DNA of 64,000 bases from Herbaspirillum sp. CF444 (GTDB taxonomy: Bacteria > Pseudomonadota > Gammaproteobacteria > Burkholderiales > Burkholderiaceae_D): the NCBI RefSeq assembly GCF_000282135.1, contig NZ_AKJW01000008.1, forward strand, positions 1 through 64,000, written 5' to 3'. The notes beneath the pieces were generated by a model, which was not told where the DNA came from, searched no databases, and saw nothing but the letters and a program-made list of their open reading frames with translations. Positions 1 through 64,000 of the stretch are shown here, piece after piece (within the stretch, counting starts at the first letter, position 1; every line of letters begins with the position of its first letter). The position numbers were made by a program, and so were the translations under genes.

Positions 1-367
1 CCAGCGGCAGCCGCAGCGACGGCGGCGCCAGCAGCAGGAAGCCGATGCTCGCCAGCCAGATCGCCAGCACCGGCAAGGCCAGCAGGATCAATCGCTGCAT
101 GCCGGGCAGGGCGCCCGGGCGCGCCAGCCGCGCGGTGATGCCCTGCGCCGACATCAGGATCGCCAGCGGAAACGCCACCTTGATCCAGAACAGCGGCGTC
201 GCCAGCAATTCCGGCATGTCGCTGCGTATGCCGTAAGCGAGCACCAGCAGCGCGGACGCGCCGAGCAGGCCGATCAGCAACGCCAGTCCCAGTCGCTTGC
301 CTAATATGTCGGGATCGCTGCGTGTTGTTCCTGTTGCAAGCATTGACACCAGGTCAGGTGTTTTCAT
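1..367 (-). CDS. nrsF: NrsF-type anti-sigma factor (DUF1109), C-terminus beyond window
   Basis: The reading frame stays open from an ATG at 367 to the window edge, so only the first 122 residues of a family of roughly 210 are seen. The protein opens with MKTPDLVSMLATG, followed by hydrophobic segments near residues 25-45, 60-80 and 94-114 and the stretch PLFWIKVAFPLA, all typical of DUF1109/NrsF. NrsF is the multi-spanning inner-membrane anti-sigma factor that holds sigma-F in Caulobacter and releases it under metal stress. A GGGA lies 6 bases before the chosen ATG; an in-frame ATG 12 bases upstream has no room for a ribosome site. The gene is divergent from bufA and has its own sigma-F-type promoter. 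No sigma gene lies between promoter and nrsF, so the partner is either downstream beyond the window or elsewhere. Confidence 0.85.
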   Translation of the reverse strand, partial: MKTPDLVSMLATGTTRSDPDILGKRLGLALLIGLLGASALLVLAYGIRSDMPELLATPLFWIKVAFPLAILMSAQGITARLARPGALPGMQRLILLALPVLAIWLASIGFLLLAPPSLRLPL

Positions 368-436
368 CAGATTTCCCATCCTCGCGTCTTTTGTCCATGG
401 GCCGCCACCGGTCCGGCAAGACGCCTTGCTTATATC

Positions 437-462
437 TTCGTTGGCGCGGCCGATCCGGTTAC
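437..462 (-). promoter_or_regulatory. sigma-F-type promoter of nrsF (GTAACC-N16-CGAA)
   Basis: Read on the minus strand, GTAACC (462-457) is followed after exactly 16 bases by CGAA (440-437), 70 bases before the nrsF ATG. This matches the motif reported for sigma-F-dependent promoters of Caulobacter crescentus. It mirrors the promoter facing bufA, so nrsF is probably under the same sigma factor. Confidence 0.75.
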
Positions 463-506
463 AGCGTTTGCAAAATAAATATTTTCAAATTTATTTTCAA
501 TTTGCT

Positions 507-532
507 GTAACCAAACGCCATGGTCCAACGAA
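507..532 (+). promoter_or_regulatory. sigma-F-type promoter of the buf operon (GTAACC-N16-CGAA)
   Basis: GTAACC at 507-512 and CGAA at 529-532 are separated by exactly 16 bases, 83 bases upstream of the bufA ATG. The 44 bases between this and the divergent promoter are very AT-rich and contain AAAATAAAT and its inverted copy ATTTATTTT, which could serve as a shared upstream element. Confidence 0.8.
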
Positions 533-615
533 CTAACGTTCAGATCATCTGCAAAAGAACTCTTCCGGCGGATATCTGCTTTTCTCAACATCCATTCATC
601 TTCAAGGAGTACGTT

Positions 616-894
616 ATGAACACCATCAAACTCGCAACTGCCGCTTTCACCCTCGCTGCCCTGACATCCGGTATCGCCATGGCGCAAAACGCTCCTGCCG
701 CCGCCAAGACCGCCGTCGAAAAATGCTATGGCGTTTCGCTGGCCGGCCAGAACGATTGCAAGGCCGGCGAAGGCACCACCTGCGCCGGCACCGCCAAGAT
801 GGACTATCAGGGCAATGCCTGGAAGAACGTTCCTGCCGGCACGTGCACCACCATCAAGACGCCGAAGAGCATGGGTTCCCTGAAGGCAATCTGA
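616..894 (+). CDS. bufA: bufferin precursor peptide (BufA, DUF2282)
   Basis: A 92-residue protein with a signal peptide (residues 1-23, cleavage after AMA) and a small mature part with four cysteines at 37, 48, 56 and 77 in the contexts EKCYG, NDCKA, TTCAG and GTCTT. This is the DUF2282 pattern of bufferins, exported ribosomally made peptides whose cysteines are modified by a DUF692 enzyme so that they bind copper. The start is fixed by AAGGAG at 604-609, 6 bases before the ATG; the open frame extends upstream without a ribosome site and would swallow the promoter. bufB, bufC and doxX follow in the same direction with short gaps, so this is the first gene of the operon. The modified cysteines cannot be told from sequence alone. 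Confidence 0.9.
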
Positions 895-919
895 TCGCGC
901 ACGGAAGCAGGAGCCTGAA

Positions 920-1759
920 ATGACAGCGACACTTGGTGCCGGCCTGGGCTTGAAGCCGCAACATTTCGACGACGCGCTGCACTGTGCCGAAGCCGAAATG
1001 TGGTTCGAGGTCCATCCCGAGAACTACCTGATGGCGGGCGGTCCGCGGCTGGCATGGCTGGACGCCGTCCGCAGCCGCCATCCGGTGTCGCTGCATGGCG
1101 TGTCGCTGTCGCTGGCGGGAGCGGCTGCTCCCGACCAGCAACACCTGAACCGCCTGAAAGAACTGATACGCCGCGTCGAACCGGCGCTGGTATCCGAACA
1201 TCTGGCCTGGTCGACACTGGACGGCCGCTACTATCCCGACTTGCTGCCGGTGCCACGCACCAGCGACATCCTGTCGCGCGTGGCCGCCAATATCCAGCGC
1301 ACGCAAGAGCAATTGCAACGTCGCATCGCCATCGAGAATCCCTCGCACTACCTGCGCATGGACAATCACGACTGGAGCGAAACCGATTTCCTCGACGAGC
1401 TGGTGCGCCGCACCGGTTGCGGGCTGCTGGTCGACGTCAACAACGTCTATGTCAGCGCCCGCAACATCGGTTATGACGCGCACACCTATCTCGACAATCT
1501 GCCGGCCGAAGCGATCATGGAAATCCATCTGGCCGGGCATAGCGAGGACAACGACGGCGACGCTGCATCCTTGCTGATCGACTCGCACGACGCCCCGGTG
1601 ATCGAGCCGGTCTGGCGCTTGTACCGCCATCTGATCGAACGCATCGGCGAACGCCCGACGCTGATCGAGCGCGACGACAAGATTCCCGCTTTCGCCGAAT
1701 TGCTGACCGAACGCAACAAGGCGCAGGAGATCCTGTCCGCACAAGGAGTGCTGAAATGA
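920..1759 (+). CDS. bufB: MNIO family bufferin-modifying enzyme (BufB, DUF692)
   Basis: The 279-residue protein is a full-length DUF692 (MNIO) multinuclear iron-dependent oxidase with a TIM-barrel fold. Conserved metal-site motifs run in order: HPEN (32-35), HGVSLS (59-64), SEHLAW (92-97), IEN (138-140), DVNN (172-175), EIHLAGH (201-207), DSH (221-223) and ERDD (250-253). In bufferin systems this enzyme converts precursor cysteines to 5-thiooxazole groups in the cytoplasm before export. The gene starts 25 bases after bufA and overlaps bufC by ATGA, which indicates translational coupling. The specific chemistry is inferred from the bufA/bufC context; other DUF692 enzymes act on other peptides. 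Confidence 0.9.
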   Translation: MTATLGAGLGLKPQHFDDALHCAEAEMWFEVHPENYLMAGGPRLAWLDAVRSRHPVSLHGVSLSLAGAAAPDQQHLNRLKELIRRVEPALVSEHLAWSTLDGRYYPDLLPVPRTSDILSRVAANIQRTQEQLQRRIAIENPSHYLRMDNHDWSETDFLDELVRRTGCGLLVDVNNVYVSARNIGYDAHTYLDNLPAEAIMEIHLAGHSEDNDGDAASLLIDSHDAPVIEPVWRLYRHLIERIGERPTLIERDDKIPAFAELLTERNKAQEILSAQGVLK

Positions 1760-2523
1760 ACCATGCCTCCGACAGCTTTCAACGCGACTTCATCCGCGCC
1801 ATTTATGGCGTCGGCGATAGCCAGTCTTCGCTGGCGCAACTGACCGGCCAGCCCGGTTTCAAGGTCTATCGCAATACCGTGCTCAAGGCCAGCGTCGATG
1901 CGCTGGCGGCCAATTATCCTGCCATCGTGCGGCTGGTCGGCGAAGAATGGTTTCGCTCCGCGGCGTTGATCCATGCCTGCGCCGAGCCGCCCCAAAGCGT
2001 CTGCCTGATCGAATACGGTCGCGGTTTCGCCGATTTCCTCTCGGCGTTCGGACCGGCAGCCGAGCTGCCTTATCTGGGCGACGTTGCGCGCCTGGATCGC
2101 TTCTGGACCGAATGTCATATCGCCGCCGACGAGGCGCCGCTGGAAGCCGCCATGCTGGCCGCGCTGGGTGAAGCGGATTTGCTGCGGAGCGTCCTGCGTC
2201 CTCGCGCGGCCGTGCGTTGGCGCTGGTGCGCAAACCAGCCGGCCTATGCCATTTGGCAAGCCAATCGCGAACAACGCGAGCTCGCCGACGAGCTTGATTG
2301 GGACGGCGAGGGCGCCTTGCTGAGTCGCATCGACGGCCAGGTCGCCTGGCAGGCGGCAAGTCTCGGCATGTGCGTGTTTCTCGATGCCTGCGCCGCCGGC
2401 GAGGACTTGCAGGCGGCAACGACAAAGGCCGTCGACGCAGAACCCGGGCTGGATGTCGCCCGTTTGCTCGGCGCCTTGATTCACGCCGAAGCATTTGCTT
2501 CGCCTGTCATGCCCACACGCTGA
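1756..2523 (+). CDS. bufC: BufC-type partner protein (DUF2063)
   Basis: The 255-residue protein has the DUF2063 N-terminal domain (residues 1-95), with the family signature [20 protein letters not shown] near residues 36-55 and a less conserved C-terminal half. Proteins of this family are the usual companion of DUF692 enzymes and are thought to recognise the precursor peptide and present it to the enzyme. The ATG overlaps the bufB stop (ATGA), so the two are probably made in equal amounts. No membrane segment or signal peptide is seen, in line with a cytoplasmic role. Confidence 0.88.
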
Positions 2524-2554
2524 TATCCATTCATCTTTATTCACGGAGACCATC

Positions 2555-3043
2555 ATGTCTGCCCATCCTGCACCTGCGACCACAACGACTACCGAGGCGA
2601 AGCCTGACTCCTTCATCGGTTGGTATAACTTCGCCGCCGCGCGCGCCACGCAACTGATCGGCGATTCGCTGCTGGCGCTGGTGGCGCGGGTAGCCATCGC
2701 CGCCGTGTTCTTTCTCTCCGGCCGGACCAAGGTCACCGGCTTCCTGAGCATCAAGGACAGCACCTACACGCTGTTCGAACAGGACTACAAATTGCCGCTG
2801 GTGCCGCCGGAAATCGCCGCGCACCTGGCTGCTTATGCAGAACACTTTTTCCCGCTGCTGCTGGTGATGGGGCTGTTCACACGCTCTGCCGCGCTGGGCT
2901 TGCTGGGCATGACTGCGGTCATCGAAATCTTCGTCTACCCGGATGCCTGGCCGACGCACCTGACCTGGGCCGGTCTGCTGCTGTTCCTGGTCGGTCGCGG
3001 CGCCGGCGCCTGGTCGCTGGATCGCCTGTTCGGCATCAAGTAA
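2555..3043 (+). CDS. DoxX family membrane protein of the buf operon
   Basis: A 162-residue DoxX/DoxD-like protein with four hydrophobic segments (about 39-57, 86-106, 109-126, 133-152) after a cytoplasmic tail rich in Thr and Ala. The motif [15 protein letters not shown] is typical of the family. The ATG at 2555 has a CGGAG ribosome site 6 bases upstream and lies 31 bases after bufC. DoxX genes are a regular last member of bufferin operons; the function is unknown, with a redox role in the membrane often proposed. Two more DoxX-type genes lie in this window, at 6118 and 61835. Confidence 0.85.
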
Positions 3044-3072
3044 TTTTTTCCGCCATCTGAAATGAGCCAGCC

Positions 3073-4731
3073 ATGTTCGCCAAACTGAAAATCCGCACCA
3101 GCCTGTTGTTCGTTCTCGGCATCTTCTCGCTCGCCTTGTGGACGGCGGTGTTCATCGCCTGGACCGATGCGCGCCAGTCGGCCGGGGCCATGAACGAACT
3201 GATCGATTTGTCGGACAAGCAGATCCAGCCGCTGCATGAAGTCGAGCGATTGTTTCAGTCCACGCTGATCAACATGGACAACGCCTACATCAACCTGGTG
3301 CGCGGCGACCAGGTCAAGGCCAACGACTACACGCGCAAGGCGTCGATGGCGCTGCAAGAAGCGAAGAAGACGTTCGAGAACTACCGCAAGGGCGACCGGT
3401 CGGCCGCGGGTCTGGCGGAACGATCGCAGCAGGTCGGCAGCGCCTACGACGCCTACACCAAGGTGCTGGAGGCGCGCGAGGTGGCGCTCTACGACGTTTC
3501 GCTCGATGCCTATGCGGCAGCCACCACCAGCGCCGAAGATGCCGACCGCGTGTTTGCTTCGACGCTGCGCACGGTCATCCGTCACGCCGAGTCGGTGCGC
3601 GATGCATTGAGCGCCGCGTCCGAGCAGCGCTATACGATTGCCGTCTATCTGGCGGGCGGCCTGTTCATCTTCTCGCTGTTGCTGGTCGGCCTGTACTGGA
3701 TGCTGTTCGACCGTGTGCTGCTGCGTCCGCTGGCAACCACCGGCATGCATTTCGATCGCATCGCCGGCGGCGACCTGAGCTCGCCGGTGGAAGGCGCTTC
3801 CCGCAATGAAATCGGCGTTTTGCTCGGGGCCCTGCAGCGCATGCAGCAAGGCCTGGTGGAGACCGTCTCGTCGATACGCAACGGCACCGAGGACGTCAAC
3901 CGCAGCGCGCGCGACATCGCCGAAGGCAACGTCGATCTGGCGGCGCGCACCGAGCAGCAAGCCTCATCGCTGGAAGAGACTGCCGCCACGCTGGAACAAC
4001 TGTCCGCCGCCGTCAAGCAGAATGCCGAAAACACCCGCCACACCAACCAGCTGGCCGCCACCGCAGCGGGCGACGCCGTCAAAGGCGGCGAACTGATGAC
4101 GCGCATTGTCGGCACCATGGGCGAAGTCTCGGTCAGCGCCGGCAAGATTTCCGAAATCGTCAGCGTGATCGACGGCATCGCATTCCAGACCAATATCCTG
4201 GCGCTCAATGCGGCCGTCGAAGCGGCGCGTGCCGGCACCCAGGGCAGGGGTTTTGCCGTGGTGGCGACGGAAGTGCGTTCGCTGGCCTTGCGCAGCGCCG
4301 AAGCGGCCAAGGAGGTCAAGGTCCTGATCGGCGAATCCGCTGCCTGCATCGATCTGGCGTCGGCCCAGGTGATCGAAACCGGCCGCGCCATGGAGCAGAT
4401 CGTGACCTCGGTCAACACCGTCATGAACACCATGAACGAAATCTCGATCGCCACGCAAGAGCAGGCAGAAGGGCTGGAGCAGGTCAGCCGCGTGGTCGTG
4501 GAGATGGACAAATCCACCCAGGAGAACGCCGCGCTGGTCGATCAGACCGCCGAGGCCGCCAATGCGCTGACACGTCAGGCCGGTAGCCTGGTGCAATCTG
4601 TTTCGGTGTTCAACATTGCCGCACAGGAAGCCGACGCAGAAACAGAGGCGCTGGCCGTGGAGGAGCATGGCGCAATGCGTCCGGCAACCGACATTACGCC
4701 ACGCAACATGCTTGGTTACGCCAGTGTTTAG
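3073..4731 (+). CDS. methyl-accepting chemotaxis protein
   Basis: A 552-residue chemoreceptor. A first membrane segment at about 10-32 and a second at about 193-214 enclose a four-helix-bundle periplasmic sensor of about 160 residues. A HAMP domain (214-266) and a cytoplasmic signalling hairpin follow, with the strongly conserved tip around residues 365-405 ([20 protein letters not shown]). The C-terminus lacks an NWETF-like tether for the methylating enzymes. It begins 29 bases after the DoxX gene in the same direction, so it may be read through from the buf promoter; no separate promoter was recognised. The ligand cannot be named from sequence. Its stop codon overlaps that of the opposing ycaQ gene by 4 bases. 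Confidence 0.93.
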
Positions 4732-5915
4732 TCTTCGTCCTGAGGAAGAGCTGAGCGCATCGATTGCTTCTGGAATTGTTCGAAGCGATGCAGTTCTTCT
4801 TCGATGAGGCCTTTCAGCGGCGCTGACTTCTTCGCAATCCAGCTCCACTTCTGCATGCGTAGCTTGCCGGCCTGGCGATCCATCTTCAGATCCAGCGCAG
4901 CAACAATGCGATCACCAACCAGCACCGGCAGCGCGAAGTAGCCGAGTACGCGCTTCTCAGCCGGTACATAGGCTTCGAAGCGATGCGCATAGCCGAAGAA
5001 CAACTCCAGCCGCTTGCGCTGGATCACCAGCGGATCGAAGGGCGACAGGATGTGGACGCGCTCTCCCGAGACCGGCTCGGTGGTTGCCATGACCGTCTCC
5101 AGCTGCTCCGGCGTGATCCAGTGCGGGCTTTTCGGCGCGCCGTCCAGATGCACGGGCACCAGCTCTTTGCGCCTGACGCCGGTATCGATCAGTTCCTTCA
5201 CCATCGCCTTCATCGGCGCATTGCCGTAGCAGACCGAATCCAGGCTGACGATGCCCTGCGATAGCAGCGCGCGTTGCAGCAGGTATTGCGCGCATTGTTT
5301 TTCTTTCGATGCCGGCGGTCGCCGCTGCCAGCCGAAATGGCGTCCCGCCAGTTCGTAGGTCTTGATCATCCCGGTGCGCTTGCTGATGACCAGGTCGCCG
5401 ATGAAGAAACCCCGGCGCAAGGCCTTCTTCGACGGCTTGCGGCTGCCCCAGGGATGCGTCTTTTCCACCAATACATCGTCCTCGATATCGCGGATCGACA
5501 GGCCGCCTTCCTTGCGGATGCGCCTGAGCAGGGCGGCGTAGTCGGCTTCGTCCACGTCCGCGAAAGAGGCGTGCGGATTCAGGCGACGCTGTTCCATCGC
5601 GGGTATGAAATGGCGGAACGCCGTCGTCGGTACATACGCCAGCGCGTGCGTCCAGTATTCGAACACCGATTTGTCCACCGACTGCGCCTGCTCCAGGTCG
5701 CTCAGTTGGTACGCGGGGATGCGCGTGTAGAGAATGTGATGATGGCTGCGCTCGATGACGTTGATGGTGTCGATCTGCACATAGCCGAGATGTTCGGCGG
5801 CCTGCTTCACCGCTTCCGCGCCGGCGCCGAAGGGCGCAAGTTCATCGAGCCGTTGCGCGTGCAGCCAGATGGCGCGCGCTTGTTCCGGGGAAAGGGCGAG
5901 AGAGGTCGTGCTCAT
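4728..5915 (-). CDS. ycaQ: winged-helix DNA glycosylase of the YcaQ/AlkZ family
   Basis: A 395-residue member of the HTH_42 (DUF1006) family, close in length to E. coli YcaQ, which unhooks interstrand crosslinks and removes bulky alkylated bases. The catalytic region around residues 49-66 contains QID, the Q-hydrophobic-D motif of the YcaQ branch rather than the QxQ of Streptomyces AlkZ, followed by the family stretch [13 protein letters not shown]. Tandem winged-helix regions make up most of the rest. The gene stands alone and converges on the chemoreceptor gene with a 4-base overlap of stop codons (4728-4731), leaving no room for a terminator. Enzyme activity is inferred from family membership. 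Confidence 0.85.
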
Positions 5916-6004
5916 GGTGGTTGGCGCAGGATCGTTGGGGGTGCAGAGATTGTAGTGAATTTGCTACGGACATGTGCAGTGCGGGCGCAACTGTTTGCGC
6001 ATTC

Positions 6005-6019
6005 CGAATTGTCAATTCG
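6005..6019. promoter_or_regulatory. perfect palindrome upstream of the doxX-yciI pair
   Basis: CGAATTG-T-CAATTCG is a perfect 7-base inverted repeat around one central base, in the intergenic stretch between ycaQ and the DoxX gene. It is a candidate operator; the regulator is unknown. Confidence 0.4.
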
Positions 6020-6117
6020 TCGCAAGACCGTTTATCTGCGCAGCCGCAATCGGGATGATGGCGCTGACCGGTAAATTTTTTTCGCCGGTGCAACGTTCCA
6101 ATCAGACGAGGTGCACA

Positions 6118-6621
6118 GTGAAACCATTCCCGCCGCAGAACGTCGTCACTCCCGACAGGGAGGGCGCGCGTTTTGTCGTCCCCGCGCTCGGCCGCTTTTA
6201 TGCGCGCAGCGAAGCGCTCTGCTATGCACTGCTGCGCTTCGGTTACGGGGCCATCATCCTTACCCACGGCTTGCCCAAGGCGCTGGGCGTCTCGCATGGT
6301 TCCATGGCCGACCCGATGGCCGGTTCCATCAAGATGATCGGCACCGTCATGGGCCTGCCGTTCGCGCCGCAACTGGCCTTCCTCGTGATGCTGCTGGAAA
6401 CCGCCGGCGCCGCCATGCTGGCGCTCGGCTTGCTGACGCGGCCGGTCGCCTTGCTGATGACGATGGAGATGATCGCCATCAGTTACGCCATGGGACCGAC
6501 GTGGCCGTGGATCGACCGCGGCATCGAGTATCCGGTGCTGCTCGGACTTGCCGCGCTGTACTTCACGATACGCGGTGGGGGAGCCTGTTCGCTCGACGGA
6601 AAACTGAGGCGCGAAATCTGA
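6118..6621 (+). CDS. DoxX family protein
   Basis: A 167-residue DoxX protein with four membrane segments and the conserved pattern LLRFGYGAIILTHGLPKALG followed by VMLLETAGAAMLALG. The start chosen is the GTG at 6118, preceded by GAGG 5 bases upstream; the frame is open further upstream, but that part would run through the palindrome at 6005 and has no ribosome site. A YciI-type gene follows 56 bases downstream, probably in one transcript. DoxX proteins are linked to redox or thiol stress in several bacteria, but no substrate is established here. Confidence 0.82.
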   Translation: MKPFPPQNVVTPDREGARFVVPALGRFYARSEALCYALLRFGYGAIILTHGLPKALGVSHGSMADPMAGSIKMIGTVMGLPFAPQLAFLVMLLETAGAAMLALGLLTRPVALLMTMEMIAISYAMGPTWPWIDRGIEYPVLLGLAALYFTIRGGGACSLDGKLRREI

Positions 6622-6677
6622 CCGATGGAACGCAAGGCAAGCCGACAACATCACCACCTCAACCGACAAGGATGCAT

Positions 6678-6968
6678 ATGAAATTCATCAACTACGTCAC
6701 CTATACCGACGACAAGGAAAAACTCGCCGCCCATGCGTCCGACCACAGGCAATACGTCAAGAGCCTGCTCGACGCCGGCAAGCTTGTCCTCGGCGGTCCC
6801 TTTCCGGACGGCAGCGGCGGTCTGCTGATCTATGAAGTCGAAGCGTTGCCGGAAGCGCAAGCGTTGCGCGACAGGGATCCCTTTGCCGTCAGCGGCGTGT
6901 TCGTGCGCTCGGAGATCAGTCCGTGGTTGCTGCTGGCGCTGAATCCGGAACTGATGAAGCAGGATTGA
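6678..6968 (+). CDS. YciI family protein
   Basis: A 96-residue YCII-domain protein: a ferredoxin-like alpha/beta fold with the family features HASDHRQYVKSLLDAGKLVLGGP and DPFAVSGVF, including the His-Asp pair (HASDH) proposed as an active site. AAGGA at 6668-6672 lies 5 bases before the ATG at 6678, which is preferred over the ATG at 6672. It follows the DoxX gene and likely shares its transcript. YciI proteins are small enzymes of mostly unknown substrate; the family also covers muconolactone isomerase-like proteins. Confidence 0.85.
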   Translation: MKFINYVTYTDDKEKLAAHASDHRQYVKSLLDAGKLVLGGPFPDGSGGLLIYEVEALPEAQALRDRDPFAVSGVFVRSEISPWLLLALNPELMKQD

Positions 6969-7029
6969 GCGTCGATCAGGCCGGAAAGAGATCAAGAGCG
7001 ACAGCTTCCTCCGATTTTGCAATCGGTAT

Positions 7030-7926
7030 TCATTTTCTTGCGGAACGTTTCTTCGTCAGATGCAGCGTCATATCCTGGCGGATCATGGACGTGATGTTTT
7101 CTTGCTTGTGCTGTTCCAGCATGCCGATCTGGCGTATGACGGGACGCCCGGGCAAGGGCACGATGCGCAGGCTCGGATCGTTTTCCCAATCGGCGTTCTT
7201 CAGTTGCGGAACGATGGCGATGCCGACGTTCTGGCGCACCAGATCGACGATGGAGGAGAGCGTGCCCAGTTCGAGAAAATCCTGTGGCGTCGATTTCAGC
7301 TTTAGCAGGGTGCGTTCTATGCGGATGCCGCTGGGCGTGCGACGGTCGAATCGCAGGAAAGGCTGGTCGCGCAGCAAAGCGCGGATGTCGCAGTCGGGCG
7401 CGGGAATCTGGCTGTTGACGATCATCACGAGCGGTTCGGTGTATAGCGGCGTCCATGTCAGCCCGGGACGATCGTGCAGATCGTCTTCGACAAAAATGGC
7501 GGCGTCGAGGTCGCCGTTTTCCACGCTTTTGACCAGCGTGTCGGAGTTCTGCACCAGCAAGCGGACATTCAGGCGCGGGAACCGTTGCTTGATGTTGACC
7601 ACGGTGTTCGACAGCAGGCCCATGGCCGAGACGATGGAACCTATCGTGATCGTGCCGGCGATTTCATGGTCGGCGTCGATGTCTTCGCGCAGTTTGTCGT
7701 AGGCGGCGATGACGTTTTTGGCATGGGGGATCAGCGCGCGCCCGGCAATCGACAATTGCACGCCGCGGCCGGACTTTTCAAACAGGATGGTTTTCAGCTC
7801 GGTTTCGAGCGTGCGCATCTGCAGGCCGACGGCGGCCTGCGTCAACGCCATCCGTTCCGATGCGCTGGCGTAGGAACCGCCTTGCGCGACTGCCAGGAAG
7901 GTGCGGAAATATCTGATGTTGCTCAT
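7030..7926 (-). CDS. LysR family transcriptional regulator
   Basis: A 298-residue LysR regulator: winged helix-turn-helix at residues 1-60 (YFRTFLAVAQGGSYASASER, then LTQAAVGLQMRTLE) and a LysR substrate-binding domain from about residue 90. The C-terminus is basic (TKKRSARK). It is divergent from the serine hydrolase gene at 8142, and an inverted repeat with LysR-site geometry lies between them at 7978-7998, so control of the hydrolase and of itself is likely. The inducer is unknown. Confidence 0.92.
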   Translation of the reverse strand: MSNIRYFRTFLAVAQGGSYASASERMALTQAAVGLQMRTLETELKTILFEKSGRGVQLSIAGRALIPHAKNVIAAYDKLREDIDADHEIAGTITIGSIVSAMGLLSNTVVNIKQRFPRLNVRLLVQNSDTLVKSVENGDLDAAIFVEDDLHDRPGLTWTPLYTEPLVMIVNSQIPAPDCDIRALLRDQPFLRFDRRTPSGIRIERTLLKLKSTPQDFLELGTLSSIVDLVRQNVGIAIVPQLKNADWENDPSLRIVPLPGRPVIRQIGMLEQHKQENITSMIRQDMTLHLTKKRSARK

Positions 7927-7977
7927 GAGCGCGGTCCCTGATCTGAAGCCGGATTCTTAAATGCGAATGCAGCGGAA

Positions 7978-7998
7978 TACTAAATAATTACTTTAGTA
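7978..7998. promoter_or_regulatory. candidate LysR operator (TACTAAA-N7-TTTAGTA)
   Basis: A perfect 7-base inverted repeat with a 7-base spacer containing T-N11-A geometry, located between the divergent LysR gene and the serine hydrolase gene, in a locally AT-rich stretch. Confidence 0.55.
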
Positions 7999-8141
7999 CA
8001 AAAAAACAAAATATAGCTTTTTTTATGAAAGACGATGGACAACAATGGGCGCATTCGAGCGCCATCGTCCTGTCAGGATATTGTCAATTGTCTTTGCCGC
8101 AGCGATGTCTCGCCCGCTTTTCTTCCCTGAGAATAATTCCC

Positions 8142-9719
8142 ATGCATAACGACGTTCTCCGTTCTCCGCCACGGCGCGGATTCTGCAATCTGTTGATCGG
8201 CGGTTCCGCCCTGACGCTGGCTTCGACGGGTTTTGGCGCATTGGCGGCATCGCTGGCTTCATCGACAAAGACGGCAACGACGGCGCCGGGTTTTACGGAT
8301 GGTTTCACGCGCGGCGCGCCGGAACTTCACGGCGTATCGGCGGACGCGATCCTGGCGTTTCTGGAGGCGGCGCAGAGTTCCGGTTTTGAGCTGCACAGCT
8401 TCATGCTGTACCGTCGCGGCGCGGTCATTGCCGAAGGGTGGTGGGATCCGTATCGCGCCGATCGCATCCACATGACGCATTCGGCGACCAAGAGTTTTGC
8501 CGTCTGCGGCGTCGGGCTGGCGCTGGCGGAAGGACGCTTCAGGCTGCGGGACAAGGTGGTGTCGTTTTTCCCGGAGATGTTGCCGGCCGATGTCGATCCC
8601 AAACTGGCGGCGATGACGGTCGAAGACTTGCTGACGATGCGCACCGGGCATGCCGAAGAAGTGTCGGGATCGGTCTGGCGTCAGATCAAGACCAGTTGGG
8701 TGGCGGAGTTTTTCAAGATTCCGGTGGTGCATCAACCGGGGACGAAATTCGTTTACACCAGTGCCGCCACCTACATGCTGTCGGCGATCATCAGCAAGAC
8801 CACCGGGCAGCCGCTGCGGGATTATCTGCAACCGCGCCTGTTCGAACCCTTGAACATCACCCGCTTCGAATGGCCGCTCGATCCCCACGGCATCAGCCCG
8901 GGCGCCAACGGCCTGAGTTGCGAGACCGCCGATCTGCTCAAGCTGGGCGTGCTGCACCTGCAAAACGGTATGTGGAACGGCAAGCAGGTCTTGCCGCGCG
9001 AGTGGGTGGCTGCGGTGCAGGCGCAACACGTGCCGGGGAAATACGGCTATCAATGGTGGCTGGGACCGCACGACTATTCGGCGCGCGGCTTGTTCGGGCA
9101 GTATGTGCTGGTGTTCCCGGAGAGCGATGCCGTGCTGGCGATGACGGCGGCGATCCAGCCCGGCAGGAATTTTCTCGGCGGTCTGCTGTACAAGCATTTT
9201 CCGGCAGCTTTTGGAAAGCAGCCCTTGCCGGACGATGCGCGCGCCGATCTGCGCCTCAGGGCGGTCACCGCAACCTTGCAGTTGCTGCCGCCGCTCAAAC
9301 CTTCGCATTCCCCGCTGGCCGGGCGGATCAGCGGACAACGCTTCGACATGGAGGCCAATGAGGACGGCGTCCGCAGCCTGCAGTTCGACTTCAGCGAAAC
9401 GCGTTGCCGTTTCACGATGACCGACGAGCGCGGCGTGCATACGATTGAAGCGGGGCTGCGCGAGAGAATCGAAAGCACCACGTCGATGTCGGCCTACAAG
9501 CTGCATCACGAATACCAGTTCGACGTCATGCGTGTTTCCGCAGGCGGCAGCTGGCAGGATGAACGCACCTTTGTGATGACGTGGTGCTTCTTTGAATCCA
9601 CCTTCCGCGACACGGTGGTCTGCGTGTTTTCGGATCATGGCGTCACGATGGAGCGTCGCGCCAACGTCAATTCGGGACCGCTGGCGCGTCCCGTCATGTC
9701 GGGGCGTATTGCGTCGTGA
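8142..9719 (+). CDS. exported serine hydrolase of the beta-lactamase/AmpC-like family
   Basis: A 525-residue protein with a twin-arginine signal (RRGFCNLL near residues 11-18, then a hydrophobic stretch), which suggests folding in the cytoplasm before Tat export. The class C beta-lactamase-like domain spans about residues 60-390 with the nucleophile motif S-A-T-K (HSATKSF) and the second motif Y-T-S (FVYTSAATY). A C-terminal region of about 130 residues follows, of the kind seen in many such esterases and peptidases. The ATG at 8142 is preferred over an in-frame ATG at 8025 because the signal peptide begins here; the ribosome site is weak. Substrate unknown; beta-lactam resistance should not be assumed. 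Confidence 0.85.
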   Translation: MHNDVLRSPPRRGFCNLLIGGSALTLASTGFGALAASLASSTKTATTAPGFTDGFTRGAPELHGVSADAILAFLEAAQSSGFELHSFMLYRRGAVIAEGWWDPYRADRIHMTHSATKSFAVCGVGLALAEGRFRLRDKVVSFFPEMLPADVDPKLAAMTVEDLLTMRTGHAEEVSGSVWRQIKTSWVAEFFKIPVVHQPGTKFVYTSAATYMLSAIISKTTGQPLRDYLQPRLFEPLNITRFEWPLDPHGISPGANGLSCETADLLKLGVLHLQNGMWNGKQVLPREWVAAVQAQHVPGKYGYQWWLGPHDYSARGLFGQYVLVFPESDAVLAMTAAIQPGRNFLGGLLYKHFPAAFGKQPLPDDARADLRLRAVTATLQLLPPLKPSHSPLAGRISGQRFDMEANEDGVRSLQFDFSETRCRFTMTDERGVHTIEAGLRERIESTTSMSAYKLHHEYQFDVMRVSAGGSWQDERTFVMTWCFFESTFRDTVVCVFSDHGVTMERRANVNSGPLARPVMSGRIAS

Positions 9720-9845
9720 GGGAGCTGGCTTGCCCTGTTTGGGATGGAGTGCAAGGCGCGAATCGGGGGAAAGACTGTGCGTCTTGAGCCTGATTCGTAA
9801 CGCAGTAATCCGCCCAAACAGTCCGCTTTCCCTCCGGTTTTTTCC

Positions 9846-9892
9846 CAGAAAGGGCGCTGGCCGCGTTGCGTTCCTTGCTAGCACCCTTTCTG
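9846..9892. repeat. long imperfect inverted repeat between hydrolase and effector-like gene
   Basis: CAGAAAGGG-C-GCT at 9846-9858 pairs with AGC-A-CCCTTTCTG at 9880-9892, a 13-base stem with one mismatch and a 21-base loop. No T-run follows, so it is not a standard terminator. The rest of the 367-base gap 9720-10086 holds no gene that can be supported, only the hrp box at its end and an AT-rich stretch at 9900-10000. Confidence 0.5.
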
Positions 9893-10011
9893 AGAAGAAT
9901 GCATTTCATGCCTATTGATGGAATGAGTTATAGCTTGTATGTACTACCTAATCCATTAATGTCATGTTTTCTGTTGAGCGGAAAGAGTGAAAAACTTTGA
10001 CTGGATCAAAT

Positions 10012-10040
10012 GGAACCGTCGCCCCGAGTCGCCTCACTCA
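10012..10040 (+). promoter_or_regulatory. candidate hrp box (GGAACC-N16-TCACTCA)
   Basis: GGAACC at 10012-10017 is followed after 16 bases by TCACTCA at 10034-10040. The hrp-box consensus recognised by HrpL-type sigma factors is GGAACC-N15/16-CCACNNA, so 12 of the 13 constrained or free positions agree and the first half is perfect. The site ends 46 bases before the ATG at 10087. It lies inside the longest possible frame of the downstream gene, which supports the internal start. Confidence 0.55.
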
Positions 10041-10086
10041 AAGCTGTCAAGCCGGCATATCGACCGGCCTTTTTCCAGATCTTGCC

Positions 10087-11802
10087 ATGTTTTCCTTTCC
10101 CCTTAACACATCCACCCAACTTTCCCATCCGGAACTCTCCGAGGAGAACGCACCGTTGCTTAGCCTGCCACCTCCGACGGCGCGTAACGGCGACACTCCC
10201 GTGGTACAGCGTATCGTGGATCGTCTCATCGAAGGCAAGGATGTGGGTCTGATCACCAACTTTGAAACCTTCAAGGATGGCGGTTTTAAAAAATTTGGCA
10301 TGGAAGAACTGCAATGGTTGCGCGATGAATTGAAGAAGGCCTTGCATGAGATATCAAGCACCGCCGCTCGGAAATCGCCCTCCGTGGCGGCGGAGGCCGG
10401 ACAGTTGCGCTTCGCTTATCAGAAAGTCCGCGCCGCAGTCTATTCTCGATTGGATGCTGCCGAATTGGACAATATCTGCCAGGATCTGGAGAAACTTCAT
10501 GGAGCCACCTTGAAAGCCCTCGATGTCCACTCCCCATCTCATGGGCTGAAGGTAAAGGAAATGGTGGCGCTCAAGGATGAAATCACTGCGGCGAAGGAAG
10601 CTTATAAGATTGCCTTGGGCATGAAAGCCGCAATCGATATGAAAAAAGCCGTTGCTGGACAACCGAATCATGCCGACAGCAGCCGACGCGATGGCCTGAT
10701 CAGTCAATGGCAGCAAGCAGTTAGCGAAAAAGTGGCTGATCTGCTCAAAAAAGGCAAGACGGTGCGCACCGCTGAAAAACAACAGGCGCTAAGATTTACG
10801 GACGCGCACAATAAAACCTTCGCCGACCTGGGCGTTGCAGACATCATCGAACGCCATTGCTGCCACATCGACGGGCCGCTGACGACATATCTCAACGGCA
10901 TGGATCCCTATGCTCCTCTACATTTGCGTTACGGTGCGGCTCTGGTCTTGAATAACGACGAGGACATCGCGTTCATTTGCGAGGATGTGGGCAAAGCGGA
11001 TTCCGACATTCTGCTCGTAGGCATTCCGGGGGCCAATGATAAAAGTTACGATCGGGTCTTGGTGTTTCAGCGTGTTCCCGATCTCGATCCCGAAGCGCAA
11101 CAGAGTTTCCGCTGGCTAATGCTGCCCAGCCAGGGCAACGACGTGGTCGATCCCACGAAAGCGCGCATGGGCCTCAAAGGAAAAATCGATGTCGACATTG
11201 CATCGCCCGTGACGGATCCCCAAGAGCTGACATTGGAACGTGCAATTGCACTGCGCGAAAGCAAAAAGCGTGATCTGTCGGGATTGCCTGTAGTACTGAG
11301 CGCGCCTGGAATGCTGATAGAGACAATTCACGGCGAGCAAGTTGTAGAGGGTATCCGTAACGATCGATATCCTCCCAACATGAACGTGCTGGAAACCTTC
11401 ATGAAAAATCATCTGGCAGGCAAGAATGACGCAATTTTGTTCTTTTTCACGCCACAAACCGCAGCGGTAAGTGAAACCATTGCGCTGGCAAAAAACTTGG
11501 GAAATAAGATAAATCATCAGGAGGCAGAAGAATGGCTTTACAAAAAACGTCACATGCCTGTTGTACCTGACAACCATAATTACCATGAACAGATCAGTTT
11601 CCTGGCGTCGGAGCCGACGATTGACGGCAACACGCCCATATTGCGAAATCTGGGCCTAAGCGAGGACCTGAACTTGAATGCCTTCGAGATATTCGATAGT
11701 CCTCGGATCGGCGGCGGCTTGCAATTATTTGACGATCTCCCTCCTGACATTCCACCCAGCCCGAGCGGTAGCACTGGTCACCTGGAATTGTTCGATGAGT
11801 GA
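10087..11802 (+). CDS. unrecognised 571-residue protein, candidate type III effector
   Basis: I do not recognise a known family. The protein has no signal peptide or membrane segment. The N-terminus (MFSFPLNTSTQLSHPELSE, then a Pro- and Ser-rich stretch to about residue 35) resembles type III secretion signals. Residues 90-260 look helical and charged; the central part includes the stretches RYGAALVLNNDEDIAFIC and DILLVGIPGANDKSYD, and the C-terminal 40 residues are acidic and proline-rich (DDLPPDIPPSPSG). The start is placed after the hrp box although no good ribosome site precedes it; the frame is open from a TTG at 9997. Base composition is visibly more AT-rich than the neighbours, and tRNA-Ser lies just downstream, both consistent with horizontal gain. 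Effector status is inference. Confidence 0.75.
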   Translation: MFSFPLNTSTQLSHPELSEENAPLLSLPPPTARNGDTPVVQRIVDRLIEGKDVGLITNFETFKDGGFKKFGMEELQWLRDELKKALHEISSTAARKSPSVAAEAGQLRFAYQKVRAAVYSRLDAAELDNICQDLEKLHGATLKALDVHSPSHGLKVKEMVALKDEITAAKEAYKIALGMKAAIDMKKAVAGQPNHADSSRRDGLISQWQQAVSEKVADLLKKGKTVRTAEKQQALRFTDAHNKTFADLGVADIIERHCCHIDGPLTTYLNGMDPYAPLHLRYGAALVLNNDEDIAFICEDVGKADSDILLVGIPGANDKSYDRVLVFQRVPDLDPEAQQSFRWLMLPSQGNDVVDPTKARMGLKGKIDVDIASPVTDPQELTLERAIALRESKKRDLSGLPVVLSAPGMLIETIHGEQVVEGIRNDRYPPNMNVLETFMKNHLAGKNDAILFFFTPQTAAVSETIALAKNLGNKINHQEAEEWLYKKRHMPVVPDNHNYHEQISFLASEPTIDGNTPILRNLGLSEDLNLNAFEIFDSPRIGGGLQLFDDLPPDIPPSPSGSTGHLELFDE

Positions 11803-11817
11803 GCCCGCTGTCAAAAC

Positions 11818-11856
11818 AAAAAAGCCTTGAGATCTCAATGAAATCAAGGCTTTTTG
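11818..11856. terminator. strong hairpin terminator after the effector-like gene
   Basis: AAAAAGCCTTGA and TCAAGGCTTTTT form a 12-base stem with a short loop. A-runs and T-runs on both sides allow use in both directions, for the effector-like gene (+) and the tRNA transcript (-). Confidence 0.85.
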
Positions 11857-11861
11857 TTCTT

Positions 11862-11951
11862 TGGCGGAAGGTGTGAGATTCGAACTCACGAAGGGCTTGC
11901 GCCCTCGCCAGTTTTCAAGACTGGTGCATTCAACCGCTCTGCCAACCTTCC
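11862..11951 (-). tRNA. tRNA-Ser (anticodon UGA)
   Basis: The minus strand folds as a class II tRNA. The acceptor stem is GGAAGGT/ACCTTCC and the D-arm contains AGCGGTTGAATGCA. The anticodon loop CTTGAAA gives anticodon TGA. There is a long variable arm, and the T-arm has GAGTTCGAATCTC. The discriminator G is followed by an encoded CCA (11862-11864). The 5' end is at 11951. Serine tRNA genes are common integration sites; no integrase or second tRNA end was found here. Confidence 0.96.
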
Positions 11952-12012
11952 TGCGCAAGCCGGGCATTATACATGAGTCGCCCGGCTGCGGTCATTTTTG
12001 ACTATCCGCCCG

Positions 12013-12816
12013 TCAGAAAATCCCCGGATAGGCGCCGCCGTCCATCAGCACGTTCTGGCCGTTGATGTAGCCGGCATGCTTGCTGCACAGGAAGGCGCAG
12101 GTGGCGCCGAATTCGTCGGGATCGCCGAAGCGTCCGGCCGGGGTTTCGGCCATGCGCTGTACGCGGACTTCTTCGGGTGTTTCGCCGGTCAGTTTGGCCG
12201 AGCCGACGAAGCTGCTGCGCAGGCGGTCTGTTTCGAAGCTGCCCGGCAACAGGTTGTTGATGGTCACGCCGCTTTTGGCGATGTGGCGCGAGACGCCGGC
12301 GACGAAGCCGGTCAGGCCCGAGCGGGCGCCGTTGGACAGGCCGAGGTCGTAGCGCGGCGCCTTGACCGAGCTGCTGGTGATGTTGACGATGCGGCCCCAG
12401 CCGCGCGCGATCATCTGGTCGACGGTGGCTTTGATCAGTTCGATCGGCGTGAGCATGTTGGCGTCGATGGCCTTGAGCCAGATGTCGCGATCCCAGTCGC
12501 GGAAGTCGCCCAGCGGCGGGCCGCCGGCATTGTTGACGAGGATGTCGGGTCCGCGGTTTTTTTCACCGGCGATTTCGTCGACGGCGGCGAGTGCCTTGGC
12601 GCGGCCTTCAGGCGTGGCGATGTCGGTGGCGACGGCGATCACCTTGATGTTGCCGAGCGTGCGCAGTTTGGCGGCGGCCTGGTCCAGCGCTTCCTGGCCG
12701 CGTGCGACGATGACGACGTGCGCGCCTTCGCGCGCCAGATGTTCGGCGCTGGCGTAGCCGAGGCCCTTGCTTGCACCGCAGACGAGGGCGATTTTTCCTT
12801 GAAGTCCTAAATCCAT
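12013..12816 (-). CDS. SDR family oxidoreductase with atypical active site
   Basis: A 267-residue short-chain dehydrogenase/reductase. The nucleotide site GASKGLG is at residues 14-20 and NNAG at 95-98. In the usual catalytic Tyr-x-x-x-Lys position the sequence reads SNGAR (161-165), so Ser replaces Tyr and Arg replaces Lys. The rest of the fold, including the end (FLCSKHAGYINGQNVLMDGG), is intact. Such variants form a recognised subgroup annotated as 3-oxoacyl-ACP reductase-like, whose reaction is unclear. The ATG at 12816 has AAGGA 10 bases upstream; the ATG at 12828 is too close to that ribosome site. It stands alone downstream of a small membrane-peptide gene. Confidence 0.88.
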   Translation of the reverse strand: MDLGLQGKIALVCGASKGLGYASAEHLAREGAHVVIVARGQEALDQAAAKLRTLGNIKVIAVATDIATPEGRAKALAAVDEIAGEKNRGPDILVNNAGGPPLGDFRDWDRDIWLKAIDANMLTPIELIKATVDQMIARGWGRIVNITSSSVKAPRYDLGLSNGARSGLTGFVAGVSRHIAKSGVTINNLLPGSFETDRLRSSFVGSAKLTGETPEEVRVQRMAETPAGRFGDPDEFGATCAFLCSKHAGYINGQNVLMDGGAYPGIF

Positions 12817-12993
12817 GATTTCTTGCATCCTTAATGTTGGGGTGTCACATGATGGCGTTATCGATACTTTGCTTCGCCGGATTAAAAATGTTCATCCGGC
12901 GCTTCCGAGCAGATCGCTTGCTGCGCTTGTGACGGCGAGGTCTGGCTGATAAACTGGCAGGCAGCTTGGAGAGGGGCGCTTGATCGGTCCGTT

Positions 12994-13089
12994 TTATTTT
13001 TTACGGATCAGATAGATCGCCAGCGCGATGATGACGACAACGCCGGCTTCGAGCACAACAACCAGAACGCCGCTACTTCCATTATTCAC
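12994..13089 (-). CDS. 31-residue single-span membrane peptide
   Basis: A short open frame starts at a GTG (13089) with AGGAG 6 bases upstream and ends at a TAA at 12994. It encodes a peptide with a hydrophilic N-terminus (MNNGSSG), a single hydrophobic segment of about 20 residues interrupted by one Glu, and a basic end (YLIRKK), a typical N-out/C-in small membrane protein. I do not recognise a family. It is read divergently from the TauE/SafE gene, whose start is 86 bases away. The 165 bases between it and the SDR gene show no other gene. Confidence 0.55.
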   Translation of the reverse strand: MNNGSSGVLVVVLEAGVVVIIALAIYLIRKK

Positions 13090-13175
13090 GCCTGTCTCCT
13101 TTTAGGTTCGCCGGTTCGGCAAGTCTTCTCGGTTTTTCAACGGGACTTGTCCAGCCAAGTGCGTACTTTACACCT

Positions 13176-13940
13176 ATGATGCATTCTTTGTATTTCACGG
13201 TCATTGTCAATTTCTTGCTAGGTGGCGTGCTCGGCGCAATCGGCGGTCTGTTCGGCATCGGAGGAGGGCTGATCGCGATTCCCGTATTGGGATTTTTGTA
13301 CGGGATGGATCAACAATTGGCGCAGGGCACAGCGTTGGTGATGATCGTGCCGAACGTCGTGATCGGATTCTGGCGCTACAAGCAGCGCAACAACATTGTG
13401 CTGAGTTCTACATTGCAGATGGCGGTGCCGGCGGTGTTCATGACCTACTTTGCGGCGCGCTTTGCAACCTCCATCGATGCGCGTTCGCTGCATCTGGCGT
13501 TTGCGATGTTCATGGGGGTGCTCGCCGTGTATTACCTGTGGACCTTGATGCGCAAGCAGAAGGAAATGATTCCGCGAGCCCGTCTTCCATTGAAATATAT
13601 TTTCCTGATGGGTATTGCGGCGGGAGCATCGGCGGGCTTTTTCAGCGTCGGCGGTGCGATCGTGGCGGTGCCGGGACTGGTCGGCTTGTTCGGCATGACG
13701 CAGACGGCGGCGCAAGGCCTTGGCCTGGCGATGGTGACGCCCGGCACGCTGGTGGCGCTATGGACTTACGCCAGCGCGGGACATGTGGACTGGAGCGTCG
13801 GTATTCCGCTGGCGCTGGGTGGCGTGCTGAGCATTTCCTGGGGCGTGGCGCTGGCGCATCATTTGCCGGAGCGGCGCCTGCGCATGCTGTTTTGCGGAGC
13901 GCTCATTGTCATTGCGCTGTGGATGATGACCCACGGTTGA
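13176..13940 (+). CDS. TauE/SafE family anion exporter
   Basis: A 254-residue membrane protein with about eight hydrophobic segments in two similar halves, each starting with the family's glycine-rich motif (GGLFGIGGGLIAIPVL at about residues 23-38; SAGFFSVGGAIVAVPGL at about 152-168). TauE/SafE proteins export sulfite, sulfoacetate or related anions across the inner membrane. No clear ribosome site precedes the ATG-ATG at 13176. It converges on the LysR gene with 3 bases between stops. Substrate unknown. Confidence 0.9.
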   Translation: MMHSLYFTVIVNFLLGGVLGAIGGLFGIGGGLIAIPVLGFLYGMDQQLAQGTALVMIVPNVVIGFWRYKQRNNIVLSSTLQMAVPAVFMTYFAARFATSIDARSLHLAFAMFMGVLAVYYLWTLMRKQKEMIPRARLPLKYIFLMGIAAGASAGFFSVGGAIVAVPGLVGLFGMTQTAAQGLGLAMVTPGTLVALWTYASAGHVDWSVGIPLALGGVLSISWGVALAHHLPERRLRMLFCGALIVIALWMMTHG

Positions 13941-13943
13941 CGC

Positions 13944-14870
13944 TCACGCCGCTTCTTTTTCCACCGGCACCGGCGGCACCTGCGCCGTCTGCTGCCGGAT
14001 GAATTCCACCAGGTCGCGCGCATACAGGGGCAGGGCATCCAGGTTCTGGACCACCATGCTGCGCTCGCGCACGCTCCAGGGATCGCTCAGTTCGATCAGG
14101 CTCAGTTGCATGGTCTGCTTGTGGCGCAGCGCAGCGGAGTGCGGCACGATGCCGATGCCGACGTTGGTCTCCACCATGCGGCACATGGCTTCGAAGCTGC
14201 GCACCTGAATCCGCAATTTGAGACGCTGGCCGCTTTCCGACACGATGCGGTTGAGGAAGTGATGCAGCGTGCTGCCTTCGTGCAGGCCGACGTGTTCGTA
14301 TTCCAGCGTTTCGGCAAAGCTCACCTTGCCGCTGTCGGCCAGCGGATGTTCCAGCGCGGTTGCCAGGACCAGGCGATCGGTGGAAAAGTTCAGGATCTCC
14401 AATCCCTCTCCCTGTACCGGGCCGGCGACGATGCCGATGTCGGCGGTGCCTTCCTGGATGCCGCGCAAGATGTCGTGATTCAGTCTTTCTTCCAGCGCCA
14501 CATTGACCTGCGGATGCAGCGTGAGGAATTTGCCGAGGATCTCGGGCATGAATTCCGTCACCGCCGTGGTGTTGGCGAAAATGCGGATGTAACCCTTGAT
14601 GCCGTTGTTGTACTGCTGCATGTCGCCCTTGAGACGTTCGACCTGCTGCATGAATTGTTGCGCATGGCTCAGGAAGGTCTGCCCGGCGGGAGTCAGTTGC
14701 ACGCCTTTGCTTTCGCGGTAGAGCAGGCGCATGCCGAAACGCGTTTCCAGTTCCTTGATGCGGTTGCTGGTCGCCGCCAGCGACATGTTCATGCGCTCGG
14801 CGCTGCGGGTGAGGCTGTTGAGTTCGGCAATCAGGATGAACAGGCGCAGGTCGGTCAGGTCGAATAGCAT
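13944..14870 (-). CDS. LysR family transcriptional regulator
   Basis: A 308-residue LysR regulator. The N-terminal helix-turn-helix (DLRLFILIAELNSLTRSAER, then MSLAATSNRIKELE) has Ala-Ala-Thr in place of the more common P-A/S-V-S, and the effector domain runs from about residue 92. The C-terminal tail is Pro- and Val-rich. No target gene is obvious: it converges on the TauE gene, and the gene behind it (VOC protein) reads the same way. Confidence 0.92.
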   Translation of the reverse strand: MLFDLTDLRLFILIAELNSLTRSAERMNMSLAATSNRIKELETRFGMRLLYRESKGVQLTPAGQTFLSHAQQFMQQVERLKGDMQQYNNGIKGYIRIFANTTAVTEFMPEILGKFLTLHPQVNVALEERLNHDILRGIQEGTADIGIVAGPVQGEGLEILNFSTDRLVLATALEHPLADSGKVSFAETLEYEHVGLHEGSTLHHFLNRIVSESGQRLKLRIQVRSFEAMCRMVETNVGIGIVPHSAALRHKQTMQLSLIELSDPWSVRERSMVVQNLDALPLYARDLVEFIRQQTAQVPPVPVEKEAA

Positions 14871-14950
14871 GATGTCTCTCTGAAGTGAGTGCCGGCATGA
14901 AGATGATGAGGGTGCCGGTCTGTTTTATCCAGACTTATATTACGCCTAAA

Positions 14951-15310
14951 TCAGACTTGCGAGGCATGCGCCAGCACATTGACCAGTTTGCCGAAGGGGT
15001 CTCGGATATAGAAGCGGCGCACGCCCCAGGGTTCGTCGACGGGACCGTATTCAAGCGGGATGTTCCTCTTTGCGACACGCAATAGCGCGGCTTCGATGTC
15101 GTCCACTTCGATCGACAGGTCCGGCGTCGGCGTGCCCGAGCCGCCTTCCGAAGCAAAGCTGATCTGTACGCTCATCTGTTCATCGGAGCCATAGGTGGCG
15201 ATCCAGCCGTGATCCATCAGCACGTCGAGTCCGAAGATGTCGCGGTAAAACGATCTGGCCTGGTCGACGGTCTCGGTATGGATGTTGGCGACGATGCGTT
15301 TGACCTTCAT
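14951..15310 (-). CDS. VOC (glyoxalase/bleomycin-resistance) family protein
   Basis: A 119-residue vicinal-oxygen-chelate protein made of two beta-alpha-beta-beta-beta units (KRIVANIHTETVDQARSFYRD at the start; DLSIEVDDIEAALLRV at the middle; RRFYIRDPFGKLVNVLAH at the end). The C-terminal DPFGKLVN motif is typical, but the metal-ligand pattern is incomplete, so it may be a binding protein rather than an enzyme. GGAG lies 6 bases before the ATG. It stands in a row of minus-strand genes but is spaced 80 or more bases from each. Confidence 0.85.
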   Translation of the reverse strand: MKVKRIVANIHTETVDQARSFYRDIFGLDVLMDHGWIATYGSDEQMSVQISFASEGGSGTPTPDLSIEVDDIEAALLRVAKRNIPLEYGPVDEPWGVRRFYIRDPFGKLVNVLAHASQV

Positions 15311-15395
15311 GGCGTTCTCCTGCCGGAAAATCGAGATTGGAAAAACGGGTCATGGCGACCCGTTTGGTTTGCATCGGATGGTAAGCAAGGAAGAA

Positions 15396-16637
15396 TTACT
15401 TTCCTTTGCCCATCGCTTCCATCATGCGCACCGTGAGATACAGGCGCGGCACGATGCTGTCGAGGTCGGCCCATTCGTCGGACGAATGGATGCGGTCGCC
15501 GACGATGCCCATGCCGTCGAGCACGATCGGCTTGCCGGTTTCCGGATGGTAGGCGAAACCGGCGTCGGTGCCGTAACGCATCGACACCGGCGTGATCGAC
15601 TTGCCGAGTTCCTTGTAGATGCCGTCGGCGGTGGCGGCGAGGCGATCGCTGTCGGCATTCTTGCTGAATGGTGGACGGCGGTTTTCAACCTTGACCTTGA
15701 CTTCGGTTTCCGGGATCAGCTTCTTCCGGACGATCTTGTCGGCATCGGCCTGCACGCGCTGGATCTCGCCGACGTCGGACATGCGCATGTCGGCGGTGGC
15801 GCTGGCTTTTTCAGGGATGATGTTGACGCGGTCGCCGGCCTGGATCACGGTCCAGTTCACGGTGGTGCCCTTGGCCGGACTGCCGAGATCTTTCAGCTGG
15901 ATGATCTGGTTGGACAATTCCACTGCGGCGTTGCGGCCGGCTTCCGGCGCGGAGCCGGCATGCGAGGCGCGACCCTTGACGTCGAGATGGACGTAGGCGA
16001 TGCCGTTGGTGGCGACCGTCACGACGTCGGCTTCGGGCGGTTCGAACACCAGCACGTAATCCTGATCGGCCGACAGTTTGGTGATCATCTCGCGCGAACC
16101 GAGCGAGCTTTTCTCTTCGTCGGGATTGAACAGCACGGTCAGCGTCTTGTAGTCCTTGAAGCCGCGTTCGCGCGCGATGTCGAGCGCATACACGATCAGC
16201 AGCGCGCCACCCTTGGCGTCGGCCACGCCGGGACCGTAGGCCTTGTTGCCGACGACCTTGAAGGGCCGTTTGGCCGCTTCGCCGACGCCGAACACGGTAT
16301 CGAAGTGGATCATCAGCATGATGTTCTTGGTGCCGCTGCCTTGCAGCTTGCCGATCACCATCTTGCCGGCCGCCGGCGGCGCGGCGACGATCTCGACGTT
16401 GGCGCCGACTTCCCTGAGGCGTTGCGCCAGTATGGCTTCCACTTGTCCGAGACCTTTGGCGTCATCGGTGCCGGAGTCGATGTTGACCAGCGTGGTTAGA
16501 TCCTTGATCAGCACATCCTTGCGTTTTTGTGCGGCTTGCAGCAGCGCGTTGTCAGCCGGTGCGGCTTGTGCATAAGAAGCGACGGGGGCGGCGCAGGCCA
16601 GCACGGCGACCAGCGACATCAGGTGTTTTTTCTTCAT
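15396..16637 (-). CDS. M20 family glutamate carboxypeptidase (CPG2-like), exported
   Basis: A 413-residue secreted zinc peptidase. A signal peptide (1-23, ending SYA-Q) is followed by the M20 catalytic domain with the zinc-site motifs HFD (111-113), D140 in GVADAKGG, the catalytic-ligand pair EE (174-175) and a C-terminal RIHSSDE (His near 385). The dimerisation insert lies between about residues 215 and 330. The closest well-known relative by pattern is carboxypeptidase G2, which removes C-terminal glutamate from folates and peptides in the periplasm. Folate activity is not proven by sequence. The upstream gap 16638-17013 holds no gene. Confidence 0.87.
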   Translation of the reverse strand: MKKKHLMSLVAVLACAAPVASYAQAAPADNALLQAAQKRKDVLIKDLTTLVNIDSGTDDAKGLGQVEAILAQRLREVGANVEIVAAPPAAGKMVIGKLQGSGTKNIMLMIHFDTVFGVGEAAKRPFKVVGNKAYGPGVADAKGGALLIVYALDIARERGFKDYKTLTVLFNPDEEKSSLGSREMITKLSADQDYVLVFEPPEADVVTVATNGIAYVHLDVKGRASHAGSAPEAGRNAAVELSNQIIQLKDLGSPAKGTTVNWTVIQAGDRVNIIPEKASATADMRMSDVGEIQRVQADADKIVRKKLIPETEVKVKVENRRPPFSKNADSDRLAATADGIYKELGKSITPVSMRYGTDAGFAYHPETGKPIVLDGMGIVGDRIHSSDEWADLDSIVPRLYLTVRMMEAMGKGK

Positions 16638-16789
16638 GTGTCTCTCTTGAGTTGTTGATTTGCGGGAAATTTTTCGGCCGGTGGAGCGCCATTTTTTTTC
16701 GTCCCGGTGGTCACTATAGCAGCAGATTTTCGTGCGGCGGATGCGTCATGCTGTGCGGCTTGGCCGGCCTGTCTTCGCAATAAAAATTG

Positions 16790-16880
16790 CTGCAAACGCA
16801 CATGGGGGATGTCGGAAAAGCCGATGTCCTCTTCAGAAAATACGGATTGTTTTGACAGCGTCCGACGCGCTCAGACTCTG
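16790..16880 (+). repeat. copy A of a ~90-bp diverged direct repeat
   Basis: This stretch aligns along its length with 19462-19551. The best conserved part is AGCCGATG (16819-16826), CTTCAGAAAATAC, ATTGTTTTGAC (16846-16856) and TCAGACTCTG (16871-16880). Copy B sits just upstream of the itaconate-type operon; copy A sits in the 376-base gap between the MFS gene and the carboxypeptidase gene, where no gene on the plus strand follows. It looks like a duplicated regulatory segment or a remnant of a rearrangement. Confidence 0.65.
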
Positions 16881-17013
16881 TCGCATTCCCGCATCCGTCA
16901 CAAGACAATTTCCACCCATGAGCATCTCCGCACGGCGTACATCGACCTCGCACGATTGCCTCAACACAAAGGGCAACCGATGGAAAGGAGAGCGGCGCCA
17001 GGGGCAGAACCGG

Positions 17014-18267
17014 TCAATGCGCTCCTGTATTGCCTGTTTCCGAAGACAATTCAAGTCCCCGTGTTTCAGGCAGTGTCAACGCGGTAACGACGACCAACAG
17101 GTATCCTCCCACTGCAAGATAGCCGATTGCCAGTCCCAGAGGCATGAAAGAACTCATGTAGCCGATCAATGCCGGGCAAATGGCGCCGACGGCACGTCCG
17201 GCGTTGTAGCAGAATCCCTGTCCCGATCCTCTTATCCGGCTGGGAAACAGCTCGCTGAGGAAGGCTCCCATGCCGGAGAAGATCCCGGATAGAAAAAAGC
17301 CCAAAGGGAAACCCAGCACCAGCATCATGGCGTCCGTGATGGGGATTTGCGTATAAATTGCAATCAGCGTGCCCGCACACACTGCGAACAAGATGAAGCA
17401 GCGGCGACGCCCCAGGTAGTCGGATAGCCAGGCGCTGGTCAGGTAACCGAGAAAAGATCCGAGGATCAGAATGAGCAGATAAGAACTGGTATTGAGCACC
17501 GATAGGTGCCGTTCGGTTTTCAGATAGGTTGGCAACCATGTGGTCACCGAGTAGTAGGCTCCTTGCATGCCGCTGGTCATGAGGCTTGCCAGGATGGTGG
17601 TGCGCAACAAGGCCGGTGAAAAGATATCGAGGAAATTGCCGGTATCGCCGGAGGCATGCATTTGCTCGCGCATGGAAAGGTAGACCTGCGGATCTTTCAG
17701 ATTGCGCCGAATATAAATGATCAGCAGCGCCGGCAATGCGCCAAGCCAGAACAGGATGCGCCATGCTTGTTCCTGAGGGGTCAACGCGTAGACGATCCAG
17801 AAGGCAATTGCCGACAGACCCCAGCCGACGGCCCAGCTGCTCTGCACCAGGCCGACCGCCTTGCCCCGGTGGCGCGCCTGGATCATTTCCGCAATCAATA
17901 TCGAACCGACCGACCACTCGCCGCCAAAGCCCAGCCCTTGCATGGCGCGGGTGAAGAAGAGTTGTTCGTACGAGTTGGTAAAGCCGCTCAATACCGTAAA
18001 TACGGTGAACCACAATACCGTAAGCTGCAAAATGCGCACGCGTCCGTATTTATCCGCCAAAATACCCGCCAGCCAACCGCCTATGGCAGAGGTGACAAGT
18101 GCGCCGGTGGCGATATAGCCTGCTTCGGCCTTGCTCATCCCCCAGATCATGATGAGCGTGGGAATCAGGAAGGTGTAAATCATATAGTCGAAGGCATCGA
18201 CGCCATACCCGGCAAAGGCTGCCAACAGGGTTTTTCTTTCATCGCTGCTTGTTTGTTTTAGCCACAT
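17014..18267 (-). CDS. MFS transporter, sialate/aromatic-acid-type organic acid porter
   Basis: A 417-residue, twelve-span major facilitator. An Asp in the first helix (GYGVDAFDYMIY) and the cytoplasmic loop GILADKYGRVR after helix 2 are characteristic of metabolite:proton symporters of the NanT/AAHS type, as is SELFPSRIRGSGQGFCYNAGR in the second half. The DUF1445 gene lies directly upstream, 62 bases away, and is probably co-transcribed. Both are divergent from the itaconate-type operon, so an organic acid entering that pathway is a reasonable but unproven substrate. Confidence 0.88.
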   Translation of the reverse strand: MWLKQTSSDERKTLLAAFAGYGVDAFDYMIYTFLIPTLIMIWGMSKAEAGYIATGALVTSAIGGWLAGILADKYGRVRILQLTVLWFTVFTVLSGFTNSYEQLFFTRAMQGLGFGGEWSVGSILIAEMIQARHRGKAVGLVQSSWAVGWGLSAIAFWIVYALTPQEQAWRILFWLGALPALLIIYIRRNLKDPQVYLSMREQMHASGDTGNFLDIFSPALLRTTILASLMTSGMQGAYYSVTTWLPTYLKTERHLSVLNTSSYLLILILGSFLGYLTSAWLSDYLGRRRCFILFAVCAGTLIAIYTQIPITDAMMLVLGFPLGFFLSGIFSGMGAFLSELFPSRIRGSGQGFCYNAGRAVGAICPALIGYMSSFMPLGLAIGYLAVGGYLLVVVTALTLPETRGLELSSETGNTGAH

Positions 18268-18329
18268 GGGATCGTTGACTCCGAAAAATTAGACATGTCA
18301 TTTGGACTGGATTGATAAGGCGGCGATGG

Positions 18330-19130
18330 TTATCGGAAGGGAAGATCCTTGTTCAGCAAATCGGTAACAAGCATGTGGCCGGGAGCATGCGTGATGCAAA
18401 ACGGCGGTTTGGCCGCCATCACAACCGCTTGCGGCGTGACGCCACACGCCCAGAATACGGGCAATTCTCCGGGCAGGATATCGACGGCATCGCCAAAATC
18501 CGGCGTGGCGATATCGGCGATCCCGATGAGGGCTGGATCGCCTATATGCACCGGAGCGCCATGAACTGCGGGGACGCGGCTGGTGATTTGTATGGCCCGA
18601 ATGGCGTCCGCCGCTCGCATCGGACGCATCGATACCACCATCGGTCCGTGCAAGGAGCCGGCGGGCGTCGTCATGATATCGGTCTTGAACATCGCCACGT
18701 TTTTTCGTTCATTGACATGACGAAGCGATATGCCGGCTTCGATCAGGGCGTGCTCGAATGAAAACGAGCATCCCAATGCAAACGTCACAAGGTCGTCATT
18801 CCAGAATGCATGAATGTCGGTGCATTCCTGTTGCAAAATCCCGTTTCGCCATATGTGATAGCGGGGTACATCGGTGCGGATGTCAATGTCGAGCCCCAGG
18901 TCGGGCAGGAACGGCACTCCCGGTTCCGATACCGCCAGCAGCGGACAAGGCTTGGGATTGCGCTGGCAGAAGCGCAGAAAGTCGGACGCCAGTGCCGACG
19001 GCAGGATCACTATGTTGCATTGCACGTAGGGAGGCATGAGCCCGCTGGTGTGAGCATTCCAGCTTCCCGCGCGAATGGACTGTCGCGCATCGCCGGCATG
19101 TGAGAAAGAGGTAGTTGACGAAGTCTGCAC
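18330..19130 (-). CDS. putative hydro-lyase of the DUF1445 / D-glutamate cyclase family
   Basis: A 266-residue DUF1445 protein, complete for the family, with the conserved regions [30 protein letters not shown] and WACGVTPQ (a Cys in GVTPQ context) near the end. The family includes B. subtilis YcsI-type proteins and mammalian D-glutamate cyclase, and is usually annotated as a hydro-lyase. The start is a GTG at 19130 with AGGAG 7 bases upstream. It heads a two-gene unit with the MFS transporter, facing away from the C5-acid operon. Substrate unknown; a link to that pathway is inferred from position only. Confidence 0.85.
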
Positions 19131-19461
19131 AAAGAGTCTCCTTGATTATGTGTTCCGCGCGGTATCGGATCCGTCGCGGATCGGCGGCTTTGATGTCGGA
19201 ACACAGGCAGAGGCGAGATACGCCACTGCCGCAAATGCATGACATCGGCTGCCGGCCTTGCGCATGTTTTTCAACGTGCTTTGGCAAACAGAAGTTAAGC
19301 ATTAATCGTGTTCACTACACAATTGACAATAAACTAGATTTTTTGAATTTTTAACTTGTCACTGCAGTGCATCGTGTCGACGGAAGCGCTGCATCGCGTT
19401 TCATCCGGATGCCTGCCGAAGGGCATGGCTGCCGGGAATTGATCCGCGGGCCGGACAAATG

Positions 19462-19551
19462 CTGCGTATGCACATTGATGACTTCACGTCAGCCGATGCC
19501 CCCCTTCAGAAAATACAGATTGTTTTGACGATGCATGGCGATCAGACTCTG
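19462..19551 (+). repeat. copy B of the ~90-bp diverged repeat, upstream of the C5-acid operon
   Basis: Direct repeat partner of 16790-16880, ending 31 bases before the first gene of the operon. It is the best candidate for the operon's promoter/operator region. The remaining part of the 452-base gap 19131-19582 contains no gene; it has an AT-rich stretch at 19295-19360 with TTGACA at 19322-19327 but no convincing -10 partner. Confidence 0.6.
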
Positions 19552-19582
19552 CTCATTCTTGATTCAACGTTAAGACGCAGAC

Positions 19583-20461
19583 ATGAATCCACCGGCAAAC
19601 ACCGCATCGCATGACATTGATCTGACGCTGCTGCGTCAATGGGTCGGCAAGACCGAGTCCCGCATCGACGCCATCAATCCGGCATTCGTCGCGGCGCTGG
19701 CGGCCACGCTGGATCATCCGCAGGCGCCGGCCATCGGCGACGCTCTGCCGCCGTTGTGGCACTGGATTTATTTCTGGACGGCGTGCCGCCAGTCGGAAGT
19801 CGGCGACGACGGCCATCCGCATCGCGGCGGATTCCTGCCGCCGGTGCCGCTGCCGCGCCGTATGTGGGCGGGAGGGCGTTTCCGTTTCGCCGCCCCGTTG
19901 CCGATCGGCGCGACGGCCATCAAGACATCGCGCATTGCCGGCGTCGACGTCAAGAAGGGCAAGACCGGCGATCTGGCTTTTGTCACGGTCGCGCACGAGA
20001 TTGCGCACAACGGCAAGGTTGCCATCCACGAAGAACACGACATCGTCTATCGCGGCTTGCCGCAGCCCGGCGCCGTGCCGGTCGCACCGAAACAGGCGCC
20101 GGCGGAAGCCGACTGGCGTCGTCGCATCGAACCCGATCCGGTGCTGCTGTTCCGCTATTCCGCACTGACCTTCAACGGTCACCGCATCCATTACGACCGC
20201 AGCTATGTCACCGGTGTCGAGGGGTATCCGGGTCTGATCGTGCATGGTCCGCTGATTGCCACTTTGCTGGTCGACTTGCTTGGCCGCAAGCTGCCGCTGG
20301 CGCGGCTGGTGGAATTCAATTTTCGCGCCGTCGGCAGTCTGTTCGATACCGAAGCCTTCGAGATCTGCGGCAAGTTGTCGGCCGACGGCAAGAGCGCCAC
20401 GTTGTGGGCGCAGAACCTGCGCGGCGAACTGGCGATGCAGGCGCAGGCCATGTTGGCATGA
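19583..20461 (+). CDS. ich: itaconyl-/mesaconyl-CoA hydratase-like protein (FAS1-like dehydratase/MaoC)
   Basis: A 292-residue double hot-dog protein. A FAS1-like N-terminal half is followed by a MaoC-type C-terminal half with FNGHRIHYDRSYV and EGYPGLIVHGPL, the hydratase-2 motif with catalytic Asp and His. This is the architecture of Ich, which hydrates itaconyl-CoA to citramalyl-CoA in Pseudomonas and Yersinia, and of mesaconyl-C4-CoA hydratase. It is the first gene of an operon with acyl-CoA dehydrogenase, CoA transferase and lyase, the gene set of the P. aeruginosa itaconate locus. The choice between itaconate and mesaconate rests on context and is not certain. Confidence 0.8.
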   Translation: MNPPANTASHDIDLTLLRQWVGKTESRIDAINPAFVAALAATLDHPQAPAIGDALPPLWHWIYFWTACRQSEVGDDGHPHRGGFLPPVPLPRRMWAGGRFRFAAPLPIGATAIKTSRIAGVDVKKGKTGDLAFVTVAHEIAHNGKVAIHEEHDIVYRGLPQPGAVPVAPKQAPAEADWRRRIEPDPVLLFRYSALTFNGHRIHYDRSYVTGVEGYPGLIVHGPLIATLLVDLLGRKLPLARLVEFNFRAVGSLFDTEAFEICGKLSADGKSATLWAQNLRGELAMQAQAMLA

Positions 20462-20485
20462 ATCAATCAACCGGAGAAAATGGCA

Positions 20486-21646
20486 ATGTCGCATCAACCG
20501 GACGCTTATCAAGACCTGCGCGACGCCGTGCGCGATTTGTGCAATACCTTTCCGCCCGAATACTGGCGCAAGGTCGACGAGGCACGCGGCTATCCCGCAG
20601 AATTCGTCGATGCGCTGACCAGGGCCGGCTGGCTGGCGGCCCTGATTCCCGCCGAGTACGGCGGTTCGGGCCTGGGCCTGACCGAAGCCTCCGTCATCAT
20701 GGAGGAAATCAACCGCACCGGCGGCAACTCCGGCGCCTGCCACGGCCAGATGTACAACATGGGCACCTTGCTGCGCCACGGCTCCGCGCAGCAGAAGCAA
20801 CGGTATCTGCCGAAGATCGCCAGCGGCGAACTGCGCCTGCAGTCGATGGGCGTGACCGAGCCGACCACCGGCACCGACACCACCAGGATCAAGACCGTCG
20901 CCGTGAAGAAGGGCGACCGTTACGTCGTCAACGGCCAGAAGGTGTGGATCTCGCGCATCCAGCACTCCGACCTGATGATCCTGCTGGCGCGTACGACGCC
21001 GCTGGACCAGGTCAAAAAGAAATCGGAAGGCATGTCGATCTTCCTGGTCGACCTCAAGCACGCCATCGCCAACGGCATGTCGGTGCGACCCATCCTCAAC
21101 ATGGTCAATCACGAGACCAATGAGCTGTTCTTCGACAACCTCGACATCCCGGCAGAGAATCTGATCGGCGAAGAAGGCAAGGGCTTCAAATACATCCTCG
21201 ACGGCCTCAACGCCGAACGCACGCTGATCGCCGCGGAATGCATCGGCGACGGCTACTGGTTCATCGACAAGGCGACGCAATATGCCAAGGAACGCATCGT
21301 CTTCGATCGTCCCATCGGCATGAACCAGGGCGTGCAGTTTCCCATCGCCGACAGCTATATCGAGCTGGAAGCCGCCAACCTGATGCGCTTCAAGGCTTGC
21401 GAATTGTTCGACGCGCATCAGCCTTGCGGCGCACAGGCCAACATGGCGAAATTCCTCGCCGCCAAGGCGTCGTGGGAAGCCGCCAACGTCTGTCTGCAAA
21501 CGCATGGCGGTTTCGGCTTCGCCTGCGAATACGATGTCGAGCGCAAGTTCCGCGAGACGCGCCTGTATCAGGTGGCGCCAATTTCTACCAACCTGATTTA
21601 TTCCTACGTGGCCGAGCACATCCTCGGTTTGCCGCGCTCGTTCTGA
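20486..21646 (+). CDS. acyl-CoA dehydrogenase of the C5-acid operon
   Basis: A 386-residue flavin-dependent acyl-CoA dehydrogenase with the usual three-domain layout: helical N-domain, beta-domain with LQSMGVTEPTTGTDT (about 116-130), and C-terminal helical domain with LQTHGGFGFACEYDVERKFRE. The start at 20486 has GGAG 9 bases upstream; the ATG six bases earlier is too close. An acyl-CoA dehydrogenase of unknown role is also part of the P. aeruginosa itaconate locus, where it is not one of the three required enzymes. Its substrate could be a saturated relative such as methylsuccinyl-CoA. Confidence 0.9.
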   Translation: MSHQPDAYQDLRDAVRDLCNTFPPEYWRKVDEARGYPAEFVDALTRAGWLAALIPAEYGGSGLGLTEASVIMEEINRTGGNSGACHGQMYNMGTLLRHGSAQQKQRYLPKIASGELRLQSMGVTEPTTGTDTTRIKTVAVKKGDRYVVNGQKVWISRIQHSDLMILLARTTPLDQVKKKSEGMSIFLVDLKHAIANGMSVRPILNMVNHETNELFFDNLDIPAENLIGEEGKGFKYILDGLNAERTLIAAECIGDGYWFIDKATQYAKERIVFDRPIGMNQGVQFPIADSYIELEAANLMRFKACELFDAHQPCGAQANMAKFLAAKASWEAANVCLQTHGGFGFACEYDVERKFRETRLYQVAPISTNLIYSYVAEHILGLPRSF

Positions 21647-21710
21647 TGCGCTGAGGTTCCTGTCCGCTGATGCTTTCGTCTCCATCAACTTTTCAGGCAA
21701 GAGAAAAATC

Positions 21711-22901
21711 ATGATGCAATCCTCGCGTCCTCTCGAAGGCATTACCGTCATTAGTCTTGAACACGCCATTGCCGCGCCGTTCTGCACGCGCCAACTGGCC
21801 GACATGGGTGCGCGCGTGATCAAGGTCGAACGTCCCGGCGTCGGCGACTTTGCACGCGGTTACGACGAGCGCGTCAATGGATTGTCTTCGCATTTCGTCT
21901 GGACCAATCGCTCCAAGGAAAGCCTGACGCTCAATCTGAAGGACGAGGACGGCAAGGCCATCATCGATCAACTGCTGGCCGAGGCCGACGTGCTGGTGCA
22001 GAACCTTGCGCCGGGCGCGGCTGCCGGGCTGGGCTTGTCGGCGACGATGTTGCATAAGAAGAATCCGCGTCTGATCGTCTGCGATATCTCCGGCTACGGC
22101 GAGAACGGCCCTTATCGCGACAAGAAAGCCTATGACTTGCTGATCCAGAGCGAGGCCGGTTTCCTGTCGGTGACGGGGACCGCCGACGAGCAGGCCAAGG
22201 CCGGTTGCTCGATTGCCGATATTGCGGCGGGCATGTATGCCTATTCGCACATCCTGGCGGCGCTGATCAAGCGCGGTCGCGACGGCGTCGGCAGCCACAT
22301 CGATCTGTCGATGCTGGAATCGCTGACCGAGTGGATGAGTTTTCCGATGTACTACGCTTACCAGGGGGCATCGGCGCCGGTGCGTTCGGGCGCGGAGCAC
22401 GCGACGATCTATCCCTACGGGCCGTTCACGGCCGGCGACGGCAAGGTCGTGATGCTGGGCTTGCAGAATGAGCGCGAGTGGAAGGTATTCTGCGAATCGG
22501 TGCTGCAAGATGCTTCGCTGACGCTGGATGTGCGCTTCTCGACCAATTCGCGCCGCCATGAAAACCGCGCGGCGCTGCGCAAGCTGATCCTCGACATGTT
22601 TGCGCCGCTGACGGCGGAGCAGGTTGTGGCAAGGCTCGATGACGCGCAGATCGCCAATGCGCACGTGAACACCATGCAAGACCTGTGGCGGCATCCGCAA
22701 CTGGCGGCGCGCGAACGCTGGGCCGAGGTGGGCTCGCCGGCCGGAACGCTGCCTGCGCTATTGCCGCCGGGCGTCAACAATACTTACGACTTCCGCATGG
22801 ATGCTATCCCGGCATTGGGGCAGCACACCGACGCCATCCTCGGCAAGCTCGGCTATACGGAAACGCAGATCGGCCGGTTGCGCGAGCGTGGAGCAATCTG
22901 A
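21711..22901 (+). CDS. ict: class III CoA transferase (CaiB/BaiF), probable itaconate CoA transferase
   Basis: A 396-residue type III CoA transferase. The N-terminal region contains SLEHAIAAPFCTRQLADMGA, the standard opening, and the catalytic Asp is expected at residue 170 (CSIADIAAGM). In this operon it would activate the dicarboxylate with CoA from succinyl-CoA. Its stop overlaps the ATG of the lyase gene by one base (TGATG), which couples the two. The assignment to itaconate rather than mesaconate or citramalate follows from the hydratase-transferase-lyase set. Confidence 0.82.
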   Translation: MMQSSRPLEGITVISLEHAIAAPFCTRQLADMGARVIKVERPGVGDFARGYDERVNGLSSHFVWTNRSKESLTLNLKDEDGKAIIDQLLAEADVLVQNLAPGAAAGLGLSATMLHKKNPRLIVCDISGYGENGPYRDKKAYDLLIQSEAGFLSVTGTADEQAKAGCSIADIAAGMYAYSHILAALIKRGRDGVGSHIDLSMLESLTEWMSFPMYYAYQGASAPVRSGAEHATIYPYGPFTAGDGKVVMLGLQNEREWKVFCESVLQDASLTLDVRFSTNSRRHENRAALRKLILDMFAPLTAEQVVARLDDAQIANAHVNTMQDLWRHPQLAARERWAEVGSPAGTLPALLPPGVNNTYDFRMDAIPALGQHTDAILGKLGYTETQIGRLRERGAI

Positions 22902-23737
22902 TGTCGTCGGCGCGTTCCTATCTTTTCGTTCCCGCCAATCGGCCGGATCGCTACGTCAAGGCCTTGGGCAGCGGCGCGGATGCCGTGATCGTGGATCTGG
23001 AGGACGCGGTGGCGCCGTCGCTCAAGACGCAAGCGCGGGACAGCTTGTCGGACTGGCTGGAGGAACAAACACGGCAGGCGCAGCCGCCTGCCAACCTGTG
23101 GGTGCGCATCAACGCGGCCGACACGCCATGGCATGCGGATGACGTGCGCTGTTTCGCCACTGTGCCGATTGCCGGCATCGTCTTGCCCAAGGTTGAGGAC
23201 TGCGACGCGATTGGCCATATTGCACGGCACTTCACGGGAGCGTGCAGCCTGTCGCGCGTGCTGCCGCTCATTGAAACCGCGGTCGGCATCGCGCAGATGC
23301 GCCAGATCGCTCAGGCGGAATACGTCGAGCGGCTGGTGTTCGGCTCTATCGATCTGCAAGTCGACCTGGGCATCCAGTGCGAACCGCTGGAAAGCGAACT
23401 GTCGCATCTGCGTATCGAGATGGTGATCGCTTCAAGGCTGGCGAACATTGCCCAGCCGGTCGACGGCGTCACGACGGATTTTGATGATGCGACATTCCTG
23501 GCGGCGGCGGTGAATCGCGCCCGGCGCACCGGCTTCGGCGCCAAGTTGTGCATTCATCCGCGCCAGGTGGACGTCGTCAATCAAGGTTTCCTGCCGAGCG
23601 AAGAAGAGATGCTCTGGGCGCGTGTCGTCATGGATGCGGTGGCGAAGAGCGACGGCGGCGCGATTTCATTGAACGGCAAGATGATCGACAAACCGGTGAT
23701 CATGCAGGCAGAGCGATTTCTACGCCAGAACAGGTAG
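22901..23737 (+). CDS. ccl: CitE-like lyase, probable (S)-citramalyl-CoA lyase
   Basis: A 278-residue HpcH/HpaI-type (CitE) lyase with DLEDAV at residues 32-37, the Mg-binding region around PLIETAVGIAQM, FGSIDLQVDLGI, and KLCIHPRQVDVVN near the C-terminus. Such enzymes cleave citramalyl- or malyl-CoA to acetyl-CoA and a 2-oxoacid; in the itaconate route the products are acetyl-CoA and pyruvate. The ATG overlaps the stop of the CoA transferase gene. A longer frame reads back into that gene but has no ribosome site. Confidence 0.83.
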   Translation: MSSARSYLFVPANRPDRYVKALGSGADAVIVDLEDAVAPSLKTQARDSLSDWLEEQTRQAQPPANLWVRINAADTPWHADDVRCFATVPIAGIVLPKVEDCDAIGHIARHFTGACSLSRVLPLIETAVGIAQMRQIAQAEYVERLVFGSIDLQVDLGIQCEPLESELSHLRIEMVIASRLANIAQPVDGVTTDFDDATFLAAAVNRARRTGFGAKLCIHPRQVDVVNQGFLPSEEEMLWARVVMDAVAKSDGGAISLNGKMIDKPVIMQAERFLRQNR

Positions 23738-23867
23738 ACAGCGGATGAAAAACGGAGAGCGGCAATAGTCGAATTGCATGCGGAAATAGGGTAAAACGGA
23801 GATTGAAGTCAAAACGTGATCCAAGATTATTCGACATCGCATGCATCATCCGACAAGGGAGACAGAC

Positions 23868-24992
23868 ATGAAGATCCAGGCAGCAGTACTCAGAGAAATG
23901 ACCACGGTCGAACCTTTCGCCGGCAGCCGGCCGTTGCAGATTGAAGAACTCGATCTCGACGCACCGGGACCGGGCGAGGTATTGATCAAGATGCGCGCCG
24001 CCGGCCTGTGCCATTCCGATCTGTCGGTGATTATCGGCGCGCGTCCGCGTCCGATGCCGATGGCGCTGGGACATGAGGCTTCCGGCGAGGTGGTCGAAGT
24101 CGGCGCCGGCGTCAACGATCTGCGTCCCGGCGATCTCGTCGTGCTGGTGTTCGTGCCCAGCTGCGGACATTGCCTGCCTTGCATGGAGGGACGCCCTGCG
24201 CTGTGCGAACCGGGCGCCGAGGCCAACACCAAGGGCCGCTTGTTGTCGGGCGCCATGCGCCTGCGCGCGCAGAACAAGCTCGTCAACCATCACCTCGGCG
24301 TGTCGGCGTTTGCGGATCACGCCGTGGTGTCGCGCCGCTCTTGCGTCAAGATCGATGCCGACATCGATCCGGTCGAAGCCGCATTGTTCGGTTGCGCGGT
24401 ATTGACCGGCGTCGGCGCAGCCGTCAATACCGCCGAGGTGAAAGCCGGGACCACCGCCGCCGTGCTGGGGCTGGGCGGCGTCGGTTTGTGCGCCATGCTG
24501 GGCGCGCTGGCATCCGGCGCGCGCGAGGTGATTGCCGTTGACCTGCACGACAGCAAGTTGGCGTTGGCGAAATCGCTGGGCGCGACTGCCACGGTCAACG
24601 CGCGCGATCCCGATGCAGTGGAAAAGGTCAAGGCGCTGACCAGGGGCGGCGTCGACTACGCCTTCGAGATGGCCGGTTCGGTGCAAGCCATGGAAGCGGC
24701 CTACCGGATGACGCGTCGCGGCGGCATGACGGTTACCGCCGGCTTGCCCGCGCCCGATCAGAAATGGGCCTTGCAACAGGTCAGCCTGGTGGCGGAAGAG
24801 CGCACGGTCAAAGGCAGCTACATCGGCTCCTGCGTACCGGTGCGCGACATCCCGCGCTATATCGGCTTGTATCAAAGCGGACGCCTGCCGGTCGACAAAC
24901 TGATGGGACAGCGTCTTGCCCTGTCCGATATCAACAGCGGTTTCGACCGTCTGGCATCGGGGGAAGGATTGCGTGACTTGATTGTTTTTTGA
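23868..24992 (+). CDS. zinc-dependent alcohol dehydrogenase of the C5-acid operon
   Basis: A 374-residue medium-chain dehydrogenase. Catalytic-zinc ligands are in GLCHSD (Cys at about 48) and GHEASGEV (His about 68). The structural-zinc loop is CGHCLPCMEGRPALC, and the Rossmann motif is GLGGVGL (about 199-205). The ATG at 23868 has AAGGGA 7 bases upstream. It lies in the operon after a 130-base gap that may hold its own promoter. No alcohol or aldehyde step exists in the standard itaconate route, so its role is open; an aldehyde or alcohol feeding into the pathway is one possibility. Confidence 0.88.
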   Translation: MKIQAAVLREMTTVEPFAGSRPLQIEELDLDAPGPGEVLIKMRAAGLCHSDLSVIIGARPRPMPMALGHEASGEVVEVGAGVNDLRPGDLVVLVFVPSCGHCLPCMEGRPALCEPGAEANTKGRLLSGAMRLRAQNKLVNHHLGVSAFADHAVVSRRSCVKIDADIDPVEAALFGCAVLTGVGAAVNTAEVKAGTTAAVLGLGGVGLCAMLGALASGAREVIAVDLHDSKLALAKSLGATATVNARDPDAVEKVKALTRGGVDYAFEMAGSVQAMEAAYRMTRRGGMTVTAGLPAPDQKWALQQVSLVAEERTVKGSYIGSCVPVRDIPRYIGLYQSGRLPVDKLMGQRLALSDINSGFDRLASGEGLRDLIVF

Positions 24993-25013
24993 GGTTCAAC
25001 GAGGAGACAAGGC

Positions 25014-26030
25014 ATGATGAAAAAAATATTCACCGCCGCAACGACGGCGCTTGTTCTGGCATTGGCATGGCAGGCGACGCCAACGTTCGCGCAGCAACCC
25101 ATCGTCATCAAGTTCAGCCACGTGGTGGCGAACAACACGCCCAAAGGCAAGGGCGCGGAACGCTTCAAGCAACTGGCCGAAGAGCGCACCAAAGGCCGCG
25201 TGAAGGTCGAGGTCTATCCCAACAGCCAGCTCTACAAGGACAAGGAAGAGATGGAAGCCTTGCAGCTCGGCGCCGTGCAAATGCTGGCGCCGTCGCTGGC
25301 CAAGTTCGGTCCGCTGGGCGTGAAGGAATATGAAGTATTCGACTTGCCCTACATCTTCCCGAATCGCGCCGTGCTGGCGCGCATCACCGAAGGCCCGATC
25401 GGCCAGGGTCTGTTCAGGAAGCTGGAAGGCAAGGGCATCAAGGGACTGGCCTACTGGGACAACGGCATGAAGGTGATGACCGCCAACAAGCCATTGCACA
25501 AGGTTACCGATTTCCGCGGCCTGAAGATGCGCATCCAGTCGTCCAAGGTATTGGACGAACAGTTCCGCGCATTGAAGGCGAATCCGCAAGTGCTGGCGTT
25601 CTCCGAGGTATATCAGGCCATGCAGACCGGCGTGGTCGACGGCAGCGAGAACACGCCTTCCAACATCTATACGCAGAAAGTGTATGAAGTGCAGTCGCAA
25701 CTGACTGTTTCCGATCACGGCTACATCGGCTATGCGGTGATCGTGAACAAGAAATTCTGGGACAACCTGCCGGCCGATATTCGTACTCAACTCGAGTCGG
25801 CAATGAAAGACGCGACCCGCTACGCCAACGCCATCGCCCAGCAGGAAAACGAAGACGCGCTGGCAGCGATCAAGGCTTCCGGCAAGACCAGGATCTACTA
25901 TCTGACCGATGCGGAAAAAGCCGAATGGCGCAAAGCGCTGCTGCCGGTGCACAAGTCGATGGAATCGCGCGTGGGCAAGGACCTGATTCAGGAAATTTAC
26001 AAAGAGACGGCGATCGTGGGGGCGAAGTAA
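25014..26030 (+). CDS. TRAP transporter solute-binding protein (DctP family)
   Basis: A 338-residue periplasmic protein with a signal peptide (1-26, ending TFA-Q) and the DctP fold: IKFSHVVANNTPKGKGAERF at the start, the Arg of GLKMRIQSS as carboxylate-binding residue, and EVYQAMQTGVVDGSENTPS. It would bind a dicarboxylate, and P. aeruginosa's itaconate locus also encodes a TRAP system. Here no DctQ or DctM gene follows; the next gene is on the other strand, so this binding protein must use membrane subunits encoded elsewhere. Confidence 0.92.
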   Translation: MMKKIFTAATTALVLALAWQATPTFAQQPIVIKFSHVVANNTPKGKGAERFKQLAEERTKGRVKVEVYPNSQLYKDKEEMEALQLGAVQMLAPSLAKFGPLGVKEYEVFDLPYIFPNRAVLARITEGPIGQGLFRKLEGKGIKGLAYWDNGMKVMTANKPLHKVTDFRGLKMRIQSSKVLDEQFRALKANPQVLAFSEVYQAMQTGVVDGSENTPSNIYTQKVYEVQSQLTVSDHGYIGYAVIVNKKFWDNLPADIRTQLESAMKDATRYANAIAQQENEDALAAIKASGKTRIYYLTDAEKAEWRKALLPVHKSMESRVGKDLIQEIYKETAIVGAK

Positions 26031-26047
26031 ATCGCCTGACCGACAAT

Positions 26048-26080
26048 CGACTCAACATCGACTCAACATCGGCTCAATAT
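26048..26080 (+). repeat. three tandem 11-bp repeats after dctP
   Basis: CGACTCAACAT, CGACTCAACAT and CGGCTCAATAT follow one another directly, 17 bases after the dctP stop. The third copy has two changes. They lie between the stop codon and the terminator hairpin. Confidence 0.85.
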
Positions 26081-26118
26081 AGAAAAAGCCCGTCGGCGCA
26101 AACCGGCGGTTTTTTTGT
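26081..26118 (+). terminator. imperfect hairpin terminator after dctP
   Basis: A run of A and GCCCGTCGG pairs imperfectly (one mismatch, one G-T) with CCGGCGG followed by seven T. It probably ends the C5-acid operon. Confidence 0.6.
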
Positions 26119-26134
26119 TTTTGACCGCTGCAAA

Positions 26135-27184
26135 TCAGGGCGCAGGGTTCGGTTGCGTCTTGTGGATCGCGTCGATCTGTTCGACGATTTCAGCCGGCAG
26201 TTGCACCGACAGGCTGTCGATATTGCTGCGCAACTGGTCCATGGTGGTGGCGCCGATGATGTTGGAGGTGACGAAAGGACGGCTGTTGACATAGGCCAGC
26301 GCCATTTGCGCCGGGTCGATGCCATGCTTGCGCGCGAGGGCGACGTAAGCCTTGGTCGCGGCTTCTGCCTGCAGATTTGTGTAGCGCATGAAGCGTTCAA
26401 ACAGGGTCAGGCGGCCGGCGGCAGGACGCGCGCCGTTTTCGTATTTTCCCGACAACATGCCGAAGGCCAGCGGCGAATAAGCCAGCAAGCCGACTTGTTC
26501 GCGATGGGCGAATTCCGCCAGGTTGATTTCGAAGGAGCGATTCAGCAGGTTGTATGGATTCTGGATGGTGACGACGCGCTCCAGGTCGAATTTTTCCGCC
26601 GCGCGCAGGAATTGCGCAACGCCCCATGAAGTTTCATTGGACAGGCCGATATGGCGGATCTTGCCGGCCTTGACGAATTCGGACAGGATGCGCAGCGTTT
26701 CATCGATGGCGACGGTGTCTTCATCGGCGACGTGTGCGTAGTTGAGTTGGCCGAAGCTGTTGACGCTGCGGTCCGGCCAGTGCAATTGATACAGATCGAC
26801 GTGATCGAGTTGCAGACGCTCCAGGCTGCCGTGGAGTGCTTCGGTCAGGCCTTTGCGGTCGAAGTTGTTGATGCCGCCGCGGACATGGCGCGGGTTGTGC
26901 GGCTTGCGTGCAGGGCCGGTGGCCTTGGTGGCGATCAGCAGTTGGTCGCGCTTGCCGGATTTCTTCAGCCAGGTGCCGAGGTAGCGTTCGCTCAGGCCCT
27001 GGGTCTCGGCCTTGGGCGGCACCGGATACATTTCGGCGACGTCGATCAGGTTGATGCCGCGCTCGGTGGCGTAGTCGAGTTGCGCGTGCGCTTCGGCCTC
27101 GGTGTTTTGTTCGCCCCAGGTCATGGTGCCGAGCGTGATCAGGCTGACGTTGATGTTGGTGCGGCCAAGAGGGCGGTATTGCAT
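26135..27184 (-). CDS. tas: aldo/keto reductase of the Tas type
   Basis: A 349-residue NADP(H)-dependent aldo/keto reductase. The start MQYRPLGRTNINVSLITLG and the following GTMTWGEQNTEAEAHAQLDYA match E. coli Tas in layout. The catalytic tetrad is visible as Asp and Tyr in DVAEMYPVP, Lys in IATKATGPA and His in LHWPDR. The ATG at 27184 has AAGGA 7 bases upstream; an upstream in-frame start lacks one. It stands alone, converging on the dctP operon and divergent from the MFS gene at 27328. The physiological substrate is not known. Confidence 0.88.
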   Translation of the reverse strand: MQYRPLGRTNINVSLITLGTMTWGEQNTEAEAHAQLDYATERGINLIDVAEMYPVPPKAETQGLSERYLGTWLKKSGKRDQLLIATKATGPARKPHNPRHVRGGINNFDRKGLTEALHGSLERLQLDHVDLYQLHWPDRSVNSFGQLNYAHVADEDTVAIDETLRILSEFVKAGKIRHIGLSNETSWGVAQFLRAAEKFDLERVVTIQNPYNLLNRSFEINLAEFAHREQVGLLAYSPLAFGMLSGKYENGARPAAGRLTLFERFMRYTNLQAEAATKAYVALARKHGIDPAQMALAYVNSRPFVTSNIIGATTMDQLRSNIDSLSVQLPAEIVEQIDAIHKTQPNPAP

Positions 27185-27327
27185 GGGTGAATCCTTTCGG
27201 AAGGCTGACAAGACACGACGAAACGTGCGTACAACACACGGACAGACGGCGTGCGGGAAATGAAGTAGTATATCCGCGCGTGAAACTTCACGCAGCGCCT
27301 CTCACCGCATAAGAATATTCCCCGCCA

Positions 27328-28560
27328 ATGACTGCCACCATAGACACGGAACAACTGCTGCACCATCGCTCTTTTTGTTTGTTCTGGCTGGCAAGCGTGG
27401 CCTCGACGATTGCGCTGCAAATGCAGATCGTCGCCGTGGGCTGGCAAGTCTACCAATTGACGCACAGCGCCTTCGACCTGGGCATCGTCGGGCTGGTGCA
27501 GTTTATTCCTTCCCTGTTCCTGGTGTTCATCGTCGGCCATGTCGCCGACCGTCATGATCGCCGTCAGGTGGCGCGCCTCAGTATTCTGGTGGAAGCGATT
27601 GCCGCCGGTCTTCTTGCTGCAGGCAGCATCGGCGGCTGGCTGAACAAGGAGGCGATTTTCGCGATCGTGTTTGTGATCGGCGCAGGCAGGGCGTTCAGCA
27701 AGCCGACGATGTCGGCGATGCTGCCGACCTTGATGCCGCCGTCGCTGCTGCCGCGCGCTGTCGCGGGATCCGCATCGGCCACACAAGTGGCGATCATCGT
27801 CGGTCCGGCGATGGGCGGCTTTCTCTATGTGGCGGGACCGTCGGTGGTGTATGTCACCAGCTGCATCATGTTTATCTTGTGCAGCGTGCTGGTGTCGCTG
27901 ATCAAGGTCGAGACACCGCCTTCCAAACGTGAGAATGCAACGCTCAAATCGGTGTTTGCCGGTATCGCCTACATTCGCAGCAAACCGGCGATTTTTGGCG
28001 CGATCTCTCTCGATCTGTTTGCAGTGTTGCTGGGTGGCGCAACGGCCTTGTTGCCGGTGTATGCGCACGATATCTTGCATACGAATTCCGTCGGTCTGGG
28101 CCTGTTGCGCTCGGCGCCTGCTGTGGGGGCTTTGTCGGTCGCCTTGTTCCTGGCGCGCAATCCGCTGAGAGGCCGCATCGGCCGCACCATGTTCATCGCG
28201 GTCGCCATCTTCGGCTGCGCGACGATCGTGTTCGGTCTGTCGCAGTCCTTCATCCTGTCGTTGCTGGCGCTGGTGGTGCTGGGCGCGTCCGACATGATCA
28301 GCGTGGTGGTACGTTCGACGTTCGTGCAACTGGAAACGCCGGATGCAATGCGCGGTCGCGTGAGCGCCGTCAATTCGGTCTTCATCGGTACCTCGAATCA
28401 GCTGGGTGAATTCGAGTCCGGGCTTACCGCGGCATGGTTCGGCGCCGTGCCGGCCGTGCTGATCGGCGGCATCGGCACGCTGGTGGTGGTGGTGCTGTGG
28501 ATACGGCTGTTTCCGCAGTTGTTTCAGGTCGACCGGTTGGCGCCGGCCGACAAAAAATAA
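27328..28560 (+). CDS. MFS exporter of the EntS-like (MFS_3) type
   Basis: A 410-residue twelve-span transporter. The opening HRSFCLFWLASVASTIALQMQIVAVGWQVY, here read in two parts around residues 10-38, and VADRHDRRQVAR after helix 2 are typical of the MFS_3 group, which includes the enterobactin exporter EntS. PDAMRGRVSAVNSVFIGTSN lies in the second half. No siderophore genes are nearby, so the substrate is open. It stands alone, divergent from tas. Confidence 0.87.
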   Translation: MTATIDTEQLLHHRSFCLFWLASVASTIALQMQIVAVGWQVYQLTHSAFDLGIVGLVQFIPSLFLVFIVGHVADRHDRRQVARLSILVEAIAAGLLAAGSIGGWLNKEAIFAIVFVIGAGRAFSKPTMSAMLPTLMPPSLLPRAVAGSASATQVAIIVGPAMGGFLYVAGPSVVYVTSCIMFILCSVLVSLIKVETPPSKRENATLKSVFAGIAYIRSKPAIFGAISLDLFAVLLGGATALLPVYAHDILHTNSVGLGLLRSAPAVGALSVALFLARNPLRGRIGRTMFIAVAIFGCATIVFGLSQSFILSLLALVVLGASDMISVVVRSTFVQLETPDAMRGRVSAVNSVFIGTSNQLGEFESGLTAAWFGAVPAVLIGGIGTLVVVVLWIRLFPQLFQVDRLAPADKK

Positions 28561-28572
28561 GGCGCAGAACGC

Positions 28573-29145
28573 TCAGGGTTCAGGATCCTGATTGGCGAGA
28601 TGGATGCGGATGTTGGGCAGCGTGCCGCCTTCCGCCGAAAACACCACCGGGCAATTGACGATCAGGTTGGTCTTTTCAATGCTGACCAGGCCGGCTTCTT
28701 CGGCGGCCAGCACTTCTTCTTCCGACTTCAATACGCGCGGCTGCTTTCCCGGCAGCCAGCTCACCTTGTGCACCTGCCACAGCGGCGAATAGTTGACGTT
28801 CTCGCTGGCTGCGCCGGTCGGCGACGGCAGCGAAGGCAAGACCCCGCCTTGCTTGAAATTCACGAACGAATAGATACGCTCGACCGCGCCGGCTTGTCCC
28901 GGCTGGCGTTGCTGGCTGATGGCGTTGGCCAGGCGCGGCACATAGTTGGCGCCCATGTCGGCGGCGGCCTTTTTATCGGACACGTCGGTGGTGACGTAGC
29001 GCACCACCTTGCCGTCGTACCAGCCTGAGATCAGCGGCAGTTCGACGACGTCGCCGGTCTGCTGCGCCTGTGCGGCGGAGAGGGGCGACAGGACGGTGCA
29101 AAGAAGAAGCGAGGAGAGCGCCGTGGGCAGGAGGTTTTTTTTCAT
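28573..29145 (-). CDS. exported protein of unknown function
   Basis: A 190-residue protein with a clear signal peptide (MKKNLLPTALSSLLLC, cleavage after AQA near residue 28). The mature part begins GDVVELPLISGWYDGKVVRY and contains two near-conserved Asn-Tyr motifs and CPVVFSAEGG near the end, with a single cysteine. I recognise the pattern as a widespread family of periplasmic proteins without known function, but no catalytic motif is visible. The start at 29145 is chosen because the signal peptide begins there. It converges on the MFS gene. Confidence 0.8.
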   Translation of the reverse strand: MKKNLLPTALSSLLLCTVLSPLSAAQAQQTGDVVELPLISGWYDGKVVRYVTTDVSDKKAAADMGANYVPRLANAISQQRQPGQAGAVERIYSFVNFKQGGVLPSLPSPTGAASENVNYSPLWQVHKVSWLPGKQPRVLKSEEEVLAAEEAGLVSIEKTNLIVNCPVVFSAEGGTLPNIRIHLANQDPEP

Positions 29146-29228
29146 GTTCGATACTTTCGAGGGCGTCAGCGAATAAGTCTGCAAATGTCGATTGGTCGTC
29201 ATTCTGCCCAGGATATTACAGCGACCAG

Positions 29229-29268
29229 GAAAAAAGGCCTGCGGCAAGAATGCCGGCAGGCCTTTTTG
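29229..29268 (-). terminator. hairpin terminator after the peptide-binding protein gene
   Basis: AAAAAGGCCTGC pairs with GCAGGCCTTTTT around an 11-13-base loop that itself can pair (GGC/GCC), between the end of the gene at 29291 and the start of the next minus-strand gene. Confidence 0.8.
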
Positions 29269-29290
29269 ACGTCGTGAGACGAACGCTGCG

Positions 29291-30880
29291 TTATTGCGGA
29301 TGGAACTGATGCGCGAAGGTGAATTCGTCGATGCGCGGCGTGTACTTGATGCCCTTGCGCACGGCCCAGGTGGCGTATTGATGATGCAGTGGAATCACGG
29401 CGTAATCGGTCAGCGCCACGGTTGCCGCCTGCTTGGCGAATTCCTGGCGCTGCTTTTCATCCACAGATGCCAGCGAGGATTGCACCAGTTTGTCGACTTG
29501 CGGATTGCTGTACTTGCCCCAGTTCCACGAACCCCAGCCGGTGCTGGCGTCGGTGGTGCCGACCAGCGTGCGCAGCCCGAAGTCGCCTGCCAGCGTACCC
29601 CAGCCCAGCAATGCCACGCTGAAGTCGCCGTTGCGCGCCTTGCCGAAATAAACCGACAGCGGGAAGGTCTCGACCTTGGTCTGGATGCCGATGCGGCTGA
29701 GGAATTGCGCCACCGTTTGCACCACGCGCTCGTCATTGATGTAGCGGTTGTTCGGACCGTGCAGCGTCAGCGCGAAGCCGTTCGGATAACCGGCGGCGGC
29801 CAGCAGTTTCTTGGCGCCTTCAGGATCGTACTTCTCGACCTTCAGGTTGTCGGCATAGCCGAGGATGCCCGGGGCAACGATATTGGACGCCGGCGTGCCG
29901 AGACCTTCCAGCGTGCGTTCGGTCAGCGCCTGACGATTGATGGCTTTGGAAATCGCCTGACGCACGCGGATGTCCTTCAGCGGATTCTTGTCCAATGGCT
30001 TGCCGGCTTTGTCGGTGATGTCGGGCGTCTTGTCGCGCGACTGATCCAGCGTCCAGAAAATCGTGCGCCACGACGTGCGTTGCACCAGTTCGAATTTCGG
30101 ATTGGTCTTCAGCTTGGGCACGTCGGCCGGCGGCACGCTGTCGATGGCGTCGACTTCGCCGGCCAGCAGGGCGGCCAGACGCGCGCCGTCGGAGGTCAGG
30201 ATGCGGAAGGTGACCTTATCCCAGTCGGCCTTGCCGCCCCAGTAACTGTCGTTGCGCACCAGCTCGATGCTGTCGCCGCGCTTGAAACTGCCGAACTTGA
30301 ACGGACCGGTGCCGATCAGGGCCTTGCCGCTGTTGAAGTCCTCCGTGGTGGCGTTTTGCGCCGCTTTTTTGGAGACGATGAAAATGGTGCTCACGTCCAG
30401 CGCCAGCGGGCCGTAGGGCGTTGCCGTCTTCAGGCGCACGGTGTAGGGATCGACGATTTCCTTGGCGACGATCTGCTTGGTGTAGCTGGTGAACGGGCCG
30501 GGGCTGTTGGTCAGCGTGGCAGGGCGGTCCAGCGAGAACACCACGTCTTCAGCGGTGAAATCGGAGCCGTCGTGGAACTTGACGCCGCGGCGCAGCTTGA
30601 ATTCCCAGGTGGTCGGATCGACGGCTTTCCACGAGGTCGCGAGGCCCGGGATCAGCTTGCCGGTGGCGTCGACGTTGACCAGCGCGTCGAACAGATGCGA
30701 CGACAGCGAGATGTTCGGGGCAATGTTGTTGAAGTGCGGATCCAGCGTGGAGACGTCGGCGAACAGGCCGATCTTGAGTTCGGCAGCCGCGACGGAATGC
30801 GCCGTCAGAGGCAGCGCGACGGTGGCGGCGATGCCGCTGAACGCCAGGCCGAGCAGTTTTTTCTTGAAAGACAGTGCCAT
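29291..30880 (-). CDS. ABC transporter substrate-binding protein (peptide/opine family 5)
   Basis: A 529-residue periplasmic binding protein of the SBP_bac_5 family: signal peptide (about 1-32), then DVSTLDPHFNNIAPN, RRGVKFHDGSDFTAEDVVFSLDR (the family signature) and QAISKAINRQALTERTLEG. It would bind an oligopeptide, opine or similar ligand. GGGAG lies 5 bases before the ATG at 30880. No permease or ATPase genes adjoin it, so it is an orphan binding protein. A terminator follows. Confidence 0.9.
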   Translation of the reverse strand: MALSFKKKLLGLAFSGIAATVALPLTAHSVAAAELKIGLFADVSTLDPHFNNIAPNISLSSHLFDALVNVDATGKLIPGLATSWKAVDPTTWEFKLRRGVKFHDGSDFTAEDVVFSLDRPATLTNSPGPFTSYTKQIVAKEIVDPYTVRLKTATPYGPLALDVSTIFIVSKKAAQNATTEDFNSGKALIGTGPFKFGSFKRGDSIELVRNDSYWGGKADWDKVTFRILTSDGARLAALLAGEVDAIDSVPPADVPKLKTNPKFELVQRTSWRTIFWTLDQSRDKTPDITDKAGKPLDKNPLKDIRVRQAISKAINRQALTERTLEGLGTPASNIVAPGILGYADNLKVEKYDPEGAKKLLAAAGYPNGFALTLHGPNNRYINDERVVQTVAQFLSRIGIQTKVETFPLSVYFGKARNGDFSVALLGWGTLAGDFGLRTLVGTTDASTGWGSWNWGKYSNPQVDKLVQSSLASVDEKQRQEFAKQAATVALTDYAVIPLHHQYATWAVRKGIKYTPRIDEFTFAHQFHPQ

Positions 30881-31074
30881 CACAACTCCCTGTAAAAATG
30901 ATTGAAATCAGGCTGCATGGGGAAACGGGTTCTTATTCTAAAAGCACTTGTTGATTACGGTGCAACAATATTCCTATTTGCTTATGCGAATGTCATTGGC
31001 AATGTACATGCAATAAGGGTTTCATGCAGAAGGCGGCGGTATCGCCGCCACGGCCATGCCGGCCATGCCGGGAA

Positions 31075-34000
31075 TCAGATCTGTGCCTGCGCGTGTTCCT
31101 GCAGCATCTGCACGAAGGCAGCGTGCGGGATCGGCCGGCTGAAGAAGTAGCCCTGGTATTCGTCCGAGCCGAAGACTTGCAAGGCTTGCAACTGCACTTC
31201 GGTTTCCACGCCTTCGGTGACCACCTTGAGGTTGAGGGCATGCGCCATCGCAATGATGGCCTGGACGATGGCGCTGCCGTTGGCGTCGTGCGGGATGTCG
31301 GTGATGAAGGACTTGTCGATCTTGACGTTGTCGACCGGGAAGCGCTTCAGGTAGGCCAGGGAAGAATAGCCGGTGCCGAAGTCGTCGATGGAAATCGTGA
31401 AGCCGAGCGCGCGGATGCCGTCCATGATGGCGATGGCCTGCTCGCGATTGTGCATCACCATGCTTTCGGTGATTTCGAATTCCAGGCTGGAGGAAGAGAC
31501 GCCGCGCGCTTGCACCACGCGCTGGATGTCGGCCAGCAGATTATCGTCGTTGAACTGGCTGCCGGCCAGGTTGATGGCGATGCGGCCGAAAGCCAGGCCC
31601 AGCTTGTCGAGCAAGTCGATGTCGGCACAGGCGCGATCGAGAACCTGCAGCCCGATCTGGTCGATCAGGCCGGCTTCTTCCGCCAGTCCGATGAACTCGC
31701 CCGGCGGCAACAGGCCGCGCACCGGATGTTGCCAGCGCACCAGCGCTTCGGCGCCGACGATGCGCGAGCTCTTGAGATCGACCTTGGGCTGATAATGAAC
31801 CACGAACTCCTGGCGCTCGATGGCGCGGCGCAGTTCGGTTTCGAGCGCGATGCGTTCGATGGTGTGCGTATTGACTTCATCCGAATAGAACCGATAGTCG
31901 TCCTTGCCCTTGTGCTTGGCGCGGTACATGGCGATGTCGGCGTTTTTGATCAGCGCCTGGGCGTTGCCGCCGTCGGTCGGGTAGGTGGCGATGCCGATGC
32001 TGGTGCTGAGCTGGCATTCATGGCCGCTGATGTCGAAAGGCTTGCGCGCTTCGGTCAGGAGTTTTTGTGCGATTTCGCCCAGTTGCAGCGGATCTTCGTA
32101 GTCGTCGACCAGGACGATGAATTCATCGCCGCCGACGCGCGCGAGGATGTCGAGTTCGCGCAGGCAATGGCGGAAGCGGAGGGCGATTTCGCGCAGCAAG
32201 GCTTCGCCGGTTTCATGGCCGAAGGTGTCGTTGATGTTCTTGAAGCGGTCCAGGTCCATCAGGAACACGGCCACCTGGCCGCCGCGATGTTCGGCATGCG
32301 CGATCGCATTGCCGATGTGTTGCGTGCACAGGAAACGATTGGGCAGGCCGGTCAGTTCGTCGTAGTGGGCAAGATGGCGGATGCGCTCTTCGGCCTTGCG
32401 GCTTTCGATGGCGACGCTGGCGAGGTCGGCGACGACGCCGGCCAGGTGCAGGTATTCGTTGCTGGGCAGGCCGTGTTCCTTGAGCAGCGCCGAGAATACG
32501 CCCATCACCTGGCCTTCCTTGCCGATGATCGGCCAGGAGCCGCAGGAAGGATATTCCTCCAGGTTGATGTACTGACGCGCGTTTTCCATGGTCGGGTCGG
32601 TCAGGATATCGCCGACGACGTGCGATTTGCGCGTGATGACCGCTTCGCTGCTGGCACCGTTGCCATGCGCGACCGGCATGCTGAGATAGCCGGCGTGCGT
32701 GCGCTCGGACAAGCGCGAGGTGAAGATGGCGGAGAAATACGAGCCGTCGTCGTTGAGCATCAGGATCGAGCAGATGCTTTGCGGAATCTGGGAATCGGCG
32801 AAGCACACGATTTCCTTGAGGATATCTTCCAGCTCGGCGTCGGCCATGACCAGATGCAGGATGCGGTTCTGGGTGGTTTGCAGCAGCTCGGCGCGTTTGC
32901 GGGCGCTGATGTCGCGCAGGATGGCGAAAATCGCATAGCCCTTGTCGAGTTCGGTGCGATTGATGGTGACGTCGGTATAGATGATCTTGTGACGCCGTAT
33001 GGTGACCCATTCAAACTGCTGCGGTTCGCCGGCGATGGCTTTCTCGATGAGCGCGATGATGTCGGGCTGCTGCAATTGCTGCGCGCTCTGGCGCGAGAAC
33101 AGGCCGACTTTCTTGCCGATGATGCGCTGCTTGTCCGGTACCCCGAAGAATCGGAGCGCGGCGGCATTGCAGTCGATGTAAAGCATGTCCTGGCTGATCA
33201 GGACGATGGGGTCGTTGCCTTCGTCATAGAGTTGACGATAGCGATGTTCGCTCTCGGTCAGTGCGTCGTCGCGCTTTTGCTTGTAGTTGTAGTAGATCAG
33301 GAAGGCGATCAGCGCCAGCACGATGAAGCCGCTGATGCCGATCGACAGAAGGATGCGATTGAGCGTGCGGCTTTTCCAGGGGGCGAGCACGTCGTTCATG
33401 TTGCGCGCATAGACCGCCACCATGGACGCGTCGGGAATCTTCTTGTAGGTGAAGAGCAGATATTCGCCGGTCAGCGCGGAGTATTCGGTGAATGCGCCTT
33501 CGTTGGCGCCGCTGCGGATGGCGATCATGCTCTTGGCGTCGCGCAGGCTCTTGTCCACCCAGGCAGGTTCGAACGGCGAACGGATCATCAGCGAGCCGTC
33601 GAGCTTGCGCAACGAAACGATGGCCTGGTAGTTGGTGATGCGTTTGTAGAAATCGAAGAAATAGCTGACCTTGAGGTCGGCCACGACCATGCCGACATGC
33701 TGGCCGCGGATGTACAGGTTGCGCGCCACCGGCAGGATCAGTTCCCGGGCGGAGGTGCTCTTGACGAGCGGGCCGACGAAGTAATCCGGTTTGGCGGGAT
33801 TGGCGTCGACCTGGCGCAACTGGAGGTCGCTGAGTTCGATTTCAGTGGCGCCGACACGCGCCGAACTGGCGCGGCTCACGCCGGTCAGGTCGACAAAGCG
33901 CAGCGCTTGCACCGACGGCAAAATCTGCTTTTCGTTCGCCAGCAACTGGTATAGCCCGACGTCGTCTTCAAGAATGTGCTGATCGGCGACCTGGATGGAC

Positions 34001-34233
34001 GTCGACGCGGAGTTCAGCATGCGATCGATGTCGGCAAGTATCCTTTCGGCATGTTCTTCGATGCTGCGCACGGCAACCATCGAACTGTTCATTTCCGAGT
34101 CGATGGTTAACTGGCGATCCTGCCTGACTTCCCACCATGTCTGGGCACTGATGACCGCGATAACGAACGCGACGAAGAAAAACAGAGTCCGCAGCGTGCT
34201 GCTTGCTCTTCCTGGCTTTTTCCCTTTTCCCAT
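31075..34233 (-). CDS. membrane-bound PAS-GAF-GGDEF-EAL protein
   Basis: A 1052-residue c-di-GMP enzyme. Membrane segments near 13-33 and 300-322 enclose a Cache-like periplasmic sensor. A PAS domain (about 335-450), a GAF domain (about 460-615), a GGDEF domain with intact GGDEF in RVGGDEFIVLV (about 625-795) and an EAL domain with intact EAL in VGAEALVRWQHP (about 805-1045) follow, the last also containing DDFGTGYSSLAYL and KIDKSFI. Both active sites look complete, so either or both activities are possible. The ATG at 34233 is chosen; the frame is open to a TTG at 34266 and neither start has a clear ribosome site. It stands alone. Confidence 0.92.
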   Translation of the reverse strand: MGKGKKPGRASSTLRTLFFFVAFVIAVISAQTWWEVRQDRQLTIDSEMNSSMVAVRSIEEHAERILADIDRMLNSASTSIQVADQHILEDDVGLYQLLANEKQILPSVQALRFVDLTGVSRASSARVGATEIELSDLQLRQVDANPAKPDYFVGPLVKSTSARELILPVARNLYIRGQHVGMVVADLKVSYFFDFYKRITNYQAIVSLRKLDGSLMIRSPFEPAWVDKSLRDAKSMIAIRSGANEGAFTEYSALTGEYLLFTYKKIPDASMVAVYARNMNDVLAPWKSRTLNRILLSIGISGFIVLALIAFLIYYNYKQKRDDALTESEHRYRQLYDEGNDPIVLISQDMLYIDCNAAALRFFGVPDKQRIIGKKVGLFSRQSAQQLQQPDIIALIEKAIAGEPQQFEWVTIRRHKIIYTDVTINRTELDKGYAIFAILRDISARKRAELLQTTQNRILHLVMADAELEDILKEIVCFADSQIPQSICSILMLNDDGSYFSAIFTSRLSERTHAGYLSMPVAHGNGASSEAVITRKSHVVGDILTDPTMENARQYINLEEYPSCGSWPIIGKEGQVMGVFSALLKEHGLPSNEYLHLAGVVADLASVAIESRKAEERIRHLAHYDELTGLPNRFLCTQHIGNAIAHAEHRGGQVAVFLMDLDRFKNINDTFGHETGEALLREIALRFRHCLRELDILARVGGDEFIVLVDDYEDPLQLGEIAQKLLTEARKPFDISGHECQLSTSIGIATYPTDGGNAQALIKNADIAMYRAKHKGKDDYRFYSDEVNTHTIERIALETELRRAIERQEFVVHYQPKVDLKSSRIVGAEALVRWQHPVRGLLPPGEFIGLAEEAGLIDQIGLQVLDRACADIDLLDKLGLAFGRIAINLAGSQFNDDNLLADIQRVVQARGVSSSSLEFEITESMVMHNREQAIAIMDGIRALGFTISIDDFGTGYSSLAYLKRFPVDNVKIDKSFITDIPHDANGSAIVQAIIAMAHALNLKVVTEGVETEVQLQALQVFGSDEYQGYFFSRPIPHAAFVQMLQEHAQAQI

Positions 34234-34650
34234 GTGGCGAGTATTGAATTTTATTGCGTAGGCCAACCATTCAAACCATCTGATCCCTGCGCGTTTTTTT
34301 GATTGCCTTGCGAGGGGGCGCTTGCAAGACCAAGTTTTGTTTTTTCTATGAATTGCTCGCTGATGGGATCAACCATACCGTATGCAGTGATCTTTGTCAT
34401 CCATCTGACAACGATCCGTGCCTCTGCACCGAGAAAGTTCGTCCTGTTGACAAAGAGGATGAGAGTACGTCTCTTTTACCGTCAGCCAATTCTCTTCGGC
34501 AATGCGATAATACGGCCCTTCAGTCAGCCGTCGGGAGCCGCCCGACCAGCCGGTTGCGCCAATTACCCGGTTATGGTGCGGCAGACAGGCGCTCCGGGGG
34601 CAAGCTCGCAGGCAATCCGATATTTTCCATCGACAGATCAAAGGACAGAA
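34234..34650. other. intergenic region between the GGDEF-EAL gene and frmA
   Basis: This 417-base stretch separates two divergent genes and should contain both promoters. No gene can be supported in it, and no FrmR-type regulator gene or obvious operator was found. TTGACA occurs at about 34448 without a convincing -10 box. Confidence 0.5.
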
Positions 34651-35757
<1,107 letters not shown>

Positions 35758-35758
35758 G

Positions 35759-36616
35759 ATGGCGGTCGAACTGCTGAGCGAGCACGGCTGCTTCGGCGGC
35801 GTGCAGGGCTTCTACCGGCATGAGTCGCAAGAGATTGGCCTGCCGATGCGTTTCTCGGTGTTCGCGCCGCCGCAGGCCAGGCAGGGGCCGGTGCCGGTCT
35901 TGTTCTTCCTCGCCGGTCTGACCTGTACCGAAGAAACCTTCATGATCAAGGGCGGCGCGCAGCGTATCGCGGCCGAACTGGGCGTGATGCTGGTGGCGCC
36001 GGATACCAGCCCGCGCGGCGCCAATATCCCCGGTGAAAGCGATGCATGGGATTTCGGCATCGGGGCCGGTTTTTATCTGGATGCGACGCAGGAACCGTGG
36101 AGCAGGCATTACCGCATGGGTTCCTATGTGGCGCAGGAGTTGCTGCAACTGGTGCTGGCGGAGTTTCCTGCGCGTGCGGACCGGGTCGGCATCTTCGGCC
36201 ATTCCATGGGCGGACACGGCGCATTGACGCTGGCCTTGCGCCATCGCGAGATCTATCGTTCGGTGTCGGCCTTCGCGCCGATTGCGGCGCCGTCGCAATG
36301 TCCGTGGGGCGAAAAGGCCTTCGGCAACTACCTCGGCAGCGTCGGTAGCGATAGGGCCGCGTGGCGGCAATACGATGCCAGCGCGCTGATGCTGCAACGG
36401 CAGACGCCGTTCCCGCAAGGCATCCTGATCGATCAGGGACTCAGCGACAAATTCCTCGCGCAGCAGCTGTTGCCCGAAGCATTCGAGGCTGCCTGTGCGC
36501 AGGCGAAGCAGCCGCTGACCTTGCGCCGGCATGAAGGCTATGACCACGGTTATTACTTCATCTCGACCTTCATGGAAGATCATTTGCGATTTCATCACCG
36601 CATCTTGTCGGCCTGA
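35759..36616 (+). CDS. fghA: S-formylglutathione hydrolase
   Basis: A 285-residue alpha/beta hydrolase of the esterase D type. The nucleophile is in GHSMGGHGA (Ser about 147), and Asp and His are in DQGLSDKF and GYDHGYYF. FLAGLTCTEETFMIKGGAQR near residue 50 is specific to this family. It hydrolyses S-formylglutathione to formate and glutathione. The ATG lies one base after the frmA stop, so the two are translationally coupled. A bidirectional terminator follows. Confidence 0.95.
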   Translation: MAVELLSEHGCFGGVQGFYRHESQEIGLPMRFSVFAPPQARQGPVPVLFFLAGLTCTEETFMIKGGAQRIAAELGVMLVAPDTSPRGANIPGESDAWDFGIGAGFYLDATQEPWSRHYRMGSYVAQELLQLVLAEFPARADRVGIFGHSMGGHGALTLALRHREIYRSVSAFAPIAAPSQCPWGEKAFGNYLGSVGSDRAAWRQYDASALMLQRQTPFPQGILIDQGLSDKFLAQQLLPEAFEAACAQAKQPLTLRRHEGYDHGYYFISTFMEDHLRFHHRILSA

Positions 36617-36634
36617 ACAAGCGCTCCCTTGCAA

Positions 36635-36674
36635 TAAAAAAAGCGCTCGCCCCTGATGGGAACGAGCGCTTTTG
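36635..36674. terminator. bidirectional terminator between fghA and emrB
   Basis: AAAAAGCGCTCG and CGAGCGCTTTT form an 11-12-base stem with a loop of about 13 bases between two converging operons. Confidence 0.85.
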
Positions 36675-36690
36675 CGTTGGCGAGCAAGAA

Positions 36691-38256
36691 TCAGTGCGCC
36701 GCCGCTGCTTCCGCCGCGCCTGCGCCGCCCTTGGCCGGCTTGATGATCCAGATCACCGGGATGATCACGATGAAGATCACCGCGGACAGCCAGAAGATGT
36801 CGTTGATGCCGATCATCGCCGCCTGCGCATTCAGATTGCGTTCGATCAGGCCGGTCGCCTGTTCGGTGCTCATGCCGAAATTGCCGGTGAGGTTGCTGAA
36901 CATCTGCTGCAATGCTGTGCTGTAAGGCGTCGCGTGTTCCGTCAATTGGGCATGGTGGACGATGGTGCGGTTGTTCCATGCCGTGGTTGCCACCGAAGTG
37001 CCGATCGCGCCGCAGAATACCCGCACGAAGCTCGACAGGCCGGCGGCGGCGGGGATGCGTTCCGGCGGCAGGCCGGACAGCAGCAGCACTGTCAGCGGCA
37101 CGAAGAACATCGCCGTCGGGATGCCTTGCAGCAGCGTCGGCAAGATCACCGTCCATTGGTCGACTTCGAGGTTGTAGCGCGAGCGCATGAAGAATACACA
37201 GGCAAAGCCGACGAAAGACGCCGTCGCCACTTTGCGCGCATCCACGCGCGGCAGGAACTTGCCGATCAGCGGCATCAGGATCACCGCAAAAATCCCGATC
37301 GGCGCCGTCGACAGGCCGGAGTCGATGGAGCGGTAGCCCAGATACTGCTGCAACCACTGCGGCAACAGCACCAGGTTGCCGAAGAACACGCCGTAGCCGA
37401 TCGAAATCGCCACCGTGCCGCCGAAGAAGTTGCGCCGGCCGAACAGCCGCAAATCCACCACCGGGTGATCGTTGTTCAGTTCCCAGATCACGAAGTAGGC
37501 GAAGGCCACCGCCGCAATGATGCCCAGCGTCAGGATGGTCGGCGACGCGAACCAGTCGAGATCCTTGCCTTTGTCGAGCATGATCTGGAACGCCGCCACC
37601 CAGGTGATCAGCAACAGCAGGCCGATGGTGTCGATGGGCAAATTGCGCGTGGGACTCTCGCGATCCTTGTAGATCGCCATCGTCATGCCGGCCGCCAGCA
37701 AGCCGACCGGGATGTTGATGTAAAAGATCCACGGCCATTTGTAGGCATCGGTAATCCAGCCGCCCAGCGCCGGTCCCGCCACCGGCGCGACCACCGCGGT
37801 CATGCCCCATAGCGCCAGCGCAAACGAGGCTTTGGATTTGGGGTAGGCCCCCAGCAGCAGCGACTGCGACAACGGCACCATCGGACCCGCCACCAGGCCT
37901 TGCAAGACACGCGCGGCCAGCAGGATCGGCAGCGTCGGCGCCAGGCCGCACAGCCACGAGGCCAGCACGAACAGCAGCACCGAGCCTACGAACAGGCGCA
38001 CCTGGCCGATACGCTGGGTCAGCCAGCCGGTCAGCGGAATCGAGATCGCATTGGCCGCCGCAAAGGAGGTAATGACCCAGGTGCCTTCATCGATCGATAC
38101 GCCGAGGTTGCCCGAAATGGTCGGGATCGCCACGTTCGCAATCGATGAGTCGAGGACGTTCATGAACACCGCCAGCGACACGCACAAGGTGCCGAGCACC
38201 AGCTTGCCGCCGGTCAGCGGCGGCGGCGGTGTATAGGGTTGAGGACTGCTCGCCAT
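36691..38256 (-). CDS. emrB: EmrB/QacA-type MFS multidrug transporter (DHA2)
   Basis: A 521-residue fourteen-span DHA2 transporter with NVLDSSIANVAIPTI in helix 1 (Asp in the D1 motif), GWLTQRIGQVRLF after helix 2 and GPALGGWITD in helix 5 (motif C, typical of drug exporters). It is the inner-membrane pump of a tripartite system with the EmrA-type adaptor 17 bases upstream and an outer-membrane channel gene before that, all read from one divergent promoter controlled by the TetR gene. The C-terminus is Ala-rich. Drug range unknown. Confidence 0.92.
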   Translation of the reverse strand: MASSPQPYTPPPPLTGGKLVLGTLCVSLAVFMNVLDSSIANVAIPTISGNLGVSIDEGTWVITSFAAANAISIPLTGWLTQRIGQVRLFVGSVLLFVLASWLCGLAPTLPILLAARVLQGLVAGPMVPLSQSLLLGAYPKSKASFALALWGMTAVVAPVAGPALGGWITDAYKWPWIFYINIPVGLLAAGMTMAIYKDRESPTRNLPIDTIGLLLLITWVAAFQIMLDKGKDLDWFASPTILTLGIIAAVAFAYFVIWELNNDHPVVDLRLFGRRNFFGGTVAISIGYGVFFGNLVLLPQWLQQYLGYRSIDSGLSTAPIGIFAVILMPLIGKFLPRVDARKVATASFVGFACVFFMRSRYNLEVDQWTVILPTLLQGIPTAMFFVPLTVLLLSGLPPERIPAAAGLSSFVRVFCGAIGTSVATTAWNNRTIVHHAQLTEHATPYSTALQQMFSNLTGNFGMSTEQATGLIERNLNAQAAMIGINDIFWLSAVIFIVIIPVIWIIKPAKGGAGAAEAAAAH

Positions 38257-38273
38257 GGAGGATATGCGTCCGA

Positions 38274-39485
38274 TCAGGTGTGAGGAATGACGATGGCAGC
38301 CTTCTTGCGCTGCGGCTGCGGCATCGGCAGACCGCTGGCGTTGTCGCTGATGATGCGGTCGACGATGTCATCGGCTTGTTTGCCCAGGTCGCTGTAGACG
38401 TTGGTCTGGTAGTCGGTCGCCGCCGCTTCCAGCGCCTTGCCGTCGCCGCGGATGTTCACGGTGGCGGTGGTCGACAGGCCGATGCGCAGCGGATGCGCCA
38501 GGACTTCCTGCGGATCGAGCGCGATGCGCACAGGCACGCGCTGCACCACCTTGATCCAGTTACCGGTGGCGTTTTGCGCAGGCAGCAGCGAGAACGCGCC
38601 GCCGGTGCCGGCCGAGAAGCCGATCACGGTGCCCTTGTACTTGACGTCGGAGCCATACACGTCGGCGATGACTTCAACCGGCTGGCCGATGCGGATGTGC
38701 TTCAGCTGGCCTTCCTTGAAGTTGGCGTCGATCCAGATCTGCTCCAGCGGCACGATCGCCATCAGCGCGCTGCCGGCGGTGATGCGCTGGCCGAGCTGGA
38801 CGGAACGCTTGGAGACGAAACCGGACACCGGCGCGACGATGTTGACGCGCGCATAGTTCAGGTAGGCGTTGCGCACTTGCGTCGACGCCTGCTGCACGTT
38901 CGGATGCTCGGTCACGCTGGTGTGGTCGGTCAGCGCGCGGTTGGCGGCCAGGCTGGCGCGAGCCTGCTCCAGCGACGCGTTGGCGTTCTTGACGGCATCC
39001 TGGGCGTGCGCCAGATCTTCTTGCGAGACGGCGCCGGAAGCGATCCCCGCCTGGCGGCGTTGCAGGTCGTCGCGGGCGCGCGTCAGGTTGGTTTCCGCCG
39101 CGGCGACGTTGGCCGACAGGGTGTCGTTGTTCAGGAAAGTCTGGCGTGTCTGGCGCACTGCCTGCGCCAATGCTGCTTCGGCTTGCGCCAGCGCCAGTTT
39201 GGTGTCGGCGGCGTCGAGCGCGACCAGTTGCTGGCCGGCCTTGACGATTTGGGTGTCGTCCGCCTTGATGGCGGTGACGGTGCCGCCGACCTGGGCGGAA
39301 ATCTGCACGACGTTGCCGCCGACATAGGCGTCGTCGGTTTCTTCGTAAAAGCGGGCGACCAGGAACCAGTACAGGCTGAAGGCGATCGCGATCAGGATGA
39401 TGACCAGCGTCAACAGGAACAACTGGCGTTTGCGCTTGCCGTTACCGTTGCCGCCATTGCCGTTTTGTGGAAGGGCTTCACTCAT
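38274..39485 (-). CDS. emrA: EmrA-type HlyD family membrane fusion protein
   Basis: A 403-residue periplasmic adaptor with a cytoplasmic Gly/Asn-rich start, one membrane helix (about 22-44) and a split biotinyl-lipoyl domain around a long coiled-coil hairpin (about 90-200). It connects the MFS pump and the outer-membrane channel. The second gene of the efflux operon; GGAG lies upstream of the ATG, 95 bases after the channel gene. Confidence 0.92.
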   Translation of the reverse strand: MSEALPQNGNGGNGNGKRKRQLFLLTLVIILIAIAFSLYWFLVARFYEETDDAYVGGNVVQISAQVGGTVTAIKADDTQIVKAGQQLVALDAADTKLALAQAEAALAQAVRQTRQTFLNNDTLSANVAAAETNLTRARDDLQRRQAGIASGAVSQEDLAHAQDAVKNANASLEQARASLAANRALTDHTSVTEHPNVQQASTQVRNAYLNYARVNIVAPVSGFVSKRSVQLGQRITAGSALMAIVPLEQIWIDANFKEGQLKHIRIGQPVEVIADVYGSDVKYKGTVIGFSAGTGGAFSLLPAQNATGNWIKVVQRVPVRIALDPQEVLAHPLRIGLSTTATVNIRGDGKALEAAATDYQTNVYSDLGKQADDIVDRIISDNASGLPMPQPQRKKAAIVIPHT

Positions 39486-39580
39486 GAATTACTCCGTGTA
39501 TTTCTTGATTTTGTCTGGGAGGTGCAGTCGGTTGCTTCATCTGCCGGCCGGCTGCGCCACGCTTTGAACAAGTTAATAAT

Positions 39581-41077
39581 TTATCGGGTCTTGGCTGCGC
39601 CGGCATCCGGCGGTGCAATGGCCAGTCCGGCTTGCTGGGCGTCAAATCCGCCGCCCAGTGCCTTGAACAAACCGATCTGCTGGTTGCGGCGGCTGGCTTC
39701 CAGATTGATCAGCGCCTGTTGCTGGCCGAGCAGGGCGGTTTCCGCATTGAGCACGACAAGCTGCGAAGCCAGGCCGATGCGATAGCGTTCCTTCGCCAGG
39801 TCGTAGGCGCGCTGCGTCGACGCCAGTGCTTCGCGGCGGATCGGCAACTGCCGGTCGATCGAACGGATGCCGGTGATTTGTCTGGCGACGTCGCCGTAGG
39901 CATCGTTCAAGGTCTGGTTGTACGACGCCACGGCCATGTCGTAGGACGCGTAGGAGCCTTTGAGGTTGGCGCGCAACGCGCCGCCTTCAAAGATCGGCAG
40001 GCTGATGGCCGGGCCGTAGGCGATGCTCTTGCTGGCGGCCGTGAACGGATTGGCGTTGATCAGCGAATCGAAACCGATCATCGCCGACAGATTGATGTCG
40101 GGGTAGAAGCGCGCCTTGGCGACGGCGATGTCCTTGCTCGCAGCTTCGACCTGCCAGCGCGCGGCGACGATGTCGGGGCGGCGTCCCAGCAGGTTCAGCG
40201 GCAAGGCCGATGGCAAGGCCGGCGTGGTCAGCGTGCTCATGCGCGGTGCCGCGACCTGCAGGCCGCGATCGGGACCTTTGCCCATCAGCACGCCGAGTTG
40301 CTGGCGGGTGAGCGTGATCTGGCCTTCGCTTTGCTCCAGTTGCGCGCGCGCGTCGGCGCTGTTGCCTTGCGACTGGCTGCGTTCGATTTGCGTATCGAGG
40401 CCGGTCCTGACGCGGTCGGCGGTAATTTTTTGCAAAGATTCGCGCTGCGTGACGGTACGCTGCAAAATGTCATGCAGGGCGTATTCGGTGGCGAGCTGGT
40501 TGTAAGCCGACGCGATCGAGCTGGCGATGACGAGGCGGGTTTCCTGCGCGCTCGCTTCGGCGGCTTTCTTCTGCGAGACGGCTTGTTCCAGCGCCGCATG
40601 GTTCTTGCCCCAGACGTCCAGTTCGTAACCCAGGCTCAGGAAGGCTTTCTTCTCGTTGTACCAGCTGCCGCCGTAAGGAGCAGGGTAAATCGTGGTTTCC
40701 GGGAACAGGTTGCGGGTGAACGATGCCTCGGCGTCGACGGTCGGCAGCAGTGGCGCGCCTTTGCTTTCGGCCAGTGCGCTGGCCGAAGCGATGCGGGCCT
40801 GGGCTTGCTGCAGGCTGGGGTTGTTTTCCATGGCTTCCGCGATCAGGGCGGTCAGTTGCGGATCGCCGAATTGCTCCACCCAGTTGCCGGCTGGCCATTG
40901 TCCTTGACTCTGGCCGGCCAGGCTGAGCTCGACGGCGTAGTCGCCGGGTTGCGCCATGTGTTTGTCGCTGTCGATGCCGCTGAAACTGGCGCAGCCGGAC
41001 AGGCCCAGCATGCCGATCGTCAAGGTGCACAAAGCGATCACCCGCAAACGCAATGCAGGCGATGAGGCGGATTTCAT
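39581..41077 (-). CDS. outer-membrane efflux lipoprotein (NodT/OprM family)
   Basis: A 498-residue TolC-type channel protein. A lipoprotein signal ends in LSGC (Cys about 28), followed by two repeated outer-membrane-efflux domains with long helical hairpins (for example QAQARIASASALAESKGAPL and LTLTRQQLGVLMGKGPDRGL-type segments). NLLGRRPDIVAARWQVEAA is the family signature. The ATG at 41077 has GGAG 6 bases upstream; a TTG four codons earlier is in frame but less likely. First gene of the emr-type operon. Confidence 0.92.
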   Translation of the reverse strand: MKSASSPALRLRVIALCTLTIGMLGLSGCASFSGIDSDKHMAQPGDYAVELSLAGQSQGQWPAGNWVEQFGDPQLTALIAEAMENNPSLQQAQARIASASALAESKGAPLLPTVDAEASFTRNLFPETTIYPAPYGGSWYNEKKAFLSLGYELDVWGKNHAALEQAVSQKKAAEASAQETRLVIASSIASAYNQLATEYALHDILQRTVTQRESLQKITADRVRTGLDTQIERSQSQGNSADARAQLEQSEGQITLTRQQLGVLMGKGPDRGLQVAAPRMSTLTTPALPSALPLNLLGRRPDIVAARWQVEAASKDIAVAKARFYPDINLSAMIGFDSLINANPFTAASKSIAYGPAISLPIFEGGALRANLKGSYASYDMAVASYNQTLNDAYGDVARQITGIRSIDRQLPIRREALASTQRAYDLAKERYRIGLASQLVVLNAETALLGQQQALINLEASRRNQQIGLFKALGGGFDAQQAGLAIAPPDAGAAKTR

Positions 41078-41159
41078 GTGTTTCTCCAATTTTTGTTGCA
41101 GTATCCGGGTGAGAACAAGTGATAGGCTAGCGAGTAAAAACTCATCTTTTGTATTATAC

Positions 41160-41171
41160 TCGTATATACGA
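41160..41171. promoter_or_regulatory. 12-bp palindrome in the emr/TetR divergent promoter region
   Basis: TCGTATATACGA is a perfect palindrome, 10 bases before the TetR ATG and 82 bases before the channel gene. It is the best candidate for the TetR operator. A second, shorter inverted repeat (GAGT-AAAA-ACTC) lies at 41132-41143. Confidence 0.55.
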
Positions 41172-41181
41172 ACATTAGCTC

Positions 41182-41832
41182 ATGTTGCAAACTGGAACAG
41201 AAAAAATGAAACTGCAGCCCCGGAAAGAACCACGCCAGGCACGCTCCAAAGCCATGGTCGACACCATTCTCGACGCCATGGCGCGAGTGCTGGTCGAGCG
41301 CGGTTACGCCAAGACCAACACCAATCTGGTGGCGGAAGCCGCCGGCATCAGCGTCGGTTCCCTGTATCAATATTTTCCCAACAAGGACGCGCTGATTTTT
41401 GCGCTGCGCGAGCGCCACGTCGCGCGCATGCTGCATCTGTTCGAAGAGGTCGTGGCGAAGATGGACGAGTCGGGCAGCCTGGAAAGCGATTTCGAAGCGC
41501 TGATCGAGGCGCTCGTCGCCGCCCATCTGGTCGAGCCCGAGCTCAACCGCATCCTCGAAGAAGAGTTTCCTTCCTTCCACCTGCCGGTTTCCAACCATGT
41601 GCGGCAACGTTTTTTCGAAGCCATCAAGGGCGTCCTGACCAAGCATCGCAAGAGCATTACCTCGCCGGACATCGATGTGGCGGCCTTTGTGGTGCAGCGC
41701 ATGCTCAAGGCGCTGGTCAATGCCGTGGTGCTGATCGCGCCGCCGGGACTGAACGCCGCCCACGTCAGATCGGAAATTGTTCCTGCTGTTGTTGGTTATT
41801 TAACTGCGCAAAGATCGAATTTGATTGCATAA
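41182..41832 (+). CDS. TetR family regulator of the efflux operon
   Basis: A 216-residue TetR regulator. The helix-turn-helix region spans about residues 20-65 (AMARVLVERGYAKTNTNLVAE, then AAGISVGSLYQYFPNKDAL), followed by a helical ligand domain. The ATG at 41182 is taken; an in-frame ATG eight codons later (41206) is possible. Its divergent position and the palindrome in the shared promoter region indicate repression of the efflux operon and of itself. Confidence 0.9.
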   Translation: MLQTGTEKMKLQPRKEPRQARSKAMVDTILDAMARVLVERGYAKTNTNLVAEAAGISVGSLYQYFPNKDALIFALRERHVARMLHLFEEVVAKMDESGSLESDFEALIEALVAAHLVEPELNRILEEEFPSFHLPVSNHVRQRFFEAIKGVLTKHRKSITSPDIDVAAFVVQRMLKALVNAVVLIAPPGLNAAHVRSEIVPAVVGYLTAQRSNLIA

Positions 41833-41917
41833 TGAGCCTCGCTCAGTGATGGTTCGTCAAAATCCAGAATGAGCGGGTCGGCAGGACCTTCTGCCCAATT
41901 TTCGATTCATTCCGATC

Positions 41918-42580
41918 ATGCGTTTATCGTTCGTTCAGGAGCATGCTTGCCGCATGCTCAAGGGAGCCGTCGTGCTGACGGCGTTGGTCACGGTTGCTGA
42001 TGGCACGCTTGCGGCGCCGGCCGCAGCGGCGACCGTCACGGTTCAGGTGCTTGATGTAACGGGCGCGCCGGTGCCCAATGCCGTGGTGTATGCCGAGCCG
42101 ACCGGCGGCCAGGCCGTGCCGAAGTCGCTCAAGCAGGCTGAAATCGAGCAAAAAGACATCAGATTCTTTCCCCTGGTCAGCGTCGTACAGGCGGGCACGC
42201 CCGTGCTGTTCCCCAATCACGACAAGGTGCGCCACCATGTCTATTCGTTTTCTTCCGCCAAGACCTTCGAACTGAAGTTGTATTCCGGCGTGCCGACCAG
42301 CCCCATCGTCTTCGACAAAGTCGGCACCGTCGTCCTCGGCTGCAACATCCATGACCAGATGGTGGCGTATCTGCAGGTCGTGAACACGCCGTATTTCGCC
42401 AAGACCGACATGTCGGGCAACGCCAGGCTGGAAGGTCTGGCCAACGGCAAATACGCGCTGAAAGCCTGGTATTTCAAGATGGCGCCCAACGAAGCGGCGA
42501 CGGAGCAGCCGCTCACTTACCAGGGCGCGGATGTGACGGCGTCGGTAAAACTGGCCGTCAAGGCAGTTCCCGTACAATAA
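41918..42580 (+). CDS. exported cupredoxin-like protein
   Basis: A 220-residue exported protein (signal region about 1-33) with a cupredoxin domain at about 38-156. The probable copper ligands are His106/His107 in VRHHVYSF, Cys142 and His145 in GCNIHDQM, and Met148, the type 1 site pattern. A C-terminal carboxypeptidase-regulatory-like beta part (GNARLEGLANGKYALKAWYF) follows. Proteins of this kind are often labelled methylamine utilisation protein, but no mau genes are here. It is the first of four co-directional genes with gaps of 27, 37 and -1 bases. Confidence 0.83.
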   Translation: MRLSFVQEHACRMLKGAVVLTALVTVADGTLAAPAAAATVTVQVLDVTGAPVPNAVVYAEPTGGQAVPKSLKQAEIEQKDIRFFPLVSVVQAGTPVLFPNHDKVRHHVYSFSSAKTFELKLYSGVPTSPIVFDKVGTVVLGCNIHDQMVAYLQVVNTPYFAKTDMSGNARLEGLANGKYALKAWYFKMAPNEAATEQPLTYQGADVTASVKLAVKAVPVQ

Positions 42581-42607
42581 GAACAAAAATAACGAGGGGG
42601 CAACAAA

Positions 42608-44992
42608 GTGCGCTGGCATCGTCTGGAAAACCGCATCGTCGCGCTGTTCATCGTCCTGATCCTGCTGGTGCAGCTGGCGGGTTTCGTCGCCATCCGCAAA
42701 GCCATCGATGAAAACGCCCGCGCCTCCATCCGCGACGAGCTGATCATCGGCGAACGCGTGTTCCTGCGCTTGCTGGAACAGAATGCCGACAAGCTGACCC
42801 AGGGCGCCCGCCTGCTGGCGTCGGATTTCGGCTTTCGCCAGGCGATCGGCACCGATGACCGCGGCACGATTACTTCCGTCCTGGAAAACCATGGCGCCCG
42901 CATCGGCTCGACGCTGTCGATGCTGATCGGCACCGACCAGAAAATCAAAGCCTCCACGCAAGACCATCCCAGCGCCGACCTGCAGCGCAGCAGCCTGGAG
43001 CTGGTGGCCAAGGCGGCCGAAACCAACGGCGCATCGGATACGGTGATCGTCGATGACAGCCTGTTCCAGATCGTGGCGGTGCCGGTGCGCGCTCCGGTCA
43101 CGATAGGCTGGGTCGTAATGGGCTTTCCGGTGGATCAGAAACTCATCTCCGACATGCGCGCCTTGTCGTCGCTGCAGCTCAGCGTCATGGTCAGCACGCG
43201 CGACGGCCAGTGGCAGCAGGACGTCTCGACCTTGCCGAAAGAAGAGGCCGGCATGCTGTTGGGGCAGTTGCCGCAGCAGCTCAGCGCCAGTTCTTTTATC
43301 CCGCAGCTCAAGATCGGCGACAACGACTACAGCGCGCGCCTGCTGGTGCTCGCCAAAGGAGCATCCAATCAAAGCGCCGTGGCGGTATTGCAGCGATCGA
43401 TCAGCGAAGCGGTGGCGCCATACCGGCGCCTGCAACTGATCCTGCTGACCATCAGCGTAATCGGCGTGGCCATGGCGATTTTTGCCAGCGCTTTCGTGGC
43501 GCGGCGCATCACCAGTCCCTTGCGCTCGCTGGCCGACATCGCCAAGCGCCTGGGCGCAGGCGACTATCGCGCCCGTATCGACATCAAGGGTGGCGACGAA
43601 ATCGGCAAACTGGCCGAAGCCTTCGAAAGCATGCGCACCGGCATCGCCAACCGCGAGCTGGAAATCCGGCGGCTGGCGTATTGGGATCCGCTGACGGATT
43701 TGCCCAACCGGGTGCAGTTCGCCACCTTGCTGAATGCGGCCATCGAACGCGCCAAGGCCAGCCATGGGCAATGCCATATCCTGATGATGGATCTGGACCG
43801 TTTCCAGCATGTCAACGACGTGCTCGGCCACAGCTTCGGCGACAGCCTGCTGCGCGAAGTCGGCCGGCGTCTCGAGTTGCAGCTGGAGCGCGAAAACGAC
43901 AAGGTCGCCCGCCTCGGCGGCGACGAGTACGCCATCCTGCTGCCGGCCACCGACGCCACCGAAGCGATCCGCCAGGCCAAGCGCATCCTGCATTCGCTGG
44001 AAATGCCGATTTCCATCGGCGACCAGACGGTCGATCTGGGCGCGGGCATCGGCATTGCCGGCTATCCCGAGAATGGCCAGGACAGCGACACGCTGCTCAG
44101 CAGCGCCGAAGTCGCGATGTATGTCGCCAAGCGGCGCGGCAGCGGCTTCACCCTCTACGATCCGTCCATCGACAAGAGCAGCCAGGAAAGCCTGAGCCTG
44201 CTGAGCGAGTTGCGCCGCGCGCTCGACCGCAATGAATTCCTGCTGTACGCCCAGCCCAAGGTGGAGCTGGCGACCGGCAAGGTGGTCGGCGCCGAAGCGC
44301 TGGTGCGCTGGGTGCATCCGGAAAAGGGTTTCATCGGTCCGGACAACTTCATTCCGTTTGCAGAAACCACCGGTTTCATCCGCATGCTGACTTCCTGGAT
44401 GCTGAACAAGGCGGCGGTCCTTTGCGCCGAGTTGCAGAAGAAGGGTATTACGCTGAAATTCTCGGTCAATCTGTCGACCCGCGATCTGCTCGACCAGGAT
44501 CTGCCGATGCTTTTCGCCGATATCCTGGCGCGCAATCAACTGTCGCCGTCGTCGATGTGCCTGGAAATCACCGAGAGCGCGATCATGGACGATCCGATAC
44601 GCGCGCAGCTGACGCTGGAGCGCCTGCACGGCATGGGCGTGGAACTGGCGATTGACGACTTCGGCACCGGTTATTCATCGCTGGCTTACCTGAAGCGCCT
44701 GCCGGTGGACGAACTGAAAATCGACAAGTCCTTCGTCATGAACATGGAACATGACGCCGACGACGCCAAGATCGTCAAATCGACCATCGACCTTGGACAC
44801 AACCTCGGCCTGCGCGTGGTGGCGGAAGGGCTGGAGACGCTTGCCGTCTGGAATCTGCTCAAGCAGATGGGCTGCGACCAGGCGCAGGGCTACTACATGA
44901 GCAAGCCGATGCCGGGCGATCGCTTCGCCGAATGGCTGGAACAGTGGAAAGCCCCTGAAATGCCAGGCCAGTCGGAAAACGTGGCAATATGA
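42608..44992 (+). CDS. membrane-bound HAMP-GGDEF-EAL protein
   Basis: A 794-residue protein: a first membrane segment (about 12-33), a Cache-type periplasmic domain, a second segment (about 277-300), HAMP (300-352), a GGDEF domain in which the signature reads GGDEY (RLGGDEYAILL), and an EAL domain with intact EAL (VVGAEALVRWVHP), DDFGTGYSSLAYL and KIDKSFV. The last position change in GGDEY is often tolerated. The phosphodiesterase site looks complete. The start is a GTG at 42608 with GAGGGGG 8 bases upstream. The periplasmic sensor faces the same compartment as its cupredoxin and haemoglobin neighbours. Confidence 0.92.
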   Translation: MRWHRLENRIVALFIVLILLVQLAGFVAIRKAIDENARASIRDELIIGERVFLRLLEQNADKLTQGARLLASDFGFRQAIGTDDRGTITSVLENHGARIGSTLSMLIGTDQKIKASTQDHPSADLQRSSLELVAKAAETNGASDTVIVDDSLFQIVAVPVRAPVTIGWVVMGFPVDQKLISDMRALSSLQLSVMVSTRDGQWQQDVSTLPKEEAGMLLGQLPQQLSASSFIPQLKIGDNDYSARLLVLAKGASNQSAVAVLQRSISEAVAPYRRLQLILLTISVIGVAMAIFASAFVARRITSPLRSLADIAKRLGAGDYRARIDIKGGDEIGKLAEAFESMRTGIANRELEIRRLAYWDPLTDLPNRVQFATLLNAAIERAKASHGQCHILMMDLDRFQHVNDVLGHSFGDSLLREVGRRLELQLERENDKVARLGGDEYAILLPATDATEAIRQAKRILHSLEMPISIGDQTVDLGAGIGIAGYPENGQDSDTLLSSAEVAMYVAKRRGSGFTLYDPSIDKSSQESLSLLSELRRALDRNEFLLYAQPKVELATGKVVGAEALVRWVHPEKGFIGPDNFIPFAETTGFIRMLTSWMLNKAAVLCAELQKKGITLKFSVNLSTRDLLDQDLPMLFADILARNQLSPSSMCLEITESAIMDDPIRAQLTLERLHGMGVELAIDDFGTGYSSLAYLKRLPVDELKIDKSFVMNMEHDADDAKIVKSTIDLGHNLGLRVVAEGLETLAVWNLLKQMGCDQAQGYYMSKPMPGDRFAEWLEQWKAPEMPGQSENVAI

Positions 44993-45029
44993 TTTGCCGG
45001 CCGGCAAGGTTGCGCTGTTCGGAGAGAGC

Positions 45030-45977
45030 ATGACGGACCGGCAAGCCAACAAAGCAAGCAATTCATTGAAGCCGCGCAGACCGCTGATGGCCATATCGGC
45101 CTGTACGCTGGCGATGGCCTCGTCCGTCGTTGCCGCTCAGACCAGCGGCATGAAATCGAGCATGACCCCCGACATGGGCAAGCTGACTGCCACGGCCGGC
45201 GTGATTCAGGTCGAAGGCGCGGGCGGCGGCGGGCTGGTGCCCTGGGCCACGATTACCGGCTACGGCACGCGCGACAGCTACGGCGCCAATGTTCACTACA
45301 CCTATGCCGGCACCCAGGATTACACGCTCGCCTCGTACGGCGTTGCGGTCGGTATCGCCGACCGGGTGGAGCTGTCGGTGGCCAAACAGCGTTTTACCGG
45401 CAGCCGGGCGCCGCTCGACAATCTGCGCATCGATCAGGACATCTACGGCATCAAGGTCAGGCTGGCCGGCGACATCGTCTATGACCAGGATACCTGGATG
45501 CCGCAGATCGCCGCCGGCATGATGGTCAAGCGCAACAACGGCATCGGCGGACTGGGCGCGGTGAACAACGTCAAGATGCTGGGCGCCAAAGACGATTCCG
45601 GCATTGACTACTATCTGGCGGCGACCAAGCTGTTCCTCGGCCAAAGCCTGCTGCTCAACGCCACGGTGCGCGCCACCAAGGCCAATCAGATGGGCATCCT
45701 CGGCTTCGGCGGCGACAAGGGCGACCGCTATCAGGCCATGCTGGAAGGCTCGGCGGTCTACCTGCTGAACCGCAAATGGGTGGTCGGCGCCGAATACCGC
45801 ATGAAGCCGCGCAACCTTGCCGCCGACAACGAGAAGGATTATTACGACGCCTTCGTCGCCTGGTTCCCGAGCAAAAACCTGTCGCTGACGCTGGCCTATG
45901 TCTCGCTGGGCGACATCACCGTCTACAACTCCAGGCGCCAGGAAGGCGTGTACCTTTCCGTGCAGGCGGGCTTCTGA
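45030..45977 (+). CDS. DUF3034 family outer-membrane-like protein
   Basis: A 315-residue DUF3034 protein: signal peptide (ends near residue 36, VVAAQ), then a sequence of alternating beta-strands ending in aromatic residues, including the last one (VYLSVQAGF), as in outer-membrane beta-barrels. Function unknown. The ATG at 45030 has GGAGAG upstream; a TTG at 44994 is in frame but close to the previous stop. Its stop codon overlaps the ATG of the haemoglobin gene by one base. Confidence 0.85.
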   Translation: MTDRQANKASNSLKPRRPLMAISACTLAMASSVVAAQTSGMKSSMTPDMGKLTATAGVIQVEGAGGGGLVPWATITGYGTRDSYGANVHYTYAGTQDYTLASYGVAVGIADRVELSVAKQRFTGSRAPLDNLRIDQDIYGIKVRLAGDIVYDQDTWMPQIAAGMMVKRNNGIGGLGAVNNVKMLGAKDDSGIDYYLAATKLFLGQSLLLNATVRATKANQMGILGFGGDKGDRYQAMLEGSAVYLLNRKWVVGAEYRMKPRNLAADNEKDYYDAFVAWFPSKNLSLTLAYVSLGDITVYNSRRQEGVYLSVQAGF

Positions 45978-46420
45978 TGAAAACCACGACAAGTAAATCC
46001 GGCCGGCTGGCGGCAGCCGTGCTCATCCTGATGACGGCATTGCCGGCGCAGGCGCAAAAGACCGACGACAGCCTGTATCGCGACCTGGGCGGACTGGAAG
46101 TGCTGACCAGGGTGGTCGACGACGCATTGGCGCTGGCGCTGGCCGACGCGCGCATCAAGGACAGCTTCAAGGATACCGACATGAAGCGCCTGGCCAGGCT
46201 GATTACCGAGCAGTTCTGCGAACTCAGCGGCGGTCCGTGCAAATACAGCGGCGATCCGATGAAGGAAGTGCATCAGGGGCTGGCCCTGAACAACATGCAA
46301 TTCAATGCCCTGGTGGAAGACTTGCAGGCCGCCATGGACAAATCGAACATCCCTTCGCGCACGCAGAACAAGCTGCTGGCCTTGCTGGCGCCGATGCAGC
46401 GTACGGTGGTCACCAAATAA
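45977..46420 (+). CDS. exported group I truncated haemoglobin
   Basis: A 147-residue truncated globin with a signal peptide (1-26, ending AQA-Q), so the globin domain lies in the periplasm. LYRDLGGLEVLTRVVDD is the usual start of group I truncated globins, and His99 in KEVHQGLALNN is the likely proximal haem ligand. Two cysteines (81 and 88) flank a short loop and could form a disulfide. Its ATG overlaps the DUF3034 stop. Export of a truncated globin is uncommon and, with the cupredoxin and the c-di-GMP enzyme, suggests handling of NO or oxygen outside the cytoplasm. Confidence 0.87.
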   Translation: MKTTTSKSGRLAAAVLILMTALPAQAQKTDDSLYRDLGGLEVLTRVVDDALALALADARIKDSFKDTDMKRLARLITEQFCELSGGPCKYSGDPMKEVHQGLALNNMQFNALVEDLQAAMDKSNIPSRTQNKLLALLAPMQRTVVTK

Positions 46421-46448
46421 CAGCGCAGGAAAAATATTTTCAGCCGCA

Positions 46449-46477
46449 TGGAATAACGCCGCCATGCGCCACGTATA
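46449..46477 (+). promoter_or_regulatory. candidate ECF promoter of the secreted-repeat/sigma operon
   Basis: TGGAATAAC (46449-46457) and CGTATA (46472-46477), 14 bases apart, resemble group IV sigma promoters and lie 53 bases before the ATG at 46530. Autoregulation by the sigma factor at 46928 would fit. Confidence 0.45.
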
Positions 46478-46529
46478 CCGGTCATGGGTAAGGCAAACCG
46501 CGTAACCCTGACACGAAAGGAATACCGAA

Positions 46530-46907
46530 ATGAAACTGCTCCCACTCTCCCTGCTGACATTGTCCTTGTTGTCCTCGCTGTCTTTTGTGGCGCCGGCCGC
46601 CTTTGCCGAAGACATGGCCGTCAAGAAGATGGACGACATCCTCGTCACCACCAGCGGCATGACTGTCTACACCTTCGACAACGACACCGCCGGCAAGAGC
46701 GTCTGCAACGGTCCATGTGCTGCGAACTGGCCGCCGGTTGCGCCGACCGGCACGCCGAGCGCGCCGTTTTCCGTGATCAAGCGCGACGACGGCAGCCCGC
46801 AACTGGCCGTCAACGGCAAACCGTTATACTTGTTCGCCGCCGACAAGAAACCGGGCGACCGCAACGGCGACAACTTCAAGAACATCTGGCACGTCGTCAA
46901 GAACTGA
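46530..46907 (+). CDS. exported protein with secreted repeats (COG4315/PF03640)
   Basis: A 125-residue protein with a signal peptide (1-26, ending AFA-E) and two copies of the short secreted repeat, GMTVYTFDNDTAGKSVCNGPCAANWPP and KPLYLFAADKKPGD (read in parts), with conserved Cys-x3-Cys and Trp. The family is found in the periplasm or envelope of many bacteria and is often next to an ECF sigma pair, as here; no activity is known. AAAGGA precedes the ATG. The sigma gene starts 20 bases after its stop. Confidence 0.88.
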   Translation: MKLLPLSLLTLSLLSSLSFVAPAAFAEDMAVKKMDDILVTTSGMTVYTFDNDTAGKSVCNGPCAANWPPVAPTGTPSAPFSVIKRDDGSPQLAVNGKPLYLFAADKKPGDRNGDNFKNIWHVVKN

Positions 46908-46927
46908 TCAGCCATTATTTCGAACCC

Positions 46928-47428
46928 ATGTCCGACGAAAGTCATCTGTTAGCCTGCCTCCCGCGCCTGCGCCGTTACGCGCGGGCGCTGGTGGGCGACC
47001 GCGCCGGCGCGGACGACCTCGTGCAGGATACGATGGAGCGCGCCTGGCAAAAACTGTCGAGCTGGCGCAAGGGTTCCGATATGCGGCCCTGGCTGTTCAG
47101 CATCATGCACAACCTGCACATCGACCAGCGCCGCAAACCGGTCATCCCGACCGTGGCGCTGGACGACGAAGACGCGCTGGCCGCGCCTGCCCATGCGCCG
47201 GACCGGCTGGTCGCTTACGACCTCGAATCGTCCTTGCGCCTGCTGGCGGCGGAGCAGAGAGAAATTTTGTTGCTGGTGGTACTGGAAGAAATGACGTATG
47301 AAGAAGTGGCCGCGACACTGGGCATCCCGATCGGGACCGTCATGTCGCGCCTGTCGCGCGCGCGCGAGCGCTTGCGCACGCTGGTCGAGGGGCGGCCCCA
47401 GCATTCGCCGTTGAAGGTGGTCAAATGA
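46928..47428 (+). CDS. ECF RNA polymerase sigma factor
   Basis: A 166-residue extracytoplasmic-function sigma factor. Sigma region 2 spans about 8-72 (LPRLRRYARALVGDRAGADDLVQDTMERAW, read in parts) and region 4 about 105-155 (LLVVLEEMTYEEVAATLGIPIGTVMSRLSRARERLR, read in parts). Its stop overlaps the anti-sigma ATG (ATGA), the usual coupling. The upstream secreted-repeat gene is probably a target or sensor partner. It is not adjacent to the nrsF locus, and whether it recognises those promoters cannot be told. Confidence 0.93.
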   Translation: MSDESHLLACLPRLRRYARALVGDRAGADDLVQDTMERAWQKLSSWRKGSDMRPWLFSIMHNLHIDQRRKPVIPTVALDDEDALAAPAHAPDRLVAYDLESSLRLLAAEQREILLLVVLEEMTYEEVAATLGIPIGTVMSRLSRARERLRTLVEGRPQHSPLKVVK

Positions 47429-48231
47429 AACCGATGCCGATTACCGAAGCCGATCTGCAAGGCTATGTCGACGGCCTGCTGCCCGAAGAGCGCCTGGAAG
47501 AAGTCACCGCCTATCTGGAAAACAATCCAGAGGAGGCCGAACGCCTGCGCACCTATCGTCATCAGAACCAGGCCTTGCATTTGCTGTTCGACCCGGTGCT
47601 GGACGAGCCCGTGCCGACGCGGCTGTCGGCACGTCCGAGCAGCAACTGGGAGCTACTGCGCCGCTATGCGGCGATCTTCATCGTGGCCGTGTTCGCCGGC
47701 GCCGGCGGCTGGTATCTGCACGGCGCGGCGCAATCCTCGTCGGTCACCTGGATCGCCAGCGCCGCCGGATCGGTGACGCGCGTGGATGCTCCATTGATGA
47801 TGGCGCGCCGGGCTGCGGTGGCGCATGCCGTCTATACGCCGGATCCGCGTCGGCCGGTCGAAGTCGGCGCCGATCAGGAGGAAGCCCTGGTGCGCTGGTT
47901 GTCCAAGCGCATCGGCGCCGACGTCCGCGCGCCCAAGCTGGCGCCGCTGGGCTATGAACTCATCGGCGGCCGCTTGCTGCCGGGACAAAGCGGACCGGTG
48001 GCGCAGTTCATGTACCACGACGGCGCCGGCCAGCGCCTGACCTTGTACGTCTCCACCGATCAGGTGCAGAACAAGGACACCGGTTTCCGTTTCGCCCAGG
48101 AAGGCACGGTCAACGTGTTCTATTGGATCGACGGCAAGTTCGGTTATGCCTTGTCCGGCAGCATCGACCGGGGCGAACTGGCGCGGATTGCCAATACCGT
48201 CTACGAGCAGCTGGACAAGCCGGCGAAATAA
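47425..48231 (+). CDS. membrane-spanning anti-sigma factor
   Basis: A 268-residue protein with a cytoplasmic zinc-finger-like N-terminal region without clear His/Cys ligands (ITEADLQGYVDGLLPEERLE), one membrane segment (about 76-98, AIFIVAVFAGAGGWYLHG) and a periplasmic sensor domain of about 170 residues. This is the RskA/FecR-like anti-sigma layout. The ATG overlaps the sigma stop codon, which fits equimolar production. The signal is not known. Confidence 0.87.
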   Translation: MKPMPITEADLQGYVDGLLPEERLEEVTAYLENNPEEAERLRTYRHQNQALHLLFDPVLDEPVPTRLSARPSSNWELLRRYAAIFIVAVFAGAGGWYLHGAAQSSSVTWIASAAGSVTRVDAPLMMARRAAVAHAVYTPDPRRPVEVGADQEEALVRWLSKRIGADVRAPKLAPLGYELIGGRLLPGQSGPVAQFMYHDGAGQRLTLYVSTDQVQNKDTGFRFAQEGTVNVFYWIDGKFGYALSGSIDRGELARIANTVYEQLDKPAK

Positions 48232-48249
48232 AGCTTCGGGGCGAAAGCC

Positions 48250-50307
48250 TCAGGACGGCTCGACGCCGTTCCGTTGCTCCGGCAACTGCGCCGTTTTCGG
48301 CGGGATGAAGAAATCGACCGGTTTTTTCAGGAAACGCCGGCACAGCGATTTCAGCAGCGGCCAGCCGTGGCGGAACTTCACCTGGCGCGAACGCAGGGCC
48401 ACGAACAGCGCCAGCGAAAAACTTACCCACAGGTTCACCGTGCCGATCGCCAGCACGCCGAAGCCCGACACGGCAATCACGCCCCAGCTCACCGCATGGT
48501 CGAGGCCGACCAGCGCGATGGCGAAGTTGGTGGCGGAGAAGGTGATGTGGCGGATGTCGATCGGCAGGCCGATCAGGAAGCCGATCGTGCCGATGGTGCC
48601 CAACAGGATGCCGAAGTAGAAATTCCCCATCAGGCCGCCCAGGCCGTTTTCCAGGTAGTCGCCCAGACGCGCCGTGCGCGCCTTGCCCAGCAAGCTGTTG
48701 AGCCAGCGCGCACGGGCGACGCGTTGCGACATGCGGGTATAGAGCGCCTTGTTGTCGTAGTAGCCCGAGATCAATCCCGCCAGGAACAGACAGACGCCGG
48801 CGATGGCCGCATGGAACAAGGCCAGGCTGGAGAACGGATCGATGTCGTGCAGCAGGTGCTGCGCCTTGTCGGGCGTGACGAAGTGATGCCCGCTCGCGAG
48901 GAAGTAGCCGTACGCCAGCAGGTAAGCGACGGGGAAGGCGATGCTCAGGTTGCCCAGCACGGCGACGAACTGGGTGCGGATCACCTTGACGATCAGCTCG
49001 GTCAGGCTGTCGAGATCGATGTTGCGGCCGTCCCGGCTATGCAGGCCGGCGGCGATGCGCGAGGCGGTCATGGCGGGCTGTTTGGTCGCCACCGTGAAAT
49101 GCAGCACGTGGATGAACATGAAGCCCAGCGAATAATTCATGCTGAACAGGAAGGCTTCCACCAGCGGCGCCGCGCGCAGGTAGGAAAACAGGATCTTGAT
49201 CATCGACATGAAACCGATGATGAAACCGGCGCCGGCCGCCGAACGGTACATGGCGGCGTATTCGCGGCGGTCTTCGGCAATGTAGTGTTCGCCGGTGCGG
49301 CTGGCGTTTTCGGTGATGTTGCGCGCCAGCAGGTTGATGTTGGCGGCGAACAGGTCGCGCACGGTGTATTTGCGGTTGTGCGCTTCGATCAGCTCCAGCC
49401 CCAGTTCGAGGCCGATGCTGCGCTTTCCTGCAATGGCGGAGACTGAGGCGGAAGCGGAAGTATCGACCGTGCCGACGTCGACCAGCGACAGCAGCTTGCG
49501 CAGGCGGTCCAGGTGCTGGTCCAGGCGCACCAGGCGATAGGTGACGGAAATGCTGGTGCCCAGCCGCAGCGTGCTGTTGCGGATTTTCTTCACGACTTCC
49601 TGGCATTGCTCCAGCATCACCAGCACGTGGCTGGCGTCTTCGAGTGGCGTGGCATCGCCGTTAAGGTGGCGCATGTAGCCGTCGAGATAGCGGTGCAGCT
49701 CGACGTTTTGCATCAGGAAGGGCGACTCGAAGGCCTTGACGTCGCTGTAGATGCGGATCAGTTCGGGTTCGATGCCGATGGCGCTGATGCGGTAGGACAG
49801 CACCTGGATGGCGAGCAGGAGTTCGGTCAGCGTTTTTTGTTCGTCGATCCGTTCCGGATCGGGCAGTTCGCTATCGGCCTGTGCAAGCACGTCGAACAGC
49901 GCCGACCAGTCTTCAGACGGGACCGCGCGCATCCATACGTAATCGGTATTGAAGGGGAAGATCTTTTCCAGGCAGTCGGGCAGGTAACGGTCGTCCAGCG
50001 CCGGCGGCAGGATACGGTAGGCGATGCGGCGATGCAGTTCCGAAAAGAAGCCGTCATTGGAGAGGATGCCGATGTCGGTGTACAGACTGGTCTGGCGCCG
50101 CACCGACAGCAGATGCAGCAGATAGTGGCGCAGCGTGGCCGCGTGATGCGGATGTTGTTGCAGCACATGCGTCAGGGTGCGTACGTTGGTGATGGCCAGT
50201 TCCGGCGCCTCGCGCTTTTTCGGACGGATGGCCTTCACTAATTCGATCAGAAGATCGAGCTCGGCATTGACTGGGGATGCGCTGATTTTTTCTAATGTGT
50301 GGAGCAT
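48250..50307 (-). CDS. SpecificRecomb family membrane protein (Gcr-like)
   Basis: A 685-residue protein of the family named site-specific recombinase Gcr (PF10136). The N-terminal 330 residues are helical and soluble; from about 345 there are several membrane segments (for example FIIGFMSMIKILFSYL, LFHAAIAGVCLFLAGLISGYYD, GNFYFGILLGTIGTIGFLIGLP). No tyrosine- or serine-recombinase active site is visible, so the family name is probably misleading. It stands alone, converging on the anti-sigma gene. Confidence 0.85.
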   Translation of the reverse strand: MLHTLEKISASPVNAELDLLIELVKAIRPKKREAPELAITNVRTLTHVLQQHPHHAATLRHYLLHLLSVRRQTSLYTDIGILSNDGFFSELHRRIAYRILPPALDDRYLPDCLEKIFPFNTDYVWMRAVPSEDWSALFDVLAQADSELPDPERIDEQKTLTELLLAIQVLSYRISAIGIEPELIRIYSDVKAFESPFLMQNVELHRYLDGYMRHLNGDATPLEDASHVLVMLEQCQEVVKKIRNSTLRLGTSISVTYRLVRLDQHLDRLRKLLSLVDVGTVDTSASASVSAIAGKRSIGLELGLELIEAHNRKYTVRDLFAANINLLARNITENASRTGEHYIAEDRREYAAMYRSAAGAGFIIGFMSMIKILFSYLRAAPLVEAFLFSMNYSLGFMFIHVLHFTVATKQPAMTASRIAAGLHSRDGRNIDLDSLTELIVKVIRTQFVAVLGNLSIAFPVAYLLAYGYFLASGHHFVTPDKAQHLLHDIDPFSSLALFHAAIAGVCLFLAGLISGYYDNKALYTRMSQRVARARWLNSLLGKARTARLGDYLENGLGGLMGNFYFGILLGTIGTIGFLIGLPIDIRHITFSATNFAIALVGLDHAVSWGVIAVSGFGVLAIGTVNLWVSFSLALFVALRSRQVKFRHGWPLLKSLCRRFLKKPVDFFIPPKTAQLPEQRNGVEPS

Positions 50308-50446
50308 GGAGGAGAGCAGGGATGAGGCAATGGAGCGATCTTAAGCGATCGGATACGGCAAGTGTAGGCTTGATGCGCGCCAGGGCCTGTTAACAGACCC
50401 TGAATCTTAACCTGTGTAAAACAAAGATAAGAACATGTGTATTTCG

Positions 50447-50473
50447 TAAAGAGTTGTCAGATTATGTCGCTAA
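50447..50473 (+). promoter_or_regulatory. candidate sigma-28 promoter of the first small gene
   Basis: TAAAGAGT, 11 bases, GTCGCTAA: six of eight bases in each half agree with the FliA consensus (TAAAGTTT-N11-GCCGATAA). The site is 32 bases upstream of the ATG at 50506. The rest of 50308-50446 shows no gene. Confidence 0.65.
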
Positions 50474-50505
50474 CGGGAAGTTACACCTGTAAGGGAGGAG
50501 TCTTC

Positions 50506-50688
50506 ATGGAGATAGCATCTCTGGCAACTGGTGCCGCAACCGCCTGGCTGGCGAAAAAAGCCGTTGAGGGCATCGGGCTGGATCTGACAAAAGTGGCCAA
50601 TCATGTGGTCGACGATGTGGTCGCTCTTGTCAGTCCGTCCCTGCCAGCCAACCCGAATATAGGCCGTCTCATCAACACCAAGGCCTGA
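50506..50688 (+). CDS. 60-residue protein with YjfB-like C-terminal tail
   Basis: A short gene with a strong ribosome site (GGGAGGAG at 50493-50500). The N-terminal part (MEIASLATGAATAWLAKKAVEGIGL) differs from typical YjfB proteins, but the end SLPANPNIGRLINTKA matches the tail of the next gene (PLPANPNVGRNVNTVA). It may be a diverged relative of the YjfB motility family. A sigma-28-like promoter precedes it and a terminator follows. Function unknown. Confidence 0.75.
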   Translation: MEIASLATGAATAWLAKKAVEGIGLDLTKVANHVVDDVVALVSPSLPANPNIGRLINTKA

Positions 50689-50724
50689 AGGGGAAAACCC
50701 GGCAGCACATCAGGGTTCATTTTG

Positions 50725-50753
50725 AAATCGCATCCTCGTGGTGCGATTTTTTT
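50725..50753 (+). terminator. terminator after the first small gene
   Basis: AAATCGCA and TGCGATTTTTTT form a hairpin with a 9-base loop followed by a T-run. Confidence 0.8.
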
Positions 50754-50827
50754 GCATGGAAGCTTCGCTAATTGCTTGTTTTATTGGTAATAATTTGAGT
50801 TATTTTTGTAAAAAATCTTGATTGACG

Positions 50828-50854
50828 TAAAGAAATACGGAAATATGTCGTTAA
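50828..50854 (+). promoter_or_regulatory. candidate sigma-28 promoter of the yjfB-like gene
   Basis: TAAAGAAA, 11 bases, GTCGTTAA: the same layout and spacing as the promoter at 50447, 34 bases before the ATG at 50889. Confidence 0.65.
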
Positions 50855-50888
50855 GAAATGCAGTCAAGTAGTCACTCTAGGAGTTGTC

Positions 50889-51080
50889 ATGGATATTGGA
50901 AACATTCCCGCCGTTGCGTCTGCATTGTCCGCGGCTGAGACTGCCGATGCGGTCAGCATGACGATGCTGAAAAAAGCCCTGAACACCCAGGCTGCTGCGG
51001 CCATCGGCGTGCTGCAAGCTTTGCCGCCGCCATTGCCGGCCAATCCGAACGTCGGGCGCAACGTCAATACCGTTGCCTGA
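50889..51080 (+). CDS. YjfB-type putative motility protein
   Basis: A 63-residue protein of the YjfB family (PF14070): MDIGNIPAVASALSAAETAD, then VSMTMLKKALNTQAAAAIGVLQALP and the tail LPANPNVGRNVNTVA. Proteins of this family are predicted to be linked to motility; the role is not established. AGGAG lies 5 bases before the ATG. A separate sigma-28-like promoter and terminator mark it as its own transcription unit, arranged exactly as the previous gene. No flagellar genes are in the window. Confidence 0.85.
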   Translation: MDIGNIPAVASALSAAETADAVSMTMLKKALNTQAAAAIGVLQALPPPLPANPNVGRNVNTVA

Positions 51081-51120
51081 TCCGGAGTCGGCGCGGTTTT
51101 GACAAGTTGGTTTACTGCTG

Positions 51121-51147
51121 AAATCGCCCCTTTGCGGGCGATTTTTT
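51121..51147 (+). terminator. terminator after the yjfB-like gene
   Basis: AAATCGCCC and GGGCGATTTTTT form a 9-base stem with a short loop and T-run. The following 51148-51248 is AT-rich and empty apart from the hipBA promoter region. Confidence 0.85.
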
Positions 51148-51248
51148 ATTGCTGCTTATATTTCCTCTGCATGATTTATTTGCATAATTAATTAGTCATT
51201 TTTATATTTTGACCAATTAATTGTATCAATTCTTGATTTTCTAGAAAC

Positions 51249-51293
51249 GCATAATAAAATGGTCTTCAAGATCATCAGCACAATTTATTATGC
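51249..51293. promoter_or_regulatory. hipBA operator: 10-bp inverted repeats
   Basis: GCATAATAAA (51249-51258) and its perfect inverted copy TTTATTATGC (51284-51293) are 25 bases apart. The second covers the hipB start codon. This arrangement fits autorepression by the HipB-HipA complex. Confidence 0.7.
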
Positions 51294-51580
51294 ATTCCGT
51301 CCAGACACTCGGCGCGCGCATCCGCGCAGTGCGCAAATCGCAAAAACTCAGTTCCGCCAACCTGGCCGAGCGTAGCGGCATCCATCGCAATACGCTGCAG
51401 GCGCTGGAAACCGGCAAAGGCAACATCGAGCTCAGCAAGTTGCTGTCGATTTGCAGCGAGCTCGGCCTGGAACTGCTGCTGGTGCCGCAGGAAGTCTCCG
51501 CACAACGCGCAACGGAAGGCGACGGCGCGCGCACCGAACTGTCCGAACGTCTGCATGGCCTGATGAGGAACGCGCCATGA
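51290..51580 (+). CDS. hipB: HipB-type XRE antitoxin
   Basis: A 96-residue helix-turn-helix protein (XRE, residues about 7-62: LGARIRAVRKSQKLSSANLAE, then SGIHRNTLQALETGKGNIEL). It overlaps the following kinase gene by ATGA, the usual order antitoxin-toxin. It should bind and inhibit HipA and repress the operon through the inverted repeats around its start codon. Confidence 0.9.
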   Translation: MHSVQTLGARIRAVRKSQKLSSANLAERSGIHRNTLQALETGKGNIELSKLLSICSELGLELLLVPQEVSAQRATEGDGARTELSERLHGLMRNAP

Positions 51581-52902
51581 GCATGTTGCGCTCATTGCGT
51601 ATCCGCCTGGGAATGACCGAGGTCGGTTCCCTGTTTGCCCTCGACGACGGTCGCGTGTATTTCCGTTTCGACGATGCCTACGCAACCGATTCCCAACGGC
51701 CGGTGCTGTCGCAGTTGTACTGCGCATCGACCGAAGAGCGCACCGTGGCGCAGTTGCTCAATCCTGCGCTGGAAGCCAATCGCGGCGACGGCAAGGGCGG
51801 TTTGCCGCCGTTCTTCCAGAACCTGCTGCCCGAAGGCCAGTTGCGCAAGCATCTGATCGAGCGCGCGGGTTTGGCCCCCGACGATGAATTCGGCCTGCTG
51901 GCCTATTGCGGCAAGGATTTGCCCGGCGACGTCTCGGCGTTGTCGGAAAACCTCGACGACCTCCATCTCGGCCGCCTGATCGGGCAGGGCCGCGACAGCT
52001 ATGAGATGAGCGCGGGGCAATTGCCGACGCCGGACGGCGAATCGATTTCCGGCGTGCAGCCCAAGATCGGCCTGGTACGCGCTTCGGGCGGACGCTATGT
52101 GATGCGCTCCAAGGATGCGCAGGGCGCGCATTTCATCGGCAAGCTGCCGGCCTCCGACTATCCGCACATGCCGGAAGTGGAATTTTCATCGCTGGCGCTG
52201 GCGCGCGCGGCCGGCGTGCAAGTCTGCGACCACGAGCTGGTGCCGCTGACCGCGATTGCCGATCGCCTGCCGTTCGGCCTGCGCAGCGACGCCGAGAATT
52301 TCCTGCTGATCCATCGCTTCGACCGCGACGCCGGCACGCCGACGGGGCGCCTGCACATGGAAGACTTCGCGCAGATCACCGGCACGCCGGCCGCCTCCAA
52401 ATATGCCGGCACTTATGCGGCGCTGGGCGTAGTGCTGCTTGAGCGCAGCGTCAAAGGGGACGACGATCTCTTCGAACTATTGCGCCGGATCAAGGTGAAC
52501 GAGCTGCTCGGCAATTTCGACGCGCATCTGAAAAATTTCAGCATGCTGTACCGCACGCCGCAAGCGGCCGAATTGTCGCCGGCCTACGATATCGTCGCGT
52601 ATTCGGCCTATCTGGCCGGGCACGGCCATGCACTGGCGTTCGCGCCGGGAGAGAAAGCGCGGCAATTGCTTACGCCCGCCGTGTTGCGCGAACTGGCCAA
52701 TATCTGGAGCATCCCGGAGCCGAAGCTGCAGATGATCCTGGTCGATACCGTGGAACGCGCCATGCAAAGCTGGCCGGATCTGTTGCGCGCATTACCGCTC
52801 ACCGACATCCAGCGCACGCGCATCAAGGCGCATCTGGACACCAATCCCAGCGTCATCGCGTGGCAACGCCGCGCCGCGCGCAAAGTGACCGGCAAGGCAT
52901 GA
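51577..52902 (+). CDS. hipA: HipA family serine/threonine kinase toxin
   Basis: A 441-residue HipA kinase. N-subdomain 1 (about 1-110) contains PPFFQNLLPEG, the substrate-loop region has SGVQPK (158-163), the nucleotide-binding Lys lies in IGKLP (187-191), the catalytic loop is NFDAHLKN (313-320, Asp and Asn present) and the metal-binding Asp follows in AYDIV. All key residues are present, so the toxin looks active. E. coli HipA phosphorylates glutamyl-tRNA synthetase; the target here is unknown. Its stop overlaps the ATG of the pseudouridine synthase gene, which is unusual for a toxin-antitoxin pair. Confidence 0.92.
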   Translation: MSMLRSLRIRLGMTEVGSLFALDDGRVYFRFDDAYATDSQRPVLSQLYCASTEERTVAQLLNPALEANRGDGKGGLPPFFQNLLPEGQLRKHLIERAGLAPDDEFGLLAYCGKDLPGDVSALSENLDDLHLGRLIGQGRDSYEMSAGQLPTPDGESISGVQPKIGLVRASGGRYVMRSKDAQGAHFIGKLPASDYPHMPEVEFSSLALARAAGVQVCDHELVPLTAIADRLPFGLRSDAENFLLIHRFDRDAGTPTGRLHMEDFAQITGTPAASKYAGTYAALGVVLLERSVKGDDDLFELLRRIKVNELLGNFDAHLKNFSMLYRTPQAAELSPAYDIVAYSAYLAGHGHALAFAPGEKARQLLTPAVLRELANIWSIPEPKLQMILVDTVERAMQSWPDLLRALPLTDIQRTRIKAHLDTNPSVIAWQRRAARKVTGKA

Positions 52903-53801
52903 AACCGAAAGCACCTTTGCCGTTGAAAGACGGCGTTGCGCCGAGCTATCTGTGGCTGCAACAGGATCCTGAACAATGGCGCGACATGCTGAGCTTCCTG
53001 CACGCGCGTTTTCCTGCCGTGCCGGAAGAGGCCTGGCGGCAACGCATGGCGCGCGGCGAGGTCGTCAATCAACAGGGCGAAGCCATTGCGCCGACGTCGC
53101 CATACCGGCGCGGCGACTGCATTTTTTACTACCGCGACCTGGAGGGCAGCGAAGACAGGATTCCGTTCGAGGAAGCCATCCTGCATCGGGACGATCACCT
53201 GCTGGTGGTCGACAAGCCGCACTTCGTGCCGGTGATTCCGAGCGGTCGCTTTTTGCACGAAAGCCTGCTGGTGCGCCTCAAGCAGAAAACCGGCCTGGCC
53301 GACCTGACACCCATCCACCGTCTCGACCGCGAAACCGCCGGCGTCATCATCTTTTCGCACAATCCGGCCAGCCGCGGCGCGTATCAGTCGATGTTCCAGC
53401 AGCGCACCATGGATAAAACCTACGAGGCGCTGGCAGGGATGCTGGAAGGACGTGATTTTCCCTTTGTCTATCGCAGCCGCCTGGTGGATGCCGACAAGTT
53501 TTTCCTGATGCGCGAAGAAGCCGGCGAGCCCAACTCGGAGACGCATATCGACCTGATCGAACGGCAAGGCGACCAGGCGCTGTACCGGCTCAATCCGGTG
53601 ACCGGGCGCAAGCATCAGCTGCGCGTGCACATGGCCGCGCTCGGCGTTCCCATCCTCAACGACACTTTTTATCCGCATACCGTGCCCGCCGGCGCGACCG
53701 ACAACTACGATGCGCCGCTGAAACTGCTGGCGCGCTCGATCGCCTTCACCGATCCGCTGAGCGGGGATGTGCGGTATTTCGAGAGTCTCCGGGAGCTCTG
53801 A
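52899..53801 (+). CDS. RluA family RNA pseudouridine synthase
   Basis: A 300-residue pseudouridine synthase with the catalytic motif HRLDRETAG (Asp about 137-138) and the uridine-site motifs GRKHQLRVHMAALG and NDTFYP. An N-terminal extension of about 85 residues replaces an S4 domain. The RNA target (rRNA or tRNA position) cannot be set from sequence. The ATG overlaps the hipA stop by ATGA. Confidence 0.9.
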   Translation: MKPKAPLPLKDGVAPSYLWLQQDPEQWRDMLSFLHARFPAVPEEAWRQRMARGEVVNQQGEAIAPTSPYRRGDCIFYYRDLEGSEDRIPFEEAILHRDDHLLVVDKPHFVPVIPSGRFLHESLLVRLKQKTGLADLTPIHRLDRETAGVIIFSHNPASRGAYQSMFQQRTMDKTYEALAGMLEGRDFPFVYRSRLVDADKFFLMREEAGEPNSETHIDLIERQGDQALYRLNPVTGRKHQLRVHMAALGVPILNDTFYPHTVPAGATDNYDAPLKLLARSIAFTDPLSGDVRYFESLREL

Positions 53802-53819
53802 TTGCAGACGGAGGGAAAA

Positions 53820-54779
53820 ATGAAAAATCCGGCGACCGGCAATCAGGAGGCGCAAGAGATGCACGAGATGCAGGAAACAAGCCCCTCGTCGCGCTTGCTG
53901 CCGCCCCGTCCGTCATCGGCGCCCCTGTCGCCCGAAGCCGCCATGGCCAGGAAACAGGCGCGGGAGCGGAAGGACGCGCTGGTGCGCGGCGTCACGTCGA
54001 TACAGGAAATGCGCGAGGCCATCCGACGTGCGAGTCGCGACCTGCCGCTCATTACCGACGTGCCGCGCGTGCCCATGCTCGATGCAGCGGCGTTTCATCT
54101 GCGTGCAGAAAAAGGCTTGCCATTCGTCGTCACCGGGCTCGTCGGCAAGTGGCCGCTGTCCACGCTGACGCCGCAAACATTGCGCGACCGCTTTGGCGAG
54201 CTGCACGTGCGCGCGCGGGTGGGCGACTATGTCAATACCGCTTTCGCGCCCGACCGGGCGATGCAGGACATGTCGTTGCTGACCTATCTTGAGCTTGTCG
54301 CCAACAACAAGCATGACCTGCCGCCGTATGTCGGCAATCTGGAACTGCGCGAACTGAACAGCTTGTGTCACTGGCCGGTCTATTTCAAAAAAATGGGCCC
54401 GCCGCGCTTCTGGCTTGGTCCGTCCGGCACGGTGACGCCGTTGCATTGCGACTATGACGACAATATCTTTGCGCAGATCTGGGGCCATAAGCGCATTTTC
54501 CTGGCGCCGCCTCACCATGACGAATTCCTTTATCCGCGCGAGGCCAACGCCATCCTGTTCGGCTCGCCGTTTGATCCGGAGGCGCCGGACTTCGGCAAAT
54601 TCCCGCTGGCTCGCCAGGCCGCAATGATCGAATGCATCATGCAACCCGGCGAGCTTTTGTACGTGCCGGCAGGGTGGTACCACCAGGTTCGCGCGCTGAC
54701 TTTTTCGCTATCGGCGAATCGATGGGCGAGGGCGCTGCCGTTGGTGTTGAATGGGAATACTGTGCTGAAGGCCGGCTGA
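53820..54779 (+). CDS. cupin/JmjC-like protein (Cupin_8)
   Basis: A 319-residue protein. Residues 1-60 are charged and probably disordered. The Cupin_8/JmjC-type double-stranded beta-helix follows, with the iron ligands His and Asp in LHCDYDD and a second His in WYHQVRAL; PAGWYHQV is characteristic. Members of this group are 2-oxoglutarate-dependent hydroxylases, some acting on ribosomal proteins. The ATG at 53820 has GGAGGG upstream and lies 18 bases after the pseudouridine synthase gene. Confidence 0.85.
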   Translation: MKNPATGNQEAQEMHEMQETSPSSRLLPPRPSSAPLSPEAAMARKQARERKDALVRGVTSIQEMREAIRRASRDLPLITDVPRVPMLDAAAFHLRAEKGLPFVVTGLVGKWPLSTLTPQTLRDRFGELHVRARVGDYVNTAFAPDRAMQDMSLLTYLELVANNKHDLPPYVGNLELRELNSLCHWPVYFKKMGPPRFWLGPSGTVTPLHCDYDDNIFAQIWGHKRIFLAPPHHDEFLYPREANAILFGSPFDPEAPDFGKFPLARQAAMIECIMQPGELLYVPAGWYHQVRALTFSLSANRWARALPLVLNGNTVLKAG

Positions 54780-54911
54780 ACTCGCCAGGATGGCGGGAAG
54801 GCCGGTGTGCGGCCATATCCGTCGTCGGCTGCGGATTCACCCGCAAAAACCAGCATGTCTATGTGAAAATAAGCGTTTCCTTTAATTCCAGACCAATTGA
54901 GGTAGCCCGCC

Positions 54912-55721
54912 GTGGATGATCATGTCAGTTACAAGCAGGCATCCGCGTTCCCGGGTTTGTTCTTGAGCACGGCGCGATTCACCGCGTTTACCTTTGAGCC
55001 TCACTATCACCTGGATTGCCATGTCGCCCTCGTGGCTGACGGTGTCCAGCGTCAGTCTTTTCAAGGTAGTTCACTGCTGCTAACGCGAGGAGTCATCCAG
55101 TTGATGCCCGCGGGCGAGGTGCACGATGGCAAGGCTGCCGATGCGCCATATACGCTGCATACCTTTCGTCTCTCGCCCGAACTATTGAAGGGGATTGGCG
55201 AAGAGGTGACCGGAAAGCACTGTTTTCCGTCGCATTCCGCCGCCGTGATTCGAGACGCGGGGCTGGCGACCCAATTGCTACGGATGCATGCCGCCATGAT
55301 GCAAGCGGCAACGGACCCATTGCTGGGCGAGAGCCGGGTGCTTGATCTGTTTGAGTCGCTTTTCGCCAGGCTCCTGAAACCCGCTCCCAAGGTCGTCGCC
55401 GGTGCACTATCGACGATGCAATTCCGGTTGCTGCGTGAGTTCATCGAGGCGCATCTGCCCGAGAAGATCCTGTTGCAAGATCTGGCTTCGCTATTGAATC
55501 TGGACCGCTTCACCTTTTTGAAGATGTTCAAGCGTACCGTTGGCATGACGCCGCACGCCTGGCTGATTCGCTTGCGTTTAGAGCGAGCCCTGGTGCTTTT
55601 GAAGGCCCGGGACGCCATGCCGATTGTTGAGATCGCGCATGCCGTGGGATTTTTCGACCAGAGTCATTTCACACGGGCATTTCAGCATGCTTACGGGGTG
55701 AATCCCTCGAATTTCACGTGA
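54912..55721 (+). CDS. AraC family transcriptional regulator
   Basis: A 269-residue AraC regulator: an N-terminal cupin sensor (PHYHLDCHVALVADGVQRQ) and a C-terminal double helix-turn-helix (LLQDLASLLNLDRFTFLKMFKRTVGMTPHAWL, then IAHAVGFFDQSHFTRAFQHAYGVNPSNF, in parts). The start is a GTG at 54912 with no strong ribosome site. The threonine aldolase gene follows 97 bases downstream and is a possible target. Confidence 0.9.
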   Translation: MDDHVSYKQASAFPGLFLSTARFTAFTFEPHYHLDCHVALVADGVQRQSFQGSSLLLTRGVIQLMPAGEVHDGKAADAPYTLHTFRLSPELLKGIGEEVTGKHCFPSHSAAVIRDAGLATQLLRMHAAMMQAATDPLLGESRVLDLFESLFARLLKPAPKVVAGALSTMQFRLLREFIEAHLPEKILLQDLASLLNLDRFTFLKMFKRTVGMTPHAWLIRLRLERALVLLKARDAMPIVEIAHAVGFFDQSHFTRAFQHAYGVNPSNFT

Positions 55722-55818
55722 TTGCCAATTTTTTACAATCCTTCCTTACCGGTCCTCGGTAATCTGCACGCTGTGCCGGCGCATCTTGCGTCATGGCGTA
55801 ATTTAGCGAGCAAATTCG

Positions 55819-56883
55819 ATGACTACTTTCAGCTTTCTCGACGATTATAGCGAGGGATGCCATCCCGACATCCTGGAGGCGCTCTTGGCGTCCAATCTCA
55901 TGCAGCATGCCCCCTACGGTGCCGATGCGTACTCGGATAAAGCGAAGGCGGACATTCAACGTCATCTGGGCGACGTTCAGGCCGAGATTCACTTTGTGGC
56001 CAATGGAACGATGGCCAATATTGTGTCGATTTCCAGTTGTTTGCGTCCTCATGAAGCCGTGATCGCAGTCAACTCGGGGCATATTGTTGTCCGAGAGGCG
56101 GGCGCCATTGAGGCGACTGGCCACAAACTGATTACCGTTCCAGCCGTGAATGGCAAACTCACGCCGGCCAACATCGAGGCGGCAATGGCCGATAACGCGC
56201 ATTTTCCGCACATGGCCAGGCCGCGGCTGCTCTATCTGTCGAATGCTACCGAGGTTGGTACGGTCTATACACTGTCCGAACTGCGCGCCATTTCCGCCTT
56301 GGCCAAACAACGAGGACTCATCCTCTTTGTCGATGGGGCGCGTTTGGGCGCTGCTCTTTCATCGGACAAGAGTGATGTTGCGTTGGCTGATATCGCATCC
56401 CTGGCGGACATTTTCTGGATTGGCGGAACCAAAGCAGGTGCGCTCCTGGGGGAAGCGTTGGTGGTGTGCAATCCTTCTTTGAAAGAGGACTTTGCTTTTC
56501 ACATCAAGCAGCGCGGCGGCATGCTGGCCAAAGGGCGCCTGTTGGGCATCCAGTTTGGCGCGCTTTTCGGAACCAAGGGGCTGTTCTTCACGATGACCCG
56601 CCATGCCAACGCCATGGCCAAAAAGCTGGCTTCAGGCATCTTGTCTGCCGGTTATTTGCTGAGTGCCGAATCCGAGACAAACCAGGTATTCCCGATACTC
56701 CCGGACTCTGTGATCTCGGCGTTGCAAGAGAATTTCGAATTCTATGTCTGGGAGAAGCGGGGACCGGACAGTTCGGTGATTCGTCTGGTCGCATCGTGGG
56801 CAACGGAAGAACGCCATGTCGATGCCTTTCTGTCGAAGCTGCCGCCCGCTTCGCAAACCAGTGTCAACTTTTCGCCGTCTTGA
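55819..56883 (+). CDS. threonine aldolase family PLP enzyme
   Basis: A 354-residue PLP-dependent fold-type I enzyme of the low-specificity L-threonine aldolase/beta-eliminating lyase family. The N-terminus (FLDDYSEGCHPDILEAL), the cofactor regions HFVANGTMANIVSIS and LFVDGARLGAAL (Asp of the cofactor ring) and WIGGTKAGALLGEALV with the Schiff-base Lys are all present. It probably cleaves L-threonine or L-allo-threonine to glycine and acetaldehyde. It lies downstream of the AraC gene. Confidence 0.88.
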   Translation: MTTFSFLDDYSEGCHPDILEALLASNLMQHAPYGADAYSDKAKADIQRHLGDVQAEIHFVANGTMANIVSISSCLRPHEAVIAVNSGHIVVREAGAIEATGHKLITVPAVNGKLTPANIEAAMADNAHFPHMARPRLLYLSNATEVGTVYTLSELRAISALAKQRGLILFVDGARLGAALSSDKSDVALADIASLADIFWIGGTKAGALLGEALVVCNPSLKEDFAFHIKQRGGMLAKGRLLGIQFGALFGTKGLFFTMTRHANAMAKKLASGILSAGYLLSAESETNQVFPILPDSVISALQENFEFYVWEKRGPDSSVIRLVASWATEERHVDAFLSKLPPASQTSVNFSPS

Positions 56884-56916
56884 GGAGTCGGGCGACGCAA
56901 AAGGCATTGCCTGGAA

Positions 56917-57783
56917 TCAGGCCCGCCTGAGGACTCCCTGGCCGCGCAGTTGGCTGCCGATCTGCGCAATGTTGGCTTCGCCTTGCCTGAGCGCGGCGGC
57001 ATTGGTGTGGACCGAATAGTAGCCAGTGACCAAATCGTAAGGGTGCTTGACTGCCGAACCGAGAACGAAGGCGGTATCTGAAATGGCGTCAAAGCGGATT
57101 TCGTCTTCGGATTCTTCAAAAACCGCGATCTCGCCTGAGGAGACATGTTCAACCGTTGACACGCTTCCTTCATGGACCGCAATCCAGGCCACGTTGTGGC
57201 CTTTGGGCGGTGTAAAGCGCCAACGGTCGCCGGCTTTCAGTCGCACATCAAGGTAAGTCATGCCTGCCGGTGCAGCGACAATGCTGTGGTGTCCCCCATA
57301 CTCTCCCATGATGATCCGAGCAGGCCCTGCGGTCTGAAAAGCGGATGCGTCGAGATATTGGCTATGAGGCAAGGCCAGTTCGAGTTCGGGCGGCAGCGCC
57401 ACCCAAAGCTGAAATCCTTTGCCTCGTTCCTTGCCATGCAGGCCGCCGGTGTGCCAGACGCCGCTACCCGCGCGCATCCATTCGACGCCGCCCTTGTCGA
57501 TAATGCCTTCACGTCCGGTCGTTTCCTTGTAGCGGGCCTGCCCGGACAAAATCAGCGTCAATGTCGCGATGCCGGAATGGGGGTGAAATCCAAACTTGGG
57601 GGCATCTGCGGCATCGGCCTCGAAATAATCAAGAAACACGAACGGCTTGATCAGTTCGCCGACATCGCCCGGGCTTGCCAATCGGGTAATCGCCCCGTGC
57701 GCATGTCCGCGCGTGCGGAATACAAGTTTTCGCTGTTGTTGAATGCCACGTCCGGATTGCGTGGGTTGTGCGTGAATGACCAT
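56917..57783 (-). CDS. pirin family protein
   Basis: A 288-residue bicupin with the pirin metal-site motifs FGFHPHSGIATLTLI and GVWHTGGLHGK. Bacterial pirins bind iron and some act as quercetin dioxygenases or redox sensors. The ATG at 57783 has GGAG 6 bases upstream, and an ATG four codons earlier is less likely. It converges on the threonine aldolase gene and has two inverted repeats upstream. A second pirin gene lies at 61094. Confidence 0.88.
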   Translation of the reverse strand: MVIHAQPTQSGRGIQQQRKLVFRTRGHAHGAITRLASPGDVGELIKPFVFLDYFEADAADAPKFGFHPHSGIATLTLILSGQARYKETTGREGIIDKGGVEWMRAGSGVWHTGGLHGKERGKGFQLWVALPPELELALPHSQYLDASAFQTAGPARIIMGEYGGHHSIVAAPAGMTYLDVRLKAGDRWRFTPPKGHNVAWIAVHEGSVSTVEHVSSGEIAVFEESEDEIRFDAISDTAFVLGSAVKHPYDLVTGYYSVHTNAAALRQGEANIAQIGSQLRGQGVLRRA

Positions 57784-57924
57784 CGTTTTCTCCATGTCCT
57801 GAATGATTTACACAATGCTTGCCGACGCAACGGGTTCGTCTTGCCGTCCCGTGTGCCGATGTAGCGTAGATAAGAGAATAGGCGCCGGCCATGCATCTGA
57901 ACAGACAATATATTTCGATACAAA

Positions 57925-57943
57925 CCATCTGCAGAACAGATGG
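57925..57943. promoter_or_regulatory. inverted repeat upstream of the pirin gene (LysR-site geometry)
   Basis: CCATCTG-CAGAA-CAGATGG is a 7-base inverted repeat with T-N11-A inside, 142 bases upstream of the pirin ATG. Confidence 0.5.
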
Positions 57944-57977
57944 GTTGAGATGGATTGAAACGGACTGCGATGGATTT

Positions 57978-57995
57978 GTGCCTGTTAACAGGCAC
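57978..57995. promoter_or_regulatory. 18-bp perfect palindrome between pirin and aldo/keto reductase genes
   Basis: GTGCCTGTTAACAGGCAC is a perfect 18-base palindrome 10 bases after the reductase stop. It lacks a T-run on the minus strand and so is more likely an operator for the downstream pirin gene than a terminator. Confidence 0.55.
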
Positions 57996-58005
57996 TAAAC
58001 AGACA

Positions 58006-58863
58006 CTAATCCCACGCGGGAGCGAGGTGGGAAGGATTGACGATCCGACTTGCCGGTCTGCGCAACATCGTGATCGCCTGCATGTCCTCTTGAGAAAGTT
58101 CGAAATCGAAGATACGGCCGTTGTCGGCGATTCTTTCCGGTTTTCCGGTGCGGGAAAGGGCCACGACGTGCGGCTGCTGAATCAGCCATCTCAATACTAC
58201 TTGCGCAATTGTTCGCTTGTTGCGCATGGCAATTTCACGCAGAACGGGCTCGTCGAAGACACGTCCGATCGCCATGCCGCAATAGGCCATCAGGCTTGTT
58301 GCGTTGGCATTGACCGTCTTGAGCAGCACGCTCTGATCCAGGAAGGGGTGATACTCCACCTGATTGGTGACAATCGGATGTTTGGACAGCTTGATCGCGG
58401 ACTGCAGCATGTCAGCGTTGAAATTGCTGACGCCGATATGGCGAACTTTTCCTGCATCGACAGCCCGGTTCAGGCCGTCGATCTGCTCGGCAATCGAAAC
58501 GCCTCCGCGCGGCCAATGCACCAGAAGGAGATCGATATGGTCGGACTTGAGCTTGGCGAGACTTTGATCGACCGATGCGGAAAATCGTTTTTCCGGATAG
58601 TTGTCGACCCATACCTTGGTCGTGACGAAAATATCCCGGCGCGCAATTCCGGAGGCGCGGATTGCGGCGCCGACGTCGGCTTCGTTTTGATACATCTGGG
58701 CCGTATCGATATGCCGGAATCCATGATGCAACGCGGATACCAGGGTCTCCTGAAGGCCAGGACCCGACATGCCGTAGGTGCCAAATCCGAGGCGCGGAAC
58801 AGGGGCCCCGGCAATGGCGAGGACTTCCGACGCGATAGGCGAATATGCTGATGCAGTGGACAT
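58006..58863 (-). CDS. aldo/keto reductase (2,5-diketogluconate reductase type)
   Basis: A 285-residue NADPH-dependent reductase with the catalytic Asp and Tyr in DTAQMYQNE, Lys in TTKVWVDNY and His in LVHWPRG, and GVSNF in the barrel. AAGGA lies 7 bases before the ATG at 58863; an open frame extends upstream without a ribosome site. It is the first gene after a LysR gene read the same way, in a stress-type gene neighbourhood, so reduction of a reactive aldehyde or ketone is plausible. Confidence 0.9.
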   Translation of the reverse strand: MSTASAYSPIASEVLAIAGAPVPRLGFGTYGMSGPGLQETLVSALHHGFRHIDTAQMYQNEADVGAAIRASGIARRDIFVTTKVWVDNYPEKRFSASVDQSLAKLKSDHIDLLLVHWPRGGVSIAEQIDGLNRAVDAGKVRHIGVSNFNADMLQSAIKLSKHPIVTNQVEYHPFLDQSVLLKTVNANATSLMAYCGMAIGRVFDEPVLREIAMRNKRTIAQVVLRWLIQQPHVVALSRTGKPERIADNGRIFDFELSQEDMQAITMLRRPASRIVNPSHLAPAWD

Positions 58864-58986
58864 TGATCTTTCCTTGATTCGTTCATTCCGGTTCATCACG
58901 GAATGATCCATCGAGAAAGAGGCAGGCGCCAGTCCTGATTTTTCGATGCTATCCATCGGCATCAACGATGGATGCAAAGCAGATGG

Positions 58987-59931
58987 CTACCGCTTTGGGC
59001 CGGAACGGACTTTACCCGCCGGGATGGTGTTTGTCGGGGAAGGAATTTGCTTCAGACGGTCAATAAACCAGCGGCCGGCGGGGCCTGGCGGCGAGGACAT
59101 TTGCCAGATGGCGGACATGGGCAATATCAGACCCTCGGGAGGCAGGTCTTCGATCCGCAACACGGACAAGCTGCCGTTTTCGATATCGCTGCGCACGATA
59201 TGCAGCGGCATGCCTCCCCATCCCAGGCCGTTCAAGAGGAAATGATGCTTGGCAAACAGATCTCCAAGTCGCCAGGTCAAAGGCGACATTACGCCAAACT
59301 CACGTCCCTTCGACAAATCGGAGCGGTCCGTCAGAACAATTTGCGTGTGTCTTGCCAGGACATCTTTAGGAATCACTCCCTGCTGCGACGCCAAGGGATA
59401 ATCGCCGGCGCAGACCATGAGAAATGTAATGGCGGCAAGCCGCTCATGGGCCATCGTCGGGGGAATATGCGGAAGCGAGCCGACGATCCCGACGCTGCAG
59501 CGCCCATCCAGCACGGGCTGCATTGCTCCGCCCAATGCTTCAACATAAATGCGCAGCGCGACACCGGGATAATGTTCTTTAAACTCTTTGGCGACTTGCG
59601 TCACCGCGTCGATCGGATACATGACATCCACGACGACGGATAGCTCGGGTTCCAATCCGGCCGATATGCCTTTCGCACGGGCCTTCAGGAGGTCGACGTT
59701 CGACACGACATTGCGCGCGTCGGCAAGCAGAACGACGCCGGCGGCCGTCAGCTTGGGGTAGCGGCCGGACCTGTCGAACAATGCGACGCCAATCTGATTT
59801 TCAAGATTGCTGATGCTCTGACTGATGACTGACTGCGCCCTGAACAGCTTGCGCGAGGCGGCAGAAAAACTGCCCTCGTCGACGGTGGTGATAAAGGTGC
59901 GCAATTGATCAAGCGATACGCCGTCAAGCAT
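58987..59931 (-). CDS. LysR family transcriptional regulator
   Basis: A 314-residue LysR regulator; helix-turn-helix at about 4-64 (LDQLRTFITTVDEGSFSAASR, then FRAQSVISQSISNLE) and effector domain from about 92. The C-terminus is longer and basic. It lies between another LysR gene and the aldo/keto reductase gene, all on the minus strand; the reductase 123 bases downstream is the likely target. Confidence 0.92.
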   Translation of the reverse strand: MLDGVSLDQLRTFITTVDEGSFSAASRKLFRAQSVISQSISNLENQIGVALFDRSGRYPKLTAAGVVLLADARNVVSNVDLLKARAKGISAGLEPELSVVVDVMYPIDAVTQVAKEFKEHYPGVALRIYVEALGGAMQPVLDGRCSVGIVGSLPHIPPTMAHERLAAITFLMVCAGDYPLASQQGVIPKDVLARHTQIVLTDRSDLSKGREFGVMSPLTWRLGDLFAKHHFLLNGLGWGGMPLHIVRSDIENGSLSVLRIEDLPPEGLILPMSAIWQMSSPPGPAGRWFIDRLKQIPSPTNTIPAGKVRSGPKR

Positions 59932-59996
59932 GGGGATAAGTATCGTCTAAGCCGATGGAAAAATTGATCATACCGAGTTCCAACCAGATAGACAAT

Positions 59997-60923
59997 TCAC
60001 GACTCGAATAGCGGAAACGAACTATCGGCCAACTCCGCAGCCATGAAATCGAGCAGAGCCCTGACCGAGGGAATCATGCCGCGCCTTGATGGAAACAAGG
60101 CGTGAATCATGCCCGCGCGTGCGCTCAACTGTGGCAGGAGCCTGATCAGCGTTCCTGCTTCCATGTCTTCCGTCACCGCAAGCGCAGGCATATAGGCAAC
60201 GCCTATGCTTTGCAAGGCGGCGGCGCGTAGCGTGAGCAGGTCGTCCGTATGCAGGCGCGGCGTATGCACGAGTTCTTCGGTGTTGCCATCCTTGTCCTGA
60301 AAGCGCCAGGTGACCTTGTCGCCGGCATAGCCCATGGCGATGACAGGCATCCTTGCCACGTCCGCCAGGCGGGCAGGCATGCCATGCCGGAGCATGAGCG
60401 TGGGGCTGGCGACCAGGATCATTTTCGATGGGCCGAAGACACGCATGGCGAGATCCGAGTCTTCCAGCGGCGGCACCCGGACGCGGATAGCGATGTCGAG
60501 CCCTTCGTCGACGACATCGACGCGACGATTGGTCGCGTCGAGCGCGATGCGCACCTGCGGCTCGGCCGCCAAAAACCTGGAGAAAATGTCGGCCAGGCCG
60601 CCATGAAGAAGGCCGACAGGGCAGCTTACGCGCAGCAATCCCTGGGGTGACGACAGTGTCTGATTCACGGCGTCTTTTGCCGACTGCGCTTCCGCAATCA
60701 GCGCCGCACAATGGCGATAAAAAGTCCTGCCGATCTCCGTCAGGGAGAGCTTGCGCGTAGTGCGGTTGAGCAAACGCACTCCCAACTCCGCTTCCAGCGT
60801 GCTGATGCGCCGGCTCAATTTGGACGTCTGCATATCGAGCGCTTCGGCGGCGGCGGAATAGCTGCCGGCATCGACGACCTTCGCGAAAAAGACCAGGTTA
60901 TTCAAATCATTGATCGGCGCCAT
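59997..60923 (-). CDS. LysR family transcriptional regulator
   Basis: A 308-residue LysR regulator of the CrgA/DsdC-like group (NNLVFFAKVVDAGSYSAAAEAL, then QTSKLSRRISTLEAELGVRLLNRTTRKL, in parts). The ATG at 60923 has GGAGG 5 bases upstream. It is divergent from the pirin-DoxX unit at 61094 and probably controls it; this divergent LysR-pirin-DoxX layout is common in proteobacteria. Confidence 0.93.
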   Translation of the reverse strand: MAPINDLNNLVFFAKVVDAGSYSAAAEALDMQTSKLSRRISTLEAELGVRLLNRTTRKLSLTEIGRTFYRHCAALIAEAQSAKDAVNQTLSSPQGLLRVSCPVGLLHGGLADIFSRFLAAEPQVRIALDATNRRVDVVDEGLDIAIRVRVPPLEDSDLAMRVFGPSKMILVASPTLMLRHGMPARLADVARMPVIAMGYAGDKVTWRFQDKDGNTEELVHTPRLHTDDLLTLRAAALQSIGVAYMPALAVTEDMEAGTLIRLLPQLSARAGMIHALFPSRRGMIPSVRALLDFMAAELADSSFPLFES

Positions 60924-61093
60924 GCCTGCCTCCATCGACTGGTTTTCAGTTTATTTTTCTATTTTCTACAAATATCCCTTCTATTTCAACCTATTAATCA
61001 TCGTTTATTGCTGCGCTATGCTGCCGTCATCAACTTGCGAGTGCAATGGGCACTGCGCATAAGAGCACCCACCGAGGACTTCAGGAGAACAGC

Positions 61094-61792
61094 ATGTTGC
61101 AAATCAGAAATTTGGATTCACTCGCCGGCAGCGACCTGGTCTGGCTGAAGTCCAAACACCACTTCGCGCTGATGGGGTACGACAATGCGACGCACGCGCC
61201 TTTGGGCAGCCTGATCGTCCTGAACGACGACCAGGTGGAGCCAGGCACTGGATTTCCGATGCATGGCCACCGAGACATGGAAATCGTGACCTATGTCCGG
61301 GAGGGCTTGCTGGCGCACGAAGACACGACCGGGGGGCGGGCCCATATCGTCGCCGGCAATGTCCAGGCATTTTCCGCCGGCAGCGGCATCCGCCATGCGG
61401 AATACAACCCGGGCAGCACGCCCCTGAAGATTTTCCAGATATGGCTGCGGCCTCGCCGCTTGGGCATCAAGCCGCAGTGGTCCGCGAAGCCTTTTCCCAA
61501 AACCGAACGAGCCAATCGCTGGGTCGCGCTTGCGAGCGGCTTGCCCGGCGACGAGGATGCCATCGCCATCGACGCGGACGCCCGCGTTCTTGGCGCCACG
61601 GTCACGCGCGGCCGGTCCCTCGAGTATGAAATCGGGGATGCCCGCTATGGCTATCTGGTGGTCGCGAGCGGCGCCGTGTCAGTCAACGGATTGCGTCTCG
61701 ATGCACGCGATGGCATCGCGGCAAAGGATGTTTCAAAGATCGTCGTCGCCGCAATTGACGATGCGGAAGTTGTTCTTGTCGATGTAGCTTGA
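61094..61792 (+). CDS. pirin family protein (YhaK-like)
   Basis: A 232-residue short pirin. The metal-binding motifs are PMHGHRDMEIVTYV and SGIRHAEYNPG, typical of YhaK-type proteins, which respond to oxidants. AGGAG lies 6 bases before the ATG. The DoxX gene follows 42 bases downstream, after a run of TTTTTCA repeats. The divergent LysR gene at 60923 is the likely regulator. Confidence 0.9.
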   Translation: MLQIRNLDSLAGSDLVWLKSKHHFALMGYDNATHAPLGSLIVLNDDQVEPGTGFPMHGHRDMEIVTYVREGLLAHEDTTGGRAHIVAGNVQAFSAGSGIRHAEYNPGSTPLKIFQIWLRPRRLGIKPQWSAKPFPKTERANRWVALASGLPGDEDAIAIDADARVLGATVTRGRSLEYEIGDARYGYLVVASGAVSVNGLRLDARDGIAAKDVSKIVVAAIDDAEVVLVDVA

Positions 61793-61834
61793 GTTCTTCA
61801 TTTTTCATTTTTCATTTTCTTTAAGGATCACATC

Positions 61835-62257
61835 ATGTCCACACTTAAAAAATATTTGCCCTTGATCGGCCGTTTCCTCATCGGTGCCCCTTTCCTCATG
61901 AGCGGCATCGGGAAATTGACTTCCTATGCAGCGACCACCGGTTATATCGCCAGTGTCGGCTTGCCGGCGGCCGGCATCGGCTGGGCCATCGCCGTGCTGA
62001 TGGAAGTCGGCGGCGGCGCCTTGCTCGTGCTGGGTTACCGTACGCGCCTGGTTGCTCCCCTGATGGCCTTGTTCACGCTGGCAACCGCAGTCTTCTTCCA
62101 TCACAATTTTGCGGATCAGAACCAGATGATCCACTTCCTCAAGAACATCATGCTGGCGGGCGGCTTGCTCAACATTGCCTACTTTGGCGCCGGTCCGGCC
62201 AGCCTCGACAGCGCGTCGGGCAGGCAAGCCGCGACCCCGCATGGGCAACAAGCCTGA
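61835..62257 (+). CDS. DoxX family membrane protein
   Basis: A 140-residue four-span DoxX protein (LIGRFLIGAPFLMSGIGKL at the start; VLMEVGGGALLVLGYRTR in the middle; FFHHNFADQNQMIHFLKNIML, in parts, with two adjacent His). AAGGA precedes the ATG. It completes the pirin-DoxX unit and is followed by a terminator. Confidence 0.88.
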   Translation: MSTLKKYLPLIGRFLIGAPFLMSGIGKLTSYAATTGYIASVGLPAAGIGWAIAVLMEVGGGALLVLGYRTRLVAPLMALFTLATAVFFHHNFADQNQMIHFLKNIMLAGGLLNIAYFGAGPASLDSASGRQAATPHGQQA

Positions 62258-62333
62258 TGTTCAGATTCAGATGGAATCCTTTCATCTGGCCGCCACGTGA
62301 AATCGCCTGCCGCGAGCAGGTATCCGATACAAG

Positions 62334-62362
62334 AAAAAGCCCCGCAATCGCAGGGCTTTTTT
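62334..62362. terminator. bidirectional terminator between doxX and argC
   Basis: AAAAAGCCC and GGGCTTTTTT form a stem with a loop of 10 bases, and the genes converge on it. Confidence 0.82.
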
Positions 62363-62385
62363 GCATTCCTGAAAGCGACGACGAA

Positions 62386-63315
62386 TCAAGCATGCGCCAG
62401 CATCAGATCCAGATTCTGCACCGCCGCGCCGGAAGCGCCTTTGCCCAGGTTGTCGAACACCGCCGACAACAGCACATGTCCATGCTCTTCATTGATGAAC
62501 ACGCCCAATTGCATGTCGTTGGTGTCGTTGAGCGCCTGTGGATTGAGGTGCGTGAGCGTTTTGCTTTCTTCCAGTGAAATCACGCGCACGTGTTTTGAAT
62601 CCGCGTAGTGGCTGCCCAGGGCGGCGTGCAATTGTTCGCCGGTCGCGCCGGGCGCCAGCAGGCGCAGTTCCAGCGGTACGGTCAGGACGATGCCCTGGCG
62701 GAACGCGCCATAGGCCGGTACGAAGATCGGGCGATGGTCCAGCCCGGCGTAGCGCTGCATCTCGGGCGGATGTTTGTGCGCGAGGGCGGTGCCGTATACC
62801 TGGAAAGCCAGGGCCTGCGCCGCCGAGGGACCTTCGTACTGTTCCACGGCAGGGCGGCCGCCGCCGGAATAGCCGGACACCGCATGCACGCTGATCGGGT
62901 AATCGCGCGGCAGCAAGCCGGCTTGTATCAGCGGACGCAGCAGGCCGATGGCGCCGGTCGGGTAGCAGCCGGGGTTGGTGACGCGTTTTGCGGCGGCAAT
63001 GAGTTGCGACTGTCCGGCATCCATCTCGGGGAAGCCGTATACCCAGCCCGCGGTCGTGCGATGGGCGGAGCTGGCGTCGATCACGCGCACGGACGGATTT
63101 TCGATGGCGGCGACCGCTTCCTTCGCGGCAGCGTCCGGCAGGCAGAGGATGGCGATGTCGGCGGCATTGATTGCTTCGGCGCGGCGCAACGGGGCTTTGC
63201 GTTCTGCCGCCGGCAGCGTGAGCAACCGGATATCGCTGCGGTTGCGCAGGCGTTCGTGGATTTGCAGGCCGGTGGTGCCCTGGTCGCCGTCGATGAAAAC
63301 AAGGGGAGAAGCCAT
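62386..63315 (-). CDS. argC: N-acetyl-gamma-glutamyl-phosphate reductase, short type
   Basis: A 309-residue type 2 ArgC, which reduces N-acetylglutamyl phosphate in arginine synthesis using [16 protein letters not shown] is the nucleotide-binding start, the catalytic Cys117 lies in NPGCYPTGA and the His in HKHPPEM. The short form is usual in alpha- and some betaproteobacteria. No other arg gene is in the window. It is divergent from a LysR gene at 63449. Confidence 0.93.
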
Positions 63316-63448
63316 GATGAGGATCCTTGGGTCTAAGGTTCAAAAGAGAACCCCGATCTTGCGCGCATTGATAGAATAGGAAAAGTTGAATTTAATAACG
63401 ATAAGATTCAGTTTTTCTGATCTTTGACTCATCCGGGAGGGAAGCCAA

Positions 63449-64000
63449 ATGCGGGAAATCAATCTGGACCGTCTGCGCACCCTGGTGGCGATCGCCGATC
63501 TGGGCTCGTTTGCCGAGGCGGCGCGCGTGCTGCATCTGGCGCCGCCGACGATCAGTCTCCACATCGCCGACCTCGAAGAGCGCGTCGGCGCGGCGCTGCT
63601 GTCGCGCAAGCGCGGGCAGGTGCGTCCCACGACGATAGGCGAAACCCTGATCGAACGCGCGCGCCGTTTGCTGGCCGATGCCGAACAGGCGCTGCAGGAC
63701 GTGCAACGGCAAGTCCAGGGGTTGGCCGGGCGCGTGCGTCTGGGCGCCTCCACCGGGGCGATTGCGCATTTGCTGCCGCAGGCGCTGGAGGTGTTGGGGC
63801 AGGATCATCCCGGCATCGACGTGCAGGTCGAGGTGCTGACCTCGCAAGAGACGCTGACCCGCCTGAATGAGGGAACGCTGGATGTCGGTCTGGTCGCCTT
63901 GCCGCAGTCGCCGATGGCGCGCTTGTCGGTGCAGCCATGGCGGCGCGATCCGGTGATGGCCTTCCTGCCGGCGGATTGGCGTTGTCCTGCGCGCATCACG
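63449..64000 (+). CDS. LysR family transcriptional regulator, C-terminus beyond window
   Basis: The frame is open from the ATG at 63449 to the window end, 184 codons. The helix-turn-helix (INLDRLRTLVAIADLGSFAEAARVL, in parts, then APPTISLHIADLE) and the start of the effector domain are present. GGGAGG lies 8 bases before the ATG. It is divergent from argC and might regulate it, though that is not certain. Confidence 0.9.
   Translation, partial: MREINLDRLRTLVAIADLGSFAEAARVLHLAPPTISLHIADLEERVGAALLSRKRGQVRPTTIGETLIERARRLLADAEQALQDVQRQVQGLAGRVRLGASTGAIAHLLPQALEVLGQDHPGIDVQVEVLTSQETLTRLNEGTLDVGLVALPQSPMARLSVQPWRRDPVMAFLPADWRCPARIT

What the first reader, a model, noticed from the sequence alone, without database searches (positions are those of the whole stretch)
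437..532. Two divergent, exact GTAACC-N16-CGAA promoters between nrsF and bufA
Both strands of the 248-base gap carry the identical motif with identical spacing: 462-437 toward nrsF and 507-532 toward bufA. The motif is that reported for Caulobacter sigma-F, an alphaproteobacterial system, yet this window looks betaproteobacterial. This gives a direct sequence link between the DUF1109 anti-sigma factor and the bufferin operon, and suggests one metal-responsive sigma factor controls both.
Basis: partly seen in the sequence, partly recalled or inferred. Interest (0 to 1): 0.82.

Follow-up and report, generated by a model that had tools for sequence, protein, structure and literature searches.

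The report
Paired sigma-F promoters beside bufferin operon
Two back-to-back copies of a known stress-sigma-factor promoter probably switch on a copper-binding-peptide operon and the regulator's own genes together; the arrangement is of a known type that turns out to be widespread, with an extra anti-sigma gene and a stepwise spacing that may be new.

Summary
GTAACC-N16-CGAA occurs exactly twice in the window, divergently, at 462-437 and 507-532; 0 of 100 shuffles give two. The single motif is at chance level in this genome (8 hits, reversed control 6). The divergent pair is not: 13 of 399 genomes have it, reversed control 0. A named-genome scan stopped at 118 stretches; 107 of 118 have sigF/nrsF beside the pair, 73 of 118 buf/DoxX genes.

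It is an ECF16 (SigF/NrsF) module driving a bufferin operon, a link demonstrated in Caulobacter in 2012. It is not only alphaproteobacterial: Cupriavidus metallidurans has the exact pair between rpoQ and gig. 'Metal-responsive' is plausible but the motif does not show it: elsewhere the pair faces MsrB or cytochrome b561 genes.

(2) The distance between the promoters is stepwise (about 76, 86, 96 and, more loosely, 107 bp), near whole DNA turns, in two families, which suggests that the promoters interact.

The parts
1..379 (-). nrsF1, N-terminal part only (NrsF/DUF1109 anti-sigma), cut by the contig end; by synteny it continues at the start of contig C110 (L012 3-293), followed by sigF (L012 about 460-1053) and nrsF2 (L012 1050-1691)
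   Evidence: PF06532 hits in three pieces; Pfam; contiguity seen on relative L192
437..462 (-). SigF-type promoter toward nrsF1 (-35 GTAACC 462-457, -10 CGAA 440-437)
   Evidence: exact match, 0 of 100 shuffles with two matches; conserved pair
463..506. 44-base A/T-rich (35 of 44, counted) inter-promoter segment; in the wider set an A/T tract lies 11-16 bases upstream of each GTAACC; shared UP-element-like candidate; holds a 12-base direct repeat (480-491, 492-503)
   Evidence: sequence; position profile over 107 promoter pairs; repeats
457..512 (.). near-palindrome joining the two -35 elements (arms 457-480 and 489-512)
507..532 (+). SigF-type promoter toward bufA (-35 GTAACC 507-512, -10 CGAA 529-532)
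   Evidence: conserved pair
616..894 (+). bufA: bufferin (Buf1) precursor, DUF2282, signal peptide and four Cys by eye; the only DUF2282 hit in the genome
   Evidence: Pfam 9e-25
920..1759 (+). bufB: MNIO (DUF692) enzyme; the only hit in the genome
   Evidence: Pfam 3.8e-103
1756..2523 (+). bufC: DUF2063 partner protein
   Evidence: Pfam 1.3e-19
2555..3043 (+). doxX: DoxX family membrane protein, last gene of the presumed operon
   Evidence: Pfam 5.3e-18

Best explanation
This is the control region of an ECF16 (SigF/NrsF) stress module with a bufferin output. Membrane NrsF proteins with two conserved cysteines hold SigF inactive. A thiol-reactive envelope signal, most likely copper or another soft metal, releases it. 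SigF-RNA polymerase then fires both promoters, making more SigF and NrsF (feedback that resets the system) and the BufA-BufB-BufC-DoxX proteins, which make a modified periplasmic metal-binding peptide. Here the regulator genes are nrsF1-sigF-nrsF2, with an extra anti-sigma gene in front of the sigma gene. Shown here: sequence, gene content, conservation. Inferred from named relatives: co-transcription, sigma recognition, anti-sigma action, signal, peptide function.
For: Exact pair. The sigma gene on C110 has regions 2 and 4; the complete NrsF scores 251 bits. The pair is conserved: 13 of 399 genomes of the window's order, 37 of 373 of its family, 39 of 377 of a second family outside its class, reversed control 0 in all three. 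107 of 118 named-scan loci have SigF/NrsF as the first module gene on one side, and 67 of 118 also have buf/DoxX on the other. In Caulobacter the SigF-dependent CC3254-3257 operon has the same gene order, with the motif supported by 5'RACE and lacZ fusions (PMC3511200 sections 6-8); a sigF::Tn5 mutant is copper-sensitive and sigF and nrsF are copper-induced (PMC8224329 passages). Both NrsF copies of this genome keep the two conserved Cys (126 of 126 and 124 of 126 aligned rows have them). Sister genomes show nrsF-sigF-nrsF in one piece.
Against: No expression data for this organism. In C. metallidurans, which has the exact pair, no promoter upstream of gig had been identified (a figure legend mentions one low-score start site in the region), gig rose in metal-treated rpoQ-deletion cells, which the authors ascribe to compensation, and rpoQ-rsqA depends on RpoD (PMC10304878 passages). 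In Caulobacter the sigF promoter is not exclusively SigF-dependent and sigF is not strongly autoregulated under Cr or Cd. Reports on oxidants conflict: not induced by ROS agents, listed as ROS-responsive by others. The same pair faces non-metal genes elsewhere. The C8|C110 junction is inferred from relatives, with one mismatch, by eye, in the few overlapping bases.
Confidence: 0.9

Rival explanations
1. Same sigma factor and promoters, but the natural inducer is oxidant or reactive chlorine stress (thiol oxidation of NrsF) and metals act only indirectly.
For: ECF16 systems in Brucella and, as cited there, Azospira, Bradyrhizobium and Caulobacter respond to HOCl or ROS (PMC8315932 passages); a sigF mutant of Caulobacter is impaired in stationary-phase oxidative stress (PMC8224329 passage). 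The same divergent pair faces MsrB, cytochrome b561, DUF1223 or Met-rich-protein genes in some of the 34 non-bufferin loci.
Against: The output here is a bufferin operon with the genome's only DUF2282 and MNIO hits; Caulobacter SigF-dependent genes were not induced by ROS-generating agents (PMC3511200 abstract) but are by Cu.
Confidence: 0.2
2. The bufA-side promoter is SigF-dependent, but the nrsF-side motif is largely read by another sigma factor, so there is little autoregulation.
For: The Caulobacter sigF promoter keeps activity in a sigF mutant; C. metallidurans rpoQ-rsqA depends on RpoD. One sigma-70-like match was found at 500-472 (-), where shuffles give 0.5 on average.
Against: Exact-match searching guarantees the motif itself, but unselected flanks (CT before GTAACC, the A/T tract) are conserved on the regulator side too. 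SigF overexpression raises sigF-promoter activity in Caulobacter, and sigF and nrsF are copper-induced there.
Confidence: 0.3
3. The stepwise inter-promoter spacing reflects slippage of 10-12-base A/T repeats and shared ancestry, not selection on helical phase.
For: The 12-base difference between G991 (108) and this window (96) is one extra copy of the TATTTTCAAATT-type repeat. Thinned to SigF identity below 60% (n=14) p is 0.04-0.06, below 50% (n=10) 0.05-0.10. The third cluster (101-112) is broad.
Against: A similar phase recurs in a second family with other sequences (V-test with the phase fixed in the first family: p=8e-4 at 10.5 bp, 2e-3 to 9e-3 at 11 bp). The spacers of G925 and G893 show no such repeat by eye.
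Confidence: 0.45
4. The pair is a chance occurrence.
For: Single motif at chance level in the genome.
Against: The pair is conserved beside sigF/nrsF, and the reversed control gave 0 matches in the four pair searches of whole genomes.
Confidence: 0.01

Closest known systems
Caulobacter crescentus SigF-NrsF regulon (CC3253-CC3252 and CC3254-CC3257)
   Same: Same motif and spacer length, same output gene order DUF2282-DUF692-DUF2063-DoxX, NrsF with two conserved Cys (PMC3511200, abstract and sections 6, 7, 8, 12).
   Different: Two nrsF genes bracketing sigF here; one bufferin operon in this genome, two in Caulobacter. The Caulobacter sequence itself was not fetched, so its inter-promoter distance was not measured.
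Cupriavidus metallidurans gigPABT / rpoQ-rsqA divergon
   Same: Divergent ECF sigma/anti-sigma and bufferin operon; exact promoter pair found here between them (L157 4144-4229, 86 bp; the record has no annotation, so the genes are named from HMM hits and the paper's coordinates). A later paper calls the gig products bufferins (PMC13192273 passage).
   Different: Sigma gene before a single anti-sigma gene; spacing one turn shorter; in the published passages no gig promoter had been identified.
ECF16 HOCl-type modules (Brucella BcrS-AbcS; Azospira SigF-NrsF)
   Same: ECF16 consensus (T/C)GTAAC-N17-CGAA and DUF1109 anti-sigma (PMC8315932 passages).
   Different: Output is methionine sulfoxide repair and a Met-rich protein, not bufferin.

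Membership tests
ECF16 (SigF) sigma / NrsF anti-sigma module | ECF sigma factor with regions 2 and 4 | tested here: met
   PF04542 and PF08281 over their cut-offs in a 197-aa protein on C110
ECF16 (SigF) sigma / NrsF anti-sigma module | adjacent NrsF (DUF1109) anti-sigma | tested here: met
   two NrsF genes, 251 bits for the complete one
ECF16 (SigF) sigma / NrsF anti-sigma module | two conserved Cys in NrsF | tested here: met
   present in both copies of this genome
ECF16 (SigF) sigma / NrsF anti-sigma module | six transmembrane helices in NrsF | not tested
   no topology prediction was run
ECF16 (SigF) sigma / NrsF anti-sigma module | promoter (T/C)GTAAC-N17-CGAA | tested here: met
   TGTAACC-N16-CGAA on both strands; consensus from PMC8315932
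ECF16 (SigF) sigma / NrsF anti-sigma module | sigma factor reads the promoter | not testable with these tools
   needs 5' end mapping and a sigF deletion
Bufferin (Buf1) gene cluster | DUF2282 precursor, MNIO, DUF2063, DoxX genes in a row | tested here: met
   four consecutive genes over the Pfam cut-offs
Bufferin (Buf1) gene cluster | modified, copper-binding product | not testable with these tools
   needs mass spectrometry and a metal binding assay

The most novel reading that the evidence does not exclude
The divergent SigF promoters form one helically phased unit: two SigF-RNA polymerases bound back to back on a shared A/T tract must lie in a fixed rotational relation, so the regulator and output genes are fired (or compete) as a pair. 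In the nrsF-sigF-nrsF lineage a second, promoter-proximal anti-sigma adds a second sensor or a tighter off-state.
Probability: 0.35. Interest if true: 0.65.

Novelty: new variant of a known kind. Interest (0 to 1): 0.5.

Why it matters
It gives a base-level, directly testable promoter for the gig/bufferin operon in Betaproteobacteria; for C. metallidurans the passages that I saw say that no gig promoter had been identified and no RpoQ dependence shown. It warns that the motif marks an exchangeable thiol-stress module and not metal response as such. The stepwise spacing would, if functional, be an unusual case of two ECF promoters working as one phased unit, and the double anti-sigma arrangement is a natural experiment on why a sigma factor would need two inhibitors.

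Tried and rejected
Regulon definition by the single motif: rejected, because the exact motif is at chance level in the own genome (8 against 6 reversed with N16; 26 against 23 with N15-17). Further bufferin loci under the same sigma: none, one DUF2282 and one MNIO hit only. The pair as a mark of metal response: rejected as sufficient, since 34 of 118 loci with SigF/NrsF have no buf/DoxX hit within 800 bases on the other side (in L042 and L099 buf genes lie farther off). In one search two queries (SigF, DoxX) were translated in the wrong frame; corrected, and nothing from those rows is used. Rayleigh p values are inflated by relatedness and by any single tight peak: of two control distances, CGAA to the SigF match gave p=7e-7 (n=100) and CGAA to the BufA match p=0.65 (n=68). 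I therefore rely on the smooth-null test, thinning, and the test of a phase fixed beforehand. In the second family, 32 of 39 matches were checked for module genes; five had none or only a distant BufC hit (spacings 69, 69, 69, 71, 94). Statistics are given with all 39 rows; without those five R=0.60, n=34 at 10.5 bp. Whether nrsF1 arose by duplication or transfer could not be decided (the window's own nrsF1, held in two halves, is not in that tree).

Full report
Observation. The window holds exactly two GTAACC-N16-CGAA matches, divergent, at 462-437 and 507-532; 100 shuffles average 0.04 and none has two. They lie between an NrsF (DUF1109) gene on the minus strand and bufA.

Is it more than chance? 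Taken alone, no: the genome (5.59 Mb, 125 contigs) has 8 exact matches and 6 for the reversed control; the six others lie under open frames of 182-851 codons, stop to stop. Taken as a divergent pair, yes. The pair pattern is found in 13 of 399 genomes of the order (7 of 158 genera), 6 of 398 of the phylum, 37 of 373 of the family and 39 of 377 of a second family (that of G634), each count but the last including the window's own genome, with no match of the reversed control in these searches. The second family lies outside the window's class; rows of it fall among Sphingomonas relatives in the NrsF tree, so I take it as alphaproteobacterial. Exact-match searching makes all of these lower bounds.

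What lies around it. With HMMs built from the loci themselves, 107 of 118 scan loci have SigF or NrsF as the first module gene within 800 bases on one side; 73 of 118 have buf or DoxX genes on the other, or on one side where there is no SigF/NrsF; 67 of 118 have both. Of the 107, 34 have no buf/DoxX hit within 800 bases and 6 end at a contig edge. Of the 11 without adjacent SigF/NrsF, 6 have buf genes and 5 have neither, some of them near contig edges. Record titles include Caulobacter, Brevundimonas, Sphingomonas, Novosphingobium, Devosia, Acidovorax, Variovorax, Herbaspirillum, Paraburkholderia and Luteibacter. The motif is therefore not specific to Alphaproteobacteria. C. metallidurans CH34 has the exact pair between rpoQ and the gig operon (L157 4144-4169 minus, 4204-4229 plus), where the passages that I saw report that no promoter upstream of gig had been identified, though a legend mentions one low-score start site in the region (PMC10304878). 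The record has no annotation; I name the genes from HMM hits and the paper's coordinates.

Non-bufferin outputs. The first ORFs facing the pair in the 34 loci without buf were printed. Four were scanned against Pfam: L061 cytochrome b561 (PF01292), L066 MsrB (SelR, PF01641), L041 DUF1223, and L133, a Met-rich small protein, no hit; several others look alike by eye. Brucella and, as cited there, Azospira ECF16 systems act in HOCl resistance (PMC8315932, passages). So the pair marks an exchangeable stress module. The metal reading rests on the bufferin output and on Caulobacter, where the three SigF-regulon clusters are copper-induced and a sigF::Tn5 mutant is copper-sensitive (PMC8224329, passages). 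On oxidants the reports conflict.

The regulator genes. The window starts at base 1 of contig C8, inside nrsF. PF06532 is found in three pieces: C8 5-340 (profile 1-111), C110 3-290 (109-204) and a complete second gene at C110 1077-1688. Relative L192 aligns to C8 up to the last 7 bases (L192 5760-6453, 91.6%) and to C110 from base 2 (6447-6741, 90.2%), so the two pieces are very probably one gene, nrsF1, with sigF and nrsF2 downstream. A same-genus genome has nrsF-sigF-nrsF and buf in one piece (L026). Among 28 family loci fetched, 19 begin with nrsF and 9 with sigF; in 15 of the 19 nrsF-sigF-nrsF is visible (the last gene cut by the locus end), one locus is too short, and three have a longer gap. 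For those three, longer stretches again show nrsF-sigF-nrsF (L192-L194); in L192 the gap holds a tetR gene on the opposite strand, so there nrsF1 and sigF need not share a transcript. The 11 nrsF1 rows in the tree form one clade (100/100); nrsF2 rows group with C. metallidurans rsqA. Both copies keep the two conserved cysteines; nrsF2 has a third, shared by 39 of 126 rows, that nrsF1 lacks. In Caulobacter, replacing the two conserved Cys weakens NrsF's hold on SigF (PMC3511200 abstract and discussion). Named Herbaspirillum loci (L069, L089) have the same arrangement, so the source is probably a Herbaspirillum; that is inference.

Promoter anatomy. Over 107 pairs, beyond the selected letters, conserved features are CT before GTAACC, an A/T tract at 11-16 bases upstream of it (A/T 66-83% on the regulator side, 52-80% on the output side, against 19-36% at 7-10 bases upstream and 39-66% at 18-32), and [CT][TA] after CGAA. 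The tract sits where the alpha subunit's C-terminal domain usually binds (recalled); that it is an UP element is inference.

Spacing. The total TTCG...CGAA length is not continuous. In the 118 loci (search range 82-112) it falls at 82-89, 92-98 and, more broadly, 101-112, with no case at 90-91 or 99-100; in the own family (range 67-127, 44 pairs in 37 genomes) 85-87 (10), 89 (1), 93-98 (31), 108 (2). The best-fitting period is 11-12 in the first set and 10.5-11 in the second. A smooth-null test gives p of at most 0.0004 for all 118, for 64 rows thinned at 80% SigF identity and for 37 at 70%; at 60% (n=14) p is 0.04-0.06 and at 50% (n=10) 0.05-0.10. In the second family, all 39 rows give a smooth-null p of 0.0005-0.0017 and 28 genus-thinned rows 0.003-0.009, with peaks near 76, 86 and 97; the phase fixed beforehand in the first family holds (V-test p=8e-4 at 10.5 bp; 2e-3 to 9e-3 at 11 bp). 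Off-phase cases exist: 101-104 in 7 of 118, 114 twice, 115, 120. The simplest mechanical reading is that two polymerases, or the two promoters with a shared A/T tract, must keep a fixed rotational relation; slippage of 12-base A/T repeats is a real rival, seen directly in G991.

Prior art. The core of the finding is known: in Caulobacter the sigF operon and the DUF2282-DUF692-DUF2063-DoxX operon both have this promoter, mapped and tested (PMC3511200, abstract and sections 6, 7, 8, 12; its figures were not held), and sigma and NrsF genes are reported in Buf1 clusters (PMC12452194, passages). I saw no paper on the spacing or on double nrsF operons. The searches that bear on this were made, in an open-licence library; I saw their listings and opened six papers in all, so absence from print is not established.

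Verdict. Observation right; regulatory link very likely right; 'metal-responsive' plausible but not shown; taxonomic surprise unfounded. Not met in what I read: the exact pair at C. metallidurans gig, the nrsF1-sigF-nrsF2 arrangement, and the stepwise spacing.

Noticed in passing
window 1; L012 1-293: The window's left edge is a contig end inside nrsF1; by synteny the gene and the sigma gene continue on contig C110.
   Followed up: yes
L192 6756-7340: In a close relative a tetR gene on the opposite strand sits between nrsF1 and sigF; in the window's genome this interval is only about 150 bases.
   Followed up: partly
L160, L199, L203, L212 and similar (second family): The same promoter pair lies between two different bufA genes, one leading bufB-bufC and the other doxX-sigF.
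   Followed up: no
L041, L061, L066, L133 (Pfam-scanned); L071, L079, L139 by eye: The same promoter pair faces DUF1223, cytochrome b561, MsrB or Met-rich small protein genes instead of bufferin genes.
   Followed up: partly
G1032, G1073: Two same-genus genomes carry three and four copies of the promoter pair on different contigs: several SigF modules, or mixed assemblies.
   Followed up: no
L012 about 310-460: The sigF frame is open well upstream of ATG 460; ATG 361 has a GGAGGAG-like ribosome site by eye, so the start of SigF is uncertain.
   Followed up: no
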